Shown here: positions 1-64,000 of the stretch, one piece after another
Numbering within the stretch: position 1 is the first letter of the stretch
Layout of the letters: each line of letters begins with the position of its first letter
Source of the DNA: Palleronia salina
GTDB taxonomy: Bacteria; Pseudomonadota; Alphaproteobacteria; Rhodobacterales; Rhodobacteraceae
NCBI RefSeq assembly: GCF_900141995.1
Contig: NZ_FQZA01000001.1
Span: forward strand, 286,392 to 350,391
Direction of reading: 5' to 3'
DNA: 64,000 bases
Translations under genes and position numbers: made by a program
The notes under the pieces: generated by a model
The model's database searches: none
What the model was told of the DNA's origin: nothing
What the model saw: only the letters and a program-made list of their open reading frames with translations

Positions 1-205
1 TGCCGCCATCGACCTTCACGGCCACCAGGCCCTCGGCCGCGGTGCGGTCGGCCTTCTTCGCGGCCTTGGCCAGGCCCTTGGTGCGCAGCCAGTCCACCGC
101 GGCCTCCATGTCGCCGTCGGTTTCGGTCAGCGCCTTCTTGGCATCCATCATGCCCGCGCCGGTGGCTTCGCGGAGTTTCTTCACGTCTGCTGCGGTGATC
201 GCCAT
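1..205 (-). CDS. tsf: Elongation factor Ts, N-terminal part (cut by window edge)
   Basis: Encodes the first ~68 residues of EF-Ts, the nucleotide-exchange factor that recycles EF-Tu-GDP. The translation starts [20 protein letters not shown] and continues [20 protein letters not shown], the UBA-like N-terminal domain with the TGAGMMDCK-type EF-Tu contact (here [10 protein letters not shown]). The rest lies left of the window. It is the downstream partner of rpsB on the same strand, 78 bp away, the usual rpsB-tsf operon. Confidence 0.96.
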
Positions 206-283
206 CTCGGGCTCTCCTCAAGTCTTGAAATGAACGGGGCGGACCCCTGCCCGCCCCTGAAGATTTGCAAGGAACGCGGGGAC

Positions 284-1144
284 TTACGCCTCGCCCTTTT
301 CCTTGTTGTCCAGATCCAGCGGCGCGCCTTCGGCGACCGCGTCGTTGGCGACGGCCTCGTCGCTGATCTCGAGCGTGTCCTCGGCGTTGGCGGGCGTCTC
401 GACCACTTCTTCACCCGCGTCTTCCATGGCGCCCACGTCGACACCGGCGGCGCCCAGCTGCGCCGACATGCCGTCCAGCGCGGCGCGGCTCACCAGGTCG
501 CAATACAGGGCGATGGCGCGCGCGGCGTCATCGTTGCCCGGGATGATGTAGTCCACGCCATCGGGCGAGCAGTTGGTGTCGACCACGGCCACGACCGGGA
601 TGCCCAGCTTCTTGGCTTCGGCGATGGCCAGGTCTTCCTTGTTGACGTCGATGACGAACAGCAGGTCCGGCACGCCGCCCATTTCGCGGATACCGCCCAG
701 CGAGGCGTTCAGCTTGGCCTGGTCACGCTCCATCGACAGGCGCTCGCGCTTGGTCAGGCCCTCGGCGCCCTCGGCCATGCGCTCGTCGATTTCCTTCAGG
801 CGGGCGATGGACTTGGACACGGTCTGCCAGTTGGTCAGCGTGCCGCCCAGCCAACGGTGGTTCATGTAATACTGCGCGCAGCGCTCGGCGGCGTCGGCGA
901 TGGGCTTCTGGGCCTGGCGCTTGGTGCCGACGAACAGGATGCGGCCGTTCTTGGCCACGGTGTCGCGGATGACCTGCAGCGCCTTGTCCAGCATCGGGAC
1001 GGTCTGCGTCAGGTCCATGATGTGGATGCCGTTGCGGTCGCCGTAGATGAACTCGCCCATGCGGGGATTCCACCGCTGGGTCTGGTGACCGAAGTGCACG
1101 CCAGCTTCCAGCAGCTGACGCAAAGAGAACTCGGGAAGAGCCAT
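284..1144 (-). CDS. rpsB: 30S ribosomal protein S2
   Basis: 286 aa, starting [21 protein letters not shown]2 binds the 30S head-platform junction and is needed for S1 recruitment. The family signatures [24 protein letters not shown] and [12 protein letters not shown] are all present. The frame stays open well upstream, but this ATG is preceded by a GGAAAAGGA-type ribosome site and gives the conserved N-terminus. An acidic tail of roughly 45 residues (rich in E, D, A, V) extends the C-terminus compared with short bacterial S2 proteins, as is usual in alphaproteobacteria. Heads the rpsB-tsf operon. Confidence 0.97.
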
Positions 1145-1379
1145 TTGCTTATCCTTTTCCGGTTTCATGCCTCGGCGGTGCTGTTCAGCCCGGATGGGCC
1201 AACCGGTGGATCTCCGGGGATGTCTCCCCCGATAGACCCGAGCTCCGCCTGCGAAGTGCGGCTGCGTTACGGCGGATTCGCCCGGAATGCAAGCCCGCGC
1301 GCGCACCGTCGCACCTGCAATCGCGCGGCTTGGCCAGTTTCCCTTGCGCCCGCCCGCCGACTGGATCAACAGGTGGATC

Positions 1380-2267
1380 ATGGAGACTTCGGTTCTGTGC
1401 ATCGGATCGGTCCTGTGGGACACGATCGGGCGAACGGCGCGGCCGCTGGCCATCGGCAACGACGTGCCGGGCCGGATCACGCGCGATCCGGGCGGCGTGG
1501 CGTTGAACGTGGCGATGGGGCTGGTGCGGTTGGGTCTGTCCCCTGCCCTGCTCAGCGCCGTGGGCCGCGACATGGACGGGGACGCGATCCTCGCCGCCGC
1601 GCGATCCCGCGGGATCAATTGCGACATGGTCTACGTCTCGGACGACCTGCCAACCGACCGCTACATGGCGATCGAGGGCGCGGGCGGGCTGGTCGCGGCC
1701 ATCGCCGATGCTCATTCGCTCGAAGCGGCGGGCGACAAGATCCTGGCGCCGCTACTGGACGGGCGGCTGGGCGGTGAGGACGCGCCTTATACCGGCTGCG
1801 CCGCGCTGGACGGCAACCTGTCCGAGGACCTGCTGACCGCCATCGCCAAGGGCCCGTGGCTGGCCGCGGCCGACCTGCGCGTGGCGCCCGCCTCGCCCGG
1901 CAAGGCGCTGCGCCTGCTGCCGCTGCTGCGCCATCCGAAGGCGACGTTCTACGTCAATCTCGAAGAAGCCGGCCTGCTGCTGGGCGAAACCCCGGCCGAC
2001 AGCGCGGCGGCCGCGCAGGCGCTGGTTGTCCGGGGCGCCGCGCGGGCGCTGGTGACCGACGGGCCCCGGCCCGCCGCCATGGCCGACGCCGAACTCTGCG
2101 TCACCGCCACGCCGCCCGAGGTCACCGTGGCGCGCGTGACCGGCGCCGGCGACAGCTTCATGGCCGCCCACATCGCGGCGGAGCTGCGTGGCCTGACCGG
2201 TCGCGCGACGCTGGATGCCGCGCTGGTGGCGGCGGCCGCCTTCGTTGCAGGGGATGATCCGGAATGA
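1380..2267 (+). CDS. psuK: PfkB-family carbohydrate kinase, probable pseudouridine kinase
   Basis: 295 aa ribokinase-fold kinase. The N-terminal substrate-binding stretch is followed by the PfkB signature near the C-terminus ([15 protein letters not shown]), where GAGD holds the anion hole and catalytic Asp. The start [15 protein letters not shown] is the first one giving a normal PfkB N-terminus; the frame is open further upstream without homology. Its TGA overlaps the ATG of psuG by 4 bp, so the pair is translationally coupled. That context indicates pseudouridine phosphorylation to pseudouridine-5'-phosphate rather than ribokinase or fructokinase activity. Confidence 0.85.
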
Positions 2268-3199
2268 GCTTGCCCATGATCCAGTCGGACGAGGTCGCCG
2301 ACGCGCTGCGCACCGGCGCGCCGGTCGTCGCGCTCGAATCCACCATCATCACCCACGGGATGCCGTGGCCGCAGAATCTGGACGTCGCGCGCCGGGTCGA
2401 GGAGACGGTGCGCGCGGGCGGCGCGGTGCCGGCCACGATCGCGGTGATCGACGGGACCTTGCACGTGGGGCTGACCGACGCGCGGCTCGAGGATCTCGCG
2501 CAGCGCGACGGCGTGGCCAAGCTCAGCCGGGCCGACATCGCCGCCTGCATGGCCACCGGCGGCACCGGCGCCACCACCGTGGCCGCGACCATGATCGGCG
2601 CCCGGCTGGCGGGCATCGACATTTTCGCCACCGGCGGAATCGGCGGTGTGCATCGCGGCGCCGAAGACAGCTTCGACATCTCCGCCGACCTGCGCGAGCT
2701 GTCCGAAACGCCCGTCACCGTTGTCGCGGCCGGGGCCAAGGCGATCCTCGACCTGCCCAAGACCTGGGAGGTGCTGGAGACGCTGGGCGTGCCCGTCATC
2801 GCCGTGGGACAGGACAGCATCCCGGCCTTCTGGTCGGCCAGCTCGCCCCATCCCGCGCCCCTGCGCATGGACCGCGCGTCCGAGATCGCTGCGGCCCACG
2901 TGATGCGGGGCGCCATGGGGCTGCCCGGCGGACAGCTGGTGGCCAATCCGATTCCCGCGGCAGACGAGATCCCGGCCGAGGCGTTGACCCCCGTGATCGA
3001 CCAAGCGCTGGAGGAGGCGGCGGCGCAAGGCATCGCGGCCAAGGCGGTGACGCCCTTCCTGCTCGCGCGGATCTTCGAGCTGACCGAGGGCCGGTCGCTC
3101 GAGGCCAATATCGCGCTGGTGCTGAACAACGCGCGTCTGGCCGCTGAAATTGCACAGGAAATTGGCGCCCTGCGCCGCGCGGGGGGGCCTGTGGCGTGA
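2264..3199 (+). CDS. psuG: Pseudouridine-5'-phosphate glycosidase
   Basis: 311 aa. Splits the C-C glycosidic bond of pseudouridine-5'-phosphate to uracil and ribose-5-phosphate. Family signatures seen: VALESTIITHGMPWPQN near residue 24, the glycine-rich TGGTGATTVAATM, and TGGIGGVHRGAEDSFDISAD around residues 125-145. Length matches the family (about 300-310). Overlaps psuK by 4 bp. Together they salvage pseudouridine from RNA turnover. Confidence 0.95.
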   Translation: MSLPMIQSDEVADALRTGAPVVALESTIITHGMPWPQNLDVARRVEETVRAGGAVPATIAVIDGTLHVGLTDARLEDLAQRDGVAKLSRADIAACMATGGTGATTVAATMIGARLAGIDIFATGGIGGVHRGAEDSFDISADLRELSETPVTVVAAGAKAILDLPKTWEVLETLGVPVIAVGQDSIPAFWSASSPHPAPLRMDRASEIAAAHVMRGAMGLPGGQLVANPIPAADEIPAEALTPVIDQALEEAAAQGIAAKAVTPFLLARIFELTEGRSLEANIALVLNNARLAAEIAQEIGALRRAGGPVA

Positions 3200-3260
3200 T
3201 CGCGGTTGTGCCTGTTTCGCACCGCCCCTAAGAAAGGCCGAGACCGATCAGGGCCCGTTC

Positions 3261-3962
3261 ATGAGCAATTTCCCCGCCGATCCCGAGCCGCCCAAGCGAA
3301 AGTCGCTGTTCGCGGGATTGCGCGCGAATTTCCTGACGGGCCTCGTCGTGATCGCGCCCATCGGCCTGACCATCTGGCTGATCTGGGCCGTCATCGGCTG
3401 GGTCGACGGCTTCGTGCTGCCCTTCGTGCCCAACCGGTTCAAGCCCGAGCAGTATATCGGCATCAACCTGCGCGGCGTGGGCGTGGTGTTCTTCCTGGTC
3501 TTCACGGTGCTGATCGGCTGGCTGGCCAAGGGGCTGATCGGCCGGTCGCTGCTGCGCTGGGGAGAAAGCCTCGTGGCGCGCACGCCGGTGGTCCGGTCGG
3601 TCTATAACGGGCTGAAGCAGATCGCCGAGACGGTCTTCGCCCAGTCCGACACAAGCTTCGACCGCGCCGTTCTGCTGGAATACCCGCGCAAGGGATTGTG
3701 GGCCGTCGCCTTCATCTCGACCGACGCGCGGGGCGAGATCGACGAGAGCATCCCGTCGACCGAGCAGAAGGTGGCGGTGTTCCTGCCGACCACGCCGAAC
3801 CCGACCTCGGGCTTCCTGCTCTTCGCCCGCCGCTCGGACCTGATCGAGCTGGAGATGAGCGTCGAGGACGCCGCCAAGCTGGTGATCTCGGCCGGGCTCG
3901 TCTACCCGAACGCCAAAGACCCGACCCGGCCGGCCGATCAGCCCGCCCACGCCGCCGAGTGA
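3261..3962 (+). CDS. DUF502 family membrane protein
   Basis: 233 aa. Two hydrophobic segments are visible, about residues 23-47 (TGLVVIAPIGLTIWLIWAVI) and 75-97 (GVGVVFFLVFTVLIGWLAKG). A soluble C-terminal domain carries the family pattern TPVVRSVYNGLKQ and a phosphate-loop-like PTTPNPTSGFLLF. The start at 3261 (MSNFPADPEPPKRK) gives a normal short basic N-terminus. DUF502 proteins have no firmly assigned biochemical role. Converges on the patatin gene with only the stop codons between them. Confidence 0.88.
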   Translation: MSNFPADPEPPKRKSLFAGLRANFLTGLVVIAPIGLTIWLIWAVIGWVDGFVLPFVPNRFKPEQYIGINLRGVGVVFFLVFTVLIGWLAKGLIGRSLLRWGESLVARTPVVRSVYNGLKQIAETVFAQSDTSFDRAVLLEYPRKGLWAVAFISTDARGEIDESIPSTEQKVAVFLPTTPNPTSGFLLFARRSDLIELEMSVEDAAKLVISAGLVYPNAKDPTRPADQPAHAAE

Positions 3963-4997
3963 TCAGCCATACATCTCGGCGAGGTTGACCGAGGATGCCT
4001 GCCCGAGCTTGTCGATGTGCGCGTCGAGAAAGCTTTCGGCCGCCGCCCGCCCCGCGGCCTTCAGCCGCGCGAGGATCAGGGGCTGGGGCACGGTCTTGGT
4101 GGCCACCGACAGGTCGGTCATAGTATCGTCATCGGCGATCATGTGGACCAGCACCCGCTTCATCCGCCCCTCGGGGATGCTTCCCTCGGCGATCATGCGC
4201 TGAACGAAGGCGATGGCGCGCAGCTCGGACAGAAGCGCGCTGTTGAAGCTGATCTCGTTCACCCGGTTCAGGATTTCCTGCGCCGTATAGGGCAGTTCGG
4301 CCCGCTCCAGCGGATTGATGTTCACGATCACCACGTCGTCGGGCAGATGCGGCTCGTAAAGCGGGAACAGCGCGGGATTGCCGGAATAGCCACCGTCCCA
4401 GTAGGATTCGACCGTCCCGTCGGGCTCGGCGATCTCGACGGCGCGGAACAGCGTGGGCAGGCAGGCCGAGGCCAGCAGCGCGTCGACCCCGATCTCGCCG
4501 CGCCGGAAAACGCGGATCTTGCCGGTGCGCACGTTGGTGGCGCAGACCGACAGGTCGGGGCCCGCCACGCTGCACACCTCGTCGAAGCGCAGGTCCTCGA
4601 GGATCGAACGCAGCGGGTTCACGTAGAACGGCCCCAACCCGTAAGGGCTGGTCGCCCGCGCCAGCCAGTCGCCGATGGCATAGCCCGGCGAATATTCGAT
4701 CGCGCGGCCCAGGAACGGCGTCGACGGAAGCAGGGCGTTGACCCAGGGCGTGCCGTCAAGGCTGCCCAACGCGCCTATCCGGCCCCAGAGCCACGCCAGG
4801 TTCTCGCGCGCGGCCTCGGCCCCGCCCGACAGCAGCCCCGCCTTCAGCGCCGCGCCGTTCAGCGCCCCGGCCGAGGTGCCGGAAATACCGGCGATCTCGA
4901 CCTCGCCCCCTTCCAGGATGCGGTCGAGCACACCCCAGGTGAAGGCGCCATGCGCGCCCCCACCTTGAAGGGCCAGATTGATCCGTGGCTTCGTCAT
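3963..4997 (-). CDS. Patatin-like phospholipase / acyl hydrolase
   Basis: 344 aa patatin-fold serine hydrolase. The N-terminus has the oxyanion-hole motif LALQGGGAHGAF, the nucleophile elbow GISGTSAG and the catalytic Asp in YWDGGYSGNP, so the Ser-Asp dyad looks intact. The start MTKPRINLALQGGG is chosen because the upstream in-frame extension lacks homology. It lies 92 bp downstream of bdhA on the same strand, which suggests linked roles in lipid or polyhydroxybutyrate turnover. That link is inference from context. A 30-bp repeat sits 26-56 bp upstream of the start. Confidence 0.9.
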   Translation of the reverse strand: MTKPRINLALQGGGAHGAFTWGVLDRILEGGEVEIAGISGTSAGALNGAALKAGLLSGGAEAARENLAWLWGRIGALGSLDGTPWVNALLPSTPFLGRAIEYSPGYAIGDWLARATSPYGLGPFYVNPLRSILEDLRFDEVCSVAGPDLSVCATNVRTGKIRVFRRGEIGVDALLASACLPTLFRAVEIAEPDGTVESYWDGGYSGNPALFPLYEPHLPDDVVIVNINPLERAELPYTAQEILNRVNEISFNSALLSELRAIAFVQRMIAEGSIPEGRMKRVLVHMIADDDTMTDLSVATKTVPQPLILARLKAAGRAAAESFLDAHIDKLGQASSVNLAEMYG

Positions 4998-5023
4998 GTC
5001 GCCCCCGGTCCGGGGCGGTGCGC

Positions 5024-5053
5024 CCCGCCCCTGCTTCATCTTTCAACAAATAC
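5024..5053 (-). repeat. 30-bp intergenic repeat, copy 1
   Basis: Read on the minus strand it is GTATTTGTTGAAAGATGAAG followed by CAGGGGCGGG. It matches the copy at 9441-9470 in 27 of 30 bases, and both copies lie just upstream of a start codon in the same orientation. Similar GTATTT...GATGAAG strings are, from memory, frequent between genes in Rhodobacterales. Confidence 0.7.
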
Positions 5054-5089
5054 CCATGGCGCGCCCGACGACCCGGGCGCGCCCTTCGA

Positions 5090-5863
5090 TCACAGCGCGG
5101 TCCAGCCGCCATCCACGCTGATCGTGGTGCCGGTGATCTGCGCGGCCGCGTCCGAGCACAGGAAGACGGCCGTGCCGCCCACCTGTTCGACGGTGGCGAA
5201 TTCCTTGCTGGGCTGGCGCTCCAGGATGACCTTCTGCTTCACCTCGTCCTCGGACATGTCGTATTTCTTGGCGGTGTCCGGGATCTGCGCCTCGACCAGC
5301 GGTGTCAGCACGTAGCCGGGGCAGATCGCGTTGCAGGTGATCGGCTCGCGCGCCGTTTCCAGCCCGACGGTCTTGCTCAGCCCGACGATGCCGTGCTTGG
5401 CGGCGATGTAGGCCGACTTGTAGGGCGACGCGGTCAGGCCATGGGCCGAGGCGATGTTGACGATCCGGCCCCAGCCCGCCTTGCGCATCATCGGCAGCGC
5501 CACGGCTGTGGTATGGAAGGCCGAGCTGAGATTGATGGCGATGATCGCGTCCCATTTCTCGGTCGGGAACTCGTCCACCGGGGCCACGTGCTGGATGCCG
5601 GCGTTGTTGACCAGGATGTCGCAGGCGCCCGCCTGCTCGACCAGGGCGCGGGCCTCGTCGGCCTTGCTGAGATCGGCCTTGATGTAACGTGCCGTCACGC
5701 CGAACGTGTCGGCGATTTCCCGCGCAATCGCGTGATCCTCGTCGCGGTCGGTGAACGAATTCAGCACCACGTTGGCGCCCGCGCGCGCCAGTTCGCGCGC
5801 CACGCCCAGCCCGATTCCCGAGTTCGAGCCGGTGATGACGGCGGTCTTGCCCTTCAGCTGCAT
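5090..5863 (-). CDS. bdhA: 3-hydroxybutyrate dehydrogenase
   Basis: 257 aa short-chain dehydrogenase oxidising (R)-3-hydroxybutyrate to acetoacetate with NAD. Seen: cofactor motif TGSNSGIGLG at residues 11-20, NNAG, catalytic Ser in NIASAHGL, YxxxK as YIAAK, and the C-terminal SVDGGWTAL typical of this family. Length equals the usual 255-260. It probably feeds acetoacetate from polyhydroxybutyrate breakdown into central metabolism. The patatin-like hydrolase follows on the same strand. Confidence 0.93.
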   Translation of the reverse strand: MQLKGKTAVITGSNSGIGLGVARELARAGANVVLNSFTDRDEDHAIAREIADTFGVTARYIKADLSKADEARALVEQAGACDILVNNAGIQHVAPVDEFPTEKWDAIIAINLSSAFHTTAVALPMMRKAGWGRIVNIASAHGLTASPYKSAYIAAKHGIVGLSKTVGLETAREPITCNAICPGYVLTPLVEAQIPDTAKKYDMSEDEVKQKVILERQPSKEFATVEQVGGTAVFLCSDAAAQITGTTISVDGGWTAL

Positions 5864-6003
5864 GTCGAATTCCTGTCTGCAAAACTTCGCTGGCGCGTTT
5901 CTGCACCTGCAAACTAAGCGAATCCAGCCCGATTTGGTTCACGAAACCGGCGATTCGTCCAAAAATCGTGGTGCGCCAAGGACCTAGGAGTCAGCTTGAA
6001 GCC

Positions 6004-6034
6004 AATAAAAAAACGCCCGCGCAAGGCGGGCGTT
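6004..6034 (-). terminator. Rho-independent terminator read leftward
   Basis: On the minus strand a 9-bp perfect stem (AACGCCCGC / GCGGGCGTT) with a 5-nt loop is followed by a U-rich run (TTTTTATT). No minus-strand gene lies between it and position 8023, so it must end a short non-coding transcript or antisense RNA. Confidence 0.75.
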
Positions 6035-6081
6035 AAGTTATTGAGGCAGGTTTCATACAGGCAAGAAACCTATCGAGCAGT
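6005..6081 (-). ncRNA. Candidate small RNA (~77 nt)
   Basis: A minus-strand unit with three supports. First, a promoter-like TTGATC-N16-TATAAG at 6115-6088. Second, a hairpin GGTTTC...GAAACC (6070-6049, 10-nt loop). Third, a strong terminator at 6034-6004. It has no sizeable reading frame, and its direction opposes the neighbouring solute-binding protein gene. It ends about 140 bp before bdhA begins. I do not recognise it as a named family. A Hfq gene is present in this genome (59460-59699), so an Hfq-binding trans-acting RNA is possible. Confidence 0.5.
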
Positions 6082-6087
6082 GTCCTT

Positions 6088-6115
6088 CTTATACGCCATT
6101 CTCCGCGCAGATCAA
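6088..6115 (-). promoter_or_regulatory. Promoter for the candidate small RNA
   Basis: Minus-strand TTGATC (6115-6110) and TATAAG (6093-6088) separated by 16 bp. Transcription would start near 6081. Confidence 0.45.
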
Positions 6116-6193
6116 ATCCAAAAAGTTTGCTGTTCGCCGCAAGCCCCCGTAATCTGGGCCAAACAAGAAACGGCGCAGCAGACAGGTTCCCCA

Positions 6194-8023
6194 ATGGAAA
6201 CAATACTCTCCCGCACCTTCGCCGGCGCGGCAACCGCGATCTGCCTGGGGCTGGCCAGCCCCGCGGCGGCCGAGCCCAGCCACGGCATCGCGATGTATGG
6301 CGAACCGGCCCTGCCCGAGGGCTTCACCGCCCTGCCCTACGCCAACCCCGACGCGCCGCTGGGCGGGCGGCTGGTGCAGGGCGAGGTCGGTACCTTCGAC
6401 AGCCTGAACCCGCATATCCTGAAGGGCGAAACCCCCTGGCAGCTGCGATTCCTGGCGCACGAATCGCTCATGGGCCGGTCTTACGACGAGCCGTTCACGC
6501 TGTACGGTGTGCTGGCCGAGTCCATCGAGACCGCGCCCGACCGCTCCTGGGTCGAGTTTACCTTGCGCCCCGAGGCGCGGTTCTCGGACGGAAGCCCCGT
6601 CACGGTCGAGGACGTTCTGTGGTCCTATGAGACGCTGGGCACCGAGGGGCACCCCCGCTATCGCGGCACCTGGGCGCAGGTCGCCTCGGCCGAGCAGACG
6701 GGCGAGCGGTCGGTGCGCTTCACCTTCTCCGAGCGCAACGACGAGCTGGCGCTGATCATGGGGATGCGGCCGATCCTCAAGAAGGCCCAGTGGGAGGGCA
6801 AGGATTTCACCGACTCGGGCGTGGACGAGATCCCGATCTCGTCGGCCGAGTACGTGGTCACCGATTTCGAGCCGGGCCGCCATGTCACCCTGCGCCGCGA
6901 CCCCGACTACTGGGGCAACGGCGTCGTGCCTTTCATGAACGGCCAGGGCAACCTGGACGAGATCCGGATGGAGTTCTACGGCGACAGCACCGCCATGTTC
7001 GAGGCGTTCAAGGGCGGCGCCCTGAACATCATGCGCGAGGCCGACGCGCAGAAATGGGAAACGCAGTACGATTTCCCGCGCGTGCAGAACGGCGAGGTCG
7101 AGAAATCGGTCATCCCGCACGAACGGCCCTCGGGCATCTACGGCTTCGTGATGAACACCCGCCGCGCGCCCTTCGACGACTGGCGCGTGCGCGAGGCGCT
7201 GATCACCGCCTTCAATTACGAGTTCATCAACCAGGTGCTGAACGACGGCCGCCTGCCCCGGGTCACGTCCTACTTCTCGAACTCGGTGCTCGGGATGGAG
7301 GACGGCCCGGCCTCGGGCCGCGTCCTCGAATATCTCGAGCCCTATTCCGACGACCTGCTGCCCGGCGCGATCGAGGGCTACACCCAGCCCGAGGGTGACG
7401 GGTCCGAGCGCAACCGCGCCAACCTGGCCCGCGCCATGGACCTGCTGGCCGAGGCGGGCTGGACCATCGACCGGAGCACCGGCGCGCTGGTCGACGATGC
7501 GGGCGAGACGATGTCCTTCGAGATCCTGCTGGCCAATGGCGACCTCGTCGCGGGCACGAGGCAGGCCATCAACATCTACACCGCGGCGCTGGAACGGCTG
7601 GGGATCGAGGCCAGCGTGAGCCTGGTGGACGACGCGCAGTTCAAGTCCCGCACCGACGCCTTCGATTTCGACATGACCGAGTACAGCCGTGCCCTGAGCC
7701 TCAGCCCCGGCAACGAGCAGCGGTATTACTGGGGGTCCGAGGCGGCCGACCAGGAAGGCTCGCGCAACTGGATGGGCGTCCGCAGCCCGGCCATCGACGG
7801 GCTGATCGACGCCATGCTGTCGGCGCCCAGCCAGGAAGATTACGTGGCCGCCGTGCGCGCGCTGGACCGGGTGCTGACCTCCGGGCGCTACGTGATCCCG
7901 CTGTGGTTCCGCCCCGACAGCCTGATCGCCCATGATGCCGATCTGCACTATCCCGAGACCCTTCCCGCCTACGGGGATTACCTCGGATTCCTTCCCGACG
8001 TATGGTGGTACGATGAAGACTAA
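6194..8023 (+). CDS. Extracellular solute-binding protein family 5 (peptide/nickel ABC type)
   Basis: 609 aa. The N-terminus METILSRTFAGAATAICLGL...PAAAEP is a Sec signal peptide cleaved near residue 25. SBP_bac_5 features follow: RFLAHESLMGRSYDEPFTLYGVLAESIE, the RFSDGSPVTVEDVLWSYE region, and a long peptide-binding C-lobe with ALITAFNYEFINQ. The frame is open for 66 codons upstream, but this ATG is where the signal peptide begins. No permease or ATPase genes lie beside it, so it is an orphan binding protein that presumably serves a transporter encoded elsewhere. Oligopeptides or murein peptides are the likeliest ligands. Confidence 0.9.
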   Translation: METILSRTFAGAATAICLGLASPAAAEPSHGIAMYGEPALPEGFTALPYANPDAPLGGRLVQGEVGTFDSLNPHILKGETPWQLRFLAHESLMGRSYDEPFTLYGVLAESIETAPDRSWVEFTLRPEARFSDGSPVTVEDVLWSYETLGTEGHPRYRGTWAQVASAEQTGERSVRFTFSERNDELALIMGMRPILKKAQWEGKDFTDSGVDEIPISSAEYVVTDFEPGRHVTLRRDPDYWGNGVVPFMNGQGNLDEIRMEFYGDSTAMFEAFKGGALNIMREADAQKWETQYDFPRVQNGEVEKSVIPHERPSGIYGFVMNTRRAPFDDWRVREALITAFNYEFINQVLNDGRLPRVTSYFSNSVLGMEDGPASGRVLEYLEPYSDDLLPGAIEGYTQPEGDGSERNRANLARAMDLLAEAGWTIDRSTGALVDDAGETMSFEILLANGDLVAGTRQAINIYTAALERLGIEASVSLVDDAQFKSRTDAFDFDMTEYSRALSLSPGNEQRYYWGSEAADQEGSRNWMGVRSPAIDGLIDAMLSAPSQEDYVAAVRALDRVLTSGRYVIPLWFRPDSLIAHDADLHYPETLPAYGDYLGFLPDVWWYDED

Positions 8024-8141
8024 GCTGATCCTCGCCGTGATGGTCGTCGCCCTGTCGGGCTGCGCGCTGGTCCGCACCCCGGTGCGCGTGGCCGCCGACA
8101 TGGCGCACATGACCGTCGATCTGGCGACCGCCCCCTTCTGA
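8013..8141 (+). CDS. Very small lipoprotein
   Basis: 42 aa: MKTKLILAVMVVALSGCALV followed by 22 residues. A clear type II signal peptide ends in the lipobox LSGC, so the mature product is only about 26 residues with a lipidated Cys17. Its ATG lies inside the last codons of the solute-binding protein gene (11-bp overlap), implying coupled translation. Function unknown; it may be a small envelope lipoprotein. Confidence 0.7.
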   Translation: MKTKLILAVMVVALSGCALVRTPVRVAADMAHMTVDLATAPF

Positions 8142-8209
8142 TCGCGCGGAACCACCGGCCCGGCGCCGCATTTCCCCCGTGACACATCACGCAAAGGGGA
8201 CGACCTGCC

Positions 8210-8557
8210 ATGCAATGGGACACCATCAAACGCGACTGGCCCGCCTTCATCGCGCCGATCATGCAGCGCTGGGACCGGGCCGAGGAAAACGACCTGCTGG
8301 CGCTGGACGGGAACCGCGAGCGGCTGGTGGATTACCTGGCCGAGCGGCACGAGTTGACCCGCGCCGAGGCCAATGAGCAGCTGACCGCCTGGGAACAGGG
8401 CGCGGCGCCCGCCGACGCGGTGATGGACGAGACCCGCGATGGCGACAACATCCGCGCCTCGGCCGCCCATATCGGCGTGGGCGAAGACGTCTATGCCGAC
8501 GACAAGGATTTCGGCGACGACAACAAGACGGCGCGCCCCATCGGCCGCGATACCTGA
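8210..8557 (+). CDS. CsbD-like stress-response protein
   Basis: 115 aa. The first ~65 residues (MQWDTIKRDWPAFIAPIMQRW...LDGNRERLVDYLAERHELT) fit the CsbD pattern of W-x-x-I-x-x-W...D...L...G-x-R-x-x-L...I/L-x-x-R-x-x. The acidic tail from residue 70 is not part of CsbD. CsbD-like proteins are usually induced by general stress but have no known biochemical activity. A ribosome site AAAGGGG is 10 bp upstream. Confidence 0.7.
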   Translation: MQWDTIKRDWPAFIAPIMQRWDRAEENDLLALDGNRERLVDYLAERHELTRAEANEQLTAWEQGAAPADAVMDETRDGDNIRASAAHIGVGEDVYADDKDFGDDNKTARPIGRDT

Positions 8558-8732
8558 TCGGGCGTCGTCCGCGGGAGTCCCGCGTCCCGCCATGCGTCTT
8601 TCCGGAAAGATGATGCGGCCGCAACGTGGTCGTCATCCTGTTGCGGTGCGCGCTTCAAGGGTTACATAGGCGGTCAACGAAGGCCCGCCGCGCCCCGCGC
8701 GCGCCGGGCCGGACAGACACGGAGCGCGCCCC

Positions 8733-9389
8733 ATGATCAAGCTCGACATCCTGTCGGACCCCATCTGCCCCTGGTGCCTGATCGGCAAGACCCGGCTGGA
8801 CCAGGTCCTGCAGGACCGGCCCGACCACCCCTTCACCATCGAATGGCACCCCTTCCAGCTGAACCCCGACATGCCGCCCGAGGGGATGGACCGGCGCGAC
8901 TATCTCGAGACCAAGTTCGGCGGCCGCGAGGGCGCGGTGAAAGCCTATGCCCCCGTGGTCGAGGCCGCCGAGGCCACCGGGCTGGACATCGCCTTCGACA
9001 GGATCGAGCGGACGCCCAACACGCTGGACGCGCATCGCATGATCCATTGGGCGGGACTCGAGGGGCGGCAGGCGGCCATGGTGGCCGCGCTGTTCAACGC
9101 GTATTTCATGCAGGGCCGCGACATCGGCGACCATGACACGCTGCTGGCCCTGGCGGGCGACGTGGGCATGGACCGCGAGATGACCGCGCGGCTGCTCGAT
9201 AGCGATGCCGACCGCGCCGACATCGCGGCGCGCGACGCCCACGCCCGCGCGCGCGGAGTAACCGGCGTGCCGACCTTCATCATCGCCGAGCGCCACGCGG
9301 TCCCCGGCGCGCAGCCGCCCGAGCTGTGGCACAACGTGCTGGACGATCTCGAGCGCCAGGCCGCCGAGGCCGAGGCCGACGCGGAATGA
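8733..9389 (+). CDS. DsbA-family oxidoreductase, FrnE/2-hydroxychromene-2-carboxylate isomerase-like
   Basis: 218 aa thioredoxin-fold protein without a signal peptide, so cytoplasmic. The N-terminal CPWC active site (LSDPICPWCLIGK), WHPFQLNP, and the late cis-proline loop GVTGVPTFIIAERHAVPGAQ are the FrnE subfamily hallmarks. It likely acts as a thiol-disulfide oxidoreductase or chaperone in stress. Length is normal for the family (210-230). Confidence 0.9.
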   Translation: MIKLDILSDPICPWCLIGKTRLDQVLQDRPDHPFTIEWHPFQLNPDMPPEGMDRRDYLETKFGGREGAVKAYAPVVEAAEATGLDIAFDRIERTPNTLDAHRMIHWAGLEGRQAAMVAALFNAYFMQGRDIGDHDTLLALAGDVGMDREMTARLLDSDADRADIAARDAHARARGVTGVPTFIIAERHAVPGAQPPELWHNVLDDLERQAAEAEADAE

Positions 9390-9440
9390 GACCGCCGCCA
9401 TGGGGGGGGCTCCGCCCCCGTCCTTCGGACTCCCCCGGAG

Positions 9441-9470
9441 GTATTTGCGGAAAGATGAAGCCGGGGCGGG
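9441..9470 (+). repeat. 30-bp intergenic repeat, copy 2
   Basis: GTATTTGCGGAAAGATGAAG followed by CCGGGGCGGG, ending 7 bp before the ATG of the methyltransferase gene. It matches the copy at 5053-5024 with three mismatches. A G8 run and a G/C hairpin (9402-9420) lie just before it. Confidence 0.7.
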
Positions 9471-9477
9471 CCGCGTG

Positions 9478-10017
9478 ATGGTCACCTGGCTTCTGGTGTC
9501 GCTGGGGGCTTCGGCGCTGTGGGGCGTGGTGCTGTTCGTGTCGGACAGGGGCATGGCCCAGATCTGGCCGCCGGCGCGGGGCAACTGGATCACCGGGATC
9601 GCCGCCTGGCTTCTGACCATCGCCATCTACATGGGGCTCATCCGCACCGCGACGGCGGACTGGAACGCGCTGGACCTGCCCGCGTGGCTGCGCTGGGGCG
9701 TGGGCGGCGTCGCGCTGTCGGTCGCGGCGACGTGGGTGCAGGGGCGCGGGATCACCGACCTGGGGCTGAAGGGCACCAGCGGCTGGGACGTGGGTGTGGT
9801 GACCACGGGCGCTTACGCCCGGCGGCGCCATCCGCAATACGCGGGCCAGGTCCTGTCGCTCCTGGGCCTGGCCCTTCTGGGCGGATCGGCCTGGGCCGGG
9901 CTGGCGGCGGTTGCCGGCAGTGCCGCCTTGATCTATGCGAGCCACGTGGAGGATCGGTTCATGGCGCGCAGGCATCCCGACTACGGGGACTACGCGTCGC
10001 AAGTCAGGTTCTTTTGA
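9478..10017 (+). CDS. Isoprenylcysteine carboxyl methyltransferase-like membrane protein
   Basis: 179 aa with about five hydrophobic segments. The C-terminal half holds the SAM-binding pattern of the ICMT/PEMT family: TTGAYARRRHPQYAGQVL (G-x-Y-x-x-x-R-H-P-x-Y) and an E-x-x-F/R-x-Y tail (VEDRFMARRHPDYGDYASQV). The substrate is unknown; bacterial members include phospholipid methyltransferases and proteins of unknown role. Its TGA shares one base with the ATG of the next gene. Confidence 0.8.
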   Translation: MVTWLLVSLGASALWGVVLFVSDRGMAQIWPPARGNWITGIAAWLLTIAIYMGLIRTATADWNALDLPAWLRWGVGGVALSVAATWVQGRGITDLGLKGTSGWDVGVVTTGAYARRRHPQYAGQVLSLLGLALLGGSAWAGLAAVAGSAALIYASHVEDRFMARRHPDYGDYASQVRFF

Positions 10018-11222
10018 TGTCCCAAAATTCGTTGACGCAACCGGGCCGCGTCGAGTTCGTGGCCATGGTTGCCGTCCTGTTCGCCACGTTGGCGTTTTCC
10101 ATCGACACGATGCTGCCCGCCCTGCCCGAGATCGCCGGCACGCTGACCCCGGACGACCCGAACCGCGCGCAGCTCGTGGTGACCTCGTTCATCTTCGGCA
10201 TGGGGGTCGGCACGCTATTCGCCGGGCCGATCTCGGACACCGTGGGGCGCAAGGCGGGCATCCTCGGGGGGCTGGGGCTGTATATCCTGGGCGCGGCACT
10301 GGCGAGCCGGGCGCAGACGCTCGAGACGCTCATGGCCGCGCGGGTGGTGCAGGGCCTGGGCGCGGCGGGGCCGCGGATCGTCAGCCAGGCCATGATCCGC
10401 GACCGGTTCGAGGGGCGCGAAATGGCGCAGATCATGTCCTTCGTGATGATGATCTTCATCCTCGTGCCGGCGATGAGCCCGGCGGCCGGCAGCCTGGTCA
10501 TCGACGGCTTCGGCTGGCGCGCGATCTTCTGGGCCTTCGTGATCTTCGCGCTGTTCGGCGGCACCTGGCTGGCGTTGCGCCAGCCCGAGACCCTGCCGCG
10601 CGAGGGGCGCCACCCGCTGCGTATCGGGATCGTGTGGCTCGCGCTGAAGGAGACGCTGCGGCGGCCCGAGGTGCGGCTCTATATCGCCGTGCTGACGCTG
10701 GGCACCGGGCAGATGTTCGCGCTGATCAGTTCGGTCCAGCCGATCTATGACCAGTCGCTGGGCATGGCGGACAGCTTCGCCTTCTGGTTCATGGCCACCG
10801 CCCTGCTGGCCGGCACGGGCACGATCGTGAACGCGGCGCTGGTCATGCGGCTGGGCATGCGGCGCCTGGCGATCACGGCCTACGCGGCGCAGGGGGTGAT
10901 CTCGCTGGTGTTGGTTGCGGCCGAGGTGGCGGGGCTGGTGCCCGCCGAGGCGGCGTTTCCGGTGTTCTTCGCCTGGTCGGTGTCGGTCTTCTTCATGGTC
11001 GGCCTGACCTTCGGCAATCTCAACTCGCTGGCGCTGCAGCCCCTGGGCCATATCGCCGGGACGGCTGCGTCGGTGATCGGCGCGATCTCGACGATCCTGG
11101 GCGTGGTCATCGCCGTGCCGATCGGGCTGGCCTTCAACGGCTCGCCCATGCCGCTTTATGTCGGCACGGGCGTCTGTTCGGCGCTGGCCTACCTGCTCAT
11201 GCGGCGCACGGTGGAAAGCTAG
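10017..11222 (+). CDS. MFS multidrug efflux transporter, Bcr/CflA type
   Basis: 401 aa, about 12 transmembrane segments. The N-terminus has DTMLPALPEIAG in helix 1 and the MFS motif A GPISDTVGRKAG between helices 2 and 3. MAARVVQGLGAAGPRIVSQAMIRDRF is the Bcr/CflA-type helix 4 region. Probably exports small hydrophobic drugs in exchange for protons. It starts one base inside the stop of the upstream methyltransferase gene and converges with mfd, sharing 4 bp at the stops. Confidence 0.88.
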   Translation: MSQNSLTQPGRVEFVAMVAVLFATLAFSIDTMLPALPEIAGTLTPDDPNRAQLVVTSFIFGMGVGTLFAGPISDTVGRKAGILGGLGLYILGAALASRAQTLETLMAARVVQGLGAAGPRIVSQAMIRDRFEGREMAQIMSFVMMIFILVPAMSPAAGSLVIDGFGWRAIFWAFVIFALFGGTWLALRQPETLPREGRHPLRIGIVWLALKETLRRPEVRLYIAVLTLGTGQMFALISSVQPIYDQSLGMADSFAFWFMATALLAGTGTIVNAALVMRLGMRRLAITAYAAQGVISLVLVAAEVAGLVPAEAAFPVFFAWSVSVFFMVGLTFGNLNSLALQPLGHIAGTAASVIGAISTILGVVIAVPIGLAFNGSPMPLYVGTGVCSALAYLLMRRTVES

Positions 11223-14200
11223 GATTTTTCGGGCGTCTTCTGGCCCACGTCCAGCGCGCGGCGCAGGTCCTGGGCGATCGAGAAGGCGCCCTTGATCTTG
11301 TCGCTGTCCTTTTTCCAGTCCCGGCGCACGACGATCTTGTTGTCCTTGACCTTGGCCTGGCCCTTCTGGTCGTTGATGAACTTCACCAGGCCCTGCGGGT
11401 TCGCGAACTTGTCGTTGTGGAACTGGATCGTCGCGCCCTTCGGCCCTGCATCGAGTTTGGCGATGCCGGCGCGCTTGCACTCGGCCTTGATGCGCACCAC
11501 CAGCAGCAGCGTGTTGACCTCTTTCGGGAGCTTGCCGAAGCGGTCGATCAACTCGGCGGCGAAGCCTTCCAGCTCGACCTTCGAGGTCAGGTCCGACAGG
11601 CGGCGGTAGAGCCCCAGTCGCACGTCGAGATCGGGCACGTAGTCTTCGGGGATCAGCACGGCGACGCCCAGGTTGATCTGGGGCGACCATTCACCCATCT
11701 CGCCCAGGCCGTCGATGCCTTCCAGTTCGCCCGCCTTCAGCTTGGAAATCGTCTCTTCCAGCATGGACTGGTAAAGCTCGTAGCCGACCTCGCGGATCTG
11801 GCCCGATTGCTCCTCACCCACGAGGTTGCCCGCGCCGCGGATATCGAGATCCTGGCTGGCCAGCATGAAGCCCGCCCCGAGGCTGTCGAGCGATCCCAGA
11901 ACGCGCAGGCGCTTCTCGGCCGTGGGGGTCAGCTTGGCGCGTGGCTTGGTGGTCAGGTAGGCATAGGCGCGGGTCTTGGCGCGCCCCACCCGGCCCCGGA
12001 TCTGGTAGAGCTGCGCCAGCCCGAACATGTCGGCGCGGTGCACGATCATCGTGTTGGCCGTGGGGATATCGAGGCCCGATTCGACGATGGTGGTGGCCAG
12101 CAGCACGTCGTAGGCGCCGTCGTAGAAGGCGTTCATGCGGTCGTCGAGCTCGCCCGCCGCCATCTGGCCGTTGGCCACGATATAGGTGATCTCGGGCACC
12201 TCGTTCTTCAGGAACTCCTCCATCTCGGCCAGGTCCTTGATGCGCGGGACCACGATGAAGCTTTGCCCCCCGCGATAGTGTTCGCGCAGGAGCGCCTCGC
12301 GGATGGTCAGCACGTCGAATTCGGACACGTAGGTGCGGATCGCCAGGCGGTCGACGGGCGGCGTGCCGATGATCGACAGGTCGCGCACGCCGGTCAGGCT
12401 CAGTTGCAGGGTGCGCGGGATGGGCGTCGCGGTCAGGGTCAGGACGTGGACGTCGGTGCGCAGCTGTTTCAGGCGCTCCTTGTGGCTGACGCCGAAATGC
12501 TGCTCTTCGTCGATGACCAGCAGGCCGAGATTCTTGAACTTCACCGATTTCGCCAGCAGCGCGTGGGTGCCGATGATGATGTCGCAGCCGCCATCGGCCA
12601 TCCGTTGCCGCGCCATGTCGCTGTCCTTCTTCGACACGAAGCGGGACAGCTGGCGCACCTCGATCGGGAAGCCCTTGAAGCGTTCACTGAACGACTTGTA
12701 GTGCTGGCGCGCCAGAAGGGTCGTCGGCGCGATCACGGCCACCTGCACGCCCGACATGGCGGCGATGAAGGCGGCGCGCATGGCGACCTCGGTCTTGCCG
12801 AAGCCCACGTCGCCGACGATCAGCCGGTCCATGGGCGTGCCCGAGGACAGATCGCCCATCACGTCCTCGATGGCCGACATCTGGTCGTCGGTCTCGTCAT
12901 AGGGGAAGCGGGCGCTGAAATCCTCCCAGGCGTGGTCGGGCGGATCCAGCACCGGGGCCTTGCGCAAGAGCCGCTCGGCCGCGACGCGGATCAGGCGGTC
13001 GGCGATCTCGCGGATGCGTTCCTTCAGGCGCGCCTTCTTGGCTTGCCAGGCCCCGCCGCCCAGCTTGTCGAGCATTCCTTCCTCGTGGCCGAACCGGCTG
13101 AGGAGTTCGATATTCTCGACGGGAAGATACAGGCGGTCGCCGCCCGCGTATTCCAGCAGGAGGCATTCATGCGCGGCGCCCAGGGCCGAGACGACCTCCA
13201 TCCCCTGGTAGCGCCCGACGCCGTGGTCCACGTGGACGATCAGGTCGCCGATGCTGAGCGATTGCGCCTCGGTCAGGAAGTTCTCGGCCCGGCGCTTCTT
13301 GGGCGTCTTGCGCACCAGCCGGTCGCCCAGCACGTCCTGTTCCGAGATCACCGTCAGGCGGCCGTCCTCGTACGGCCCCTCGAACCCGTGGTCGAGGCCC
13401 CAGACCGCCAGGTATAGCCCGCCCTTGCCCTCGGGCACGTCGCGGAAGTCGCGGATCTCGGTCGCGCCGTCGACGTCTTCGTCTTCCAGCAGCCCGGCCA
13501 GCCGCTCCCGCGCACCGCTGGAATAGGAGGCAACGATGACCTGCCCATCCTTGCGTTTCGCCTTGATGTGGTCCGCCAAGGCACCGAAAAGGCTGACGCT
13601 TTCCTGCTGGCGCTCGGGCGAGAAATTGCGCCCGATGCGGCCGCCCGCGTCGACGACGTTCGGCCCCGACGCCTGCGCCAGCGGATGGAAGCGGATGGTG
13701 CGGTGGCCTTCGGTCGCCTGCTCCCACGCGTCGTCGTCCAGGTACAGCTGCTCCGGCGGCGCGGGCTTGTAGACGGTATCGACCCGGCCCTTCTTGGTCA
13801 TCGCGTCGCGGCGGTTGTCGTAGGCGTCGGTGACCATTTCCCACCGCGCGACGCGGGCGGGCGTGACCTGATCATCGAGTGTGATCGCTGCCTCCGGAAG
13901 GTAGTCGAACAGCGTCTCCAGCCGGTCGTGGAAGAAGCCCAGCCAGTGCTCGATCCCCGCGTGTTTCTTGCCCGCGCTCACGGCCTCGTAGAGCGGATCG
14001 TCGGTGCCAGCTGCCCCGAACTCGATCCGGTAGGCCTGGCGGAACCGGGTGATCGCGGCATCGTCGAGGATCACCTCGCTGACCGGGGCCAGTTCGACCT
14101 GGTCCAGCTTCTCGGTGGTGCGCTGGGTGACGGCGTCGAAGCGGCGCGCGCCGTCCAGCACGTCGCCGAACAGGTCCAGCCGCACCGGACCGCCCTCGCC

Positions 14201-14701
14201 CGGCGGCCAGACGTCGATGATGCCGCCGCGAATGGCGTAGTCGCCAGGCTCCATCACCGTGGGGGCCTGGGTGAACCCCATGCGCACGAAGAAATCGCGC
14301 AGCCCGGCCTCGTCGATCCGGTCGCCCACCCGCGCGGTGAAGGCCGAGCCGCTCAGCACGTCGCGGGGCGGAATCCGCTGGGTCGCGGCGTTCACGGTGG
14401 TCAGCAGCACGAAGCGCTTCGGCATCCCGTGCACCAGCGCCGCCAGCGTCGCCATGCGCGCGGCCGAGATGTCGGCGTTGGGCGACACGCGATCGTAGGG
14501 CAGGCAATCCCAGGCGGGGAAAGTGAAGACGGGCAGCGACGGGTCGTAGAAGGCCAGCGCGGCCTGCATCGCCGCCAGCCGCTTGTCGTCGCGCGCCACG
14601 TGGACCAGCGCGCCATCGGCCTTCGCCAGTTCGGACAGGACCAGGCGCGCGTCGAACCCTTCGGGCGCGCCGCCCATGGTGATGAAGCCGGATTTTGACA
14701 T
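11219..14701 (-). CDS. mfd: Transcription-repair coupling factor
   Basis: 1160 aa, normal for Mfd. It displaces stalled RNA polymerase and recruits UvrA. Domains in order: UvrB-homology region (~1-330, FPAWDCLPYDRVSP), the RNA-polymerase-interaction (CarD-like) domain (DLIVHVDHGVGRYQGME), and the RecG-like translocase with Walker A GDVGFGKTEVAMRA, the DEAD-box variant DEEQHFG and TATPIPRTLQ. The C-terminal D7 domain follows. The start MSKSGFITMGGAPEG is chosen because the long upstream extension lies opposite the ornithine decarboxylase gene. Confidence 0.96.
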   Translation of the reverse strand: MSKSGFITMGGAPEGFDARLVLSELAKADGALVHVARDDKRLAAMQAALAFYDPSLPVFTFPAWDCLPYDRVSPNADISAARMATLAALVHGMPKRFVLLTTVNAATQRIPPRDVLSGSAFTARVGDRIDEAGLRDFFVRMGFTQAPTVMEPGDYAIRGGIIDVWPPGEGGPVRLDLFGDVLDGARRFDAVTQRTTEKLDQVELAPVSEVILDDAAITRFRQAYRIEFGAAGTDDPLYEAVSAGKKHAGIEHWLGFFHDRLETLFDYLPEAAITLDDQVTPARVARWEMVTDAYDNRRDAMTKKGRVDTVYKPAPPEQLYLDDDAWEQATEGHRTIRFHPLAQASGPNVVDAGGRIGRNFSPERQQESVSLFGALADHIKAKRKDGQVIVASYSSGARERLAGLLEDEDVDGATEIRDFRDVPEGKGGLYLAVWGLDHGFEGPYEDGRLTVISEQDVLGDRLVRKTPKKRRAENFLTEAQSLSIGDLIVHVDHGVGRYQGMEVVSALGAAHECLLLEYAGGDRLYLPVENIELLSRFGHEEGMLDKLGGGAWQAKKARLKERIREIADRLIRVAAERLLRKAPVLDPPDHAWEDFSARFPYDETDDQMSAIEDVMGDLSSGTPMDRLIVGDVGFGKTEVAMRAAFIAAMSGVQVAVIAPTTLLARQHYKSFSERFKGFPIEVRQLSRFVSKKDSDMARQRMADGGCDIIIGTHALLAKSVKFKNLGLLVIDEEQHFGVSHKERLKQLRTDVHVLTLTATPIPRTLQLSLTGVRDLSIIGTPPVDRLAIRTYVSEFDVLTIREALLREHYRGGQSFIVVPRIKDLAEMEEFLKNEVPEITYIVANGQMAAGELDDRMNAFYDGAYDVLLATTIVESGLDIPTANTMIVHRADMFGLAQLYQIRGRVGRAKTRAYAYLTTKPRAKLTPTAEKRLRVLGSLDSLGAGFMLASQDLDIRGAGNLVGEEQSGQIREVGYELYQSMLEETISKLKAGELEGIDGLGEMGEWSPQINLGVAVLIPEDYVPDLDVRLGLYRRLSDLTSKVELEGFAAELIDRFGKLPKEVNTLLLVVRIKAECKRAGIAKLDAGPKGATIQFHNDKFANPQGLVKFINDQKGQAKVKDNKIVVRRDWKKDSDKIKGAFSIAQDLRRALDVGQKTPEKS

Positions 14702-14839
14702 GGACGCCTCAGGTAACGGCCCCGCGCCCGGTGTCAATCGCCAGTGCGCCGTGACCTGCCTGCATCGCCTGTCGGGCATGCGGAAGTTTCGGGCAATCGA
14801 AGGAAATTTCCCCTTGATCCAACGACGGTTGGGCCTCAT

Positions 14840-14905
14840 ATGCGCGACCAAGACGCCAACGCACGCGCCTCTGTTCGGGCCATTGCCCTCACGCAGCGAC
14901 GGTAA
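14840..14905 (+). CDS. Arg-rich leader peptide of the ornithine decarboxylase gene (candidate)
   Basis: A 21-codon frame, ATG CGC GAC CAA ... CAG CGA CGG TAA, lies 60 bp before the ODC start. It encodes five arginines and ends Gln-Arg-Arg-stop. The last codons and the TAA lie in a hairpin (14894-14916; CAGCG/CGCTG plus ACG/CGT, GUAA loop), so a ribosome stalled there would change RNA folding. Enterobacteria use a leader peptide (SpeFL) that stalls with ornithine upstream of speF; this may be an alphaproteobacterial analogue. It lacks a strong ribosome site, and a possible -10 (CATATG) overlaps its ATG, so translation is unproven. Confidence 0.45.
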   Translation: MRDQDANARASVRAIALTQRR

Positions 14906-14959
14906 CGTCTCCGCTGTCACTTTCGGGGGGCTGAACCAGTCCCTCCGGGTCCACTGGAG
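14840..14959 (+). promoter_or_regulatory. speF-type mRNA leader with two competing hairpins
   Basis: A leader element (speF motif) is known from alphaproteobacteria ahead of ODC genes. Here hairpin 1 (14894-14916) overlaps the end of the leader peptide. A second structure pairs CCAGT (14936-14940) with ACTGG (14953-14957), or CTCC (14943-14946) with the ribosome site GGAG (14956-14959). Either second form would block translation of the decarboxylase. Whether this is exactly the published motif needs a covariance-model search. Confidence 0.5.
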
Positions 14960-14965
14960 ATGCCC

Positions 14966-16138
14966 ATGACCGCCCTTGCCACAGACCGCGCTCTGCGCGG
15001 TACCGATTCCATCACCGACCGTCTGGACGCGGCCATCGCCGCGACCACGTTTGACCGGCCTACTCTGGTCCTGGACCTGGACATCGTGTCCCGGAACTTC
15101 CAGGCCCTTCAGCGCGGCCTGGGCGATGCGTCGATCCACTATGCCGTGAAGGCCAACCCCGCACCCCAGGTGATCGAGCGCCTGGCGATGCTGGGCTGCC
15201 ATTTCGATGCCGCCTCGCGCGGCGAGATCGAGTTGTGCCTGAGCATGGGTGCCCGCCCCGAGCATGTGAGCTTCGGCAACACCATCAAGCGCGCGACCGA
15301 CATCGCCTTCGCCCATCGCGCGGGCATCACCATGTTCGCCGCCGATGCCGAGGAAGAGCTTGAGAAAATCGCCGAGCATGCGCCCGGTGCGCAGGTCTAT
15401 CTGCGCCTGATCGTCGAACCCACGGGCGCCGACTGGCCGCTCACCCGCAAGTTCGGCTGCGCGCCCGCCCGGGTCGAGGGCCTGCTGGCCTATGCCCGCG
15501 ATCTGGGCCTCGATGCCATCGGGCTGTCGTTCCACGTGGGCTCGCAAACCCGTCACGCGCATATGTGGTCCGACACGCTGAATCAGGTGGCCGCCACCTG
15601 GCACGCCGTCCGCGCCGCCGGTTTCGACCTGCGCCTGCTGAACATCGGTGGCGGCTTTCCCGCCTTCCACGGCGACGACGTGGACCCGCTGGAAGCCTAC
15701 TCGCGCGACGTGATGGCCCAGGTGCGCGCGCGCTTCGGCGACGCCGTGCAGATCATGGCCGAGCCGGGTCGCGGCATGGTGGCCGATGCCGGCGCCATTG
15801 CCGCCGAGGTTCTGCTGGTCAGCCGCAAGAGCGACGACGACCTGCACCGCTGGGTGTATCTGGATGTGGGCCGCTTCTCGGGCCTGGCCGAGACCGAGGG
15901 CGAGGCGATCCGCTACCAGTTCGAGACCGCTCGCGATGGCGACGAGGCCGGCCCCTGCATCCTTGCGGGCCCCAGCTGCGACAGCGTCGACGTGCTGTAC
16001 GAAAAGCGTCCCGTTTCGCTGCCCGTGAGCCTGCGCGCCGGCGACCGCGTCGTGATCCGCAATTGCGGCGCCTATACCTCGAGCTACAGCTCGGTCGGCT
16101 TCAACGGCTTCCCGCCGCTGGACGTCATGGTGATCTGA
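14966..16138 (+). CDS. Ornithine decarboxylase (type III PLP fold, eukaryote-like)
   Basis: 390 aa. Converts ornithine to putrescine. Seen: PLP lysine in HYAVKANP, FDAASRGEIEL, the GSQT phosphate-region motif in LSFHVGSQTRHAH, NIGGGFPAFHG, EPGRGMVADAG, the reactive CDSVDVLYE loop and the tail ...GAYTSSYSSVGFNGFPP. These match the alanine-racemase-fold ODC family. The second of two nearby ATGs is chosen because GGAG lies 6 nt before it; the first ATG (14960) directly abuts GGAG. Confidence 0.92.
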   Translation: MTALATDRALRGTDSITDRLDAAIAATTFDRPTLVLDLDIVSRNFQALQRGLGDASIHYAVKANPAPQVIERLAMLGCHFDAASRGEIELCLSMGARPEHVSFGNTIKRATDIAFAHRAGITMFAADAEEELEKIAEHAPGAQVYLRLIVEPTGADWPLTRKFGCAPARVEGLLAYARDLGLDAIGLSFHVGSQTRHAHMWSDTLNQVAATWHAVRAAGFDLRLLNIGGGFPAFHGDDVDPLEAYSRDVMAQVRARFGDAVQIMAEPGRGMVADAGAIAAEVLLVSRKSDDDLHRWVYLDVGRFSGLAETEGEAIRYQFETARDGDEAGPCILAGPSCDSVDVLYEKRPVSLPVSLRAGDRVVIRNCGAYTSSYSSVGFNGFPPLDVMVI

Positions 16139-16167
16139 CCACCCGGCCCCGGGCATCCTGACAGAAA

Positions 16168-16194
16168 AACGCCCCGGCCGATGGCCGGGGCGTT
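16168..16194. terminator. Bidirectional terminator between convergent genes
   Basis: A 12-bp perfect stem AACGCCCCGGCC / GGCCGGGGCGTT with a 3-nt loop. TTCTCGTTTC follows on the plus strand and TTTTTCTG on the minus strand. It serves the ODC gene and the oxidoreductase gene at 16218-17087. Confidence 0.85.
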
Positions 16195-16217
16195 CTCGTT
16201 TCGCAATCTGTCGCGCG

Positions 16218-17087
16218 TCAGTCCTTCGACAAGGCCGCCAGCCGCTTGATCAGCGCCGAGGTATCCCAGCGCCCGCCGCCCATGTTCTGCACGTCCTTGT
16301 AGAACTGGTCGACCAGCGCCGTCACCGGCAGGGCCGCCCCGATCTCGTCGCCGGTGGCCAGGCAGATGCCCAGGTCCTTGCGCATCCAGTCGATGGCGAA
16401 GCCGTGGTCGAACTTGTCGTCCAGCATGGTTTCGTAACGGTTCGACATCTGCCAGCTGCCGGCGGCGCCCTGGCTGATGACCTCGACCACCGCGCGGCCG
16501 TCGAGCCCGGCGGTCTGGGCGAAATGCAGCGCCTCGCTCAGGCCCTGCACGAGGCCCGCGATGGCGATCTGGTTGCACATCTTGGTCATCTGGCCCGCGC
16601 CCACGTCGCCCAGCCGGCGGCAGATCTTGGAATAGACCTCCATCACCGGCTCGGCCTTGGCGAAGGCCGCCTCGTCGCCGCCGCACATGATGGACAGCTG
16701 GCCATTCTCGGCCCCCGCCTGCCCGCCCGAGATCGGCGCGTCGACATAGCGGCCCGGTATCTCGGCGGCCAACTCACGCGTGACCATGGCTGACACGGTG
16801 GTGTGGTCGACGAAAATGGCGTTGCCCGTCATTCCGGCGAAGGCGCCGTCTTCACCAAGACAGACCGAACGCAGGTCGTCGTCGTTGCCAACGCAGGCCA
16901 TCACGAAATCGCAGCCCGCCGCGGCCGCGCCCGGTGTCGATGCGTGGGTGCCCGAATGCTCTTCGGTCCACTTCTCGGCCTTCGCTTCGGTCCGGTTGTA
17001 GACGCAGACCTCGTGCCCCGCGGCGGCCAGATGCCCCGCCATCGGGTATCCCATCACGCCCAGTCCCAGAAACGCTACTTTCGCCAT
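16218..17087 (-). CDS. NAD(P)-dependent beta-hydroxyacid dehydrogenase (3-hydroxyisobutyrate dehydrogenase family)
   Basis: 289 aa. N-terminal Rossmann motif AFLGLGVMGYPMAGHL, substrate-binding DAPISGGQAGAENGQL, catalytic-lysine region GQMTKMCNQIAIAG and KDLGICL near residue 235. This places it among 3-hydroxyisobutyrate, tartronate-semialdehyde and related reductases; the exact substrate cannot be told. A free-standing gene here, with no valine-degradation neighbours. Confidence 0.88.
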   Translation of the reverse strand: MAKVAFLGLGVMGYPMAGHLAAAGHEVCVYNRTEAKAEKWTEEHSGTHASTPGAAAAGCDFVMACVGNDDDLRSVCLGEDGAFAGMTGNAIFVDHTTVSAMVTRELAAEIPGRYVDAPISGGQAGAENGQLSIMCGGDEAAFAKAEPVMEVYSKICRRLGDVGAGQMTKMCNQIAIAGLVQGLSEALHFAQTAGLDGRAVVEVISQGAAGSWQMSNRYETMLDDKFDHGFAIDWMRKDLGICLATGDEIGAALPVTALVDQFYKDVQNMGGGRWDTSALIKRLAALSKD

Positions 17088-17186
17088 GCCTTCACCTCCG
17101 CTTTCAAATATCTTATGCGGCTAGCTAACGCTTGGGGCGGTGCGATCCAATACCCACCGCACGCGCACGGGGGGACCAAGGGCACA

Positions 17187-19658
17187 ATGGCATCGATCTT
17201 TCGCTGGTCGCTGAGGCTGTTTCTGGCATTGGCCGGCCTCGCCATCCTTGCCGTGGTGATCGCCCTGTGGTTCGCGTCGCGGTCCCTGCCCGACTACGAC
17301 GCCAGCTACCGGCTCGACGGCGTGTCCGGCCCGGTCGAGATCGTGCGCGACAACGCCAACGTGCCCCATGTTTTCGGCGAAAGCGATCCGGACGTCTTCT
17401 TCGGGCTGGGGTTCGCCCACGCGCAGGACCGGCTGTGGCAGATGATGCTGCTGCGGCGCACGGCCCAGGGGCGTCTGTCCGAGATCTTCGGCCAGCGGAC
17501 CGTGCGCACGGACGAGCTGCTGCGCCGGCTCGACCTCTACAACCTCGCGACTCGTTCGGTGGACGTGCAGACGCCTTACGCGACCGAGGCGCTGCGCGCC
17601 TACGCCGACGGGGTCAACGCGTGGCTGGCGCAGGTCAATGACGGCGCCATGGGGCGCGGCGCGCCCGAGTTCTTCCTGTTCTCGCCGCAGATCGCGCCGT
17701 GGCAGCCCGCCGACAGCATCGCGCTGGCCAAGCTCATGGCATTGCAGCTGAACTCGCACCTTCCGAACGAAGTCCTGCGCGCCCGCGTGTCGCTTCAGAT
17801 GGACGACCCACGCGTCGAGGACATCATGCCCAGCCCCGCGGGCAACGGGATCGCCACGCTTCCCGAATACGCGTCGCTTGTGCCGGGGGCCGAGGACGCG
17901 CCGGGCACGCGGCTGGCGTCCCTGCCGCCCGAGGATCCGCTGTATCCGGTGAAGCCGCTGGGCCTGGGTGGCGCGTCCAATGCCTGGGCCGCCGACACCA
18001 GTCGCTCGGCCTCGGGCGGCACGCTTCTGGCCAATGACCCGCACCTGGGCCTGACCGCGCCGTCGGTCTGGTACCTGGCGCGGCTGGAGCTGGAATCGGG
18101 CGGCGTCATCGGCGGCAGCCTGCCCGGTGTGCCGTCGATCCTGCTGGGCCGGTCGTCGGAACTGGGCTGGGGGCTGACCTCGTCCTATCTCGACGATGTC
18201 GATGTGCATATCGAGCGGCTGAACCCCGACAACCCCGAAGAGGTCCTGACGCCCGAGGGCTGGAAGCCGCTGCGCGAACGGACCTCCATCGTGCTCATCA
18301 AGGATGCCGAGCCGATCACCCTGACCTTGCGGTGGTCCGATAACGGCCCGGTCCTGCCCGGCCGCCATTTCGACCTGGAGACCATCACGCCGCCGGGTCA
18401 CGTCGCGTCGGTCAGCTGGACGGTGCTGTCGCCCGCCGACACTTCCGTTTCGGCCGGGCTGGAGCTGCTGAAGGCCAAGACGGTGCCCGATGCCATCGAC
18501 GCCATGGAAGGCTTCATTGCCCCCAGTCAGAACCTGACGCTGGTCGACCGCGAAACGGTGGGCATGAAGATGATTGGCGCCGCCCCGCGCCGCGCCGACG
18601 GCCACCAGTCCAAGGGCCGCCTGCCCACGCCGGGCTGGATCGCCGACAACCGCTGGGACGGCCGCCTGCCCTATACCACCAATCCCGAATTCGTCGGGCC
18701 CGCCGGTGGCATCGTGGGCAACACCAACAACAAGACCGTGGACCGGCCCTTCCCGCTGCATGTCTCGTATTCCTGGGGCGACACCCAGCGGGTCCAGCGC
18801 TGGCGGCGCCTGATGCAAAGCCGCGAAGTCCACACCCGCGAGTCCTTCATGGAGGCGCAGCTCGACACCGTCAGCTTCACCGCCCGGTCGCTTCTGCCGC
18901 TGATCGGCGCGGACCTGTGGTTCACGGGCGAGGCCGCGCCCGAGGGCACGCCCGAACGGCTGCGCCAGCGCGCGCTGGACCTGGTGGCCAGCTGGAACGG
19001 CGAGATGAACGAACACCTGCCCGAGCCGCTGATCTACGCCGCCTGGATGCGCGCGCTGCAATCGCGCCTGATAACAGACGAGCTGGGACCGCTCGCCGAT
19101 GAATTCGCGCGGCTCGAGCCCCTGTTCATCGAGCGGGTCTACCGCGACGTGAACGGCGCGTCTGTCTGGTGCGACGTGGTGCAGTCGGCCCGGGTCGAGA
19201 CCTGTTCCGACATGGCGCGGCTTGCGCTGGACGACGCGCTGATCTGGATCTCCGAGCGCTATGGCACCGCGCTGGAATCCCTGCGCTGGGGCGACGCGCA
19301 CGAGGCGGTGCACGAGCATCCCGTTCTGGGCGAAGTTTCGGGCCTCTCGTGGCTGTTCAACATCCGCCAGTCCACCTCGGGCGGGGACAACACGCTGCAA
19401 CGGGGCCGCACGGCGGGCGATGGGCCGAACCCGTTCCGCAACGTGAGCGCGGCGGGCTATCGCGGGATCTACGATTTCGCTGATCCCGACTCGTCGCTTT
19501 TCGTGATCTCGACCGGGCAATCGGGCCACCCGCTGTCGCGGCATTACGACGACCTGGGCGAATTGTGGCGCCGCGGCGAATACATTCCGATGACGCTCGA
19601 CCCGGAACTGGCGCGCGCCGCCGCCGTGGGCGTCACGCGGATCGAGCCCGCGCGCTAG
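17187..19658 (+). CDS. Penicillin acylase family protein (N-terminal nucleophile amidohydrolase)
   Basis: 823 aa precursor with an N-terminal hydrophobic segment (residues 7-29, LRLFLALAGLAILAVVIALW), so exported or membrane-anchored. The alpha chain includes VPHVFGESDPDVFFGLGFAHAQDRLWQM. Autocleavage should expose Ser264 in GGASNAWA as the beta-chain nucleophile; SNAW and the following NDPHLGLTAPSVWY are typical. Family members hydrolyse beta-lactam side chains or acyl-homoserine lactones. In a marine-type alphaproteobacterium quorum-signal cleavage is plausible but unproven. Confidence 0.9.
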   Translation: MASIFRWSLRLFLALAGLAILAVVIALWFASRSLPDYDASYRLDGVSGPVEIVRDNANVPHVFGESDPDVFFGLGFAHAQDRLWQMMLLRRTAQGRLSEIFGQRTVRTDELLRRLDLYNLATRSVDVQTPYATEALRAYADGVNAWLAQVNDGAMGRGAPEFFLFSPQIAPWQPADSIALAKLMALQLNSHLPNEVLRARVSLQMDDPRVEDIMPSPAGNGIATLPEYASLVPGAEDAPGTRLASLPPEDPLYPVKPLGLGGASNAWAADTSRSASGGTLLANDPHLGLTAPSVWYLARLELESGGVIGGSLPGVPSILLGRSSELGWGLTSSYLDDVDVHIERLNPDNPEEVLTPEGWKPLRERTSIVLIKDAEPITLTLRWSDNGPVLPGRHFDLETITPPGHVASVSWTVLSPADTSVSAGLELLKAKTVPDAIDAMEGFIAPSQNLTLVDRETVGMKMIGAAPRRADGHQSKGRLPTPGWIADNRWDGRLPYTTNPEFVGPAGGIVGNTNNKTVDRPFPLHVSYSWGDTQRVQRWRRLMQSREVHTRESFMEAQLDTVSFTARSLLPLIGADLWFTGEAAPEGTPERLRQRALDLVASWNGEMNEHLPEPLIYAAWMRALQSRLITDELGPLADEFARLEPLFIERVYRDVNGASVWCDVVQSARVETCSDMARLALDDALIWISERYGTALESLRWGDAHEAVHEHPVLGEVSGLSWLFNIRQSTSGGDNTLQRGRTAGDGPNPFRNVSAAGYRGIYDFADPDSSLFVISTGQSGHPLSRHYDDLGELWRRGEYIPMTLDPELARAAAVGVTRIEPAR

Positions 19659-20359
19659 AACAGCGATCCGATCCCGTAGGCGACCGCCGCCGCAGCCCCG
19701 CCGATCAACAGGGTCTCGAGGCCCGACCGCCACCAGGGCGCCAGCGACCAGAGGCTTTTCAGCCCGCCGATGGCGAAGAAGACCGTCAGGGTCGCGACGC
19801 TGGACACGCGGAAGGCGTCCTCCATTCCGAAAAGGAACGGTAGCAGCGGCACCATGCCCGTGACGAGGAAGGCCGCGAAGGTCGCCAGCGCCGCGCGCAT
19901 GGGATGCGGCGCGACCGATCCCAGCCCGTATTCGCCTTCCAGCATCATTTGCAGCCAGGGCTCGCGGCGGGATGTGATCTGCGCGGTCGCCTCCTCGAGC
20001 ACGTCGCCCGACAGGCCCTTCTGGCGCAGGATCTCGCGGACCTCGCGGCGCTCGCCCTCGGGGTCGGTGGCGATATGGCGCATTTCGACCGCGCGCAGCC
20101 GGCTGATGTCGTCGACCTCGGACTTGGTGGCGGAATAGTTGCCCGCCGCCATCGAGAACCCGTCGGCGAACACGTTCGCCAGCCCCAGCGCGACGATCAC
20201 CAGCGGCGACAGCCCGGCCCCGGCCACGCCCGCCACGATCGCGAAGGTCGTCACACCGCCGTCGATGGCACCGTAGACCACGTCGCGCAGGTAGCCGCGG
20301 CCGCGTGGCGCGCCGATGCGGGTGCGGATCTCCTCGGGGCTGTGGCCGTGTTCTTCCAT
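19655..20359 (-). CDS. VIT1/CCC1 family transporter
   Basis: 234 aa, about five membrane helices. The family signatures DVVYGAIDGGVTTFAIVAGVAGAGLS and FADGFSMAAGNYSATKSE are near the N-terminus. A charged metal-binding domain (ERREVREILRQKGLSGDVLEEATAQI) sits between helices 2 and 3, and PLLPFLF is in the C-terminal part. Such proteins export iron or manganese by proton antiport. It shares 4 bp at the stop with the acylase gene and follows the HerA-like gene by 9 bp on the same strand. Confidence 0.88.
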   Translation of the reverse strand: MEEHGHSPEEIRTRIGAPRGRGYLRDVVYGAIDGGVTTFAIVAGVAGAGLSPLVIVALGLANVFADGFSMAAGNYSATKSEVDDISRLRAVEMRHIATDPEGERREVREILRQKGLSGDVLEEATAQITSRREPWLQMMLEGEYGLGSVAPHPMRAALATFAAFLVTGMVPLLPFLFGMEDAFRVSSVATLTVFFAIGGLKSLWSLAPWWRSGLETLLIGGAAAAVAYGIGSLF

Positions 20360-20368
20360 GCCGCAGGC

Positions 20369-21907
20369 CTAGCGCCCGCGGAACAGGCCGCCGAGGATGC
20401 CACGGACAAGGCGGCGCCCGGTGGTTCCACCCAGCTCCTTGATGACCGCCTTGGTCATCGCCTCGCCCAGGCTGTCGAGACTGCTTGACCGGCGCGAGGT
20501 GGATCGCTTCACCTGCTGCCCGGTATAGCGTCGGGCCGCGCGGTATTCGCGCTCCGCCTCGGCGGCGGCCTCTTCCTCGGCTTCGGCTTCCGCCGCTTCG
20601 GCGGCGGCCTTGTCGGCGCGCGCGCTCAGGATCTCGAAGGCGCTTTCGCGGTCGCGCACGGCTTCGTATTTCCCTGCGATGGGCGAGGTGTCCATGACCT
20701 CGCGCCGCACGGCCTGCGAGATCGGGCCCAGCTGCGCCGACGGCGGCCGGATCAGCGTGCGCTCGACCACGCCCGGCACGCCCTTGTCCGCCAGCAGCGA
20801 CGTGACCGCCTCGCCCACGCCGACCTCGCGGATCGCGTCCTCGGTGTCGAAGCGCGGGTTCGAGCGGTAGGTCTGCGCGGCGCGGGCAAGCGCCTTCTGG
20901 TCCCGCGCGGTGAAGGCTCGCAGCGCGTGCTGGATGCGGTTGCCGAGCTGGCCCAGGATATCCTCGGGCACGTCGTCGGGATCCTGGGTGATGAAATAGA
21001 CGCCGACGCCCTTGGAGCGGATCAGCCGCGCGACCTGTTCGACCTTGTCGACCAGGGCCTTGGGCGCGTCCTCGAACAGCAGATGCGCCTCGTCGAAGAA
21101 GAAGACCAGCTTGGGCTTGTCCGGATCGCCGACCTCGGGCAGCTCCTCGAACAGCTCGGACAGAAGCCACAGCAGGAAGGTCGCGTAGAGCTTGGGCGAG
21201 GACATGAGCGTGCCCGCGTCCAGGATGTTTATCCGTCCGCGCCCGTCGGGATCGGTGCGCATGATGTCCGACAGCTCCAGCGCGGGCTCTCCGAAGAGCT
21301 GCGCGCCGCCTTGGTTCTCGAGCACCAGCAGCCGGCGCTGGATCGCGCCGATGGACGCCCGGCTGACATTGCCATAGCGCAGCGACAGCGCGTCGCCGTT
21401 CTCGCCCACCCAGACCAGAAGCGCCTGAAGGTCCTTCAGGTCCAGAAGCGGCAAGCCCTGTTCGTCGGCCAGGCGGAAGGCGATGTTGATGATCCCCTCC
21501 TGCGCCTCGGTCGCGTCCAGCAGCCGGCTGACCAGCAGCGGCCCCATCTCGGCCAGGGTGGTGCGCACGGGATGGCCGTTCTGACCGAACAGATCCCAGA
21601 AGGTCACCGGGAAGGCGTCATAGGCATAATCGGTGAACCCGATGGTCGCCGCGCGCTTTGTGAACGCCTCGTGCAGCTTGAAATCCGCGCGCCCGGCGGA
21701 GGCCAGGCCCGACAGGTCGCCCTTCACGTCGGCCAGGAACACCGGGACTCCGCGCGCCGAAAAGCTCTCGGCCAGGATCTGCAGGGTGACCGTCTTGCCG
21801 GTGCCCGTCGCGCCCGCGATCAGGCCGTGGCGGTTGGCGTATTTCCGCAGAAGGGGTTGGGGCGTGCCGTATCCCTCGCCGCCGCCCCCGACAAAGATAT
21901 CGTCCAT
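20369..21907 (-). CDS. HerA-like ATPase (DUF853 / YjgR family)
   Basis: 512 aa. Walker [13 protein letters not shown] at residues ~34-45, Walker [13 protein letters not shown] around residue 240, [20 protein letters not shown] (sensor region), and an Ala/Glu-rich coiled segment near residue 435. Belongs to helicase-HerA-like proteins of unknown physiological role. A GTG at 21913 is also possible, but the ATG at 21907 has GGGGG seven bases upstream. Likely co-transcribed with the VIT gene. Confidence 0.88.
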
Positions 21908-22030
21908 GATCACGCCCCCGTGTTCGTCGTATTTGCGTTAGCAATACATGCTTAACCCGATCGTGCCAGTCTGACGGCACCGATGACTGGCCCGCCACGG
22001 GTCACCGCATCGGTTTCTCCCTGTTGGACT

Positions 22031-22064
22031 GGCCGCGCCGCACCCGGCGCGGCCCTTTTCTTGT
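22031..22064 (+). terminator. Rho-independent terminator 1 in the HerA-ialB gap
   Basis: A perfect 10-bp stem GGCCGCGCCG / CGGCGCGGCC with a CACC loop, followed by CTTTTCTTGTT. No plus-strand gene lies between it and the HerA start, so it must end a short RNA beginning after about 21910. I could not place a convincing promoter for that RNA. Confidence 0.7.
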
Positions 22065-22125
22065 TGAGGCTGCGGATCGCAGGAAAATTGCCCAAAATCC
22101 GGTCATGGCTGCGCGAAAATGTCAG

Positions 22126-22154
22126 TTGACGGACTATGCAATTGCTTCTAGCGT
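22126..22154 (+). promoter_or_regulatory. Sigma-70-like promoter
   Basis: TTGACG (22126-22131), 17-bp spacer, TAGCGT (22149-22154). The start would be near 22161. It drives the short RNA 22161-22233 or the ialB mRNA through an attenuator. Confidence 0.5.
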
Positions 22155-22160
22155 CCTCGG

Positions 22161-22233
22161 CAATAACAGGCTGGCCAGTCCAGCAGGGAGATAACACCAG
22201 CGTCAAAGGCCCCGTTTCCGGGGCCTTTTTCGT
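22161..22233 (+). ncRNA. Candidate small RNA or ialB attenuator
   Basis: From the promoter above, the transcript contains GCTGG-CCAGT-CCAGC (a 5-bp hairpin) and a ribosome-site-like GGGAG with no nearby start codon. It ends in a 10-bp terminator (AAAGGCCCCG... stem, 22205-22228, TTTTT tail). Its GGCCAGTCCAGCAGGGAGA segment is complementary to the short RNA ending at 22064. Transcription that read through would reach ialB 90 bp later, so attenuation of ialB is the alternative reading. Confidence 0.45.
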
Positions 22234-22322
22234 GTCCGGCCCCTTGGAAAACGGGCCTGACACCCCGGGCCGGATTTGCTATGGCCTGCGCCAGCACACC
22301 AGACACGAAAGATGGAAGTCCC

Positions 22323-22958
22323 ATGCCGAAACTGATGTATTCCCTGTCGCTTGCGGCCCTGCTGGCCCTGCCCTTCGGCGCCCACGCCCAGGACGACGCG
22401 GCCGCCACCGACGGCGCCGAGACCGAAAGCGCCCCCCAGGTGGTCGAACCCTCGGGCACCGACGGGCTGTCGATGGGCGCCCCGGTCGAGGACGAGAACG
22501 CCCCCGGCCGATCCTACACCGCCGGAGAGTTCGGCGACTGGCAGCAGCGTTGCATCCGCACCGAGGATGGCAGCGATCCGTGCCAGCTCTACCAGCTGCT
22601 GCGCGATAGTGACGGCAACGCGGTGGCCGAAATGAGCGTCTTCCCCCTGCCCCCGGGCCGCGAGGCGCAGGCCGGTGCCACGATCATCACGCCGCTGGAA
22701 ACCCTGCTGACCCGTGCGCTGACACTGCAGATCGACAGCGGCCAGGCCAAGCGCTACCCGTTCGAGTTCTGCGCAGCTGCCGGCTGCTTTTCCCGCATCG
22801 GTCTGACCGGCGCCGAGGTCGAGTCGTTCAAGCGCGGCGCGCAGGGCACCCTGACCATCGCGCCCGCCGCGGCCCCCGACCAGACCATCGAATTGACGGT
22901 GTCCCTGTCGGGCTTCACCGCGGGCTATGAAGCGGTGGCAGAAGCGAACACGAACTGA
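22323..22958 (+). CDS. Invasion-associated locus B (IalB) family protein
   Basis: 211 aa. A Sec signal peptide (MPKLMYSLSLAALLALPFGAHAQ) is followed by an acidic, low-complexity stretch to about residue 65. The IalB domain then has FGDWQQRCI, CQLYQLL, paired cysteines in FEFCAAAGCFSRIGL and ...FTAGYEAV. Periplasmic; the molecular role is unclear even in Bartonella, where the family was named. Two terminator hairpins precede it (22031, 22205), so its expression may be attenuated. Confidence 0.85.
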   Translation: MPKLMYSLSLAALLALPFGAHAQDDAAATDGAETESAPQVVEPSGTDGLSMGAPVEDENAPGRSYTAGEFGDWQQRCIRTEDGSDPCQLYQLLRDSDGNAVAEMSVFPLPPGREAQAGATIITPLETLLTRALTLQIDSGQAKRYPFEFCAAAGCFSRIGLTGAEVESFKRGAQGTLTIAPAAAPDQTIELTVSLSGFTAGYEAVAEANTN

Positions 22959-23079
22959 TCCCGCTGATCGGGCCGCCCGTCACGGGGGCGGCCCGGCGCA
23001 ACCCCGAACGGCGGCACGATCCCCTGGACCGCGCGGGTCGAACCCACTCCTGCGAAAGACGATACGCGAACCGGCGGCG

Positions 23080-24288
23080 TCAGGCCCGCTTGAGCGCCAG
23101 GACCGCGTTCAGCCCGCCGAAGGCGAAAGCATTGGACAGCGCCACGTCCACCCGTGCCTCACGCGCCTCGTTCGGCACCACGTCCAGCGCGCATTCCGGG
23201 TCCGGTTCTTCGTAGCCGATCGTGGGCGCCACCACCCCGTCGCGCAGCGCCATGAGACACGCCAGCAGCTCGACCGCGCCGGTGCCACCGATCAGGTGCC
23301 CGTGCATCGACTTGGTGGACGAGATCATCAGGTCATTGGCGTGGTGCCCGAACACGTCGGCCACCGCGGCGCATTCGGTCTTGTCGTTGGCCGCCGTCCC
23401 GGTGCCGTGGGCGTTGATGTAGCCCACGCTTTCCAGCGGAATGCCAGCGTCGGAGACGGCGCCCGCGATGGCGCGCGAGGCGCCCTGTTTCGACGGCATG
23501 ACGATGTCAGACGCGTCCGAGGACATGGCGAAGCCGGCGACCTCGGCCAGGATCTCGGCGCCGCGGGCGCGCGCGTGCTCGTATTCCTCGAAGACGAACA
23601 TGCCGGCGCCTTCGCCCTGAACCATGCCGTTGCGCGTGGCCGAGAACGGGCGGCAGGCGTCCTTGGACATGACGCGCAAGCCTTCCCACGCCTTCACCCC
23701 GCCGAAGCACAGCATCGCCTCGGTCCCGCCGGTGACCATCACGTCGGTCATGCCCGCCCGGATCATCTGGAAGGCCTGGCCCATAGCGTGATTGCTGGAC
23801 GCGCAGGCGGTGGCGACGGTGAAGCTTGGCCCCTTCAGGTTGTGCTGCATGGACACGTGGCTGGTGGCCGCGTTGTTCATGAGCTTGGGCACCACGAAAG
23901 GATGCACCCGGTTCTTCCCGTCCTCGTAGACGGCGCGGTAGTTTTCATCCTGGGTGTTCAGCCCGCCGCCCGAGGTGCCCATGACCACGCCCGCGCGGGC
24001 CGCGAGCGGCCCTTCGAAGGTCAGCCCCGATTGCGCGATGGCCTCGTCCGCCGCGAGCAGCGCGAACTGCGTGAAACGGTCGTAAAGGGCGATCTGCTGG
24101 CGGTTGAAATGGGCCGCTTCGTCGTAGTCGCGCACCTGCGCGCCGATCTGCACGGTCAGGCGGTCCACGTCGCGAATATCCAGCCGGCCGATGCCGCAGC
24201 GCCCTTCGCGCATGGCCTCCAGGGTCTCTGCCACCGACGCGCCAAGCGCGTTGATGGTCCCGGCACCCGTTATGACGACCCGCCTCAC
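23080..24288 (-). CDS. Beta-ketoacyl-ACP synthase (FabF/NodE-like)
   Basis: 402 aa condensing enzyme. Nucleophile Cys162 in TVATACASSNHAMG, the two His motifs NAHGTGTAANDKTE and STKSMHGHLIGGTGAVE, and the C-terminal SNAFAFGGLNAVL are intact. Its start overlaps the end of the adjacent acyl carrier protein gene by 4 bp, so the two are made together. With lpxD just upstream, a dedicated role in making an unusual acyl chain for lipid A or another envelope lipid is likelier than housekeeping FabF. Confidence 0.9.
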   Translation of the reverse strand: MRRVVITGAGTINALGASVAETLEAMREGRCGIGRLDIRDVDRLTVQIGAQVRDYDEAAHFNRQQIALYDRFTQFALLAADEAIAQSGLTFEGPLAARAGVVMGTSGGGLNTQDENYRAVYEDGKNRVHPFVVPKLMNNAATSHVSMQHNLKGPSFTVATACASSNHAMGQAFQMIRAGMTDVMVTGGTEAMLCFGGVKAWEGLRVMSKDACRPFSATRNGMVQGEGAGMFVFEEYEHARARGAEILAEVAGFAMSSDASDIVMPSKQGASRAIAGAVSDAGIPLESVGYINAHGTGTAANDKTECAAVADVFGHHANDLMISSTKSMHGHLIGGTGAVELLACLMALRDGVVAPTIGYEEPDPECALDVVPNEAREARVDVALSNAFAFGGLNAVLALKRA

Positions 24289-24551
24289 CCCTTCTGCGCC
24301 GCCACGAGACCTTCGACCGCGCCGATGATTGCGGCAACGGACGAGATATCGAAATCGCCCGCCTGCGGGTCGTTGGCGTTGAACGGCACCGAGATGTCGA
24401 AGGCCTCCTCGATGGCGAAGATCGACTCCACCAGGCCCAGGCTGTCGATGCCCAGGTCTTCCAGCGTCTGGTCCATGGCGATATCCCCGGGTTCGAGCAC
24501 GGCCTGCTCGGCCAGGATCTCGATCACCTTGGTTTTCACGTCGTCGGCCAT
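24285..24551 (-). CDS. Specialised acyl carrier protein
   Basis: 88 aa. The phosphopantetheine site is Ser in LGIDSLGLVESIFAIEE. It diverges from housekeeping AcpP in the second half (VPFNANDPQAGDFDISSVAAI), more like the AcpXL/NodF-type carriers. It lies 29 bp after lpxD and overlaps the ketoacyl synthase gene, so it probably hands acyl groups between these enzymes. Confidence 0.88.
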   Translation of the reverse strand: MADDVKTKVIEILAEQAVLEPGDIAMDQTLEDLGIDSLGLVESIFAIEEAFDISVPFNANDPQAGDFDISSVAAIIGAVEGLVAAQKG

Positions 24552-24580
24552 GCGATCGCCCCTTTGGTCACGGGGCTGAT

Positions 24581-25672
24581 TTAGTCACTGTCGGGCGGAT
24601 TTGAAACCGGTTTCTGACCGGGCTTCAGCCGGTCCAGCAGGCGTGGCAGGCGGCGCAGCGCCTTGTACATCTCCACGTGGGCGTCCATCTTCACCGCCGG
24701 CGTCCCGGCCATGACGCGGCCCGCGGGCACGTTCGACAACACGCCCGTGCCGCCGGTGATGATGCAGTCGTCGCCGACCTTCAGATTATCGCCGACGCCC
24801 GACTGCCCGCCGAAGACGCAGCGATCGCCGATCACGGTAGAGCCGGCGATGCCGGTCTGCGCCGCGCAGAGGCAGTCGCGCCCCATGACCACGTTGTGAG
24901 CGATATGCACGAGGTTATCCAGCTTGCAGCCGTCCCCCAGCCGCGTGTCCCGGATGGTGCCACGGTCGATGGTTGTGTTGGCCCCCAGTTCCACGTCGTC
25001 GCCGATGGTCACGCCGCCGAGCGAGTGGATGCGCGTCCAGCTTTGCCCCTTGATCTCGCCCTGATCGCCGAGCGACTGGCGCGCACGTTCGACGCCCGAC
25101 TGCTCGGGGGTCACGAAAGACAGACCGTCCGCCCCGACCACCGCACCCGGCTGGGCGATGAAACGGTCGCCGATGCTGACGCCGTGTTGGATGCGGACGC
25201 CGGGATGAAGGATCGCGTCCGCCCCGATCCGGCTGTCCACACCGATGCTCACGTGGGATGCGATCCGCGCGCGCGCACCGATCCGCGCGCCGCGTCCGAT
25301 GACCACGAAGGGCCCGATGGCGGGGTCGCTGCCGATCTCGGCCTCGGGATCGATGATCGCGGTGGGATGGATGCCCGGCGCGATCTCGGGGCCAGGATCC
25401 ACCAGCGCGCTCAGGTGTGCCATGGCGACGCGCGGGCGCTGAACGTAGAGCGCGCCGTCAAGCCCCAGTGCCCGCCAGTCGGCCCCTTCCCACAGGATCG
25501 CCGCCCGGGCGCGGCCCTTGGACAGACCTTCGGCGTATTTCGGCGCCGTGGCCAGCGCCAAGTCTTCCGGGCCCGCGTCGGCGGGTTCGGCCGCGCCGGT
25601 GATCGGGACATCGCCATCGCCTTCGAGACGCGCGTCGAGCCCGCTCGCGATTGCGGCCAGTGTCAGCTGCAT
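24581..25672 (-). CDS. lpxD: UDP-3-O-(3-hydroxyacyl)glucosamine N-acyltransferase
   Basis: 363 aa. Adds the second 3-hydroxyacyl chain in lipid A synthesis. The N-terminal uridine-binding domain is followed by a left-handed beta-helix of hexapeptide repeats from about residue 105. It includes GADGLSFV, the catalytic-His region VHIAHNVVMGRDCLCAAQTGIAGST, and FGGQSGV. Unlike the classic arrangement it is not next to bamA-fabZ-lpxA here but next to its own carrier protein and condensing enzyme. Confidence 0.93.
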   Translation of the reverse strand: MQLTLAAIASGLDARLEGDGDVPITGAAEPADAGPEDLALATAPKYAEGLSKGRARAAILWEGADWRALGLDGALYVQRPRVAMAHLSALVDPGPEIAPGIHPTAIIDPEAEIGSDPAIGPFVVIGRGARIGARARIASHVSIGVDSRIGADAILHPGVRIQHGVSIGDRFIAQPGAVVGADGLSFVTPEQSGVERARQSLGDQGEIKGQSWTRIHSLGGVTIGDDVELGANTTIDRGTIRDTRLGDGCKLDNLVHIAHNVVMGRDCLCAAQTGIAGSTVIGDRCVFGGQSGVGDNLKVGDDCIITGGTGVLSNVPAGRVMAGTPAVKMDAHVEMYKALRRLPRLLDRLKPGQKPVSNPPDSD

Positions 25673-25700
25673 GGGATCCTCCGGTGTGTCGGGCCGGACC

Positions 25701-27302
25701 CTAGCTTTGCGCCCCCGGAAGGACCACCCCGGCGCGCATCAAGGCGGCCAGCACGCGACCGTTGCGACCGTAGACGTCGCGGCGGTATTCCATGCCGCCC
25801 TCGGGCTTGGCGATGGCCGTGCGGTAGATGATGTGCACCGGCAGAGGGTTCTCGAGGTTCACGCGGCTTTCACGGCCCGAGCGCAGGTGACGTTGAAATT
25901 CGCCCTCGGGATCGTCGGTCTGCATGGACAGCAGGGCATAGCCGAATTCGAACGGGTCGTTCAGCCGGATGCAGCCGTGCGAGAAGGCCCGCACGTCGCG
26001 CGAAAACAGGTTTTTTGCAGGGGTATCATGCAGATAGATGTTGTACTTGTTGGGGAACATGAACTTCACAAGGCCCAGGGCGTTCCGGTCGCTCGGCGGC
26101 TGGCGCATGGAGAACGGGAAGCTGCGCGCGGTGTACTGGCTGAAGCCCCGCCCGCGGTTGACCTTGCGGCCGCGGCTGTCGGTGATTTCCATGTAGCTGA
26201 GCGCATAGGGGTTGCGCCGCAGCTGGGGCAGATATTCGTTCACCACGATCGAGCGGGGAACGTACCAGCTGGGATTGATGACCATGTGGTCCATCTCGTC
26301 CGAGAACTCGGGCGTGCGGCGACCGTCCTGGTCCTTGCCGATGACCGACTTGGTCTGGAAGAAGATCTCGCCATCGACCATGATCTTGGCGCGGAAATCG
26401 GTGAGGTTCACCGACACGTGCCGGTCGCCAAGGTCCCGGTTCATCCACCGCTCGCGTTCCATCGAAACAAGAATGTGGCCCAGCCGGTCCACGGGGCTGC
26501 GGTTCATCTCGGTCAGCGTGTCGCCGCCCACGATGCCATCCTGGACCAGGCCGTGATCGGCCTGGAACTGCTCGACCGCGCGGGTCATCGAGGCGTCGAA
26601 CAGGCGCGTGTCGCTGCGGTCGAGATAGCCGAAGGCGATCAGCCGGTCGCGCAGCGCGATGACCGCATCGCCGGTGTCGCCCGGCGACAGCTTGCCCACG
26701 GTCAGTGGGCCGCCCCAGCCGCCATCGGCGATCAGGCGTTCCAGCTTGACCTTCTCGCGCACCAGCCGCGTGTATTCGGCCGAGGCCGGCGCCAGGTTGT
26801 TGAGGAAGGTGTTTGGCCGCGCGCGTTCGAACGCGCGCAGCAGTTCCAGCCGGTCGCGGGTCGGAACCTCGCGCTTGATGTTGTTGTCGACCTGCGCGGG
26901 CGTCAGGATGCCGGTTTCCAGATCGGTGGCAAAGCGCAGGAACAGGCGGCTGAGCTCGACCTCGACCCGGCCGCGGTCACGCTCGCTGCGGGCGCTGGTC
27001 ATGAGGTCGCGCAGGGTGTCGGCGTCGTAGCGTCCGCGCGGCAGGCCGTGCAGGTCGGCCTTTCCCACGATGGACAGCAGTGCCTCGCGCCGGGCCCGGT
27101 CATCGGCGTCGTCGCCGACCCAGATGGGCTGGTAGCCGCCGTCGCGGTAGAAGGCGGCGAGGTCGTCATCCTCGGCGGCGGCCACGGCCACGGCTTGTTT
27201 GAAGGCGGTCACCTGCGCCACGGCGGCAGGCGCGAGGGCGGCCACACCGGCGTAGATCGCGAAACCGGCCACCAGGCCGCGGGTCATCAAGGCAGCACGC
27301 AT
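25701..27302 (-). CDS. L,D-transpeptidase (YcbB/LdtD-like)
   Basis: 533 aa. Signal peptide at residues 1-29. A scaffold with a peptidoglycan-binding-type region (GDTGDAVIALRDRLIAFGYL...ALEQFQ-like) sits at ~200-265. The YkuD catalytic domain at ~330-480 has HDTPAKNLF and the nucleophile motif RAFSHGCIRL. Forms 3-3 cross-links in periplasmic peptidoglycan. The start follows the signal peptide. Divergent from the DUF882 peptidase gene with a shared 325-bp control region. Confidence 0.9.
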   Translation of the reverse strand: MRAALMTRGLVAGFAIYAGVAALAPAAVAQVTAFKQAVAVAAAEDDDLAAFYRDGGYQPIWVGDDADDRARREALLSIVGKADLHGLPRGRYDADTLRDLMTSARSERDRGRVEVELSRLFLRFATDLETGILTPAQVDNNIKREVPTRDRLELLRAFERARPNTFLNNLAPASAEYTRLVREKVKLERLIADGGWGGPLTVGKLSPGDTGDAVIALRDRLIAFGYLDRSDTRLFDASMTRAVEQFQADHGLVQDGIVGGDTLTEMNRSPVDRLGHILVSMERERWMNRDLGDRHVSVNLTDFRAKIMVDGEIFFQTKSVIGKDQDGRRTPEFSDEMDHMVINPSWYVPRSIVVNEYLPQLRRNPYALSYMEITDSRGRKVNRGRGFSQYTARSFPFSMRQPPSDRNALGLVKFMFPNKYNIYLHDTPAKNLFSRDVRAFSHGCIRLNDPFEFGYALLSMQTDDPEGEFQRHLRSGRESRVNLENPLPVHIIYRTAIAKPEGGMEYRRDVYGRNGRVLAALMRAGVVLPGAQS

Positions 27303-27627
27303 AGGCGATATCCCATCGTCAAAATTTCTGTCTCCAATCAAACACCTGATCGACGGCGTTTGGTTCCACAAGATCTTGGTTTGGCGGCCATGTCATTTCA
27401 CATCTTCGAAAGTGATGTCCGCGCAACATTTTGATACGTTTTTTTCACCTTACGGTAACGCAGCGGAGTTAAGCAAGAATCTGCCGAATTATGGAACCAA
27501 ATGGCGTTTGGCTTTTCGGGGCCTTTCTGAACGGTCCGCTTTGTGCCATGACTCGTCTTGCAGAGGCAAAGACCAAGCTCCGACCAACGGGGCTGGCAGG
27601 GCAACTTAAAAACGGGACGTTACCTTC
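27303..27627. promoter_or_regulatory. Divergent control region between the two cell-wall genes
   Basis: AT-richer than its surroundings. It holds a 10-bp perfect inverted repeat, TTTGGTTCCA (27359-27368) and TGGAACCAAA (27492-27501), and a 9-bp direct repeat GGCGTTTGG (27355, 27503). I see no coding frame with a start and ribosome site. Presumably it carries the promoters of both genes; I could not assign -35/-10 boxes with confidence. Confidence 0.4.
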
Positions 27628-28197
27628 ATGGACACTTCACGGACGACTGGCATGACCAGGCGCGGCTTGCTGGGTGCATTCGCAGCAACGGCTCTGGCAG
27701 CGGCACCCACCTATTCGAACGCTTTCGGATTGTTGCGTGGTGCGGGCGACATTCGCAGGCTGAAGATCTACAACGGCCGGACCGGTGAGAGCCTCGACAC
27801 GATCTACTGGATCGAGGGAAGCTACATCAAGGACGCGCTGGCCGAGGTGAACCACGTCATGCGCGACTGGCGGAACAACCAGGTCAAGTCGATCGACACC
27901 CGCACGCTCGACATCATGGCCGCCGCGCACAACCTGATGGATACGACCGAATCGTACCTGCTGATCTCGGGCTATCGTTCGCCCCAGACCAACGCGATGC
28001 TGCGCAGCCGCTCGTCGGGCGTGGCGAAGAACTCGCGCCACCTGAAGGGCGAAGCCGCCGACCTGCGGATGAATTCGCGCTCGGTCGCGCAGATGTACCG
28101 CGCCGCGTCGGCCTGCGCCGCCGGGGGCGTCGGGCGCTATACCTCGTCGAATTTCGTGCACATGGATTGCGGTCCGGTGCGCAGCTGGGGCAGCTGA
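27628..28197 (+). CDS. DUF882 murein endopeptidase (MepK/YcbK-like)
   Basis: 189 aa. Twin-arginine signal TRRGLLGAFAATALAAAP, so exported folded through Tat. The peptidase_M15-like domain has SGYRSPQTNAMLR, SRHLKGEAADLRM (zinc His and Asp) and FVHMDCGPVRSW (second His). In E. coli MepK cuts the 3-3 cross-links that L,D-transpeptidases make, which fits the divergently encoded transpeptidase. Start at the first ATG; 27652 is an alternative that would keep the Tat motif. Confidence 0.9.
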   Translation: MDTSRTTGMTRRGLLGAFAATALAAAPTYSNAFGLLRGAGDIRRLKIYNGRTGESLDTIYWIEGSYIKDALAEVNHVMRDWRNNQVKSIDTRTLDIMAAAHNLMDTTESYLLISGYRSPQTNAMLRSRSSGVAKNSRHLKGEAADLRMNSRSVAQMYRAASACAAGGVGRYTSSNFVHMDCGPVRSWGS

Positions 28198-28222
28198 ACC
28201 GACCTGTCCCGCCAACAGATTG

Positions 28223-28250
28223 GGGCCCGGCATTGCGCCGGGCCCTTTTT
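28223..28250 (+). terminator. Terminator of the DUF882 gene
   Basis: A 9-bp stem GGGCCCGGC / GCCGGGCCC with a 5-nt loop and T5. From here to 28487 I see no gene or clear signal. Confidence 0.85.
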
Positions 28251-28487
28251 CGTTGGCGTCCTTGGTCTGACAGGCCGTGGAAGAGGTGTCTCTGACCGGG
28301 CGCGTTTGACCGGCCCGCAGTGTCACATCCGGCCAAGGAGGCGTGACACCGGCAACCCGGCGGCCTTCCCCCTTCACGACATGACCGTAAAGACGCGAAA
28401 GCGGCGAAGGCCTTGCCTGTCGCCGCTCTCGATCTGTCATGAAGCCGGGAAATCTCGGACGCAGCCCGGCAAGGCCGGTCAGCGTTC

Positions 28488-29441
28488 TCAGCCGTTGCCC
28501 AGTTTCGCCTGGCGCGCCGCCGACAGCCGGGCGAAATCATCGCCCGCGTGATAGCTCGACCGCGTGAGCGGCGTGGCCGACACCATCAGGAACCCCTTGC
28601 CCCAGGCCGCCTTCTCGTAGCCGGCGAATTCCTCGGGCGTGACGTAGCGGGCGACCGCGTGGTGCCTGGACGTGGGCTGGAGGTACTGGCCGATGGTGAT
28701 GAAATCGACATCCGCCGCGCGCATGTCGTCCATGACCTGCATCACGGCCTGCCGATCTTCGCCAAGACCCACCATGATCCCCGACTTGGTGAACATGGTC
28801 GGGTCCATCTCCTTCACCCGTTGCAGCAGGCGCAGCGAGTGGAAATACCGCGCACCGGGCCGCACTTCGGGGTAGAGCCCCGGGACGGTTTCGAGGTTGT
28901 GGTTGAACACGTCGGGCCGCGCCTTGACCACGGTTTCCAGGGCCTCGGGACCGCAGCGCAGGAAGTCGGGCGTCAGCACCTCGATCGTGGTGCCCGGAGA
29001 CTGCCGACGGGTCGCGCGGATGGTCTGGGCGATGTGCTCGGCCCCCCCGTCATCCACGTCGTCCCGGTCCACGCTGGTGATGACCACGTGGTTAAGGCCC
29101 AGCTTCTTCACCGCGTCCGCCACCCGGCCCGGTTCGAACACGTCCAGCGCGTCGGGGCGACCGGTGGCCACGTTGCAGAAGGTGCAGCCGCGGGTGCAGA
29201 TCTCGCCCATGATCATCATGGTGGCGTGACCCTGCGACCAGCATTCGCCCACGTTGGGACAGCCCGCCTCTTCGCAGACTGTCACGAGGTTATGCTCGCG
29301 CATGATGGCCTTGGTGTCGGAATAGCCTTTGCCGGACGGCGCCTTGACCCGGATCCAGTCCGGCTTCTTCAGGCGCGGGGTCTCGGGCTTGCGGGCCTTC
29401 TCGGGGTGGCGCTGATCGGGAATCTTGAGGTCGCGTGGCAT
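28488..29441 (-). CDS. lipA: Lipoyl synthase
   Basis: 317 aa radical-SAM enzyme inserting two sulfurs into protein-bound octanoate. Auxiliary cluster motif [13 protein letters not shown] and radical-SAM [13 protein letters not shown] are both complete, as is the C-terminal RSSYHAGD with the conserved serine. The start [20 protein letters not shown] gives the usual basic N-terminus; an upstream in-frame extension is unconserved. Confidence 0.96.
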
Positions 29442-29562
29442 GGATAAGTCCTTCCTTGCCAAGGTAACTAGGGTATTCGCGCGCCCATGTCCAAGGCGTC
29501 GACGGTGCGACATGACCGCCTTGCCGCACCTGCATGGCCCGCGCGGGCGCGGGCGCGCCGGA

Positions 29563-30657
29563 TCAGGGCCGCAGGATGACCCGGATGCCGTGGCCGGGGC
29601 CTTCCATGTCGGTCTTCACCGCGTTCAGCTGGTCGATGGCCGAGTCGATGATCGCGAGGCCGAGCCGGTCCGACGGCAGCACCTCACCCAGGCCCGGGCC
29701 GTCGTCGCGGCAGATCAGCTCGATCTCGTTGCCCGGCCGGTTCTTCAGGCTGACGGTGACGGTGCCCGCCTCCTCGTTGAACGCGTGCTTGACCGAGTTG
29801 GTGACGAACTCGTTCACGATGACGGCCACCGCCCCCGCCTTGCGCGAGTCGAGCGTGATCTCGTCCACGTCGACGCTCAGGGTGATGCGGTCCGGCAGCC
29901 CGTCGCGCATGAGGTCGAAGATCGAGCTCATGAAGGGCTGCATCAGCGCCTCGCGGTCGCTGCCCGAGCGATACATCTGCTGGTTCAGCGCGGCGACCGT
30001 GTTGATCCTCCGGCTGACATTCTCCAACGCCTCGCGCGCCTCGTCCGATGTGACGGCGCGGGCCTGGATCCGGGTCATGGCCGCCACGGATTGAAGCGAG
30101 TTCTTGACCCGGTGATCGACCTCGCGGCGCATCATCTCGGACCGGCGCAGCGCGCGGCGCAGGTTCAGCTGGGCCATCACCTGCCGCGCCAGCATCTCGA
30201 GTAGCTCGGTCTGGAAGCCGGTCAGCGACGAGGGCGCATGCCCCAGCACCGCGAGCGCGCCCAGGCGCTGGCCGGTATCGGTGACCAGCGGCGCGCCCGC
30301 GTAGAACTGGATGCCCTGGTCCCCGAGGCACAGCGGGTTTTCGCGGGTGCGGGGGTCGGTGCGCGTGTCCTCGATGACGGACACGCTGTCCAGGTGGATG
30401 ATGTGGCGGCAGATCGATTGCTCGATCGGGGTCTCGGCAAGCTCGAGCCCGTGGCGCGCCAGGAACCACTGACGCTCGGATTCGACCACCGAGACGATGG
30501 CGATGGGCTGGCCGGTCAGGGTCGCGGCCATGCGGGCGATGTCGTCGAAGGGCTTGCGGTCATCGACGCCGTCGATCGCGAAACTGCGCAGCGCGGCCAG
30601 GCGATGGCGGTTCGCGACCGTTTCAGGATCGACGGCGATGTCGTTCATGTCCAGCAT
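29563..30657 (-). CDS. Soluble sensor histidine kinase (GAF + HisKA_2/HATPase)
   Basis: 364 aa, no membrane segment. An N-terminal GAF domain (~20-170) has [21 protein letters not shown]. The HWE/HisKA_2 dimerisation helix carries the phospho-acceptor His in [12 protein letters not shown] (~191-202). The HATPase region has [15 protein letters not shown] and DDGPGL. The GAF domain resembles those that read small ligands or light in related kinases, but no chromophore Cys is evident. No response regulator is adjacent, so an orphan, possibly in the general stress network. Confidence 0.85.
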
Positions 30658-30723
30658 TCACCCTTTAAACCTAACCGCTTGGCACCAGGTCGCTTGCCAA
30701 CCCGAATATGCCATTGCGCTTAG

Positions 30724-30739
30724 CCCCTTGCGCAAGGGG
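30724..30739. promoter_or_regulatory. 16-bp perfect palindrome
   Basis: CCCCTTGCGCAAGGGG lies 67 bp upstream of the histidine kinase start and 39 bp past the end of the DUF6456 gene. No T-run follows on either strand, so an operator is likelier than a terminator. Confidence 0.4.
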
Positions 30740-30777
30740 TGACAAGATGATGGGCGGAATGCTGCGCGAAGTGGCTG

Positions 30778-31866
30778 TCAGCCGATCATCGGGGCCAGTC
30801 TTCCCTGGGTTTCGACGTAGTGACGCTTGAGCCGTTCCAACCCGATGCGCAGCACGATCTTGCCGGACCGCGCGGCCCAGCCCATGCGCCGCTCGATGGG
30901 CTCCATGCCCTCCAGCAGGCAGCAGGCGCGCAGGACGACATCGCCAAGACCCGGGCCAAGGTCCTGCATCACGGCGTGCAGGCGGGCGCGTGCGGCTTTT
31001 GGTCCCGGCCCCCGCAGATCATCGGCTGACAGGGTCGGCGCCGACGGCTCGGCCATGAAGGCATCGAACGTGTCGCGATCCGTGTCGGCCTCCAGGCCCG
31101 CCAGTTCGAAATCCTCGCGCAGACGCTCGCCCACGCGCACCAGGTCGGGCGTCAGGAAGACCCGGCCGTTCTTGTCGCGGCGGCGGGACAGCATCATCAG
31201 CGGGCTTTCCGGCGCGCCGTAGCGGGCGCCGGTGCCGCGCGTGTCCTCGCCATCCCGTTCCGCGTCGTCGGCGCGCAGGCCCGCCTCGACCTGGTCCAGC
31301 ATGTCCTTCAGCGCCACGCGGCCCGCCGGACGGATGCGATACCGCGTGATCCGGCCGGTGTCCTCGGCCGCGATCCAGCCCGCGAGCGCCAGCGCCTCGG
31401 CCACGGGGGTGTCGACCACCGCGGTGCGGATGGTCTGCCCGTCGTCGGTCTCGCGCACGACCACGGCCTTCTCCATGCCTTCGGCAACGGCCAGGCAGGC
31501 GCCGGGTTCGGCCATTCGGCGCAGCACCCGCCGGGCGGCGTTGTAGATCTCGGGCGGTTGGACCGGGGCGGTCGGCTTGGGCGAGGTCGTGATCGTCTTG
31601 TCGTGCTTCATGGTAACGTCTCTTGCCGGCTTGCCGGGGTGGCTGCCCCGGGAACGCTGGACGGACAGTCGCCGCAGCGCGTGGTCGATAAGGGGATCGT
31701 CACGCAATTCCTCGCACCGCCGCACCTGCCGCAGGACCGTCGAGGCATGGCAGTCGGCGTCGCGCGCCAAGGCCCTGATCGATTTGCCGTCGACAACGTG
31801 CTGCAAGTAAACGCGCGCCGCAGTCGGAACCCAGCCCCCGAAGGAACCGTGCGCCTCTTTCGTCAT
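30778..31866 (-). CDS. DUF6456 domain protein with helix-turn-helix
   Basis: 362 aa. Residues ~10-60 (AARVYLQHVVDGKSIRALARDADCHASTVLRQVRRCE) form a helix-turn-helix. Residues ~210-350 match the DUF6456 pattern (ESPLMMLSRRRDKNGRVFLTPDLVRVGERLREDFELAGL). Probably a DNA-binding regulator; targets unknown. The start MTKEAHGSFGGW has GGGGAAAG six bases upstream. It is divergent from the DUF6477 gene. Confidence 0.8.
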   Translation of the reverse strand: MTKEAHGSFGGWVPTAARVYLQHVVDGKSIRALARDADCHASTVLRQVRRCEELRDDPLIDHALRRLSVQRSRGSHPGKPARDVTMKHDKTITTSPKPTAPVQPPEIYNAARRVLRRMAEPGACLAVAEGMEKAVVVRETDDGQTIRTAVVDTPVAEALALAGWIAAEDTGRITRYRIRPAGRVALKDMLDQVEAGLRADDAERDGEDTRGTGARYGAPESPLMMLSRRRDKNGRVFLTPDLVRVGERLREDFELAGLEADTDRDTFDAFMAEPSAPTLSADDLRGPGPKAARARLHAVMQDLGPGLGDVVLRACCLLEGMEPIERRMGWAARSGKIVLRIGLERLKRHYVETQGRLAPMIG

Positions 31867-32014
31867 GTCTTTCCCCTGGTTCAGCACAACCATCCCGCCC
31901 GGCATAGACCCGTGATTTTCAAAGGTTATGTCGGCGCCACTCCGCAACCGTTAGTTGAAACGATTAGCAGAGTGTTAACGGGCTGGTCGATTGCCTCAAT
32001 TTCACCTTGGTTTG

Positions 32015-32029
32015 TTAACCTTGGGTTAG
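32015..32029 (+). promoter_or_regulatory. Possible CtrA-type binding site
   Basis: TTAA-CCTTGGG-TTAG, one base from the CtrA consensus TTAA-N7-TTAA, in the 249-bp gap between the DUF6456 and DUF6477 genes. A second TTAAC occurs at 31976. Weak evidence on its own. Confidence 0.3.
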
Positions 32030-32115
32030 GCTTCCGCGCGGGTGTTGTGGTGCGGGCGCAACAGCCCCGGGGGCTGGCGATACTAGTCGGTATCCAGAAA
32101 TCCCGGAGATCCGCC

Positions 32116-32409
32116 ATGACCGACCAGACCCACCTGCCCCAGATTCGCCGTCCCCGCCTGTTGCTGAGCGCCGCGCGGTTCGGGCTGCAAGGATACAACC
32201 GCGCCGCCGCCCTGCCCCGCATCCTGGGACTGGCCGCGCCGCTGGACGACATGAACTATCTGCCCGAGCTCGTGCAGCTCGAGGCCGAGCTGGAGGCCGC
32301 GCGGACGGATCGCGCGGCCGATTACAGCGCCGGCCGGCACGTCGAGGTGTTGATCGCGTTGCTGGCCGAGCCGGCGGCGACCGCCCCGGCCGCCGCATCG
32401 CTCAGCTGA
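32116..32409 (+). CDS. DUF6477 family small protein
   Basis: 97 aa, basic N-terminal half (PQIRRPRLLLSAARFGLQGYNR) and acidic C-terminal half. The string RPRLL...AARFG...Y-R-R/A...L-x-R-L is the DUF6477 pattern as I remember it, and it commonly sits next to DUF6456. GGAG lies 6 bp before the ATG. Its stop overlaps the end of the convergent MttB-like gene by 8 bp. Function unknown. Confidence 0.65.
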   Translation: MTDQTHLPQIRRPRLLLSAARFGLQGYNRAAALPRILGLAAPLDDMNYLPELVQLEAELEAARTDRAADYSAGRHVEVLIALLAEPAATAPAAASLS

Positions 32410-33949
32410 AGGCGTCGGCCATCTCGGACTTGCGGCGCGCGACGAAGGCTTCCAGCCGCGCGGCGATCTCGGGATCCAGCGCCGGCTGCTGGTAGTCGGC
32501 CAGCCGCTTGGCCACCAGCGCCGTCGCGAAGGCACGGGTGTCGCGCTCGCCCTCGTCGGCCCAGGTCTCGTAGGGCTTGTGGTCGAAGATCTCGGTCCGC
32601 CAGAACGCGGTCTTGAAGTTCGCCTGGGTGTGCGCGCAGCCGAGGAAGTGCCCGGCCGGGCCCACCTCGCGCAGGGCATCCATGGCCTGGCCGTTCTCGC
32701 TGATGTCGACGCCCTGGGCGATGCCGTGCAGCACGCCCAGCTGGTCGGCGTCGATGACGAATTTCTCGAAGCTGGTGACCAGCCCGCCCTCGAGCCAGCC
32801 GCAGGCATGCAGCATGAAATTCACCCCCGCCATCAGCCCCGCGTTCAGCGAGTTCGCGGATTCGTACCCCGCCTGCGCGTCCGGCAGCTTGCTGTCGTTG
32901 AACGACCCGGCGCTGCGATAGGGCAGACCGAGCCGCCGCATGAGCTGACCCGCGCCATAGGTGATGAGCGAGGCCTCGGGTGTCCCGAAGGTGGGGGCGC
33001 CCGAGTTCATGTCGATCGAGGTGACGAAGCAGCCGCCGATCATGGGCGCGCCGGGCCGGATCAGCTGCGAATAGGCGACGCCCACCATGACCTCGGCCAG
33101 CACCTGCGTCAGCGTGCCCGCGACGGTCACGGGCGCCATGGCCCCGCCGACGATGAAGGGCGACAGGATGCAGGCCTGCCCGGCGGCGGCATAGACCTCG
33201 AGCGCGCCCATCATGGTGGCGTCGAAGGTCAGGGGCGAGTTCACGTTGATCAGCGATGTCAGCACGCAGTTGTCGCGCACGAAGTCCTCGCCGAACAGGA
33301 TGCGGCACATCTCGACCGAATCCTCGGCGCGGCCCGGCTCGGTCACCGATCCCATGAACGGCTTGTCGGACAGCGTCATGTGCGCCAGCAGCATGTCCAG
33401 GTGGCGCTTGTTCACCGGAATATCCGTGGGTTCGCACACCGTGCCGCCGGAATGGTGCAGCCACTTGGACATGTAGCCCAGCTTCACCAGCTTGCGGAAA
33501 TCGTCGATGGTGGCATAGCGGCGGCCGCTGTCCCCGTCGCGCACGAAGGGGGGGCCGTAGACCGGCGCCAGGACCAGGTTGCGCCCGCCGATCTCGACGC
33601 TTCGCTCGGGGTTGCGGGCGTGCTGGATGAACGTCTCGGGCGCGGTTTCACACAGCTTGCGCACCATGCCTTTCGGAAAGCGCACACGCTCGCCCTCGAC
33701 CATCGCGCCGGCCGCGCGCCAGCGATCCAGCGCGGCGGGGTTCTCGACGAAATTGACGCCGATCTCTTCCAGCAGCGTCTCGGCGTTGGCCTCGATGATG
33801 TCCAGCGCCTCGGGCGTCAGAACCTCGTAATTGGGCACGTTGCGGGTGATGAACTTCGCGGTCTCGAAGCTGATCGCGCTGCGCTCGGCCCGGCGGGCGG
33901 CGCCGCCCCCTGCCCCGCGGCTGCGTCTGCGGGTGGCTGTATCGCTCAT
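32402..33949 (-). CDS. Trimethylamine methyltransferase (MttB) family protein, non-pyrrolysine
   Basis: 515 aa TIM-barrel corrinoid-dependent methyltransferase homologue. Seen: VNFVENPAALDRWRAAGA, INVNSPLTFDATMMGALEVYA, and GCFVTSIDMNSGAPTFGTPEA, where the reading frame has no in-frame amber. It therefore belongs to the Pyl-lacking group that includes glycine-betaine and proline-betaine demethylases. The cognate corrinoid protein and reductive activase are not in the window. An Arg/Gly-rich N-terminal tail is unusual. Confidence 0.88.
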   Translation of the reverse strand: MSDTATRRRSRGAGGGAARRAERSAISFETAKFITRNVPNYEVLTPEALDIIEANAETLLEEIGVNFVENPAALDRWRAAGAMVEGERVRFPKGMVRKLCETAPETFIQHARNPERSVEIGGRNLVLAPVYGPPFVRDGDSGRRYATIDDFRKLVKLGYMSKWLHHSGGTVCEPTDIPVNKRHLDMLLAHMTLSDKPFMGSVTEPGRAEDSVEMCRILFGEDFVRDNCVLTSLINVNSPLTFDATMMGALEVYAAAGQACILSPFIVGGAMAPVTVAGTLTQVLAEVMVGVAYSQLIRPGAPMIGGCFVTSIDMNSGAPTFGTPEASLITYGAGQLMRRLGLPYRSAGSFNDSKLPDAQAGYESANSLNAGLMAGVNFMLHACGWLEGGLVTSFEKFVIDADQLGVLHGIAQGVDISENGQAMDALREVGPAGHFLGCAHTQANFKTAFWRTEIFDHKPYETWADEGERDTRAFATALVAKRLADYQQPALDPEIAARLEAFVARRKSEMADAFS

Positions 33950-34097
33950 GGGGCTGACTCCTTTTCGGCGTTCTGCGCCCTGATTAGTGCACGCCGTGCC
34001 TCCGTCATCGCCGGTTTGCGTCCTTTCGCGTTTGGAAACGACATCGCGCGGGGCGGCGCGCTTGCGCGGGGTGCCGGGCTGGATTACGAGCCGTCAC

Positions 34098-35684
34098 ATG
34101 AGTGACACGCCCATCGCCCCCGCCCACCAGGCCGACCACCAGAAGCTGCTGATCGTCGATTTCGGCAGCCAGGTGACGCAGCTGATCGCCCGCCGCCTGC
34201 GCGAGCTGAACGTCTATTGCGAGATCCACCCATTCCAGGCGGTCACCGACGCGTTCCTGGATGAATTCGCGCCGCTGGCCGTGATCCTCTCGGGCGGCCC
34301 GGCATCGGTCCGCGACGAGGGCGCGCCGCGCCCGCCCGCCAAGGTGTTCGAGCTGGGCGTGCCGGTCCTGGGCATCTGTTACGGCCAGCAGGTCATGATG
34401 CAGATGCTGGGCGGCCACGTGGAGCGCGGCCACGGCACCGCCGAGTTCGGCCGCGCCTACGTCACCAAGGCGGACGAGCAGACCAAGCTGCTGGACGGCT
34501 GGTTCACCGAGGGACGCGAGCAGGTCTGGATGAGCCACGGCGACCACGTGGCCCGGCTTGCCCCCGGGTTCGAGGTCTGCGGCACCTCGCCCGGCGCCCC
34601 CTTCGCCGTGACCGCCGATACCGATCGCAACTTCTACGCGGTGCAGTTCCACCCCGAGGTGCATCACACCCCGAACGGCAAGAGGCTCTACCAGAACTTC
34701 GTGCGGATCGCGGGCTTCACCGGCGACTGGACCATGGAAGCCTATCGCGACCAGGCCATCGCCGCGATCCGCGAACAGGTGGGCGACGCCCACGTGATCT
34801 GCGGGCTGTCGGGCGGCGTGGATTCTTCCGTCGCCGCCGTGCTGATCCACGAGGCCATCGGCGACCAGCTGACCTGCGTCTTCGTGGACCACGGCCTGTT
34901 GCGTAAAGGCGAGGCCGAGGAAGTGGTCACCATGTTCCGCGACCATTACAACATGGCGCTGATCCACGCGGACGAACGCGACCTGTTCCTGGGCCAGCTC
35001 GACGGCGTGTCGGACCCCGAGCAGAAGCGCAAGACCATCGGCAAGCTGTTCATCGACGTTTTCCAGAAGCACGCCGACACGATCCCCAACGCCAAGTTCC
35101 TGGCGCAGGGCACGCTGTACCCGGACGTGATCGAAAGCGTCAGCTTCGCCGGCGGGCCGTCGGTCACGATCAAGAGCCACCACAACGTGGGCGGCCTGCC
35201 CGAGAAGATGGGGCTCAAGCTGGTCGAACCGCTGCGCGAGCTGTTCAAGGACGAGGTGCGCGCGCTGGGCGCCGAGCTGGGCCTGCCCAAGCACTTCATC
35301 GGCCGCCACCCGTTCCCCGGCCCCGGCCTTGCCATCCGCTGCCCCGGCGAGATCACGCGCGAGAAACTCGAGATCCTGCGCGAGGCCGACGCCGTCTATA
35401 TCGATCAGATCCGCAAGCACGGCCTCTACGACGAGATCTGGCAGGCCTTCGTGGCGATCCTGCCGGTGCGGACCGTGGGCGTGATGGGCGACGGGCGCAC
35501 CTACGATTTCGCCTGCGCCCTGCGCGCCGTGACCTCGGTCGACGGGATGACGGCGGACTACTACCCGTTCAGCCACGATTTCCTGGGCGAGACCGCCACG
35601 CGCATCATCAACGAGGTGCCGGGCATCAACCGGGTGACCTACGACATCACCTCGAAACCGCCGGGCACCATCGAGTGGGAATAG
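34098..35684 (+). CDS. guaA: GMP synthase (glutamine-hydrolysing)
   Basis: 528 aa. Converts XMP to GMP. An N-terminal class I amidotransferase has nucleophile Cys in VLGICYGQQ and the His/Glu pair in FHPEVHHT. The PP-loop ATPase SGGVDSSV and the C-terminal dimerisation domain ending [18 protein letters not shown] complete the enzyme. The start [15 protein letters not shown] follows an extension without homology. Confidence 0.97.
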
Positions 35685-35834
35685 TCGCCGCGCGGACCGG
35701 GGCCGCCTGAGCCAAGACAGCGTGCGGGTCTCTCGTCCACAGCCTTGGTCTGCGTGGCTGTCGTCAGTCTGCCTTGTATTTGTGCGCGCGATAGGTGCAT
35801 CTGCCGCCATGAGCGTCCCATTCCAGGTGCAGCC

Positions 35835-36740
35835 ATGACCCTGTCCGCGACCGACACGCCGGCGCCGCAAACGATGCGGGCGGCCTTGTGGATGACGGGC
35901 GCCATCGTGTCCTTCACCTCGATGGCGGTGGCGGGACGCGCGGTGTCCATCGAGCTCGATACCTTCGAGCTGATGATGTACCGCTCGTTCATCGGCATCG
36001 TGCTGGTGGTGGCGGTGGCGCGCCTGGCCGGCACGCTGAACCAGGTGCGCGCCCGCCGGATGGGCCTGCACGTGGTGCGCAACGTCTTTCACTTCTCGGG
36101 CCAGAACCTGTGGTTCTACGCGATCACGGTGATCCCGCTGGCGCAGGTCTTCGCGCTGGAGTTCACGTCGCCGATCTGGGTCGCGCTGGCCGCGCCGCTG
36201 CTGCTGGGCGAGCGGCTCACCCGGATGCGGATGCTGGCGGCGCTGATCGGGTTCGTCGGCGTGCTGGTGGTGGCACGGCCCAATGTCGACGGGATCGGGG
36301 TGGGCCAGATCGCGGCGGCGGGCGCGGCGATCGGGTTCGCGGGCTCGGCGGTCTTCACCAAGGTGCTGACCCGGACCGAGACCATCACCTGCATCCTGTT
36401 CTGGCTGACGGTGATCCAGGCCGTCTTCGGCCTGGTCTGCGCGGGCTGGGACGGGGACCTGGCCCTGCCCTCGCCCGCCACCGCGCCCTGGCTGGTGCTG
36501 ATCGGCTGCGCCGGCCTTGCGGCGCATTTCTGCCTGACCAGCGCGCTGTCCATCGCGCCGGCGACCCTGGTGATTCCCTTCGACTTCCTGCGGCTGCCGG
36601 TGATCGCCACCATCGGGATGATGTTCTACGGCGAGCCGTTCGACGGCTACGTCCTGCTGGGCGCCGCGCTGATCTTCGGCGCCAATTACGTGAATATCTG
36701 GGTCGAGAACCGCGCGCGCCGCACCGCAGCTGTTGCATAG
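35835..36740 (+). CDS. EamA-family (DMT) transporter
   Basis: 301 aa with ten predicted hydrophobic helices in two EamA repeats. LEFTSPIWVALAAPLLLGERLTRMRMLAALIGFVGVLVVARP closes the first repeat, and APATLVIPFDFLRLPV...YGEPFDGYVLLGAALIFGANYVN closes the second. Substrate unknown; related proteins export metabolites such as amino acids or take up SAM. Confidence 0.85.
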   Translation: MTLSATDTPAPQTMRAALWMTGAIVSFTSMAVAGRAVSIELDTFELMMYRSFIGIVLVVAVARLAGTLNQVRARRMGLHVVRNVFHFSGQNLWFYAITVIPLAQVFALEFTSPIWVALAAPLLLGERLTRMRMLAALIGFVGVLVVARPNVDGIGVGQIAAAGAAIGFAGSAVFTKVLTRTETITCILFWLTVIQAVFGLVCAGWDGDLALPSPATAPWLVLIGCAGLAAHFCLTSALSIAPATLVIPFDFLRLPVIATIGMMFYGEPFDGYVLLGAALIFGANYVNIWVENRARRTAAVA

Positions 36741-36855
36741 TTGCAAATCTTCAAGGGTCCGCGATTTCTGACGTGGGGTCATAGTATCGCCGCGCAGGCG
36801 GAGGCGACATAAAACCGGACAACCGCACGTATATCGCGTCTGGGAGGAGACCCTT

Positions 36856-38031
36856 ATGAAGAAGCTGTTCGGCACTGTCGCCGTGCTCGCACTCGCGCCC
36901 GCCATGGCCGGCGCGCTGGGACTGGACCGCTCTGGCCAGCCCGTGACCCTTTTGTTCGAAGATGGCAACTACGCCGAGCTGAGCTTCGGCCGGGTGTTCC
37001 CGTCGGTGGACGGCAACGATGTCGCCGCCTTCGGCGGCAGCGCGACCGGCGAGGTTGCCAACAACTTCTCCCAGGTCGGCCTGGGCGTGAAATACGACCT
37101 GAACGACCAGCTGTCCTTCTCGCTGAACTTCGACCAGCCCTATGGCTCGAACGTGAACTATCCGACCAGCTCGGTCGCCCTCGGCGGCACGCGGGCGGTT
37201 GTCGACAGCCGGTCGATCCAGGCGCTGGCCCGCTACAAGCTGAACAACGGCTTCAGCGTGCACGGCGGTCTGCGCTACCAGGAAATCCAGGCAGACGTGA
37301 CCCTGGGCGGCGCGGCCTACGGTCCCCTGAACGGCTACCGGGCCCAGTTCGATTCGGACGGTGACCTGGGATACGTCCTTGGTGCCGCCTACGAACGCCC
37401 CGAGATCGCGCTGCGCGTCGCCCTGACCTATTTCAGCGGCACGTCGCACGACCTGCCCACGTCGGAAACGCTGAACGGCGTCGGCGTCGGCGCTCTGCCG
37501 GCCGCGGCGCTGGGCCTGCCGATCAACCCCTTCTCGACCACCTCGGTCACCAAGGTCGACACGCCCGAGGCGCTGAACCTCGATTTCCAGACCGGCATCA
37601 TGGAAGACACCCTGCTCTTCGGCTCGGTCCGGTATGCCTGGTACGAGGACACGATCGTTTCGCCGACCTTCTTCGACACCATCCAGGACGGTGTGGTCGA
37701 TGGCGACTCGCTGACCGACATCGACGACGGCTACGCGCTGAACATCGGCGTCGGACGCCGCTTCACCGACAAGCTGAGCGGTTCGATCGCCTTCGGCTAC
37801 GAGCGTTCGGGCGACGACCTGGTGTCGCCGCTCGCGCCGACCAACGGCGTGAAGTCCATCGCGCTGGGCCTCAGCTACGACGTGACCGAGCAGTTCAACC
37901 TGTCGGGCGGCGTGCGTTACGCCAAGCTGGGCGATGCCATGCCCGAAACCGGCACGCCCGACACGGCGCGCGCCAACTTCACCGATAACGATGTCTTCGC
38001 CGTCGGTTTCTCGGTCGGCTACAGCTTCTGA
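36856..38031 (+). CDS. OmpP1/FadL-type outer-membrane protein
   Basis: 391 aa. Signal peptide MKKLFGTVAVLALAPAMAGALG, then a beta-barrel built of alternating aromatic strands (YAELSFGRVFPSVDG, LGVKYDLNDQLSFSLNFDQPYG), ending in a terminal Phe (VGFSVGYSF), the usual sorting signal of outer-membrane barrels. Shorter than E. coli FadL but normal for alphaproteobacterial members, which may take up long-chain fatty acids or hydrocarbons. GGGAGGAG precedes the ATG. Confidence 0.85.
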   Translation: MKKLFGTVAVLALAPAMAGALGLDRSGQPVTLLFEDGNYAELSFGRVFPSVDGNDVAAFGGSATGEVANNFSQVGLGVKYDLNDQLSFSLNFDQPYGSNVNYPTSSVALGGTRAVVDSRSIQALARYKLNNGFSVHGGLRYQEIQADVTLGGAAYGPLNGYRAQFDSDGDLGYVLGAAYERPEIALRVALTYFSGTSHDLPTSETLNGVGVGALPAAALGLPINPFSTTSVTKVDTPEALNLDFQTGIMEDTLLFGSVRYAWYEDTIVSPTFFDTIQDGVVDGDSLTDIDDGYALNIGVGRRFTDKLSGSIAFGYERSGDDLVSPLAPTNGVKSIALGLSYDVTEQFNLSGGVRYAKLGDAMPETGTPDTARANFTDNDVFAVGFSVGYSF

Positions 38032-38054
38032 TCCGATCCCTGTCGGACCAACGG

Positions 38055-38087
38055 AAAGGCCCCGCGGCGCGCGCCCGGGGCCTTTTT
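38055..38087 (+). terminator. Terminator of the FadL-like gene
   Basis: Stem AAAGGCCCC / GGGGCCTTT with a G/C loop, followed by TT and CGTG. Confidence 0.85.
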
Positions 38088-38137
38088 CGTGCGCGGCGGG
38101 CCTAGGCAGCCCGGCCCCCACCGGATATGAGGCCGCC

Positions 38138-39004
38138 ATGATCTACGAGACCGGACAGGAATGGCGCGATGCGCCGCAAAAACGGGTGCTGTTCTTCGGC
38201 ATGTCGGGGCTGGGCAAGACCTACCTGTCGACCATGCTGCGCGACGCGGGCGGGTGGTTCCACTACTCGGTCGATTACCGCATCGGCACCCGTTACATGG
38301 GCGAATACATCGCCGACAATTTCAAGCGCGAGGCGATGAAGGTCCCGCTGCTGCGCGAGCTGCTGCTCAGCGACTCGATCTACGTGGCGTCGAACATCAC
38401 CTTCGACAACCTCGCGCCACTGTCGACCTATCTCGGCAAGCCGGGCAACCCGGACCTGGGCGGCCTGCCCTTCACCGAGTACTCGGCCCGGCAGGCCCAG
38501 CACCGCGAGGCCGAGATCCTGGCCATGGCCGACACCGTGCGCTTCATCCAGCGCGCGCAGGACATCTACGGCTACGGCAATTTCGTCTGCGACACCTCGG
38601 GGTCGATCTGCGAGGTGGTGGATCCCGACGACCCCGAGGATCCGACGCTGAAACTGCTCGAGGACAACCTGCTGCTGGTCTGGCTGAAGGGCAGCGAAGA
38701 TCACACGGCCGAATTGGTCCGCCGTTTCGACCGGGCGCCCAAGCCCATGTATTACCAGCCCGAATTCCTGGCGCAGGCCTGGAGCGATTACCGCGCGCTC
38801 AGCGGCGATCCGCCCGACCGCGTGAACCCGGACGATTTCGTGCGCTGGACCTATGCCCGCGCGCTCGCCCATCGCCAGCCGCGCTATGCCGCCATGGCCG
38901 AGCGCGGGATCACCATCGACGCGGACGACGTGGCCCGGCTGCGCGACCCGGCCGCCTTCGATGACCTGGTCGCCCGTCACATCGACGCACGCGCCACGGC
39001 TTGA
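38138..39004 (+). CDS. P-loop ATPase/kinase-like protein of unknown function
   Basis: 288 aa. Walker A FFGMSGLGKTYLSTML at residues ~20-35 is followed by HYSVDYRIGTRYM, as in shikimate-kinase-type folds. CDTSGSICEVVDPDDPED around residue 150 may be the Walker B/acidic region, and LLLVWLKGSEDHTAELVRRFDRAPKPMYYQPEFL follows. The conserved HYSVDYRIGTRY suggests a specific small-molecule kinase. No substrate can be inferred from the neighbours. Confidence 0.7.
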   Translation: MIYETGQEWRDAPQKRVLFFGMSGLGKTYLSTMLRDAGGWFHYSVDYRIGTRYMGEYIADNFKREAMKVPLLRELLLSDSIYVASNITFDNLAPLSTYLGKPGNPDLGGLPFTEYSARQAQHREAEILAMADTVRFIQRAQDIYGYGNFVCDTSGSICEVVDPDDPEDPTLKLLEDNLLLVWLKGSEDHTAELVRRFDRAPKPMYYQPEFLAQAWSDYRALSGDPPDRVNPDDFVRWTYARALAHRQPRYAAMAERGITIDADDVARLRDPAAFDDLVARHIDARATA

Positions 39005-39063
39005 GGATGGCGCACCGCCACCCTAGCTAATGCGTCCCGACCTTCGCCGCGCGAAAGAGCCCC

Positions 39064-39981
39064 ATGCCGATCCGACTGCCTTCAGACCTGCCCGCCTATA
39101 ACGTCCTTCGATCCGAGGGCGTCGCGGTCATGGGCGAGGCCGAGGCGGCGCGCCAGGACATCCGGCCCCTGAAGATCGGGCTGCTGAACCTGATGCCCAA
39201 GAAGATCCAGACGGAGAACCAGTTCGCCCGCCTGATCGGCGCGGGGCCCATCCAGATCGACCTGCGGCTGATCCGGATGACCGAGCACCAGACCCGCAAC
39301 ACCGCCGCCAACCACATGGAGACCTTCTACCGCCCCTTCCAGGATGTACGCGACGAGAAGTTCGATGGCGTCATCATCACGGGCGCCCCGATCGAGCACC
39401 TGGATTTCGGCGATGTCACCTACTGGGACGAGCTGCGCCAGGTCTTCGACTGGACCCAGACCAACGTGCACGCCACCTTCGGCGTCTGCTGGGGCGGCAT
39501 GGCGATGATCAACCATTTCCACGGCGTGCCGAAGCATCTGCTGGGCGCCAAGCTGTTCGGGTGTTTCCGCCACCGCAACCTCGACACCACCACGCCGCTT
39601 TTGCGCGGGTTCTCGGACGATTGCGTGATCCCGGTCAGCCGCTGGACCGAGATGCGGCAGGAGGATATCGACCGCGCGCCCGGGCTGCGGACGCTGCTGA
39701 CCAGCGATGTGGCCGGGCCCGCCCTGGTCGAGGATCCCGGCCACCGCGCGACCTATATCTTCAACCACTTCGAATACGACGACGACACGCTGAAGCAGGA
39801 ATACGATCGCGACGTCGCCGCCGGCACGCCGATCAACATTCCCGACAACTACTATCCCGACGACGATCCGACGAAGACGCCGCTGAACCGCTGGCGGTCC
39901 CATGCCCATCTTCTATATGGCAATTGGATCAACGAAATTTACCAAAGCGTTCCCTATGACCCTTCCGAAATTGGTCGGTAA
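39064..39981 (+). CDS. metA: Homoserine O-acyltransferase MetA, probably acetyl-CoA specific
   Basis: 305 aa, the first committed step of methionine synthesis. Seen: [15 protein letters not shown], catalytic Cys in [11 protein letters not shown], His/Glu in IFNHFEYD, and YPDDDP near the C-terminus. Residue 111 (GAPIE-HLDF) is Glu; published work shows Gly111 in E. coli gives succinyl and Glu111 gives acetyl specificity, so the product is likely O-acetylhomoserine. No SAM riboswitch is recognisable in the 59 bp upstream. Confidence 0.93.
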
Positions 39982-40936
39982 GCTCGCCGTCGCGGGCCTG
40001 CTGCTGGCGGGCTGCACGGCGCTGGTGGACCGGCGCATCGACAGCCGCGTCGACCGGGCCGAGGCGGCATTCCCGCCGCTGGGCGATTTCGTCGAGGTCG
40101 ATGGCCGCCGCGTCCACTACCGCCAGATGGGACAGGGCCCGGACCTCGTGTTGATCCACGGCGCCTCCGGCAACCTGCGCGATTTCACCTTCGCCTTCGC
40201 GGACCGCATGGCCGACCGGTTCCGCGTCACCGTCTTCGACCGCCCGGGCCTGGGCTACACCCAGGTCGACCCGGCGCTCGTCGGCCCCTGGGGCGACCGG
40301 GGCGAAACGCCGCAAAGCCAGGCCGCGCTTCTGGCCGGTGCGGCGCGGGCGATCGGCGTCGAAAGGCCGGTGGTGGCGGGCCACTCCTACGGCGGCGCGG
40401 TGACCATGGCCTGGGCGCTGAACCATGCACCGGCCGCGGCGGTGGTGATTTCGGGCGCGACGCAGCCCTGGCCCGGCGGGCTGGGGCCGCTTTACACCGT
40501 GAACGGATCGAAACTGGGCGGGAGCACGGTGGTCCCGCTGATCTCGGCCTTCGCGACGGACGGGCTCGTGCGCGACGCGGTGGCGTCGATCTTCGCGCCC
40601 CAGGACCCGCCCGAGGGCTACCTGGACTACGTGGGCGCGCCGCTCACCCTGCGGCCCGCGTCGTTCCGCGCCAATGCGCGACAGGTGAACACCCTCCGGC
40701 CTCAGGTGGTCGAGATGCAGCCGCGCTATGGCCAGCTGGACCTGCCGCTGGAGATCGTGCACGGCACCGCCGATGACGTTGTGCCCATCGACATCCACTC
40801 CGAAGGGCTGGTCGAGCAGGTGCCGGGCGCGCGGCTCACCCGGCTCGAGGGCGTGGGCCACATGCCCCACCACGTGGCGGCCGAGGCGGTGGCCGATGCC
40901 ATCGACCGCGCCGCCCGCCGGGCCGGGGTGCTGTGA
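39956..40936 (+). CDS. Lipoprotein alpha/beta hydrolase
   Basis: 326 aa. The N-terminus [20 protein letters not shown] has a lipobox (LLAGC), so the protein is probably membrane-anchored in the periplasm. Alpha/beta-hydrolase motifs: oxyanion LIHGASGN, nucleophile Ser in AGHSYGG, Asp in HGTADDVVP and His in GVGHMPHH. It overlaps metA by 26 bp. Substrate unknown. Confidence 0.85.
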
Positions 40937-41097
40937 AAGTCCCGGCCCCGAAGGTAAGACACCTTTAGAAACATGGCATGGCCCCGGCGCAACGATCTTG
41001 CGGATGGCGGCACGGCGGCGAGACCCGCCGTTTGCCAATCCCGCCCGCCGCGCCTAGGGTCGGTCGGCTGACCCAGATGACACGCCGAGTGCCGCCC

Positions 41098-41979
41098 ATG
41101 ACCCTGCCCTTCGACGGTGCGATCAGCCGTTTTCACGAAACCGAGGCCCCAGAGCCCCTGCGCGGAGCCCTGCACGACCTGCGCAAGGGTGACGTGATCG
41201 ACCCCGGCTATCCCTACGACCGCCGCATGGACAAGGACGACTACGAGGATCAGCTCGAGGCGCTCCAGCATCAGCTCGCCCGGCTCCAGGCCGACGTGAA
41301 GGAAGCCGGCAAACGCGTGGGCGTGGTGTTCGAAGGCCGGGACGCCGCCGGCAAGGGCGGGTCCATCAAGCGGTTCCGCGAGAACCTGAACCCCCGCGTG
41401 GCCCGGGTCGTCGCCCTGCCGAAACCCACCGAAACCGAGGCCGGCGAGTGGTATTTTCAGCGCTACGTCCGGCACCTGCCCACGGCGGGCGAGATCGTGC
41501 TCTTCGACCGGTCGTGGTACAACCGCGCCGTGGTCGAGAAGGTCTTCGGCTTCTGCTCCGACGAACAGCGGGCGCGGTTCTTCGACCAGGTGGGCCCGTT
41601 CGAGCGGATGCTGGTCGGCGACGGGATTACCCTGGTGAAGATCTGGCTGAACGTGGGCCGGGCCGAGCAGTTGCGCCGCTTCCTCGCCCGCGAAGGCGAT
41701 CCGCTGAAGCAATGGAAGCTCAGCTGGATCGACGTCGAGGGGCTGAAGCGCTGGGATGCCTACACGTCCGCCATCGGCGAGACCTTCGCCCGCACCCACA
41801 GCGACCACGCCCCCTGGACCGTGATCCGCGCCGATGACAAGCGCCGCGCCCGCCTTGCCGCGATCCGGTCGGTGCTGTCGCGGGTGGACTTCGCGGGCAA
41901 GGACCCGTCGGTCTCGTCGTCGCCGGACCCGTCGATCTGTGGCGGCCCCGGGATCTGGCCCCATGGCGACAATGGCTAA
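41098..41979 (+). CDS. ppk2: Polyphosphate kinase 2
   Basis: 293 aa PPK2 class I. Walker [14 protein letters not shown], lid-region [34 protein letters not shown] (Walker B DRSWYNR) and [13 protein letters not shown] are all present. Makes GTP/ATP from polyphosphate. The start [15 protein letters not shown] is the first giving homologous sequence. Its end overlaps the TetR gene by 17 bp. Confidence 0.93.
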
Positions 41980-42589
41980 GCGCGGATACCACCACGGCAA
42001 TCTCGCCCAGGCCCTGGTGGACGCGGCGCTCGACCTGATCCGCGACAAGGGGCCGACCGGCTTCACCCTGTCCGAGGCGGCGAAGAACGCGGGCGTCACC
42101 CCCGCCGCCGTCTATCGCCATTTCGAAGGCCGCGACGAGCTGATCGCCGAATGCGCGCGACAGGGCTACGAGATCTTCGGAGACCTGATGGAGCACGCCT
42201 ACGAATCCGGCCAACCCTCGGCGTTGTCGTCGTTCGAGGCCACGGGCCGCGCCTACCTGGCCTTCGCCCGGAAGTATCCCGGGCATTACGTCGCCATGTT
42301 CGAATCCGGCGTGGCGGTAGCCCGCAACCCGGATCTGCACCGCGCGGCCGCGCGCGCGCGCGGCGTGCTGGAACGCGCGGCCGAGGCCCTGTCGAAGCGT
42401 ATCCCCGAGGGCAAGCGCCCGCCGCCGCAGATGTTCAGCGCGCATGTCTGGGCCATGTCCCACGGGGTGGTCGAGCTCTTCGCGCGCAACTCGCCCGGGA
42501 CGCAGGTGCCCTTCCCGCCCGAGGATCTGCTGGAGTCGGGAATCGGCATCTACCTGCGCGGGCTCGGCCTGCTGGCCCCGGACGAGTGA
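41963..42589 (+). CDS. TetR/AcrR family regulator
   Basis: 208 aa. The N-terminal helix-turn-helix [32 protein letters not shown] (~30-60) is typical, with a C-terminal ligand/dimer domain of the WHG type ([16 protein letters not shown]). Overlap with ppk2 suggests coupled expression; it may regulate ppk2 or a distant target. Two starts, 41963 and 41972, are possible. It is the last host gene before the mobile element. Confidence 0.85.
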
Positions 42590-42635
42590 GGGTACGGGAC
42601 TGATTTCTCAGGGCAGAGCATGAGACAGGATCGGA

Positions 42636-42649
42636 TGGTGCGGGCGGTG
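42636..42649 (-). repeat. attL: 14-bp direct repeat
   Basis: TGGTGCGGGCGGTG, identical to 51938-51951 at the tRNA 3' end. A copy of ATGAGACAGGA, also found in the serine recombinase site, lies 6 bp outside it (42620-42630). Confidence 0.85.
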
Positions 42650-42723
42650 CGCACCTAACCTAAATTTTTTACCTATATATAACAGTTATTTATCGGGATA
42701 TATCGGGGGCAGAGAAGCATAAA

Positions 42724-42747
42724 ACGGGTATAAATCCGGGTACAAAA
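42724..42747 (+). repeat. Left arm-type repeats (two tandem 12-mers)
   Basis: ACGGGTATAAAT and CCGGGTACAAAA in direct tandem, 75 bp inside attL. The second is identical to one at the right end (51860-51871), in the same orientation. Confidence 0.65.
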
Positions 42748-42759
42748 TATCTGGATTAC

Positions 42760-42897
42760 GTGTACGTTCTCGGCTACGGATCGGGGATCGCCCTTCACAA
42801 GCTTACCGACCGCGAAATACGCGCCGCCCTCTTGGCAGGGAAGCGTAAGTCCATCCATGACGGGGGGGGGATTGACCTTCAAGGTCACCAGCCCTGA
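42760..42897 (+). pseudogene. Integrase N-terminal segment in the wrong frame
   Basis: From a GTG at 42760 the frame reads ...ALHKLTDREIRAALLAGKRK...SIHDGGG, the arm-DNA-binding start of a P4-type integrase. A run of nine G (42862-42870) then shifts it into a stop at 42897. Eight G would join it exactly to the catalytic frame that begins GGGLTFKVTS. It is therefore either a real frameshift, a phase-variable tract, or a base-calling error. Confidence 0.7.
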
Positions 42898-44161
42898 AAG
42901 CGCTCAGTGGCTCTACAAGTACTCCCGCCACGGGCGCGAGACCTCGATAGGTCTGGGCGGCTATCCGTCCATTACCCTGAAGCGTGCTCGCGAACTCCAC
43001 ATGTTCTACAGGTCGCAGAAGGCTGAGGGTAAAGACCCTGTCGCGGTAAAGCGCGAACGGGAAGGACGGGAACGGCATGTTTGGCGGACGCTGGAAACTA
43101 TCGCACAGGAGTATTTCGACACCGTGCGTCAGCACGAGTTGAAGGGCGGTGGCGTCGCGGGGCGCTGGTGGTCACCAGTGAAGCTGCACGTTCTACCCCG
43201 TCTGGGCAGAAAGACTCTCCGCGACCTGACCGTCGATGACATCGTTGCCAATTTCCAACATGAAGGACTCTGGCACAAAAAGCGGTCCACCGCCGAAAAG
43301 GCCTTCAGCCGGATGGCCCAGATCCTGCGCTACGGAAAATCGGAAATGGAGCCGTTTGACCTGACCAAACTGGAAGCGGCACGTGCCAAGCTGGGCAAGC
43401 CGAAACACGTGGCGGTCTCCCATAGAGCGCTGCCGTGGCAGGATGTGCCCGCTATGTTCAAGGAAATCCCCGACACGTCCATGGGCCGCGCCCTGCAGTT
43501 GATGCTTCTGACGGTAGCCCGGACAGCGATGGTGCGTTTCGCCAAGCCTGAAGAGTTCGACACCGAGGCGATGCTTTGGACGCTGGCTCCCGAACGAATG
43601 AAAACCGAACAACCCTTCCGGTTGCCCTTACCTCCTCAAGCATTGCCGTTGCTACAGGGACAACGGGACGACTCAGGATACCTGTTTACCAGCGACTACA
43701 AGCAGAAGAATCCGACGCTCTCGGAAAACGCATTTACCAACTATTTCAAGCGGAAGGGCATCCCGGCGACGGGGCATGGGTTTCGGTCCACCTTCACCGA
43801 CTGGGCGCTGGAAAACGGCATCTGCGACATCCAAACCGCCGATATGTGCCTCGCGCACCAGACGAAGAGCAAGGTGCAGGCGGCCTACTTCCGGTCCGAT
43901 ATGCTTCAGGTTCGTCGTGAAGTCATGGGACTGTGGGCGGACTACATCACAGGCGAATCCGCCCACGACAGAGCTTTCCGGAAAATCAGGGAAGCGTCTG
44001 ACACCGATCATGAGAAAGAAATGCGAGCAATTCTCCGAGACGCTGAACATGGCGGACCGATGACCCCCACCGAATTGGGGCGCTGGTACCGTGACAGCTT
44101 GGAAAAGGCAGACATTCTAGATGAACCTACTTTTTCGCCGGATGATCGCGACAAGGGGTGA
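42857..44161 (+). CDS. Tyrosine integrase (P4-type), catalytic frame
   Basis: 434 aa from an ATG at the G9 tract. DUF4102 arm domain remnant (GGGLTFKVTSPESAQWLYKY...GLGGYPSITLKRAREL), core-binding domain ~95-190, then the catalytic domain. Arg is in LLTVARTAMVRF, Lys in ERMKTEQPFRLPL, HxxR in GHGFRSTFTDWA, His in CLAHQTKSKV and Tyr in AAYFRSD, so catalysis looks intact. It lies at the end of the element away from the tRNA. If translation starts only at this ATG, the first ~33 residues of the arm domain are missing. Confidence 0.85.
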   Translation: MTGGGLTFKVTSPESAQWLYKYSRHGRETSIGLGGYPSITLKRARELHMFYRSQKAEGKDPVAVKREREGRERHVWRTLETIAQEYFDTVRQHELKGGGVAGRWWSPVKLHVLPRLGRKTLRDLTVDDIVANFQHEGLWHKKRSTAEKAFSRMAQILRYGKSEMEPFDLTKLEAARAKLGKPKHVAVSHRALPWQDVPAMFKEIPDTSMGRALQLMLLTVARTAMVRFAKPEEFDTEAMLWTLAPERMKTEQPFRLPLPPQALPLLQGQRDDSGYLFTSDYKQKNPTLSENAFTNYFKRKGIPATGHGFRSTFTDWALENGICDIQTADMCLAHQTKSKVQAAYFRSDMLQVRREVMGLWADYITGESAHDRAFRKIREASDTDHEKEMRAILRDAEHGGPMTPTELGRWYRDSLEKADILDEPTFSPDDRDKG

Positions 44162-44165
44162 TTGA

Positions 44166-44188
44166 GCGCCCGGCCCCCTGACGGGCGC
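44166..44188. terminator. Weak hairpin after the integrase
   Basis: GCGCCCG / CGGGCGC stem with a 9-nt loop, without a T-run. The rest of 44189-44429 shows no gene. Confidence 0.3.
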
Positions 44189-44429
44189 ACCTCGCCTACT
44201 TCCTACACCAGAAAAGGCCCCGGGCGGGCTATACTGCTGCGGTACGCCGAACAATTCCACTAGACGAAACCGACAGCGAGATGGAATCCAACTCAATCAA
44301 TGTACGGATGCGGCAGTTTGGCAATGCGTAGGTATAGACGTATCTGTTTGCCCATCGATAAATCATTACGGTGCGTATCGCCTGACCCGTGGTGTCGAGC
44401 GAAAAACGAAAAAATGGGAGATGGGTCGT

Positions 44430-45035
44430 ATGCGACAGCTATTTAAAACTTCGCAGTTCATTCGCGGCGCGGCCTTTGCCATGGCTCTTCTCACTTTTCT
44501 TTCTAGCTACTTGCCGTTTTCAGTTCTTGATCTAACAGCATTAGTTAATCAAATTCTCATGCGCTGGAACGCTATCGCGGCACAGTTGGGAGCTGCTATC
44601 GCAACTTTAATTGGCTTTCCAAGCATCCCACCAGAGATAATCAACGCCGTCATCATCGGCGCATCGCTCGGACCAGTTTGGTCGTATACTATACTCAGAT
44701 CGGAGTGGGGCACGCATCAGGGCTTTCTACAAATCGCCGCTTTTTCAACGCGAGTAGTATTCGGATGCTTAGATGGATTCTTATTCGCGTTGATTGCCAT
44801 CTTGTTTGGGCCGGGCCTTTTATCCTATTTCGCCATAGGGATGTTAGTCATGTTGAGCATTGTCGTACTCACCAGAATGTCCGCTTTGAGAAAGGGGTTC
44901 TTTTTCGTTTTAGGCGCTCTGTCCGCAGTTGAGGTGATATACTTTTTCAGCGCCCCGGAGGTCCAGTCGGCCTTCGACGCCTTCGTATGCGGCGGCGAGT
45001 CCCATGCCCCACGCTGCCTGAGTACTTCACCATGA
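44430..45035 (+). CDS. Unknown membrane protein of the element
   Basis: 201 aa with four to five hydrophobic stretches: FAMALLTFLSSYLPFSVLDL, a second around AQLGAAIATLIGF, LDGFLFALIAILFGPGLLSYF with AIGMLVMLSIVVL, and GFFFVLGALSAVEVIYFFSA. It ends in a short Cys-containing tail. AT-rich compared with the host. The second of two close ATGs is chosen because GGGAG precedes it by 9 bp. I do not recognise a family; in a defence context a membrane effector or a transporter-like accessory is possible. Confidence 0.6.
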   Translation: MRQLFKTSQFIRGAAFAMALLTFLSSYLPFSVLDLTALVNQILMRWNAIAAQLGAAIATLIGFPSIPPEIINAVIIGASLGPVWSYTILRSEWGTHQGFLQIAAFSTRVVFGCLDGFLFALIAILFGPGLLSYFAIGMLVMLSIVVLTRMSALRKGFFFVLGALSAVEVIYFFSAPEVQSAFDAFVCGGESHAPRCLSTSP

Positions 45036-45121
45036 AGATTTCATTTATGTTCCGGTAGGCACACGCCGATCTGCGAATGGCCGCTTGATATCGACGTTTG
45101 GGGGCCATCATCAGCGCTTGT

Positions 45122-45134
45122 CCGCGTTAGCGGG
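45122..45134. repeat. Element palindrome, copy 1 (variant)
   Basis: CCGCGTTAGCGGG; its centre contains the stop codon of the 56-aa gene read leftward. Confidence 0.5.
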
Positions 45135-45297
45135 CCTTCGTTCCCAGCTCTGCGCGCTTGGCAGCCTGTTCGGCTTCGACCTTCAAGACCCGCTCCATCG
45201 CGACGTCATCGACAGTGTTGATGAGCGCCGATGCTTCGTCGCGGATCTGGTCCAGCTCGGCGTCGGTCAGGGTCCTGAGCGGTGGGTGGTTCAGCAT
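45127..45297 (-). CDS. Small unknown protein (56 aa)
   Basis: MLNHPPLRTLTDAELDQIRD, then a helical acidic-basic stretch ending in KRAELGTKAR. Predicted all-helical, with host-like codon use. It fills a stretch otherwise occupied only by an unconvincing plus-strand frame. It is divergent from the 177-aa gene with a palindrome-rich gap between them, so it could be a small regulator or accessory protein. No family recognised. Confidence 0.55.
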   Translation of the reverse strand: MLNHPPLRTLTDAELDQIRDEASALINTVDDVAMERVLKVEAEQAAKRAELGTKAR

Positions 45298-45309
45298 GAT
45301 TCGGGCCTC

Positions 45310-45367
45310 CTACAGATTTTTGCGCCACCTGTAGTCGCCCCCTATATCACTGTAAACAAGCGATATA
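45310..45367. promoter_or_regulatory. Paired operator-like inverted repeats
   Basis: CTACAG-N13-CTGTAG (45310-45334) and TATATC-N13-GATATA (45343-45367). Both have the same 13-nt spacer, and their centres are 33 bp apart, about three helical turns. GTAAA/TTTAC is nested across the second (45352-45372). They lie between two divergent element genes. Confidence 0.45.
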
Positions 45368-45435
45368 TTTACCTTTCGGACAGAATTTCTGTCGGGGTCG
45401 TCGATCCAATTCGTGACCGTTCTAGGGTCGCGATA

Positions 45436-45464
45436 TTGACTCTTGCGTAAAAGTCAAGTATGTT
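45436..45464 (+). promoter_or_regulatory. Sigma-70 promoter with embedded inverted repeat
   Basis: TTGACT (45436-45441), 17-bp spacer, TATGTT (45459-45464). The -35 is one arm of TTGACT-N10-AGTCAA (45436-45457), so a bound repressor would cover the promoter. Drives the gene at 45493. Confidence 0.6.
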
Positions 45465-45492
45465 TTTTCGTATATCCCCGAAAGGTTTGACC

Positions 45493-46026
45493 ATGCTTAC
45501 GATCTACCAGTCGGACTATGCCGACTGCCTGTCCGTGCGCCGCGCAACCGCTTGCGAAAGGCTGAAATCATCCGTCTACGTCCCTGACAGTTGGCCCCGC
45601 CGGTATCCTTTGGCGGCGGTGCTGCCCACCGTTCCCGCCCCCGACCGGGCGGCAGGTTGGCCACGACTTCTGCGCGGGTGCAAGGCGTCCAGCGACCCCT
45701 TCGACGTGGGGCCGGACCCGATCACGGTTGCCACCACCCTGAACGCTGCGCTCGACCAAGGTCAGCGTGCCCGACTGTTCAGGGCGCGGAAGCTGTTCGA
45801 CGCCGCCCTGTGCGACACGCTGGTCGGAAGCGACGAACTCGCGCCGTACCTCTCTCTTCTTCATCACCTTCTGCCGCTGCAGCGTGAGACGCTGATATTC
45901 CTGCTTCACCCCGACCCCGATGCCACCCCGCCCAAGTTCGAAGAGATCGCCAGCGGGTTCGCCCTGCGCCATGCGCGGTGGGACCCCCGATTCAACCTCA
46001 ACAACATCAATCAGGAGGCCGCGTAG
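45493..46026 (+). CDS. Unknown protein (177 aa)
   Basis: Starts MLTIYQSDYADCLSVRRATA, mostly helical, with several Pro-rich turns and a Leu-rich stretch (LAPYLSLLHHLLPLQRETLIFLL). The start is set by the promoter upstream (transcription from ~45471) and GAAAGG 7 bp before the ATG. Codon use is GC-rich, like the host rather than the AT-rich cargo. It is followed by a 63-aa gene 4 bp later. No family recognised. Confidence 0.6.
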   Translation: MLTIYQSDYADCLSVRRATACERLKSSVYVPDSWPRRYPLAAVLPTVPAPDRAAGWPRLLRGCKASSDPFDVGPDPITVATTLNAALDQGQRARLFRARKLFDAALCDTLVGSDELAPYLSLLHHLLPLQRETLIFLLHPDPDATPPKFEEIASGFALRHARWDPRFNLNNINQEAA

Positions 46027-46030
46027 CCCC

Positions 46031-46222
46031 ATGGATCACACAACTCTGAAGGGCCGCGACGCCGCCCGGTTCGAAGCCGTATCAACCAAGATCATCGCCG
46101 ATGCCCGCCGCGAAGGGATCGCGATGACGGAAGAAATGGTGGCCCGCCTGCCAAGCGCCGTGGTCGCGACCCTGACCGACAGCGCCCTGTCCGAGGCATG
46201 CCCACCCGCGTCAGCGGGGTAG
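46031..46222 (+). CDS. Small unknown protein (63 aa)
   Basis: MDHTTLKGRDAARFEAVSTK continues as a single helical segment; no motif recognised. AGGAGG lies 12 bp upstream, at the end of the preceding gene. Its last codons are formed by copy 2 of the element palindrome. Probably a two-gene operon with 45493-46026. Confidence 0.5.
   Translation: MDHTTLKGRDAARFEAVSTKIIADARREGIAMTEEMVARLPSAVVATLTDSALSEACPPASAG
46205..46218. repeat. Element palindrome, copy 2
   Basis: CCCGCGTCAGCGGG: 5-bp arms CCCGC/GCGGG around GTCA. Confidence 0.6.
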
Positions 46223-46226
46223 GCCT

Positions 46227-46352
46227 CTACTGGTTGTCGGTACCCCGGTTGTTGACCATCTCCGACCTGAAGATGAACGCCATCGTTGTCTCGAAGGCGC
46301 GAAACCAACTGCCGATCACGTCCTTCAGTGTCGGTACCCTTGTTTCGTCCAT
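46227..46352 (-). CDS. Possible 41-aa protein
   Basis: MDETRVPTLKDVIGSWFRAF followed by an amphipathic stretch (ETTMAFIFRSEMV). GAGG five bases before the ATG supports the start. Conservation is unknown. It could equally be chance. Confidence 0.35.
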   Translation of the reverse strand: MDETRVPTLKDVIGSWFRAFETTMAFIFRSEMVNNRGTDNQ

Positions 46353-46469
46353 GCCTACCTCTTCTACCGTCTCGCACTCATCCCCCGTAAGCGGGCATCG
46401 CCTTGTGGAATGCAAGCCTTCGTCATATCTGACGCCTTCTGGTAGAGAAAAAACTTTGAGGCAACTGAA

Positions 46470-47270
46470 TTGCGCTCCAAAACATACGAGCAGTTAATCC
46501 CACGTCGCCATCGGCAGGACTTTGAGAATGCGCTCGGCATGGAGAGCGGCTACGTCCTCGATTTCAGCGACCGGACCTTCAATGACTTCTTCTACGAGAC
46601 TGTTGGGATCGACCCTGAGGTGAACAGCTCCCTTTTTTCTTCGCGAGGCTCTTCGAAGGCAAAGCGGCTCCGATCCTTTATCGAAAGAGCGCAACCGGCT
46701 TTGGTGGCGAAGACCTTACGCGAACTTTGGGAATACAGGGGATCTACCTACCACGGAAAGTCTGGTGACGTAGAAGAGCGCCTCCGCGAGAACTATTTCT
46801 CGATTGTTGCCCTGTTTGAGGGTAAGTCGGATGCAATCGACACGTCTGCGATTGAGACCTTTGAGCCAAGTGAAACCTTGGAGGAGTTGGTTGCTTCTAT
46901 CAAAAGGGACCTCGAAGCGAAAAAGCCTCAAGCGGCCCTCGACCGTCTACACACCTACTGCATGAAGCGCTTCGCTTCGCTCGTCAGGAAACACGGGGGC
47001 GAGTGCGGCAAAGACGATCCATTGCATTCACGTGTAGGGAAATACGTAAAGCTCCTGCAAGAGCAAAGAAACCTTAACCAGATATCCGAACGGATCATGA
47101 AGAGTTCGATCAGCGTCTTCGAAGCGATGAACAGCATTCGAAACGATAAGTCATTTGCGCATGACAACCCTGACCTTGTTGAGATGGAGGAGGCTAGGTT
47201 CATCTTCGATAGTATCGCGGCGTTTCTTCGATACTCGAAGGCAATTGACGGGCGGCACTTCGAGGATTGA
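46470..47270 (+). CDS. Abortive-infection-like protein with C-terminal HEPN domain
   Basis: 266 aa from a TTG with GAGG nine bases upstream. The N-terminal half (RRHRQDFENALGMESGYVLDFSDRTFNDFF...SKAKRLRSFIE) is the region found before Abi_C-type domains. The C-terminal part (residues ~200-262) has SVFEAMNSIRNDKSFAHDNPDL...EARFIFDSIAAFLRY. Here R-N-x5-H fits the HEPN RNase motif Rx4-6H. HEPN toxins cut RNA upon phage infection. AT-rich, clearly imported DNA. Best guess: a stand-alone antiphage suicide protein. Confidence 0.6.
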   Translation: MRSKTYEQLIPRRHRQDFENALGMESGYVLDFSDRTFNDFFYETVGIDPEVNSSLFSSRGSSKAKRLRSFIERAQPALVAKTLRELWEYRGSTYHGKSGDVEERLRENYFSIVALFEGKSDAIDTSAIETFEPSETLEELVASIKRDLEAKKPQAALDRLHTYCMKRFASLVRKHGGECGKDDPLHSRVGKYVKLLQEQRNLNQISERIMKSSISVFEAMNSIRNDKSFAHDNPDLVEMEEARFIFDSIAAFLRYSKAIDGRHFED

Positions 47271-47330
47271 GATTGCCTTCCCAGCGGCAGGCGACCGTCG
47301 CCCATGCAACATTTTAGGTCCGATTCGGGC

Positions 47331-47528
47331 CTATTCGTCTGGCCCATGATCGCCATGGCGGGGATCGACACAGGCCCACCCCCGTCGCACCTCGACCGCC
47401 CCGAAGGTATTGCACCGCCCGCACCGGGACCGGCGCAAGAGGTCCTCACGGGTAAGGCGCACCGCCTCCTCCGACTGCACAGCTCCTACATGGCCGCAGC
47501 GACATTCGATCCAGATCACATACATCAT
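47331..47528 (-). CDS. Small zinc-ribbon protein
   Basis: 65 aa. MMYVIWIECRCGH (CxC) and RCGRCNTFG (CxxC), about 30 residues apart, form a likely four-Cys zinc site; a Leu/Arg-rich helix lies between. The start is uncertain (47528 or 47525). It converges with the HEPN gene. Zinc ribbons of this size often bind nucleic acid. Confidence 0.55.
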   Translation of the reverse strand: MMYVIWIECRCGHVGAVQSEEAVRLTREDLLRRSRCGRCNTFGAVEVRRGWACVDPRHGDHGPDE

Positions 47529-47582
47529 CAACCCATCGAAGAGAACGTAACATGAACATCTAAGTCGACCCTGTCCAGCGGC

Positions 47583-47702
47583 GAGTCTCATTAGGGACGT
47601 CCCTAGCGGCATGCGAGATTCCCGTAGGAATCCGTCTCATAAGGCTTGTGGAATAATCCATGTGAGACTATCTCATTCCTCACGGAGTCATATGAGACAG
47701 GA
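47583..47702. promoter_or_regulatory. Palindrome-rich site before the serine recombinase (res-like)
   Basis: Within 120 bp: a perfect 14-bp palindrome TAGGGACGTCCCTA (47592-47605); GATTCC-CGTA-GGAATC (47616-47631); GTCTCAT at 47585-47591 and 47634-47640; TGAGA-CTA-TCTCA (47663-47675); ATGAGAC at 47692-47698. Repeated half-sites of one motif in both orientations directly before a resolvase gene are the usual layout of a res/crossover site with autoregulation. Confidence 0.55.
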
Positions 47703-47710
47703 GTCACGCC

Positions 47711-48304
47711 ATGGAAAAATGGGGATACGTGAGGGTCAGCGTAGATCGCGCCACACAGGCCGCAGGATGGGCAGAACAGCACCGAGTCCTGAAAGAGCTG
47801 GGCTGCACCCGGATCTTCGAGGAAGAGGCCAGCACCCGTGGCGAGCGCCCTGTCTTCGATGCCATGATGCGCGAAGCGGCTCAGAACGCCAATGAAACAA
47901 AGCGCATTTGCATCTGCGCCGCAAAGATGGATCGGGCTTTCCGGGACTTGATAGCCGCTGACGCGGCCATCACCAAGGGCGACAATCCTCACGTCATTTG
48001 GCACCTGCCAGACCTCTCCCCCAACCCGCTGGACCCGTCCGACCCTGTCCAGATGCTCCTAGTTCGCATGATGGCTGCAGTGGGCCAGTTCGAGCGCGAC
48101 CGGCTGGCGGAGCGCCGCGCCTATGGGATCGCCAAGGCCAAGGCGGAGGGCAAGTACAAGGGTCGCGCACCCACCGCACGCGCCAAGACAGACAAGGTCC
48201 TGAGCGCACGTTCACGCGGACTGACACCTGACGAGACCGCGAAGGTCGTCGGGATAAGCCGGGCCAGCGTGTACCGTATCCTTAAGGACCACCCCGCCGC
48301 CTGA
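47711..48304 (+). CDS. Serine recombinase (resolvase/invertase family)
   Basis: 197 aa. Catalytic Ser10 in GYVRVSVD, the Arg region AAKMDRAFRD, the long E-helix with MAAVGQFERDRLAERRAYG, then a C-terminal helix-turn-helix (LTPDETAKVVGISRASVYRIL). The usual T-x-x-Q after the Ser is ...RATQAAGW here, slightly divergent. Likely resolves multimers or inverts/excises a segment of the element at the palindromic site upstream. Codon use is close to the host. Confidence 0.85.
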   Translation: MEKWGYVRVSVDRATQAAGWAEQHRVLKELGCTRIFEEEASTRGERPVFDAMMREAAQNANETKRICICAAKMDRAFRDLIAADAAITKGDNPHVIWHLPDLSPNPLDPSDPVQMLLVRMMAAVGQFERDRLAERRAYGIAKAKAEGKYKGRAPTARAKTDKVLSARSRGLTPDETAKVVGISRASVYRILKDHPAA

Positions 48305-48711
48305 CAGCGGCACTGCACCGCCCTGCCAGCGCACCTGACACACCATCGTCGCGACCTCCTGACACGGATGATTTGCTGTCTCGGGATCGCTGCTGGTGGG
48401 GTTGGGTGCCCGCGTCAGCGGGTCGGGATCGGCCTACAACCTACCCGGCGCGACCACCGCCCGACGCGCCCGAATTGGTTAAGGTGAGCTTAACGCCTCG
48501 ACCGCTGCATGCGTGATCTGGCATCGCGTTTATAATTCTGTGACACTGGGGTCCCAATGCGGGGGTATGGGCCGGCGGCAGGTCATACGCACAGCACCTG
48601 CAAATGGGTTGCAAAGCAACTCCCGCAAGTAACATTAATTTCAATTATCGATTCCAGCATCATATAACTTAGATTCCACCTAGTACTTATGAAGAGTGTA
48701 AAATTAACCGA
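48305..48711. other. Non-coding stretch in the element
   Basis: No convincing gene. It holds element palindrome copy 3 (48409-48422), an inverted repeat GTTAAG-GTGAG-CTTAAC (48478-48494), a lone TATAAT (48531-48536) without a good -35, and a hairpin GGGTTGC-AAA-GCAAC (48606-48620). The right half is AT-rich. Confidence 0.5.
48409..48422. repeat. Element palindrome, copy 3
   Basis: CCCGCGTCAGCGGG, identical to copy 2. Confidence 0.6.
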
Positions 48712-50265
48712 TCACGGCCGATTAACAAGAACTTCGATTACTTTCACGCCAATAAACTCCTTCAGGATAGGGCCGAGATCTTCGACCTTATCGGACAGAA
48801 ATTTGTGGGCATTCCCGCGAAAGGTGCCAGCGAGTAATCTTTCTAGAAGCACAACCTCATCCATTGACCGGTCGATTAGGCTCCTATCATAGAAGCGGCT
48901 CCGCTTGAGCACTTCTGCGTTCGTAGTATCCAAGTAGATTTCTGCCTTCAGGGTGATAGCGGCGATATATAGAATTCTGCCCGCAGTGATCCTATCAACT
49001 TCGATAACTGTATCGTCTGTCGTCCCACCCATCTCATCAATCAAGTACTCTACGGTACCTGCGTCTATACCCATCTCCTCAGGGCCTTGAGTCTCTAAGT
49101 AATGGACGACTAAAGAGCAAATAAGGCTCCCTACCTCGCCGGGAAAAATAATCCGGATTGACGTCTGCTCGACGTCTACAAGTTCAGTATCGTCCCGATC
49201 AGGATCCACGGCCCTGCTCGGAACAAAGCCGAATAGTTCGGAAAAAGACTCAATTTCGCGTGCATCCATCAATATTACGCCAGTCGACTTGGCAATTTTG
49301 ACCGCTGAGTTCGTGAACCCCCCTGTGCCAATCACACAAGAATGACCGGAGCCGGTGTCCTGAGCCCCCGTAAACACTTCTTGCACCGCCTTGTTCCCTA
49401 TTGGGTTAGTGTATCGCTTGCACTGAATTGCTACAGAAGCGCCCTCTCGTGAAGCCACCACGTCGACACCTTGATCTCCCGAAGCCCTTGAAACCGATAC
49501 GTCCCAACCCTGCTCCCTTAGCTGATCGGCGCACCAATGCTCAAACTCAATAGCATCAACCGGAATTTCCGGAGCAGCGTCACCAGTTTTGAAAAGCTGA
49601 TCAATCATGCTGAGGGTAAGAAATAGCGGTTTAACACTGTAGTAAAAGTTAAATTGCTCATCATCAAAGGCGTACTTGAGGAACTCCATCACCTCAGATA
49701 GTTCTGGCCCTAAATCTTCGTCGCCGTACTTATTTATCCGCGAATTTTTGAGCGGTTGAAATATTCTCTTGATTGCATCCTTTCTTTTGTTCACCTCTAG
49801 CCAAATCAGCTCGTTATCGTGCTGGCGAAGTGCGCTAACATATCTGAAGACCAGATCTCTTGTGTCGATGTCAGGGAACAACAAAGATAAATCCATCTCG
49901 CCATCGCTACGAATTCGATCTAAAACATACTCGAGTCTCTCTGGTCTGTGAGAGGTAAAATCGGTTGACGCCCTATCTGAATTGAGCGTGAGGCCTGAAC
50001 CTGAGCCAAACTCATCCGGTGAGAGACAAAAAATCTGTGTAGAAAGATAATTTAGACCTCGTCCCTTCCCCTCATCAGTTACATCGGATGGGTCATGGTC
50101 AAGAATCAGATCGTGGATCTCATCAAGGTCACCATCGCCTAAATCGTTGGATATGAATCCAAGGCAATTAGCGAAATAAATTGAAGCGCGATCGCCGGGG
50201 ATAAAGAAGGCATCGAGCAGTATTCTCAGATCGCTTTCAGAAAGCGGATCGCTTTCGGAATGCAA
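48712..50265 (-). CDS. Mrr-type restriction endonuclease-like protein (main frame)
   Basis: 517 aa from a TTG. The N-terminal ~230 residues are unrecognised and mostly helical. Residues ~243-350 are a PD-(D/E)xK nuclease: Glu in EFEHWCADQLREQGWDV, Asp in GDQGVDVVA, and Q-x-K in VAIQCKRY, followed by VIGTGGFTNSAVKIA as in Mrr. A ~160-residue C-terminal domain is unknown. AT-rich, imported DNA. The frame continues upstream without an ATG to a C8 run (50300-50293); one extra C would join it to an ATG at 50372 that has a good promoter. It may therefore be switched off or phase-variable. Confidence 0.8.
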   Translation of the reverse strand: MHSESDPLSESDLRILLDAFFIPGDRASIYFANCLGFISNDLGDGDLDEIHDLILDHDPSDVTDEGKGRGLNYLSTQIFCLSPDEFGSGSGLTLNSDRASTDFTSHRPERLEYVLDRIRSDGEMDLSLLFPDIDTRDLVFRYVSALRQHDNELIWLEVNKRKDAIKRIFQPLKNSRINKYGDEDLGPELSEVMEFLKYAFDDEQFNFYYSVKPLFLTLSMIDQLFKTGDAAPEIPVDAIEFEHWCADQLREQGWDVSVSRASGDQGVDVVASREGASVAIQCKRYTNPIGNKAVQEVFTGAQDTGSGHSCVIGTGGFTNSAVKIAKSTGVILMDAREIESFSELFGFVPSRAVDPDRDDTELVDVEQTSIRIIFPGEVGSLICSLVVHYLETQGPEEMGIDAGTVEYLIDEMGGTTDDTVIEVDRITAGRILYIAAITLKAEIYLDTTNAEVLKRSRFYDRSLIDRSMDEVVLLERLLAGTFRGNAHKFLSDKVEDLGPILKEFIGVKVIEVLVNRP

Positions 50266-50372
50266 CTCTTTTCCGAGTCCCCCCTTATTAGAGGGGGGGG
50301 CCTTGGCGGATTAATTTTCTTTTCTTTAGCGTGACTTCCACCTTTTAGAAGGGCGTTAAAAAATTTCTTCAT
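50226..50372 (-). CDS. Alternative-frame N-terminus of the endonuclease (48 aa as sequenced)
   Basis: MKKFFNALLKGGSHAKEKKI continues through a Pro-rich stretch encoded by the C8 run and then stops at 50226 inside the endonuclease gene. With nine C the frame would run on into the endonuclease. It lies ~8 nt after the predicted transcription start. Confidence 0.45.
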   Translation of the reverse strand: MKKFFNALLKGGSHAKEKKINPPRPPPLIRGDSEKSCIPKAIRFLKAI

Positions 50373-50386
50373 CTCGCACTCGACTT

Positions 50387-50415
50387 TTATTGTAAGCTGA
50401 CTGAAAGTATGCCAA
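50387..50415 (-). promoter_or_regulatory. Promoter for the endonuclease gene, flanked by a G9 run
   Basis: Minus-strand TTGGCA (50415-50410), 17-bp spacer, CAATAA (50392-50387). A run of nine G (50426-50434) lies 10 bp upstream of the -35. Confidence 0.45.
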
Positions 50416-50485
50416 TCACGGGTTTGGGGGGGGGCTAAACACCGTCTAAAGAGACTAGGAAACCACGCAGGCCTCTACAAGGGCA

Positions 50486-50635
50486 ATGTGTTATGAATTC
50501 ACAGAAGACACCAGCTCATGTGAACACGATGCCGTCCGCATCGTCGAGGCCGTCCGCGACCAATTCGATAGCCTAGTTAACGCCTATCTGGTTGAAGCAT
50601 TCGAATACGGCGGCGTCGGAAACCCACGAAGATGA
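50486..50635 (+). CDS. Possible 49-aa protein
   Basis: MCYEFTEDTSSCEHDAVRIV, then a helix RDQFDSLVNAYLVEAF. AAGGG is close before the ATG. Acidic, host-like codons. No family. From 50636 to 50822 I see nothing supportable. Confidence 0.35.
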   Translation: MCYEFTEDTSSCEHDAVRIVEAVRDQFDSLVNAYLVEAFEYGGVGNPRR

Positions 50636-50822
50636 CGAGTATCGTCGTCAAGGTCGGTCCAACGATCGACCGCCCATCGGTCTAGATCTGCCGAGGCGAC
50701 CAGATGCCCACGATCCTAATTGGTCAGGCGTCGCCCATCTCCATCACGGGAAACTGTTCACCAGTCGTTTTGCGCGGGTCGAAGGACGATCCCAGCTGAC
50801 GCGGGCACCATCCATCACTGCG

Positions 50823-51209
50823 TCAATCAATGTTGCCCTCTGCGGCACGTATCATATTGTCGATAAACCTCGACTGCTTATCGAGGACCCACTTCGCCCC
50901 GGCCTTGTGTCTTAGGGAAGCGGCGAGCAATCGAAAAACAAGTTCATCAATCTCGTCGCCTTGGCGAGAAACCCTCACCTTCTCGACCAAGTCTTCAGCC
51001 TTGCTCGCCATTGCCTCGCACTGGTCTGGCCGCAGGGCGAATTTCAGCTCTTCGAAGCTCTCGCATTGTGGAAACGCTTCGGTGAAATGAAGTGACGCGG
51101 CCTTCAAGCGATGTAGGACCACTGCCTGATTACTAGCAGAGGAAGTCCCGATAAGGTTTATCACCTGATCTAGCTGCTTAGTTCTTCTGTCGCCAAATAG
51201 ATTGAACAC
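50823..51209 (-). CDS. Unknown protein (128 aa), neighbour of the trypco2-like gene
   Basis: Starts at a GTG with a perfect AAGGAG six bases upstream (VFNLFGDRRTKQLDQVINLI). Predicted all-helical, charged, with FPQCESFEELKFALRP in the middle and a C-terminal AAEGNID. It follows the trypco2-like gene by 64 bp on the same strand, so the two are probably co-expressed. No family recognised. Confidence 0.6.
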   Translation of the reverse strand: MFNLFGDRRTKQLDQVINLIGTSSASNQAVVLHRLKAASLHFTEAFPQCESFEELKFALRPDQCEAMASKAEDLVEKVRVSRQGDEIDELVFRLLAASLRHKAGAKWVLDKQSRFIDNMIRAAEGNID

Positions 51210-51273
51210 AAACCACTCCTTACATTCTGTCAATCCAACCAAGCTCTATCGTTCCAAGTGAAAAAGGTGTTTC

Positions 51274-51687
51274 TCAACCGCCACGGACTCCGAGCTTCGC
51301 CTTTCCCTTTTCTGCCTGCTGATGATCACGGTTCGTGGTCTCCGTCTCACTAGGGCGCAGGGTCAGCGGCACTTCGAATTGTACCCGACTGACCTCTTCG
51401 TGGTGCCGTGCATGCTCTCCTTCAGTTCCAGCCTCGAAAACCCAGACCTTTACCCCAACCTTTCCGCCGCCGCCTGTCTGGGAACTTGCGGTGACCGCGA
51501 CATCGAACTTGATCGTCTGAATTGCCCGGAATGTGTGCGTGCTGCTATTCTGCTTATACGTCCCCGGAGCCAAGGTTGAGACTGGCGGGTTCACGATCAC
51601 GCCTTGGTCGCCCCATTCATCCTGCAGCTCGTTCGTGGCCTCCACGATGCTGCTGATCGTCTCTTTCACGAAGTCCTTCAGATCCAT
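51274..51687 (-). CDS. Trypco2-like domain protein
   Basis: 137 aa. The N-terminal helix MDLKDFVKETISSIVEATNE leads to a beta-rich domain, IKFDVAVTASSQTGGGGKVGVKVWVF, then VSRVQFEVPLTLRP. This matches my memory of the trypsin-co-occurring domain 2 (trypco2) pattern of ...L-x-V-A-V-T...G-G...V...W-V.... That domain appears in proposed NTP-dependent conflict systems. AGGAGG five bases before the ATG. It is the first gene in from the tRNA end. Confidence 0.55.
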   Translation of the reverse strand: MDLKDFVKETISSIVEATNELQDEWGDQGVIVNPPVSTLAPGTYKQNSSTHTFRAIQTIKFDVAVTASSQTGGGGKVGVKVWVFEAGTEGEHARHHEEVSRVQFEVPLTLRPSETETTNRDHQQAEKGKAKLGVRGG

Positions 51688-51806
51688 GCTCGCCTCCTGT
51701 TGGGAAGGACAGGTTAGCCGGTTGTCTGGTCAGGTACAGGGCCACCCTGTCGATGTGGCGTAGAAGCACCCTGCCCGGCTCAGCAATCCCGTGGAGGCGG
51801 TGACCG

Positions 51807-51820
51807 ACCGCGTCAGCGGT
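51807..51820. repeat. Element palindrome, copy 4
   Basis: ACCGCGTCAGCGGT: the same core with A/T outer bases, in the 250-bp non-coding stretch between the trypco2-like gene and attR. Confidence 0.6.
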
Positions 51821-51859
51821 CCCCGGTCAAAGCGGGTTGCCCACGTTTAAGGTCGATTG

Positions 51860-51883
51860 ACCGGGTACAAAACCCGGTACATT
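51860..51883 (+). repeat. Right arm-type repeats (two tandem 12-mers)
   Basis: CCGGGTACAAAA and CCCGGTACATTA in direct tandem, 55 bp inside attR. The first is identical to the left-end repeat 42736-42747. Confidence 0.65.
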
Positions 51884-51937
51884 AGATTGCCGTAATTCCG
51901 ATTAATCGCCATATATCAATGGCTTAGATTGGTATTG

Positions 51938-51951
51938 TGGTGCGGGCGGTG
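51938..51951 (-). repeat. attR: 14-bp direct repeat in the tRNA 3' end
   Basis: TGGTGCGGGCGGTG, including the encoded CCA and the 3' acceptor strand. Confidence 0.85.
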
Positions 51952-52024
51952 GGACTCGAACCCACACGGGGCTACGCCCCAACAGATTTTAAGTCTGGTA
52001 TGTCTACCATTCCATCACGCCCGC
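51938..52024 (-). tRNA. tRNA-Leu(UAA)
   Basis: 87 nt with encoded CCA. Minus strand begins GCGGGCGTGATGGAATGGTA; anticodon TAA in the loop ACTTAAAATC; long variable arm GGGGCGTAGCCCC; T-arm GGGTTCGAGTCCC; acceptor closes with CCGCCCGCA. Serves as the element attachment site. Confidence 0.95.
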
Positions 52025-52053
52025 GCCGCGGGCGACATGCGCCGCGGCGGCGG

Positions 52054-52139
52054 TGGTACCCGTGGCCGGACTCGAACCGGCACGCTGTCACCAGCGGGGG
52101 ATTTTGAATCCCCTGCGTCTACCATTCCGCCACACGGGC
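52054..52139 (-). tRNA. tRNA-Leu(CAA)
   Basis: 86 nt with CCA. Begins GCCCGTGTGGCGGAATGGTA; anticodon CAA in GATTCAAAATC; variable arm GCTGGTGACAGC; T-arm CCGGTTCGAGTCCGG. The first acceptor pair is G-U. Lies 29 bp upstream of the UAA tRNA on the same strand. Confidence 0.95.
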
Positions 52140-52219
52140 ATCGGGTCACCGCCGCAGATCGGGGTGTAGACCGGGCGCGCGCGTGAGAAAAGGCCCGAGT
52201 GGCAGGAAGGACGACGCCG

Positions 52220-52651
52220 ATGGAGAAAATACCACGCCTGGGGGCGATCGCGGTGGTCCTGCGCGGTGAGTCGGTCCTGCTGGTCCGCCGCGGCAACCCG
52301 CCCGACGCAGGCCTTTGGGGCTATCCCGGCGGCCACGTGGAATGGGGCGAGACCGCGCTGGATGCCGCCGCCCGCGAGCTGCTGGAGGAGACGGGCGTCA
52401 CGGCCACCCCGCGCGGTTATCTGACGAATCTCGACATCCATCGCGGATCGGACGGCGCGGTTCTGGACCACTACCTACTGGCTGCGGTGCTGTGCGACTA
52501 CGTGGACGGCACGCCCCATGCCGCCGACGATGCGCTCGAGGCGGGCTGGGTTCACCGCGACCGGCTGCCGGACCTGCCCTCCAGCCCTCAGGTTCGTGCC
52601 CTCTACGAGCTTGCCGTGCGGGCCACCCCCACGCGGCTCGGGTCCGGATAG
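52220..52651 (+). CDS. Nudix hydrolase
   Basis: 143 aa. Complete Nudix box GGHVEWGETALDAAARELLEETGV (Gx5Ex7REUxEExGU) at residues ~40-63. Substrate probably a nucleoside diphosphate derivative such as an ADP-sugar; not determinable. Start ATG at 52220 with GGAAGGACG upstream. Confidence 0.9.
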   Translation: MEKIPRLGAIAVVLRGESVLLVRRGNPPDAGLWGYPGGHVEWGETALDAAARELLEETGVTATPRGYLTNLDIHRGSDGAVLDHYLLAAVLCDYVDGTPHAADDALEAGWVHRDRLPDLPSSPQVRALYELAVRATPTRLGSG

Positions 52652-52679
52652 GCGGCCCGAGGGCCCAATCCTGCGGGGG

Positions 52680-53534
52680 TCAGAGCCGTTCGGCGCTGAA
52701 CGTGTCACAGGCGGTGATGTCGCCGGTCTCGTATCCCGTGGCGAACCAGGACTGGCGCTGCTCGGACGTGCCGTGGGTGAAGGTTTCGGGGCGCGGCACA
52801 CGCCCGGCCCCGCGTTGCAGGGTATCGTCGCCGATCCGGGCGGCCGCGTTCATGGCCTCGGCGATGTCGCCGGGCTCGATCGAGCCGAACCGGTCCCGCG
52901 CGGCGGCGGCCCAGACACCCGACAGGCAGTCGGCCTGCAATTCCAGCCGAACGCTGATCTGGTTTGACCGCTCGGTCGAGGATTGGGCCCGGATCCGGTT
53001 GGCCTGGCCGAGAATGCCGAGCTCGTTCTGGACATGGTGGGCGACCTCGTGCGCGACCACGTAGGCGGCGGCGAAATCGCCCGACGCACCCAGCTGCCGT
53101 GACAGCGTCGTGAAGAAGGCGGTGTCCAGGTACGCCTTGCGGTCGACGGGGCAATAGAACGGCCCCGTCGCGCCCGAGGCCCCGCCGCAGGGGCTTTGCG
53201 TGACGCCCGTGAACAGGACCAGCGTGACGGGCCGATAGGGCTCGCCCACCTGGCGGGCGAAGATGTCGGACCAGACCTCTTCGGTGTCGGCCAGGGTGAC
53301 GGAAACGAACTCACCAGCCTGGCGGTCGGCCTCGGTGATCGGGCCGCCGCTGCTTCGATCCGGCGCCACCGCACCGTCCTGTAGAAGCGGCGTCAGATCG
53401 ACGCCAAAAAACCATCCGATGACGACCACCAGCAAGCCAAGCCCACCGACGCCCCCCACGGCCGCACCACCACCGATACCGCGTCCACGGCGATCCTCGA
53501 TGTTGCGGCTGCCCCGTCTTCCACGCCATTTCAT
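52680..53534 (-). CDS. Neutral zinc metallopeptidase (YpfJ family)
   Basis: 284 aa. A basic N-terminus, then one membrane segment (GGLGLLVVVIGWFFGV), so membrane-anchored with the domain outside. Zinc motif HEVAHHVQ with the third ligand in ELQADCLSGVWA, and the CPVDRKAYLDTAFF signature of this family. Physiological role unknown. Confidence 0.92.
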   Translation of the reverse strand: MKWRGRRGSRNIEDRRGRGIGGGAAVGGVGGLGLLVVVIGWFFGVDLTPLLQDGAVAPDRSSGGPITEADRQAGEFVSVTLADTEEVWSDIFARQVGEPYRPVTLVLFTGVTQSPCGGASGATGPFYCPVDRKAYLDTAFFTTLSRQLGASGDFAAAYVVAHEVAHHVQNELGILGQANRIRAQSSTERSNQISVRLELQADCLSGVWAAAARDRFGSIEPGDIAEAMNAAARIGDDTLQRGAGRVPRPETFTHGTSEQRQSWFATGYETGDITACDTFSAERL

Positions 53535-53641
53535 CGCCGCGCCTTCCTGCCGCCCGCTGTCACGCCATCGTGGTCCAGACCCCGCGAAACGCCAAGCCGG
53601 TTGTGCTTGACCCCACCCCCGCCAAGTGCTGCATGGGGCGC

Positions 53642-54220
53642 ATGATCCGACGCCTCTATGACTGGACCCTGTCGCTGGCCGCGCATCCTCACGCGTTGTG
53701 GGCCCTTGCCCTGGTGTCGTTCATCGAGTCGTCGGTGTTCCCCATCCCGCCCGACATCCTGATGATCCCGATGATCATCGCGGCCCCGCGCCGGGCGTTC
53801 CTGATCGCGGGCGTCTGCACGCTGGCCTCGGTGGCCGGCGCATTGCTGGGCTACTGGATCGGCTCCGCCGCGTTCGAGCAGATCGGCCGCCCGGTGCTGG
53901 AATTCTACGGCAAGGACGACCGCTTCGACGAGTTCGCCGGCGCCTACAACGCCTGGGGCGCCTGGGCCGTGCTGGTGGCCGGCATCACCCCGTTCCCGTT
54001 CAAGGTCATTACGATCCTGTCGGGCGCGACCGGCCTGTCCATACCCATCTTCATCGTCTCGTCCCTGATCGCACGGGCGACACGCTTCTTCATCGTCGCG
54101 GCGCTGCTGTGGAAATTCGGTCCGCCCATCCGCGATTTCATCGAACGGCGGCTGGGCCTCGTGTTTTCGGTCTTCATGGTCCTGCTGTTGGGCGGCTTCT
54201 TCGCACTGAGGTATCTGTGA
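53642..54220 (+). CDS. YqaA-family (DedA-like/VTT) membrane protein
   Basis: 192 aa, about five membrane segments. SFIESSVFPIPPDILMIPM in helix 1 and FPFKVITILSGATGLSIPIFIVSSLIARATRF are the SNARE-associated/VTT fold signatures. An ATG at 53633 is an alternative start. Related proteins move lipids across membranes. First gene of a run with dsbB, arginase and ornithine cyclodeaminase. Confidence 0.88.
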   Translation: MIRRLYDWTLSLAAHPHALWALALVSFIESSVFPIPPDILMIPMIIAAPRRAFLIAGVCTLASVAGALLGYWIGSAAFEQIGRPVLEFYGKDDRFDEFAGAYNAWGAWAVLVAGITPFPFKVITILSGATGLSIPIFIVSSLIARATRFFIVAALLWKFGPPIRDFIERRLGLVFSVFMVLLLGGFFALRYL

Positions 54221-54693
54221 CTGCACGTAGATTGATGATCCTGGCCGGGCTCGGCTCGGCCGCGCTGCTGGGCGGCGCCTACATCTTCCAGGCGCTGGGC
54301 TACGCGCCGTGCCAGATGTGTCTCTGGCAGCGCTGGCCGCACATGGTGGCGATCGCGCTGGGCGTTTCGGCACTGTTCTTAGCCCGGCTTCCGGTCGCCA
54401 TCGCGGGCGCGCTGGCCGCCCTGACCACCGCACTCATCGGCGTCTACCACACCGGGGTCGAGCGTGACTGGTGGGAAGGCCCCTCCTCGTGCTCGGGCGG
54501 GGGCGACATCACCGGGCTGACGGGGGCGGATCTGCTGTCGACCGACGTGCTCGACAAGGTCGTGATGTGCGACGAGGTCAGCTGGGCGCTCTTCGGCCTG
54601 TCGATGCCGTCGTGGAACGCGCTGTTCTCGTTCCTGCTCGCCGCGATCTGGATCCTCGCCGCCCGCCAGAGCCTGAAGGAGTCCCGCCTATGA
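54217..54693 (+). CDS. dsbB: Disulfide bond formation protein B
   Basis: 158 aa, four membrane helices. The first periplasmic loop has the redox pair APCQMCLWQRWPH, and the second loop the pair Cys in PSSCSGGG and VVMCDEV. The GTG start overlaps the YqaA stop (GTGA). Re-oxidises periplasmic thiol oxidases with quinone. Confidence 0.9.
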   Translation: MTARRLMILAGLGSAALLGGAYIFQALGYAPCQMCLWQRWPHMVAIALGVSALFLARLPVAIAGALAALTTALIGVYHTGVERDWWEGPSSCSGGGDITGLTGADLLSTDVLDKVVMCDEVSWALFGLSMPSWNALFSFLLAAIWILAARQSLKESRL

Positions 54694-55607
54694 CCGATAT
54701 CACCCTGTTGGGGGTCCCGCTCGATTGCGGGAAGGACCGCAAGGGGTGCCTCATGGGGCCCGATGCCTATCGCGTGGCCGGTGTGGCCGAGGCGCTGGCC
54801 GAGCTGGGTCATGCCGTCACCGACGCCGGCAACCTCGCCCCCGGCCCCCTGCCCGAGGTCAGCGGCCCCGCGCACCTGGTGGATCTGGCCGAGAACGTCG
54901 CCTGGACCGGCACCCTGATCGAGGCCGGGCGCGCCGTCGACGGGATGCCGATCTTCCTGGGCGGCGACCATGCGCTGGCCATGGGCAGCGTCGCCGGCAT
55001 GGCGGCGCGGGCGCAGGATCGCAACCGGCCGCTCTTCGTGCTGTGGCTGGACGCGCATAGCGATTTCCACACGCCGCACTCCACCCAGTCGGGCAACCTG
55101 CATGGCTGCCCCGTGGCCTATTTCACGGGCCAGCCCGGCTTCGACGCCTTTCCGGCGCCGCCCGCGCCCGTGCCGCCCGACCGGGTCTGCATGATCGGCC
55201 TGCGCTCGGTCGACGGGCCGGAGAAGACCGCCGTCACCGCCGCCCGCGTCACCACCCACGACATGCGCGAGATCGACGAGACCGGCATCGCCATGCCGCT
55301 GCGCTCGTTCCTCGCGCACGTGGCGCAGGCGGGCGGTGACCTTCATGTCTCGCTCGACGTGGATTTCCTGGACCCCTCCATCGCACCGGCGGTGGGCACG
55401 ACCGTTCCGGGGGGCGCCACCTTCCGCGAGGCGCACCTGGTCATGGAGATGCTCAGTGAATCGGGCCTCGTGAGCTCGCTGGACCTGGTCGAGCTGAACC
55501 CGGCGCTGGACGAGCGCGGGCGCACCGCGTCGCTCATGGTGGACCTGACCGCGTCGCTCATGGGCCGCCGGATCTTCGACCGGCCCACCCAAAGCTTCGG
55601 GGCCTGA
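54690..55607 (+). CDS. rocF: Arginase
   Basis: 305 aa. Hydrolyses arginine to ornithine and urea. Binuclear-manganese ligands are in GGDHALAMG, WLDAHSDFHTP and SLDVDFLDPS, with NLHGCPVAY as the substrate region. Its ATG overlaps the dsbB stop, and the cyclodeaminase gene follows 4 bp later, a compact arginine-to-proline route. Confidence 0.93.
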   Translation: MTDITLLGVPLDCGKDRKGCLMGPDAYRVAGVAEALAELGHAVTDAGNLAPGPLPEVSGPAHLVDLAENVAWTGTLIEAGRAVDGMPIFLGGDHALAMGSVAGMAARAQDRNRPLFVLWLDAHSDFHTPHSTQSGNLHGCPVAYFTGQPGFDAFPAPPAPVPPDRVCMIGLRSVDGPEKTAVTAARVTTHDMREIDETGIAMPLRSFLAHVAQAGGDLHVSLDVDFLDPSIAPAVGTTVPGGATFREAHLVMEMLSESGLVSSLDLVELNPALDERGRTASLMVDLTASLMGRRIFDRPTQSFGA

Positions 55608-55611
55608 GGCC

Positions 55612-56661
55612 ATGGCGCTCACCCCCTCACCGCTGGCCTACGTGCCCTTCGTGTCGGTGGAAAACATGATGAAGCTGGTCCACCGCGTCGGGGTCGAGAC
55701 ATTTCTCAAGGAACTCGCCGACCGGATCGAGGACGATTTCCGCCGCTGGCCGCTTTTCGACAAGACCCCGCGCGTGGCGGCCCATTCGGCCGATGGCGTG
55801 ATCGAACTGATGCCGACCTCGGATGGCGAGACCTACGGCTTCAAGTACGTGAACGGCCACCCCAAGAACATGAAGGATGGACTGCAGACCGTGACCGCCT
55901 TCGGCCTGCTGGCCTCGGTCGAGACGGGCTACCCGGTGCTGCTGTCCGAGATGACGGTGCTGACGGCCCTGCGCACGGCCGCCATGTCCGCGATGGCAGC
56001 CCGGCACCTCGCCCCCGACAACGCGCGGGTCATGGCGATGATCGGGAACGGCGCGCAGGCCGAGTTCCAGGCGCTGGGGATGAAGGCCGTCTGCGGTATC
56101 GATACGGTGCGGCTGTGGGATATCGACCGCAGGGCCACGGACAAGGTGGTGCGCAATCTCGAGGGATCGGGCCTGACGGTCGTGGCCTGCGCCAGCGCCG
56201 AAGAGGCGATGGAAGGCGCGCAGATCGTCACCACCTGCACGGCCGACAAGCAGTTCGCCACCATCCTGACCGACAACATGGTGGGTGCGGGCGTGCACCT
56301 GAACGCGGTGGGCGGCGACTGCCCCGGCAAGACCGAGCTGCACCGCGATATCCTGGCGCGCAGCACGATCTTCGTCGAATATCCCGAGCAGACCCGGATC
56401 GAGGGCGAGATCCAGCAGCTGGACCCCGACCACCCCGTGACCGAGCTCTGGCAGGTCATCACCGGCGACGCGCCCGGCCGGACCGGGCCGGACCAGCTGA
56501 CCCTGTTCGATTCGGTGGGCTTCGCGGTCGAGGATTTCAGCGCCCTGACCTACGTGCGCGACAAGCTCGAAGGGACGGACCTGTTCGACAAGCTCGACCT
56601 GCTGGCCGATCCCGACGATCCGCGCGACCTTTTCGGCATGCTCCAGCGCGCGGCGCCCTAG
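55612..56661 (+). CDS. Ornithine cyclodeaminase
   Basis: 349 aa, NAD-dependent conversion of ornithine to proline and ammonia. Seen: GFKYVNGHPKN (substrate Lys), the Rossmann motif MAMIGNGAQAEFQALG, and GVHLNAVGGDCPGKTEL. Sits 4 bp after arginase, so co-expressed. Shares 4 bp at its stop with the convergent thioesterase gene. Confidence 0.93.
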   Translation: MALTPSPLAYVPFVSVENMMKLVHRVGVETFLKELADRIEDDFRRWPLFDKTPRVAAHSADGVIELMPTSDGETYGFKYVNGHPKNMKDGLQTVTAFGLLASVETGYPVLLSEMTVLTALRTAAMSAMAARHLAPDNARVMAMIGNGAQAEFQALGMKAVCGIDTVRLWDIDRRATDKVVRNLEGSGLTVVACASAEEAMEGAQIVTTCTADKQFATILTDNMVGAGVHLNAVGGDCPGKTELHRDILARSTIFVEYPEQTRIEGEIQQLDPDHPVTELWQVITGDAPGRTGPDQLTLFDSVGFAVEDFSALTYVRDKLEGTDLFDKLDLLADPDDPRDLFGMLQRAAP

Positions 56662-57080
56662 GCGCGCGGCGGGATCGAATAGGTCAGGGACGCGCGGGCG
56701 ACGGGGCGGTCGTCGCCTTCCGAGTAGATCAGCACGTCGCCGACGACCAGCACGCGGCCGAGCTTCAGGATCCGGGTCTTCGAGACCAGGTCCCGCCCCG
56801 ATGCGGGCTTGCGCAGGAAATCGATCGAGCAGTTCGTGGTCACGGCCAGCGCCACCGGCCCAAGCCGCGCGAGGATCGCGAGGTAGATCCCCACATCGGC
56901 CAGCGCGAACATGGTCGGCCCCGACACCGTGCCGCCCGGGCGCAGGTGACGTTCGCCCACCGCAAGCCGCACGGTGGTCAGCTCCTCGGTGACCTCCTCG
57001 ATGACGAAGTCCTCCGAGACCTGCGGAAACTCACGCCGCAGGAATTCCATCAGCGCGTCCACGTCCATCACGATCGGCAT
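56658..57080 (-). CDS. PaaI-type hotdog thioesterase
   Basis: 140 aa single hotdog domain with RHLRPGGTVSGPTMFALADVGIYLAIL (catalytic-helix region) and CSIDFLRKPASGRDL. Hydrolyses an unknown acyl-CoA. Start at 57080 with GGAGG seven bases upstream. It is divergent from the enoyl-CoA hydratase gene, hinting at a shared acyl-CoA pathway. Confidence 0.88.
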   Translation of the reverse strand: MPIVMDVDALMEFLRREFPQVSEDFVIEEVTEELTTVRLAVGERHLRPGGTVSGPTMFALADVGIYLAILARLGPVALAVTTNCSIDFLRKPASGRDLVSKTRILKLGRVLVVGDVLIYSEGDDRPVARASLTYSIPPRA

Positions 57081-57139
57081 ACTTGTTCCTCCACCCCTCA
57101 TGCGCCAAGGTTTGGCGAAACCAACGAACGGGGGCAAGC

Positions 57140-57925
57140 ATGGCACTGGTGGAACGCGAAGACCGCGCGGCGATCGCGACCCTGACGCTGAACGATCCGG
57201 GCAAGCTGAACGCGCTGTCGGACGCGATGCTGGCCGAATTTTCCGAGACGTTGTCGGCGCTGGAAGACGACACCGAAACGCGCGTGGTCATCCTGCGCGG
57301 CGCGGGCCGTGCCTTCTGCGCCGGGCACGACCTGCGCGAAATGCAGGCCGCGCGCCAGGCCCCCGATGGCGGCGCGGCGGCCTGGGGCGATCTCTTCACC
57401 CGGTGCAGCGCCGTGATGCAGCAGATCGTGCGCCTGCCCCAGCCGGTCATCGCGCAGGTCCACGGCGTGGCCGCCGCGGCGGGCTGTCAGCTGGTGGCGA
57501 CCTGCGACATGGCGGTGGCCGCCGACGACTGCCGCTTCGGCGTCAACGGCGTGAATATCGGGCTTTTCTGCTCGACCCCCATGGTGGCGCTCAGCCGCGT
57601 GATGCCCCGCAAGCAGGTGTTCGAGATGCTGACCACCGGAGGGCTGATCGACGCCGACCGCGCCACCGAACTGGGGCTCATCAATCGGGCGGTGCCCGCA
57701 CCGGGCCTGGACGGCGCGGTGCGTGAACTGGCCGAGACGGTCTCCGCGAAGCTCGGCCGCGCGGTGCGGGTGGGCAAGCGCGCGTTCTACGAGCAGTCGG
57801 AGATGACCCTGGCCGACGCCTACGCCCATACCGGCGCGGTCATGGCGATGAACATGGCGTTCGACGAGACCGAGGAAGGCATCGCCGCCTTCCTGGAAAA
57901 GCGGGATCCGAGCTGGACGCAATAG
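57140..57925 (+). CDS. Enoyl-CoA hydratase/isomerase family protein
   Basis: 261 aa crotonase fold. Oxyanion-hole strings GRAFCAGHDLREMQ and HGVAAAAGCQLVATCDMAVA. At the second catalytic position, FGVNGVNIGLFCSTPMVAL lacks the usual Glu-Glu pair of true hydratases. It resembles the ECHDC3-like subgroup of uncertain reaction. Start with GGGGGCAAGC upstream. Confidence 0.85.
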   Translation: MALVEREDRAAIATLTLNDPGKLNALSDAMLAEFSETLSALEDDTETRVVILRGAGRAFCAGHDLREMQAARQAPDGGAAAWGDLFTRCSAVMQQIVRLPQPVIAQVHGVAAAAGCQLVATCDMAVAADDCRFGVNGVNIGLFCSTPMVALSRVMPRKQVFEMLTTGGLIDADRATELGLINRAVPAPGLDGAVRELAETVSAKLGRAVRVGKRAFYEQSEMTLADAYAHTGAVMAMNMAFDETEEGIAAFLEKRDPSWTQ

Positions 57926-57960
57926 GCCCCCCGCGCCCGGTTTTGCAGACCGCGCGCCGT

Positions 57961-58115
57961 GAGTATTTGAAGACCAGTGATGCCATGGTGCCGCTCGCGA
58001 CGTTCGGCGGTCACACCCTGTCATCACTGGTCCAGAAATACTCAATTCCGACACGGAAACCTGGCGCACCGTGCGACGGGGTGCCTTCCCCAGCATCACT
58101 GGTCTTGAAATACTC
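57961..58115. repeat. Three copies of a 22-bp repeat
   Basis: Consensus GAGTATTTnnnGACCAGTGATG-type: 57961-57982 (+), 58022-58043 (-) and 58094-58115 (-). Copies 1 and 2 form a long hairpin (39-nt loop), as can copies 1 and 3. They fill the gap between convergent genes, so may act as a processed terminator. Confidence 0.75.
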
Positions 58116-58144
58116 GGTCCGGCCCTATCGGCCGGGCGCGGCGC

Positions 58145-59398
58145 TCACATATCGTGGAACGCGCGGGCCTGGCGGGCGGTCCAGTTGACGTCCAGCGCGA
58201 CGCCGTCCTCGGTCTGCCGCTCGTCCTCGACCACGCCCTGCTCGTAGAGCCAGGCGCGCCGCTTGCCGGCCTCGAAGGGCAGCACGACCGTCTTGCGGCT
58301 GCGCTTGTCGTCCAGCGCGGTAGCGATGGCGTCGGTGAACGCCTCCATCCCGGTGCCGTTGAGGGCGGAAAGCGTCAGCACCTCGTCGCGGCGGGCCGCG
58401 ATGGCCTCGGCCGCCGAGCGCGCCTCGGGCGCCAGCAGGTCGGTCTTGTTCCAGACCTCCAGCTGCGGCGTGGTTTCCAGCACGCCCAGATCGGCCAGGA
58501 TCGTGCGCACGTCCTCGGCCTGCTCCTCGGTCTCGGGATGGCTGATGTCGCGCACATGCACCACGAGGTCCGCGGCCAGGACCTCTTCCAGCGTGGCGCG
58601 GAAGGCCGCGACCAGCTGCGTGGGCAGGTCGCTGATGAAGCCCACGGTGTCCGACAGGATCACCCGCTTGCCCGACGGCAGGTCCACCGCGCGCATGGTC
58701 GGATCCAGCGTGGCGAAGAGCATGTCCTCGGCGATCACGTCGGCACCGGTCATGCGGTTGAACAGCGTGGATTTCCCGGCGTTGGTATAGCCCACCAGCG
58801 CGACGATCGGGAACGGCACCTTGGCGCGTGCCGCGCGGTGCAGCTCGCGCGTTTTCACGACCTTCGACAGCTGCTTGCGCAAGCGGTTCAGCTGTTCGTC
58901 GATGGCGCGGCGGTCGGCCTCGATCTGGGTCTCGCCCGGCCCGCCCACGAAGCCCAGGCCGCCGCGCTGGCGTTCAAGGTGGGTCCAGGCCCGCACCAGC
59001 CGTGTCCGCTGGTAGCTGAGCGCGGCCATCTCCACCTGCAACACGCCCTCGCGCGTGGCGGCTCGGTCGGAGAAGATCTCGAGGATCAGGCCGGTGCGGT
59101 CCAGGAGCTTCACGCCCCAGGCCTTTTCCAGGTTGCGCTGCTGCACCGGGCTGACCGGCCCGTCGATCAGCACGAGGCCCACATCCTCGGATTCCAGCCG
59201 CGCCTTGATCTCGTCCAGCTTGCCCGTGCCGAACAGGTGGCCCGGGTGCGGCCGCTGCAGGCGCACGATTTCGCCGCCCGCGACCTTCAGGTCGGGCAAC
59301 GCGGCGGCCAGCGACATGGCCTCGTCCAGCGCGGGACCCGCATCACGGCGGTCGCGGTCGGACAGGAGTTCGGGATGGATGACCCAGGCACGCATCAT
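58145..59398 (-). CDS. hflX: Ribosome-splitting GTPase HflX
   Basis: 417 aa. The N-terminal HflX domain has PHPGHLFGTGKLDEI. The GLGFVGGPGETQIEADRR linker leads to the G domain with G1 GYTNAGKSTLFN, G3 DTVGFI and G4 NKTD. Rescues stalled ribosomes under heat stress. Downstream of hfq by 61 bp, the classic hfq-hflX pair. Confidence 0.95.
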   Translation of the reverse strand: MMRAWVIHPELLSDRDRRDAGPALDEAMSLAAALPDLKVAGGEIVRLQRPHPGHLFGTGKLDEIKARLESEDVGLVLIDGPVSPVQQRNLEKAWGVKLLDRTGLILEIFSDRAATREGVLQVEMAALSYQRTRLVRAWTHLERQRGGLGFVGGPGETQIEADRRAIDEQLNRLRKQLSKVVKTRELHRAARAKVPFPIVALVGYTNAGKSTLFNRMTGADVIAEDMLFATLDPTMRAVDLPSGKRVILSDTVGFISDLPTQLVAAFRATLEEVLAADLVVHVRDISHPETEEQAEDVRTILADLGVLETTPQLEVWNKTDLLAPEARSAAEAIAARRDEVLTLSALNGTGMEAFTDAIATALDDKRSRKTVVLPFEAGKRRAWLYEQGVVEDERQTEDGVALDVNWTARQARAFHDM

Positions 59399-59459
59399 GG
59401 GCGCGACATGTCACCCGCCGCAGGTACTGTCAATTGTGCGCCGGGGCGCGGCAGCGTGG

Positions 59460-59699
59460 TCAGGTGCCGTCGTCGCCTTCGTAAAGCTGGATCGGCTGGC
59501 TGGGCATGATCGTCGAGATCGCGCCCTTGAACACCAGCTGGGACTGCCCGTCGCGGCGCAGCAGGACGCAGAAATTGTCGAACCAGGTGATCACGCCCTG
59601 AAGCTTCACGCCGTTGATCAGGAAGATCGTCACCGGCACCTTCGTCTTGCGAACGTGGTTAAGAAAGGTTTCCTGCAGGTTCTGTTTCTCGCCGGCCAT
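59460..59699 (-). CDS. hfq: RNA chaperone Hfq
   Basis: 79 aa. Sm1 motif [21 protein letters not shown] and Sm2-like YKHAIST replaced by [14 protein letters not shown], as in alphaproteobacteria. N-terminal [13 protein letters not shown] forms the proximal-face helix. Short C-terminal tail. Supports small-RNA regulation, relevant to the candidate small RNAs at 6.0 and 22.2 kb. Confidence 0.97.
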
Positions 59700-59822
59700 G
59701 TCGGGTGTCCCTGTCGCTTTTCTTGTTGGCAGCGCCTCGCGCGGGCGCGCAAATCTCGTTGTTTATGAATGACTCACGGCGGACCTTCCACCGGAAAACG
59801 CACCGGCGTCAAGCACCTGGCC

Positions 59823-61334
59823 TCATTCGCGCCAGAAACCGGCATCGAAGAGCGCGATGAACGCCAGTGTCTCGAGCCGCCCCAGCACCATCGCCAGCGC
59901 GAGGATCACGCGCGTGCCGTCGGTGAGCGTATCGTAGAATATGGGGGCCTCGCCCGCCACCTGCGCCAGCGGTCCCGTGGTGCTGAGCGCGGCGATGGTC
60001 AGGATCATCGCCGTCTCGAAGCCCGGGCCGACCAGGGTGATCGCCGCCATGATGATGATCGCCGACATCGCGAACAGCATGAAGAAGATCCAGGCCACGA
60101 AGGCGCCTTCGCGCCGCAGCCGCCGCGCGGCCGAGCCGGATCCGCCCACCGACGACGGGTGGATCAGGCGTTCCATCTCGCGGATGCCGTGACGGTAGAG
60201 CGCGTAGATGCGCAGCAGCTTGACCCCTCCGGCGGTGGTCGCCACGCCGCCGCCGATCAACGCCAGCCCCATGAGGATCAGCCCCGGCGTGGTCAGCCCG
60301 GACCAGATCCGGGCATCGGCGAAAGCGACCGACTCGAACCCCGTCGTGGTGAGGAAGCTGAGCGTGGTGAAGAGACCGCCCCACAGCACCCGCAGGCTCT
60401 GGCCCAGGTCCTCGGCGCCCGCGTATTCGAAGGCGGCGAAGAAATGGCGCAGGAACAGGAAGGCGGGCACCAGCACGATCAGCGTGGCGGCCAGCCGCAC
60501 CTCGGGGTCACGCCACAGGTATCCCGGCGCGCGCCGCGTGTTGTCCGAGCTGAAGGTCAGGCGCGACACCGCGAACAGCAGGAAGGCGAAGATGACCAGT
60601 TCCGACAGGACACCGCCGGTGGCGCCCTCGCCACCCGCGGTGATGCCCGAGGTCGACAGGGTCGACATGGCGGCGATCGAGGCGCGGAACGGCTCCATCC
60701 CGCTCAGCACCAGCAAGATCCACAAAACGACGGTCAGCCCGGCGTAGAGGGGCGTCAGCCGCGCGGTATAGCGCGTCAGGCGATGGGTGCTGTCGCGCAT
60801 CCGCGTCTCGGACAGCGACTTGCGGTTGGCGCGGCTCTGCTCGGCCACGACCACTTCGAAGCCGCCCAGGTTCAGCGGCGCGAAGATCGCCAGCGCCGCC
60901 ACCCAGAACAACAGCCCCCCGAGCCAGCCCACCATGGCGCGCCACAGGTGCAGCGTATCGGGCAGCCCTTCGACCCGAAGGAACAGCGACGCGCCCGTGG
61001 TGGTCAGGCACGAGACCATCTCGAACCACGCATCGCGCAGGGGGATCCCCTCGAGCGATTGGTGGAACGGCAGGGCCAGCATCAGCGGCAGCACCAGAAG
61101 CCCGCAGGTCAGCGCCAGCAGGTCCGAGCGCACCGGGCGGTCGCGGTTCTGGCGACCGACCGCGAGCCCCACCAGAAGGGTCAGAACGCCGAACAGCACG
61201 GCACCGTAGAAGAAGGCGCGCGCGACCTCGAGCTCGCGCGACTGGTAGCCATGGACCGCCGGGACCAGCATGGCCGCCGAACCGATAGCCATGAGCACCA
61301 GGAAAAACGGGCTGCGTTCGATGCGCCCCGGCAT
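59823..61334 (-). CDS. trkH: Potassium uptake channel subunit TrkH
   Basis: 503 aa, about 12 membrane helices in four pore repeats. Selectivity-filter-like strings include CLTTTGASLF, STSGITAGG, TTTGFES and STTGPLAQV. The gene starts 1 bp after the trkA stop, so they form one operon. TrkA binds NAD(H) and gates this channel. Confidence 0.93.
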   Translation of the reverse strand: MPGRIERSPFFLVLMAIGSAAMLVPAVHGYQSRELEVARAFFYGAVLFGVLTLLVGLAVGRQNRDRPVRSDLLALTCGLLVLPLMLALPFHQSLEGIPLRDAWFEMVSCLTTTGASLFLRVEGLPDTLHLWRAMVGWLGGLLFWVAALAIFAPLNLGGFEVVVAEQSRANRKSLSETRMRDSTHRLTRYTARLTPLYAGLTVVLWILLVLSGMEPFRASIAAMSTLSTSGITAGGEGATGGVLSELVIFAFLLFAVSRLTFSSDNTRRAPGYLWRDPEVRLAATLIVLVPAFLFLRHFFAAFEYAGAEDLGQSLRVLWGGLFTTLSFLTTTGFESVAFADARIWSGLTTPGLILMGLALIGGGVATTAGGVKLLRIYALYRHGIREMERLIHPSSVGGSGSAARRLRREGAFVAWIFFMLFAMSAIIIMAAITLVGPGFETAMILTIAALSTTGPLAQVAGEAPIFYDTLTDGTRVILALAMVLGRLETLAFIALFDAGFWRE

Positions 61335-61335
61335 G

Positions 61336-62712
61336 TCAGAAGAAGTCGATCGACACTTGGAACAACCGTTCGACCGCCGGCACGTCGCTGGTCAGCGCAA
61401 AGAGAACGATCACGTCGCCCTCCTCGATCCGGGTCGAGGCCTTGGGGCGGATCACCTTGCCGTCCTTCTCCACCGCGCCCACCAGCACGCCCTCCGGGAA
61501 GTCGATGTCGCGGATCACCTGCCCCGAGATGGGCGAGGTCGACAGGACCTGCGCCTCGATCACCTCGGCCTCGGCATCGCCAATGGAATAGACGCCGCGC
61601 ACGCGCCCGTGGCGGATGTGGCGCAGGATTGAGCTGACCGTGGTCGAGCGTGGGTTGATGTAGGCATCGATGCCCAGCGGCTGCATCAATGGCTGCAAGG
61701 TCGGATCGTTCACCAGGCAGATGGCCGACTTGCAGCCCGCCTGCTTGGCGCGCACGCCGCTCAGCAAATTCACCCGGTCGTCGTCGGTCACGCACAGGAC
61801 CGCGTCGGCGCGGGCGATATTGGCCTCGTTCAGCAGGTCGATATCCATGCCGTCGCCGTGCAGAACGATGGTCCGGTCCAGCGCGTCGGCGGCGCGTTCG
61901 GCGCAGGTGCGGTTGCGCTCGATCATCTTGGCGCGGATGCGCCGGTGGTTCGATTCCAGCGCGCGCGCCACCGCCAGGCCCACGTTGCCGCCGCCGATGA
62001 TGACGACGCGCTCCTGCGGGGTGGTGTCCTTGCCGAAGATCTCCAGCGCGCGGGCCACGTCCTCGCGGTGAGAACACAGGTAGATCTGGTCGCCTGCGAA
62101 CAGCTGGTCGCCCGGGCTGGGCGCGAACAGCAGGCCGCCGCGCCGGATGCCGACCACCAGCGAGCGCAGGGTCGAAAACAGGTCCGTCAGCTGCTTCAGC
62201 GGCGTGTTCAGCACCGGGCAGTCGTCGTCCAGCACGATGCCCAGCAGCTGGACCTTGCCGCCGATGAAGCTTTGGGTGTCGAAGGACGCGGGCGCCGACA
62301 GCCGGCGCAGCGCGGCCTCAGCGACCTCTTTCTCGGGGCTGATGACCACGTCGATGGGCATGTGGTCGCGGCGGTAGAGATCGGAGTAGATGGCGTCGAG
62401 ATAGCTTTGCGCCCGAAGCCGGGCGATCTTGCGCGGCACGGCGAAGACCGAGTGGGCCACCTGGCAGGTGACCATGTTGACCTCGTCCGAGTGGGTGGCG
62501 GCGATGATCATGTCGGCGTCGCGCGCGCCGGCGCGGTCCAGGATGTCGGGATAGGAGGCGTGCCCGGCGATGCCCTGGACGTCCAGGATATCGGTGGCCT
62601 GGCGCACCAGGTCGGCATTGTTGTCGACCACGGTGACGTCGTTTCGCTCGCCCGCGAGGTGGCGCGCGATCTGCCAGCCGACCTGGCCTGCGCCGCAAAT
62701 GATGATCTTCAT
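61336..62712 (-). CDS. trkA: Trk system regulatory subunit TrkA
   Basis: 458 aa with two RCK repeats, each RCK_N plus RCK_C. First GAGQVGWQIARHLAGERNDVTVVD and second IIGGGNVGLAVARALE are the dinucleotide-binding motifs. Upstream start extensions lack homology. Sits after the hydrolase and ntrX on the same strand. Confidence 0.95.
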   Translation of the reverse strand: MKIIICGAGQVGWQIARHLAGERNDVTVVDNNADLVRQATDILDVQGIAGHASYPDILDRAGARDADMIIAATHSDEVNMVTCQVAHSVFAVPRKIARLRAQSYLDAIYSDLYRRDHMPIDVVISPEKEVAEAALRRLSAPASFDTQSFIGGKVQLLGIVLDDDCPVLNTPLKQLTDLFSTLRSLVVGIRRGGLLFAPSPGDQLFAGDQIYLCSHREDVARALEIFGKDTTPQERVVIIGGGNVGLAVARALESNHRRIRAKMIERNRTCAERAADALDRTIVLHGDGMDIDLLNEANIARADAVLCVTDDDRVNLLSGVRAKQAGCKSAICLVNDPTLQPLMQPLGIDAYINPRSTTVSSILRHIRHGRVRGVYSIGDAEAEVIEAQVLSTSPISGQVIRDIDFPEGVLVGAVEKDGKVIRPKASTRIEEGDVIVLFALTSDVPAVERLFQVSIDFF

Positions 62713-62796
62713 AGGGGGCCTTCGGGCTGGGCTGTATGACTGCCGTTGTTGCACGGGCCGGGCGGCGCCTTCAAGGCACCAGGCGCGGCCGATGCC

Positions 62797-63642
62797 TCAG
62801 GGGGACGCAAGGAAATCGGCCAGGGCCGGGTTGAACAGGTCGGGCCGTTCGCGCATGGGCCAGTGCCCGGTGGCAAGCTCCAGGTAGCGCGCATCGGGGA
62901 TCCGGGCCGCCGCACGGCGCGCATGGCGCACCGGGACCACGCGGTCCTCGCTGCCATGGACCAGCAGGACGGGCTTCGCGATGTCGCCCAGCCGGGGAGT
63001 CAGATCGGATTTCAAGCCGCGCGCATCCATCTCGGCCGCGAGGAACGCGTCGAAGCTGCGCCGCCGGCCCTGATCACGCGCCACGTCCATCAGTTCGTCC
63101 ACCGCGCGTTCCGTGACCCTCTGACGCCGACCGTAGGACGCGGCAAGCCCGGCCCGCGCCAGCATCCGGCTGCGGCCGGCCCCGTTGTAGATCAGCCAGG
63201 TCAGCCGGGTGCGCAGGATGCCGTGCGCCACGCGGTGCATCGGCACCCGCGGCATGATCCCGTAGGAGCCGACCGGCACCAGGCGGCGCACGCGGTCGGG
63301 ATGTTCCAGCGCCAGCCACAGCGCCATGCCCCCGCCCATGGAGACGCCGCACACATCGGCCCGGGCGATTTCCATGGCGTCCAGGAACGCGACCAGCCAG
63401 CGCCCCAGCCGTGGCAGGTCATGCGGGCCGTCGAACCCGGGCGAGCGTCCGTAGCCGGGGATGTCTGGCACCACCAACCGAAACCGGTCGCGCAGATCGG
63501 CCGTGGTGATCCGCCAGGTCAGCTCGGCGTGGTCGAATCCGCCCCCGTGCAGCAGGATGACCGGCGCCGCGTCGCGGGGGCCCTCGTCCACATAGGCGAC
63601 CGGACGCCCCTCGACGGTGACGAAATGGTCGGTGAAGGGCAT
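62797..63642 (-). CDS. Alpha/beta hydrolase between ntrX and trkA
   Basis: 281 aa. Oxyanion LLHGGGFDHAELTW, nucleophile Ser in CGVSMGGGMALWLA, Asp in HGSEDRVVP and His in ATGHWPMRERP. No signal peptide, so cytoplasmic. It lies 7 bp after ntrX, inside a run of otherwise conserved genes. Substrate unknown. Confidence 0.88.
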   Translation of the reverse strand: MPFTDHFVTVEGRPVAYVDEGPRDAAPVILLHGGGFDHAELTWRITTADLRDRFRLVVPDIPGYGRSPGFDGPHDLPRLGRWLVAFLDAMEIARADVCGVSMGGGMALWLALEHPDRVRRLVPVGSYGIMPRVPMHRVAHGILRTRLTWLIYNGAGRSRMLARAGLAASYGRRQRVTERAVDELMDVARDQGRRRSFDAFLAAEMDARGLKSDLTPRLGDIAKPVLLVHGSEDRVVPVRHARRAAARIPDARYLELATGHWPMRERPDLFNPALADFLASP

Positions 63643-63649
63643 CGCCCGG

Positions 63650-64000
63650 TCACTCGGCCCGGTCGAGATAGGCCATCCGGCTGCCCTGCTTGCTGGAGGT
63701 GACGACGCCAAGCGACTTCAGCTTGCGGTGCAGCGCGCTGCGTTCCATGCCGACGAAGCTGGCGGTGCGGCTGATATTGCCGCCGAAGCGGTTGATCTGG
63801 GTCAGCAGGTATTCCCGCTCGAACAGCTCGCGCGCCTCGCGCAGCGGCAGGGTGGCAAGGCTGCCCGACAGAACCACGCGGCCTTCCTCCTGCGGTGCGC
63901 CGCCCTCGGCCCCCGGCAGCTCGGCGGCCGAGATCTCGCCCTTGCCGTCGCCCAGGATCAGGACCCGCTCCATCATGTTCTTCAGCTGGCGCACGTTGCC
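63650..64000 (-). CDS. ntrX: Nitrogen-regulation response regulator NtrX, C-terminal end (cut by window edge)
   Basis: The last ~117 residues. GNVRQLKNMMERVLILG closes the sigma-54 AAA+ domain. The C-terminal Fis-type helix-turn-helix reads ISRTASFVGMERSALHRKLKSLGV. Order ntrX-(hydrolase)-trkA-trkH-hfq-hflX matches alphaproteobacterial ntr loci, which supports NtrX over other sigma-54 activators. Confidence 0.9.
   Translation of the reverse strand, partial: GNVRQLKNMMERVLILGDGKGEISAAELPGAEGGAPQEEGRVVLSGSLATLPLREARELFEREYLLTQINRFGGNISRTASFVGMERSALHRKLKSLGVVTSSKQGSRMAYLDRAE

Follow-up and report, generated by a model that had tools for sequence, protein, structure and literature searches.

The leader of the ornithine decarboxylase (ODC) gene of Palleronia salina is probably a structured regulatory RNA that controls ODC translation. 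Sequence relatives of this RNA precede several polyamine-synthesis genes in other Alphaproteobacteria, and the element is best read as an RNA that controls translation in polyamine synthesis across the class, perhaps as a riboswitch. What looks like an ordinary upstream open reading frame (uORF) in this leader owes its appearance, on the sequence evidence, to a conserved regulatory RNA. Comparison with relatives gives good support to the view that the element is an RNA and that it bears on the translation of ODC. The window, i.e. the whole stretch of DNA that was analysed, comprises 64,000 nt of Palleronia salina contig NZ_FQZA01000001.1 (GCF_900141995.1), positions 286,392-350,391 of the forward strand.

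The ODC gene is located at 14966-16138 on the plus strand (PF02784, 4e-52). The nearest solved structure to the encoded protein is lysine/ornithine decarboxylase 2plj (4.5e-54). Translation likely starts at ATG 14966 rather than at ATG 14960, the start given by the program that lists open reading frames, as inferred from the spacing to the Shine-Dalgarno sequence. The latter, GGAGAUG, occupies positions 14956-14962 (plus strand), and GGAGAT is invariant in an alignment of 46 sequences. The GGAG ribosome site at 14956-14959 and the ODC-type decarboxylase downstream, both described in an earlier note made from the sequence of this DNA, are found in the sequence and by Pfam, respectively. The genes of the arginase and ornithine cyclodeaminase families that it had placed at 54.7-56.7 kb are also present (frames 54471-55604 and 55612-56658). 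The divergent gene beside ODC (11219-14700, minus strand) looks, from its sequence, like that of transcription-repair coupling factor Mfd. Two adjoining tRNA genes are found on the minus strand at 51941-52024 and 52057-52139.

Relatives of the locus were taken as the best 80 loci of a scan of named genomes, whose titles are nearly all Rhodobacteraceae or Rhodobacterales. The nearest one belongs to Palleronia pelagia (L003, DSM 26893) and encodes an ODC that is 98% identical. Two near-invariant blocks are observed upstream of ODC in 79 of the 80 loci. The 80th, L082, is cut by a contig end that leaves just 34 nt of upstream sequence, and it has no element row. The 80 leaders considered below are the 79 loci with the core plus the window; the window's own locus (L001) and a distant paralogue (L002) are left out of the counts. 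For alignment, these leaders were thinned to 53, of which 46 were aligned. Block A (14851-14873, plus strand) is found with at most 4 mismatches in 79/80 loci, and 19 of its 23 positions are invariant in the 46 aligned sequences. Its first five nucleotides, AGACG (14851-14855), form the 5' strand of a helix, P1, discussed below. A variable linker follows at 14874-14892 (plus strand); comparison of the 80 loci gives it a length of 16-64 nt in the relatives. Block B (14893-14911, plus strand) is near-invariant in the 80 loci as well as in the 46-sequence alignment.

A covariance model built from the 46 sequences, the window's included (R1), matches positions 14848-14969 with 92.5 bits. The window was not among the sequences of a second model, R2, and this model matches 14850-14919 (28.5 bits). 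The fold of region 14800-14990 is not stronger than that of shuffled sequences (z -0.55, 54 of 200 shuffles being at least as good). The beyond-chance signal at the leader is nucleotide conservation, rather than fold strength.

The start of the RNA can be placed from its promoter. The earlier note had named TTGATC, 17 nt and CATATG as a possible promoter. The two elements are there, at 14814-14819 (-35) and 14837-14842 (-10) of the plus strand, and they are kept in place across the leaders: TTG[ACT] occurs at -48 to -34 from block A in 79/80 of them and at -37 or -38 in 63, and the 80 leaders have an A/T-rich profile at the -10 position. The -10 element has no T at position -7, which is usual: a study of four alphaproteobacterial species reports that more than 60% of their sigma-70 promoters lack it (PMC8407463). 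A scan of the window with a strict sigma-70 consensus gave 0 promoter-like sites and did not call the TTGATC/CATATG pair. Transcription would start about 7-9 nt after the -10 element, at 14849-14851 (plus strand). Because the placement of the -10 and -35 elements is conserved, the ODC message should begin at block A. As a separate observation, the first ODC codons contain a short hairpin (14985-15001 in the window). A stem of at least 5 pairs is present within 72 nt of the start in 78/80 leaders, the hairpin sequences differing from one leader to another; its mean stem score is 15.2, compared with 9.9 for codon shuffles and 11.6 in 320 later gene windows.

The element is closely tied to the ODC gene. 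R1 finds one copy in the Palleronia salina genome, and no second copy at E 1. It matches 88 of the 196 genomes of the order (Rhodobacterales). When 20 of these 88 genomes were tested, this ODC was present in 19, versus 0 of the first 20 tested among the 108 genomes that R1 does not match (E 1e-60). In the exception, G460 (L119), ODC is present as three fragments and the core is visibly decayed. In this genome the core thus decays along with the gene, which provides a natural control for the association of the two.

In the class, R1 matches 11 of 385 genomes, in all 11 cases upstream of an ODC-like gene. R2 was built on the 8 of these 11 that lie outside the window's family. It matches 64 of the 385 genomes, in 81 places, at E 0.01 per genome, a threshold at which a few chance matches are expected among 385 genomes. 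Two of the matches, L166 and L194, in which the core is absent, were taken as chance; L194 is the sole match in its genome, so that at most 63/385 genomes hold the core according to the R2 search. In a phylum sample of 299 genomes, whose class make-up is not given, R2 matches 11, and all 11 belong to the window's class.

Of the 81 R2 places, we fetched 76; the five others are three from the window's family, G135 and G382. ODC lies downstream of 44 of these copies and a second ODC-like decarboxylase downstream of 20; in 4 copies a gene is inserted between the core and ODC, and 8 copies have no ODC. The intervening gene encodes homospermidine synthase in L155 (PDB 4xq9, 9e-177), and those of L153, L180 and L184 read like it. 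A search of the Palleronia salina genome with one query did not find homospermidine synthase. L196, where the contig ends, is missing from the counts of motifs in 73 copies given below; it has the core letters and was kept in the gene tally. The copies without ODC include the chance matches L166 and L194, three (L154, L161 and L181) that are cut by contig ends, and L162, the single copy in which the core precedes SpeD-SpeE. Hence one core is found ahead of different genes of the polyamine pathway: ODC, the second ODC-like enzyme, homospermidine synthase and, in one copy, SpeD-SpeE.

Some further features of these loci may be mentioned. The last two of the eight copies without ODC are L136, where the core precedes a glutamine-amidotransferase-like gene, and L151, where it precedes a frame of 136 residues that neither Pfam nor NCBIfam recognises at E 1e-5. 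The second ODC-like enzyme carries a recurring Arg-rich N-terminal motif, approximately R-x-A-V-x-P-L-R-R (L132, L137, L145, L149, L156, L160 and L169). In L186, a divergent core and an ODC-like gene are followed by a deoxyhypusine-synthase-like gene (NCBIfam: 1,9-bis(guanidino)-5-aza-nonane synthase). In L169, an agmatinase gene follows the core and the ODC-like gene.

A long irregular helix can form between blocks A and B; its base, P1, pairs AGACG with CGUCU. Within Rhodobacterales, a clear double change in P1 is seen in L054 alone. There, both strands are changed together, to AGAAG and CUUCU, which keeps P1 and breaks a local GUAA hairpin and one anti-Shine-Dalgarno pair. We also aligned 76 distinct sequences to the model, distant copies among them; this alignment is fitted to the structure and contains the sequences used to build R1. 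Pairing holds in 96.5% of its cells, and double changes occur in 11 of 18 pairs, versus a mean of 4.4 in shuffles, 0 of 500 being as high as 11. The R2 alignment of copies outside the order, also fitted to the structure and containing the eight sequences used to build the model, has double changes in 8 of 16 pairs compared with 1.6 in shuffles. A shift of register in L086 and L090 accounts for some of the double changes. With RNAalifold and no given structure, the 46-sequence alignment gives a covariation term of -0.42 and a double change in 1 of 16 pairs. Covariation is near nil in this case because the blocks hardly vary within the order; the signal came only from more distant copies. The hairpin predicted between the core and the ribosome site in the window fold (14924-14947, plus strand) corresponds to P3 of the relatives, in which 5 of 5 pairs show double changes in the 76 distinct model-aligned sequences.

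P1 is nearly weightless in predicted ensembles, its highest value being 0.01 among the 80 leaders. Its existence thus rests on comparison and, if P1 forms, a stabiliser is needed; a ligand or a bound factor would do so. This near-zero weight is also the main weakness of the model. The local alternative is the GUAA-capped hairpin of the earlier note, GACG-GUAA-CGUC (14898-14909, plus strand). The hairpin is indeed there in the window sequence, but exceeds 0.5 in just three of the 80 leaders (0.67 in the window, 0.52 in L003 and 0.97 in L080), and the L054 change breaks its helix.

The strand CGUCUCC (14906-14912, plus strand) is complementary both to AGACG, within P1, and to the Shine-Dalgarno sequence, with which it can form 7 pairs (14956-14962). 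In ViennaRNA ensembles, the pairing of CGUCUCC with the Shine-Dalgarno sequence exceeds 0.5 in 77/80 leaders, while 88 of 240 foldings reach 0.5 when the 7-mer is shuffled. The window is among the three exceptions, with 0.25 for the hiding pairing and 0.67 for the local GUAA hairpin. None of the 80 leaders has Shine-Dalgarno bases that are more than half free. The idea that a downstream structure can hide the ODC ribosome site is therefore supported in silico, in 77 of 80 leaders, the window's own not being one of them.

Outside Rhodobacterales, 68 of the 76 copies are followed, at a distance of 30-53 nt (median 39) from the core, by a start codon that has a Shine-Dalgarno-like sequence. The hiding test was carried out on these 68, which do not include L162; the 8 others were skipped for want of a start codon or core. 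The segment directly 3' of GCAACGACG pairs with the Shine-Dalgarno sequence at more than 0.5 in 58/68 copies versus 29% of shuffles. Hand reading of copies such as L121 indicates that P1 and the hiding helix share only about two bases there. Hence, their mutual exclusion, and its sign, may not hold outside the order. In many of these copies, a short frame, variable in sequence, begins at the start codon after the core and precedes ODC, so that the controlled target may be that frame first. One such peptide, MVA...AGR...PRY...SSIG, is common to L121, L125 and L126.

From these in silico results, namely conservation, gene association, promoter position and alternative complementarity, we infer a switch, its sign and its ligand as follows. 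The RNA would start at about position 14850, and its conserved core would fold by pairing of block A with block B. CGUCU, the 3' strand of the basal helix P1, would belong to the CGUCUCC strand, whose other complement is the ODC Shine-Dalgarno sequence. Since the two pairings have this strand in common, P1 and hiding of the site should be mutually exclusive within Rhodobacterales. With P1 open, the ribosome site would be hidden (off state); with P1 closed, it would be free (on state). The same core, at a near-fixed distance from the site of initiation (median 39 nt outside Rhodobacterales), precedes several polyamine genes, and the signal is thus most likely the state of the polyamine pool, a view drawn from gene association. 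This signal could be read by the RNA itself, as in a riboswitch, or by a bound protein or RNA. That the RNA directly senses a polyamine or a metabolite of the pathway is a serious possibility, to which we would give somewhat less than an even chance. A more far-reaching reading, with a similar chance, is that the core may be the aptamer of an unrecognised class of polyamine riboswitch, unrelated to the SAM-I-derived one, that sets the translation of ODC, homospermidine synthase and SpeD-SpeE in many Alphaproteobacteria. The ligand would be a triamine or an intermediate outside the set tested by Corbino et al., such as homospermidine or carboxyspermidine, and the speF element would be an elaborated form of the same RNA. 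The presence of the core on several polyamine genes points to pathway products beyond ODC alone, and in this way suggests ligands.

Alternatively, the core might bind no metabolite and be the binding site of a polyamine-sensing protein or small RNA acting in trans. Such a factor would fit the very high conservation, which extends beyond the proposed helices, and the finding that the Agrobacterium tumefaciens relative bound none of the metabolites tested (PMC1273637). The association with several genes of one pathway fits a riboswitch equally. We know of no candidate trans-acting factor, which counts against this alternative, and we regard it as rather unlikely.

Control of transcription is an improbable explanation. 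In an attenuator, P1 followed by a U run would make an intrinsic terminator and, outside the order, at least 4 consecutive U are found within 22 nt after GCAACGACG in 47 of 73 copies. However, a like rule finds such a run in only 6 of the 80 Rhodobacterales leaders, and P1 is short beneath a long loop. In 58/68 leaders the Shine-Dalgarno region is paired with the very segment in which the U run lies, so that the run is better read as an anti-Shine-Dalgarno sequence than as part of a terminator. An intrinsic terminator was also sought in the window itself and was rejected, as the scan found no terminator-like site. We give little credit to a passive structured leader, or a thermosensor, that would keep ODC translation low in the absence of any metabolite signal. 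Hiding of the ribosome site does dominate the predicted folds, as such a leader would have it, but the near-invariant blocks and the sharing of one core by different polyamine genes would be left unexplained.

The earlier note had proposed that the 21-codon frame encodes a stalling leader peptide, as with SpeFL. In such a peptide-based control, ribosomes stalled on the Gln-Arg-Arg end would free the ODC site. The open frame and its Arg-rich end are real: it runs from ATG 14840 to TAA 14903-14905 (14840-14905, plus strand) and has 21 codons ending in Gln-Arg-Arg. Conservation of the frame is not observed. The Gln-Arg-Arg end is kept in 6/80 leaders, an ATG in the window's frame is found within 25 nt of block A in 37/80, and the linker length keeps that frame in 31/80. 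Where the window has CAG, 59/80 leaders have TAG. In the 46-sequence alignment, first, second and third codon positions of both blocks are all nearly unvarying, which leaves a synonymous bias in conservation no room to show. Outside Rhodobacterales, the CAACGACG motif is preceded by AUG in 40 of 73 copies, the other triplets being AAG (23), ACG (6) and CAG (4). Moreover, the ATG (14840-14842) sits inside the conserved -10 position, CATATG, and the inferred start of the message falls within the supposed frame; on paper, ATG 14840 would belong to the promoter and not to the message. The two outcomes that the note had named as speaking against its peptide, a start within the frame and a lack of conservation, are thus both obtained on paper. 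We therefore judge that the frame is not a gene and is a by-product of the conserved RNA, and a stalling leader peptide is very improbable.

The enteric SpeFL/orf34 system resembles the window in being an ODC leader able to hide the ribosome site. It is described as peptide-based, with a conserved domain (PMC6386406), whereas no conserved peptide is found in the window leader. The odc1 element (Brewer et al. 2021) is an alphaproteobacterial ODC leader with the ribosome site in a stem, as is proposed here. Its description mentions two UUG starts two nt apart and a uORF of 11 residues (PMC8632094). In contrast, the window ODC starts at ATG 14966 and no TTG-NN-TTG is found in 14840-14969, which sets the window leader apart from odc1 as far as that description goes. 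The spermidine riboswitch is also a leader RNA on polyamine genes. It is reported to be derived from the SAM-I aptamer (PMC10853860), whereas the window stretch that was searched matched no Rfam SAM family. Searches of the open-licence PMC literature gave the phrase "polyamine riboswitch" in this SAM-I variant paper alone. Among the titles and abstract openings that they listed, none describes the present element, be it from Rhodobacterales or ahead of homospermidine synthase or SpeD-SpeE. According to Salvail et al., more polyamine riboswitch classes are to be expected (PMC10853860).

The closest likeness is with the speF element of Rhizobiales (RF00518), an alphaproteobacterial ODC leader whose conservation starts near the transcription start (Corbino et al. 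2005, PMC1273637). It is described as a stem with a large variable insertion, followed by about 80 conserved nt that form a bulged stem-loop (PMC1273637). The speF element lies upstream of ODC (COG0019), and so does the window core, as judged from Pfam and the structure match. The window likewise has the 5' domain, a stem near the start with a variable insertion, as indicated by the R2 match. The core CGCACGUGCC...GCAACGACGG...UUUUUUGG is common to the speF-type loci L094, L095 and L098. Of 6 RF00518 loci, four of which are above Rfam's cut-off, 5 have an R2 match that adjoins the Rfam match on its 5' side. The E-values are modest (0.0018-0.03 in 18.8 kb), and just the 3' half of R2 aligns well in L099. 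In the loci seen, the RF00518 model covers only the part 3' of the core. Conversely, RF00518 (gathering score 37 bits) has no match in the window, in the Palleronia salina genome, in the 12 of 80 loci scanned or in L084-L093, and no Rfam family was assigned to the window element from the window, the 12 loci and L084-L093. The speF 3' stem-loop of about 80 nt is not seen in the window, where the interval from block B to the ODC start codon is just 54 nt and RF00518 has no match. The core blocks, P1 and the distance to the start codon also differ. The window element thus appears to be a relative of the speF 5' domain that lacks the 3' domain, and it falls outside RF00518 in its modelled form.

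The A. tumefaciens speF RNA did not bind the tested metabolites, ornithine included (PMC1273637); the level of ornithine or arginine had been suggested as the signal in the earlier note. By analogy, this result would count against putrescine, cadaverine and spermidine as ligands of the window RNA, within what that report covers. The speF ligand was listed as unknown in a 2013 survey (PMC3766115) and the function of the element was called unclear in a 2020 paper (PMC7717549). The speF leader, reported in 2005, is still an orphan, and its 5' domain, found here as a compact stand-alone core, is a minimal RNA to test.
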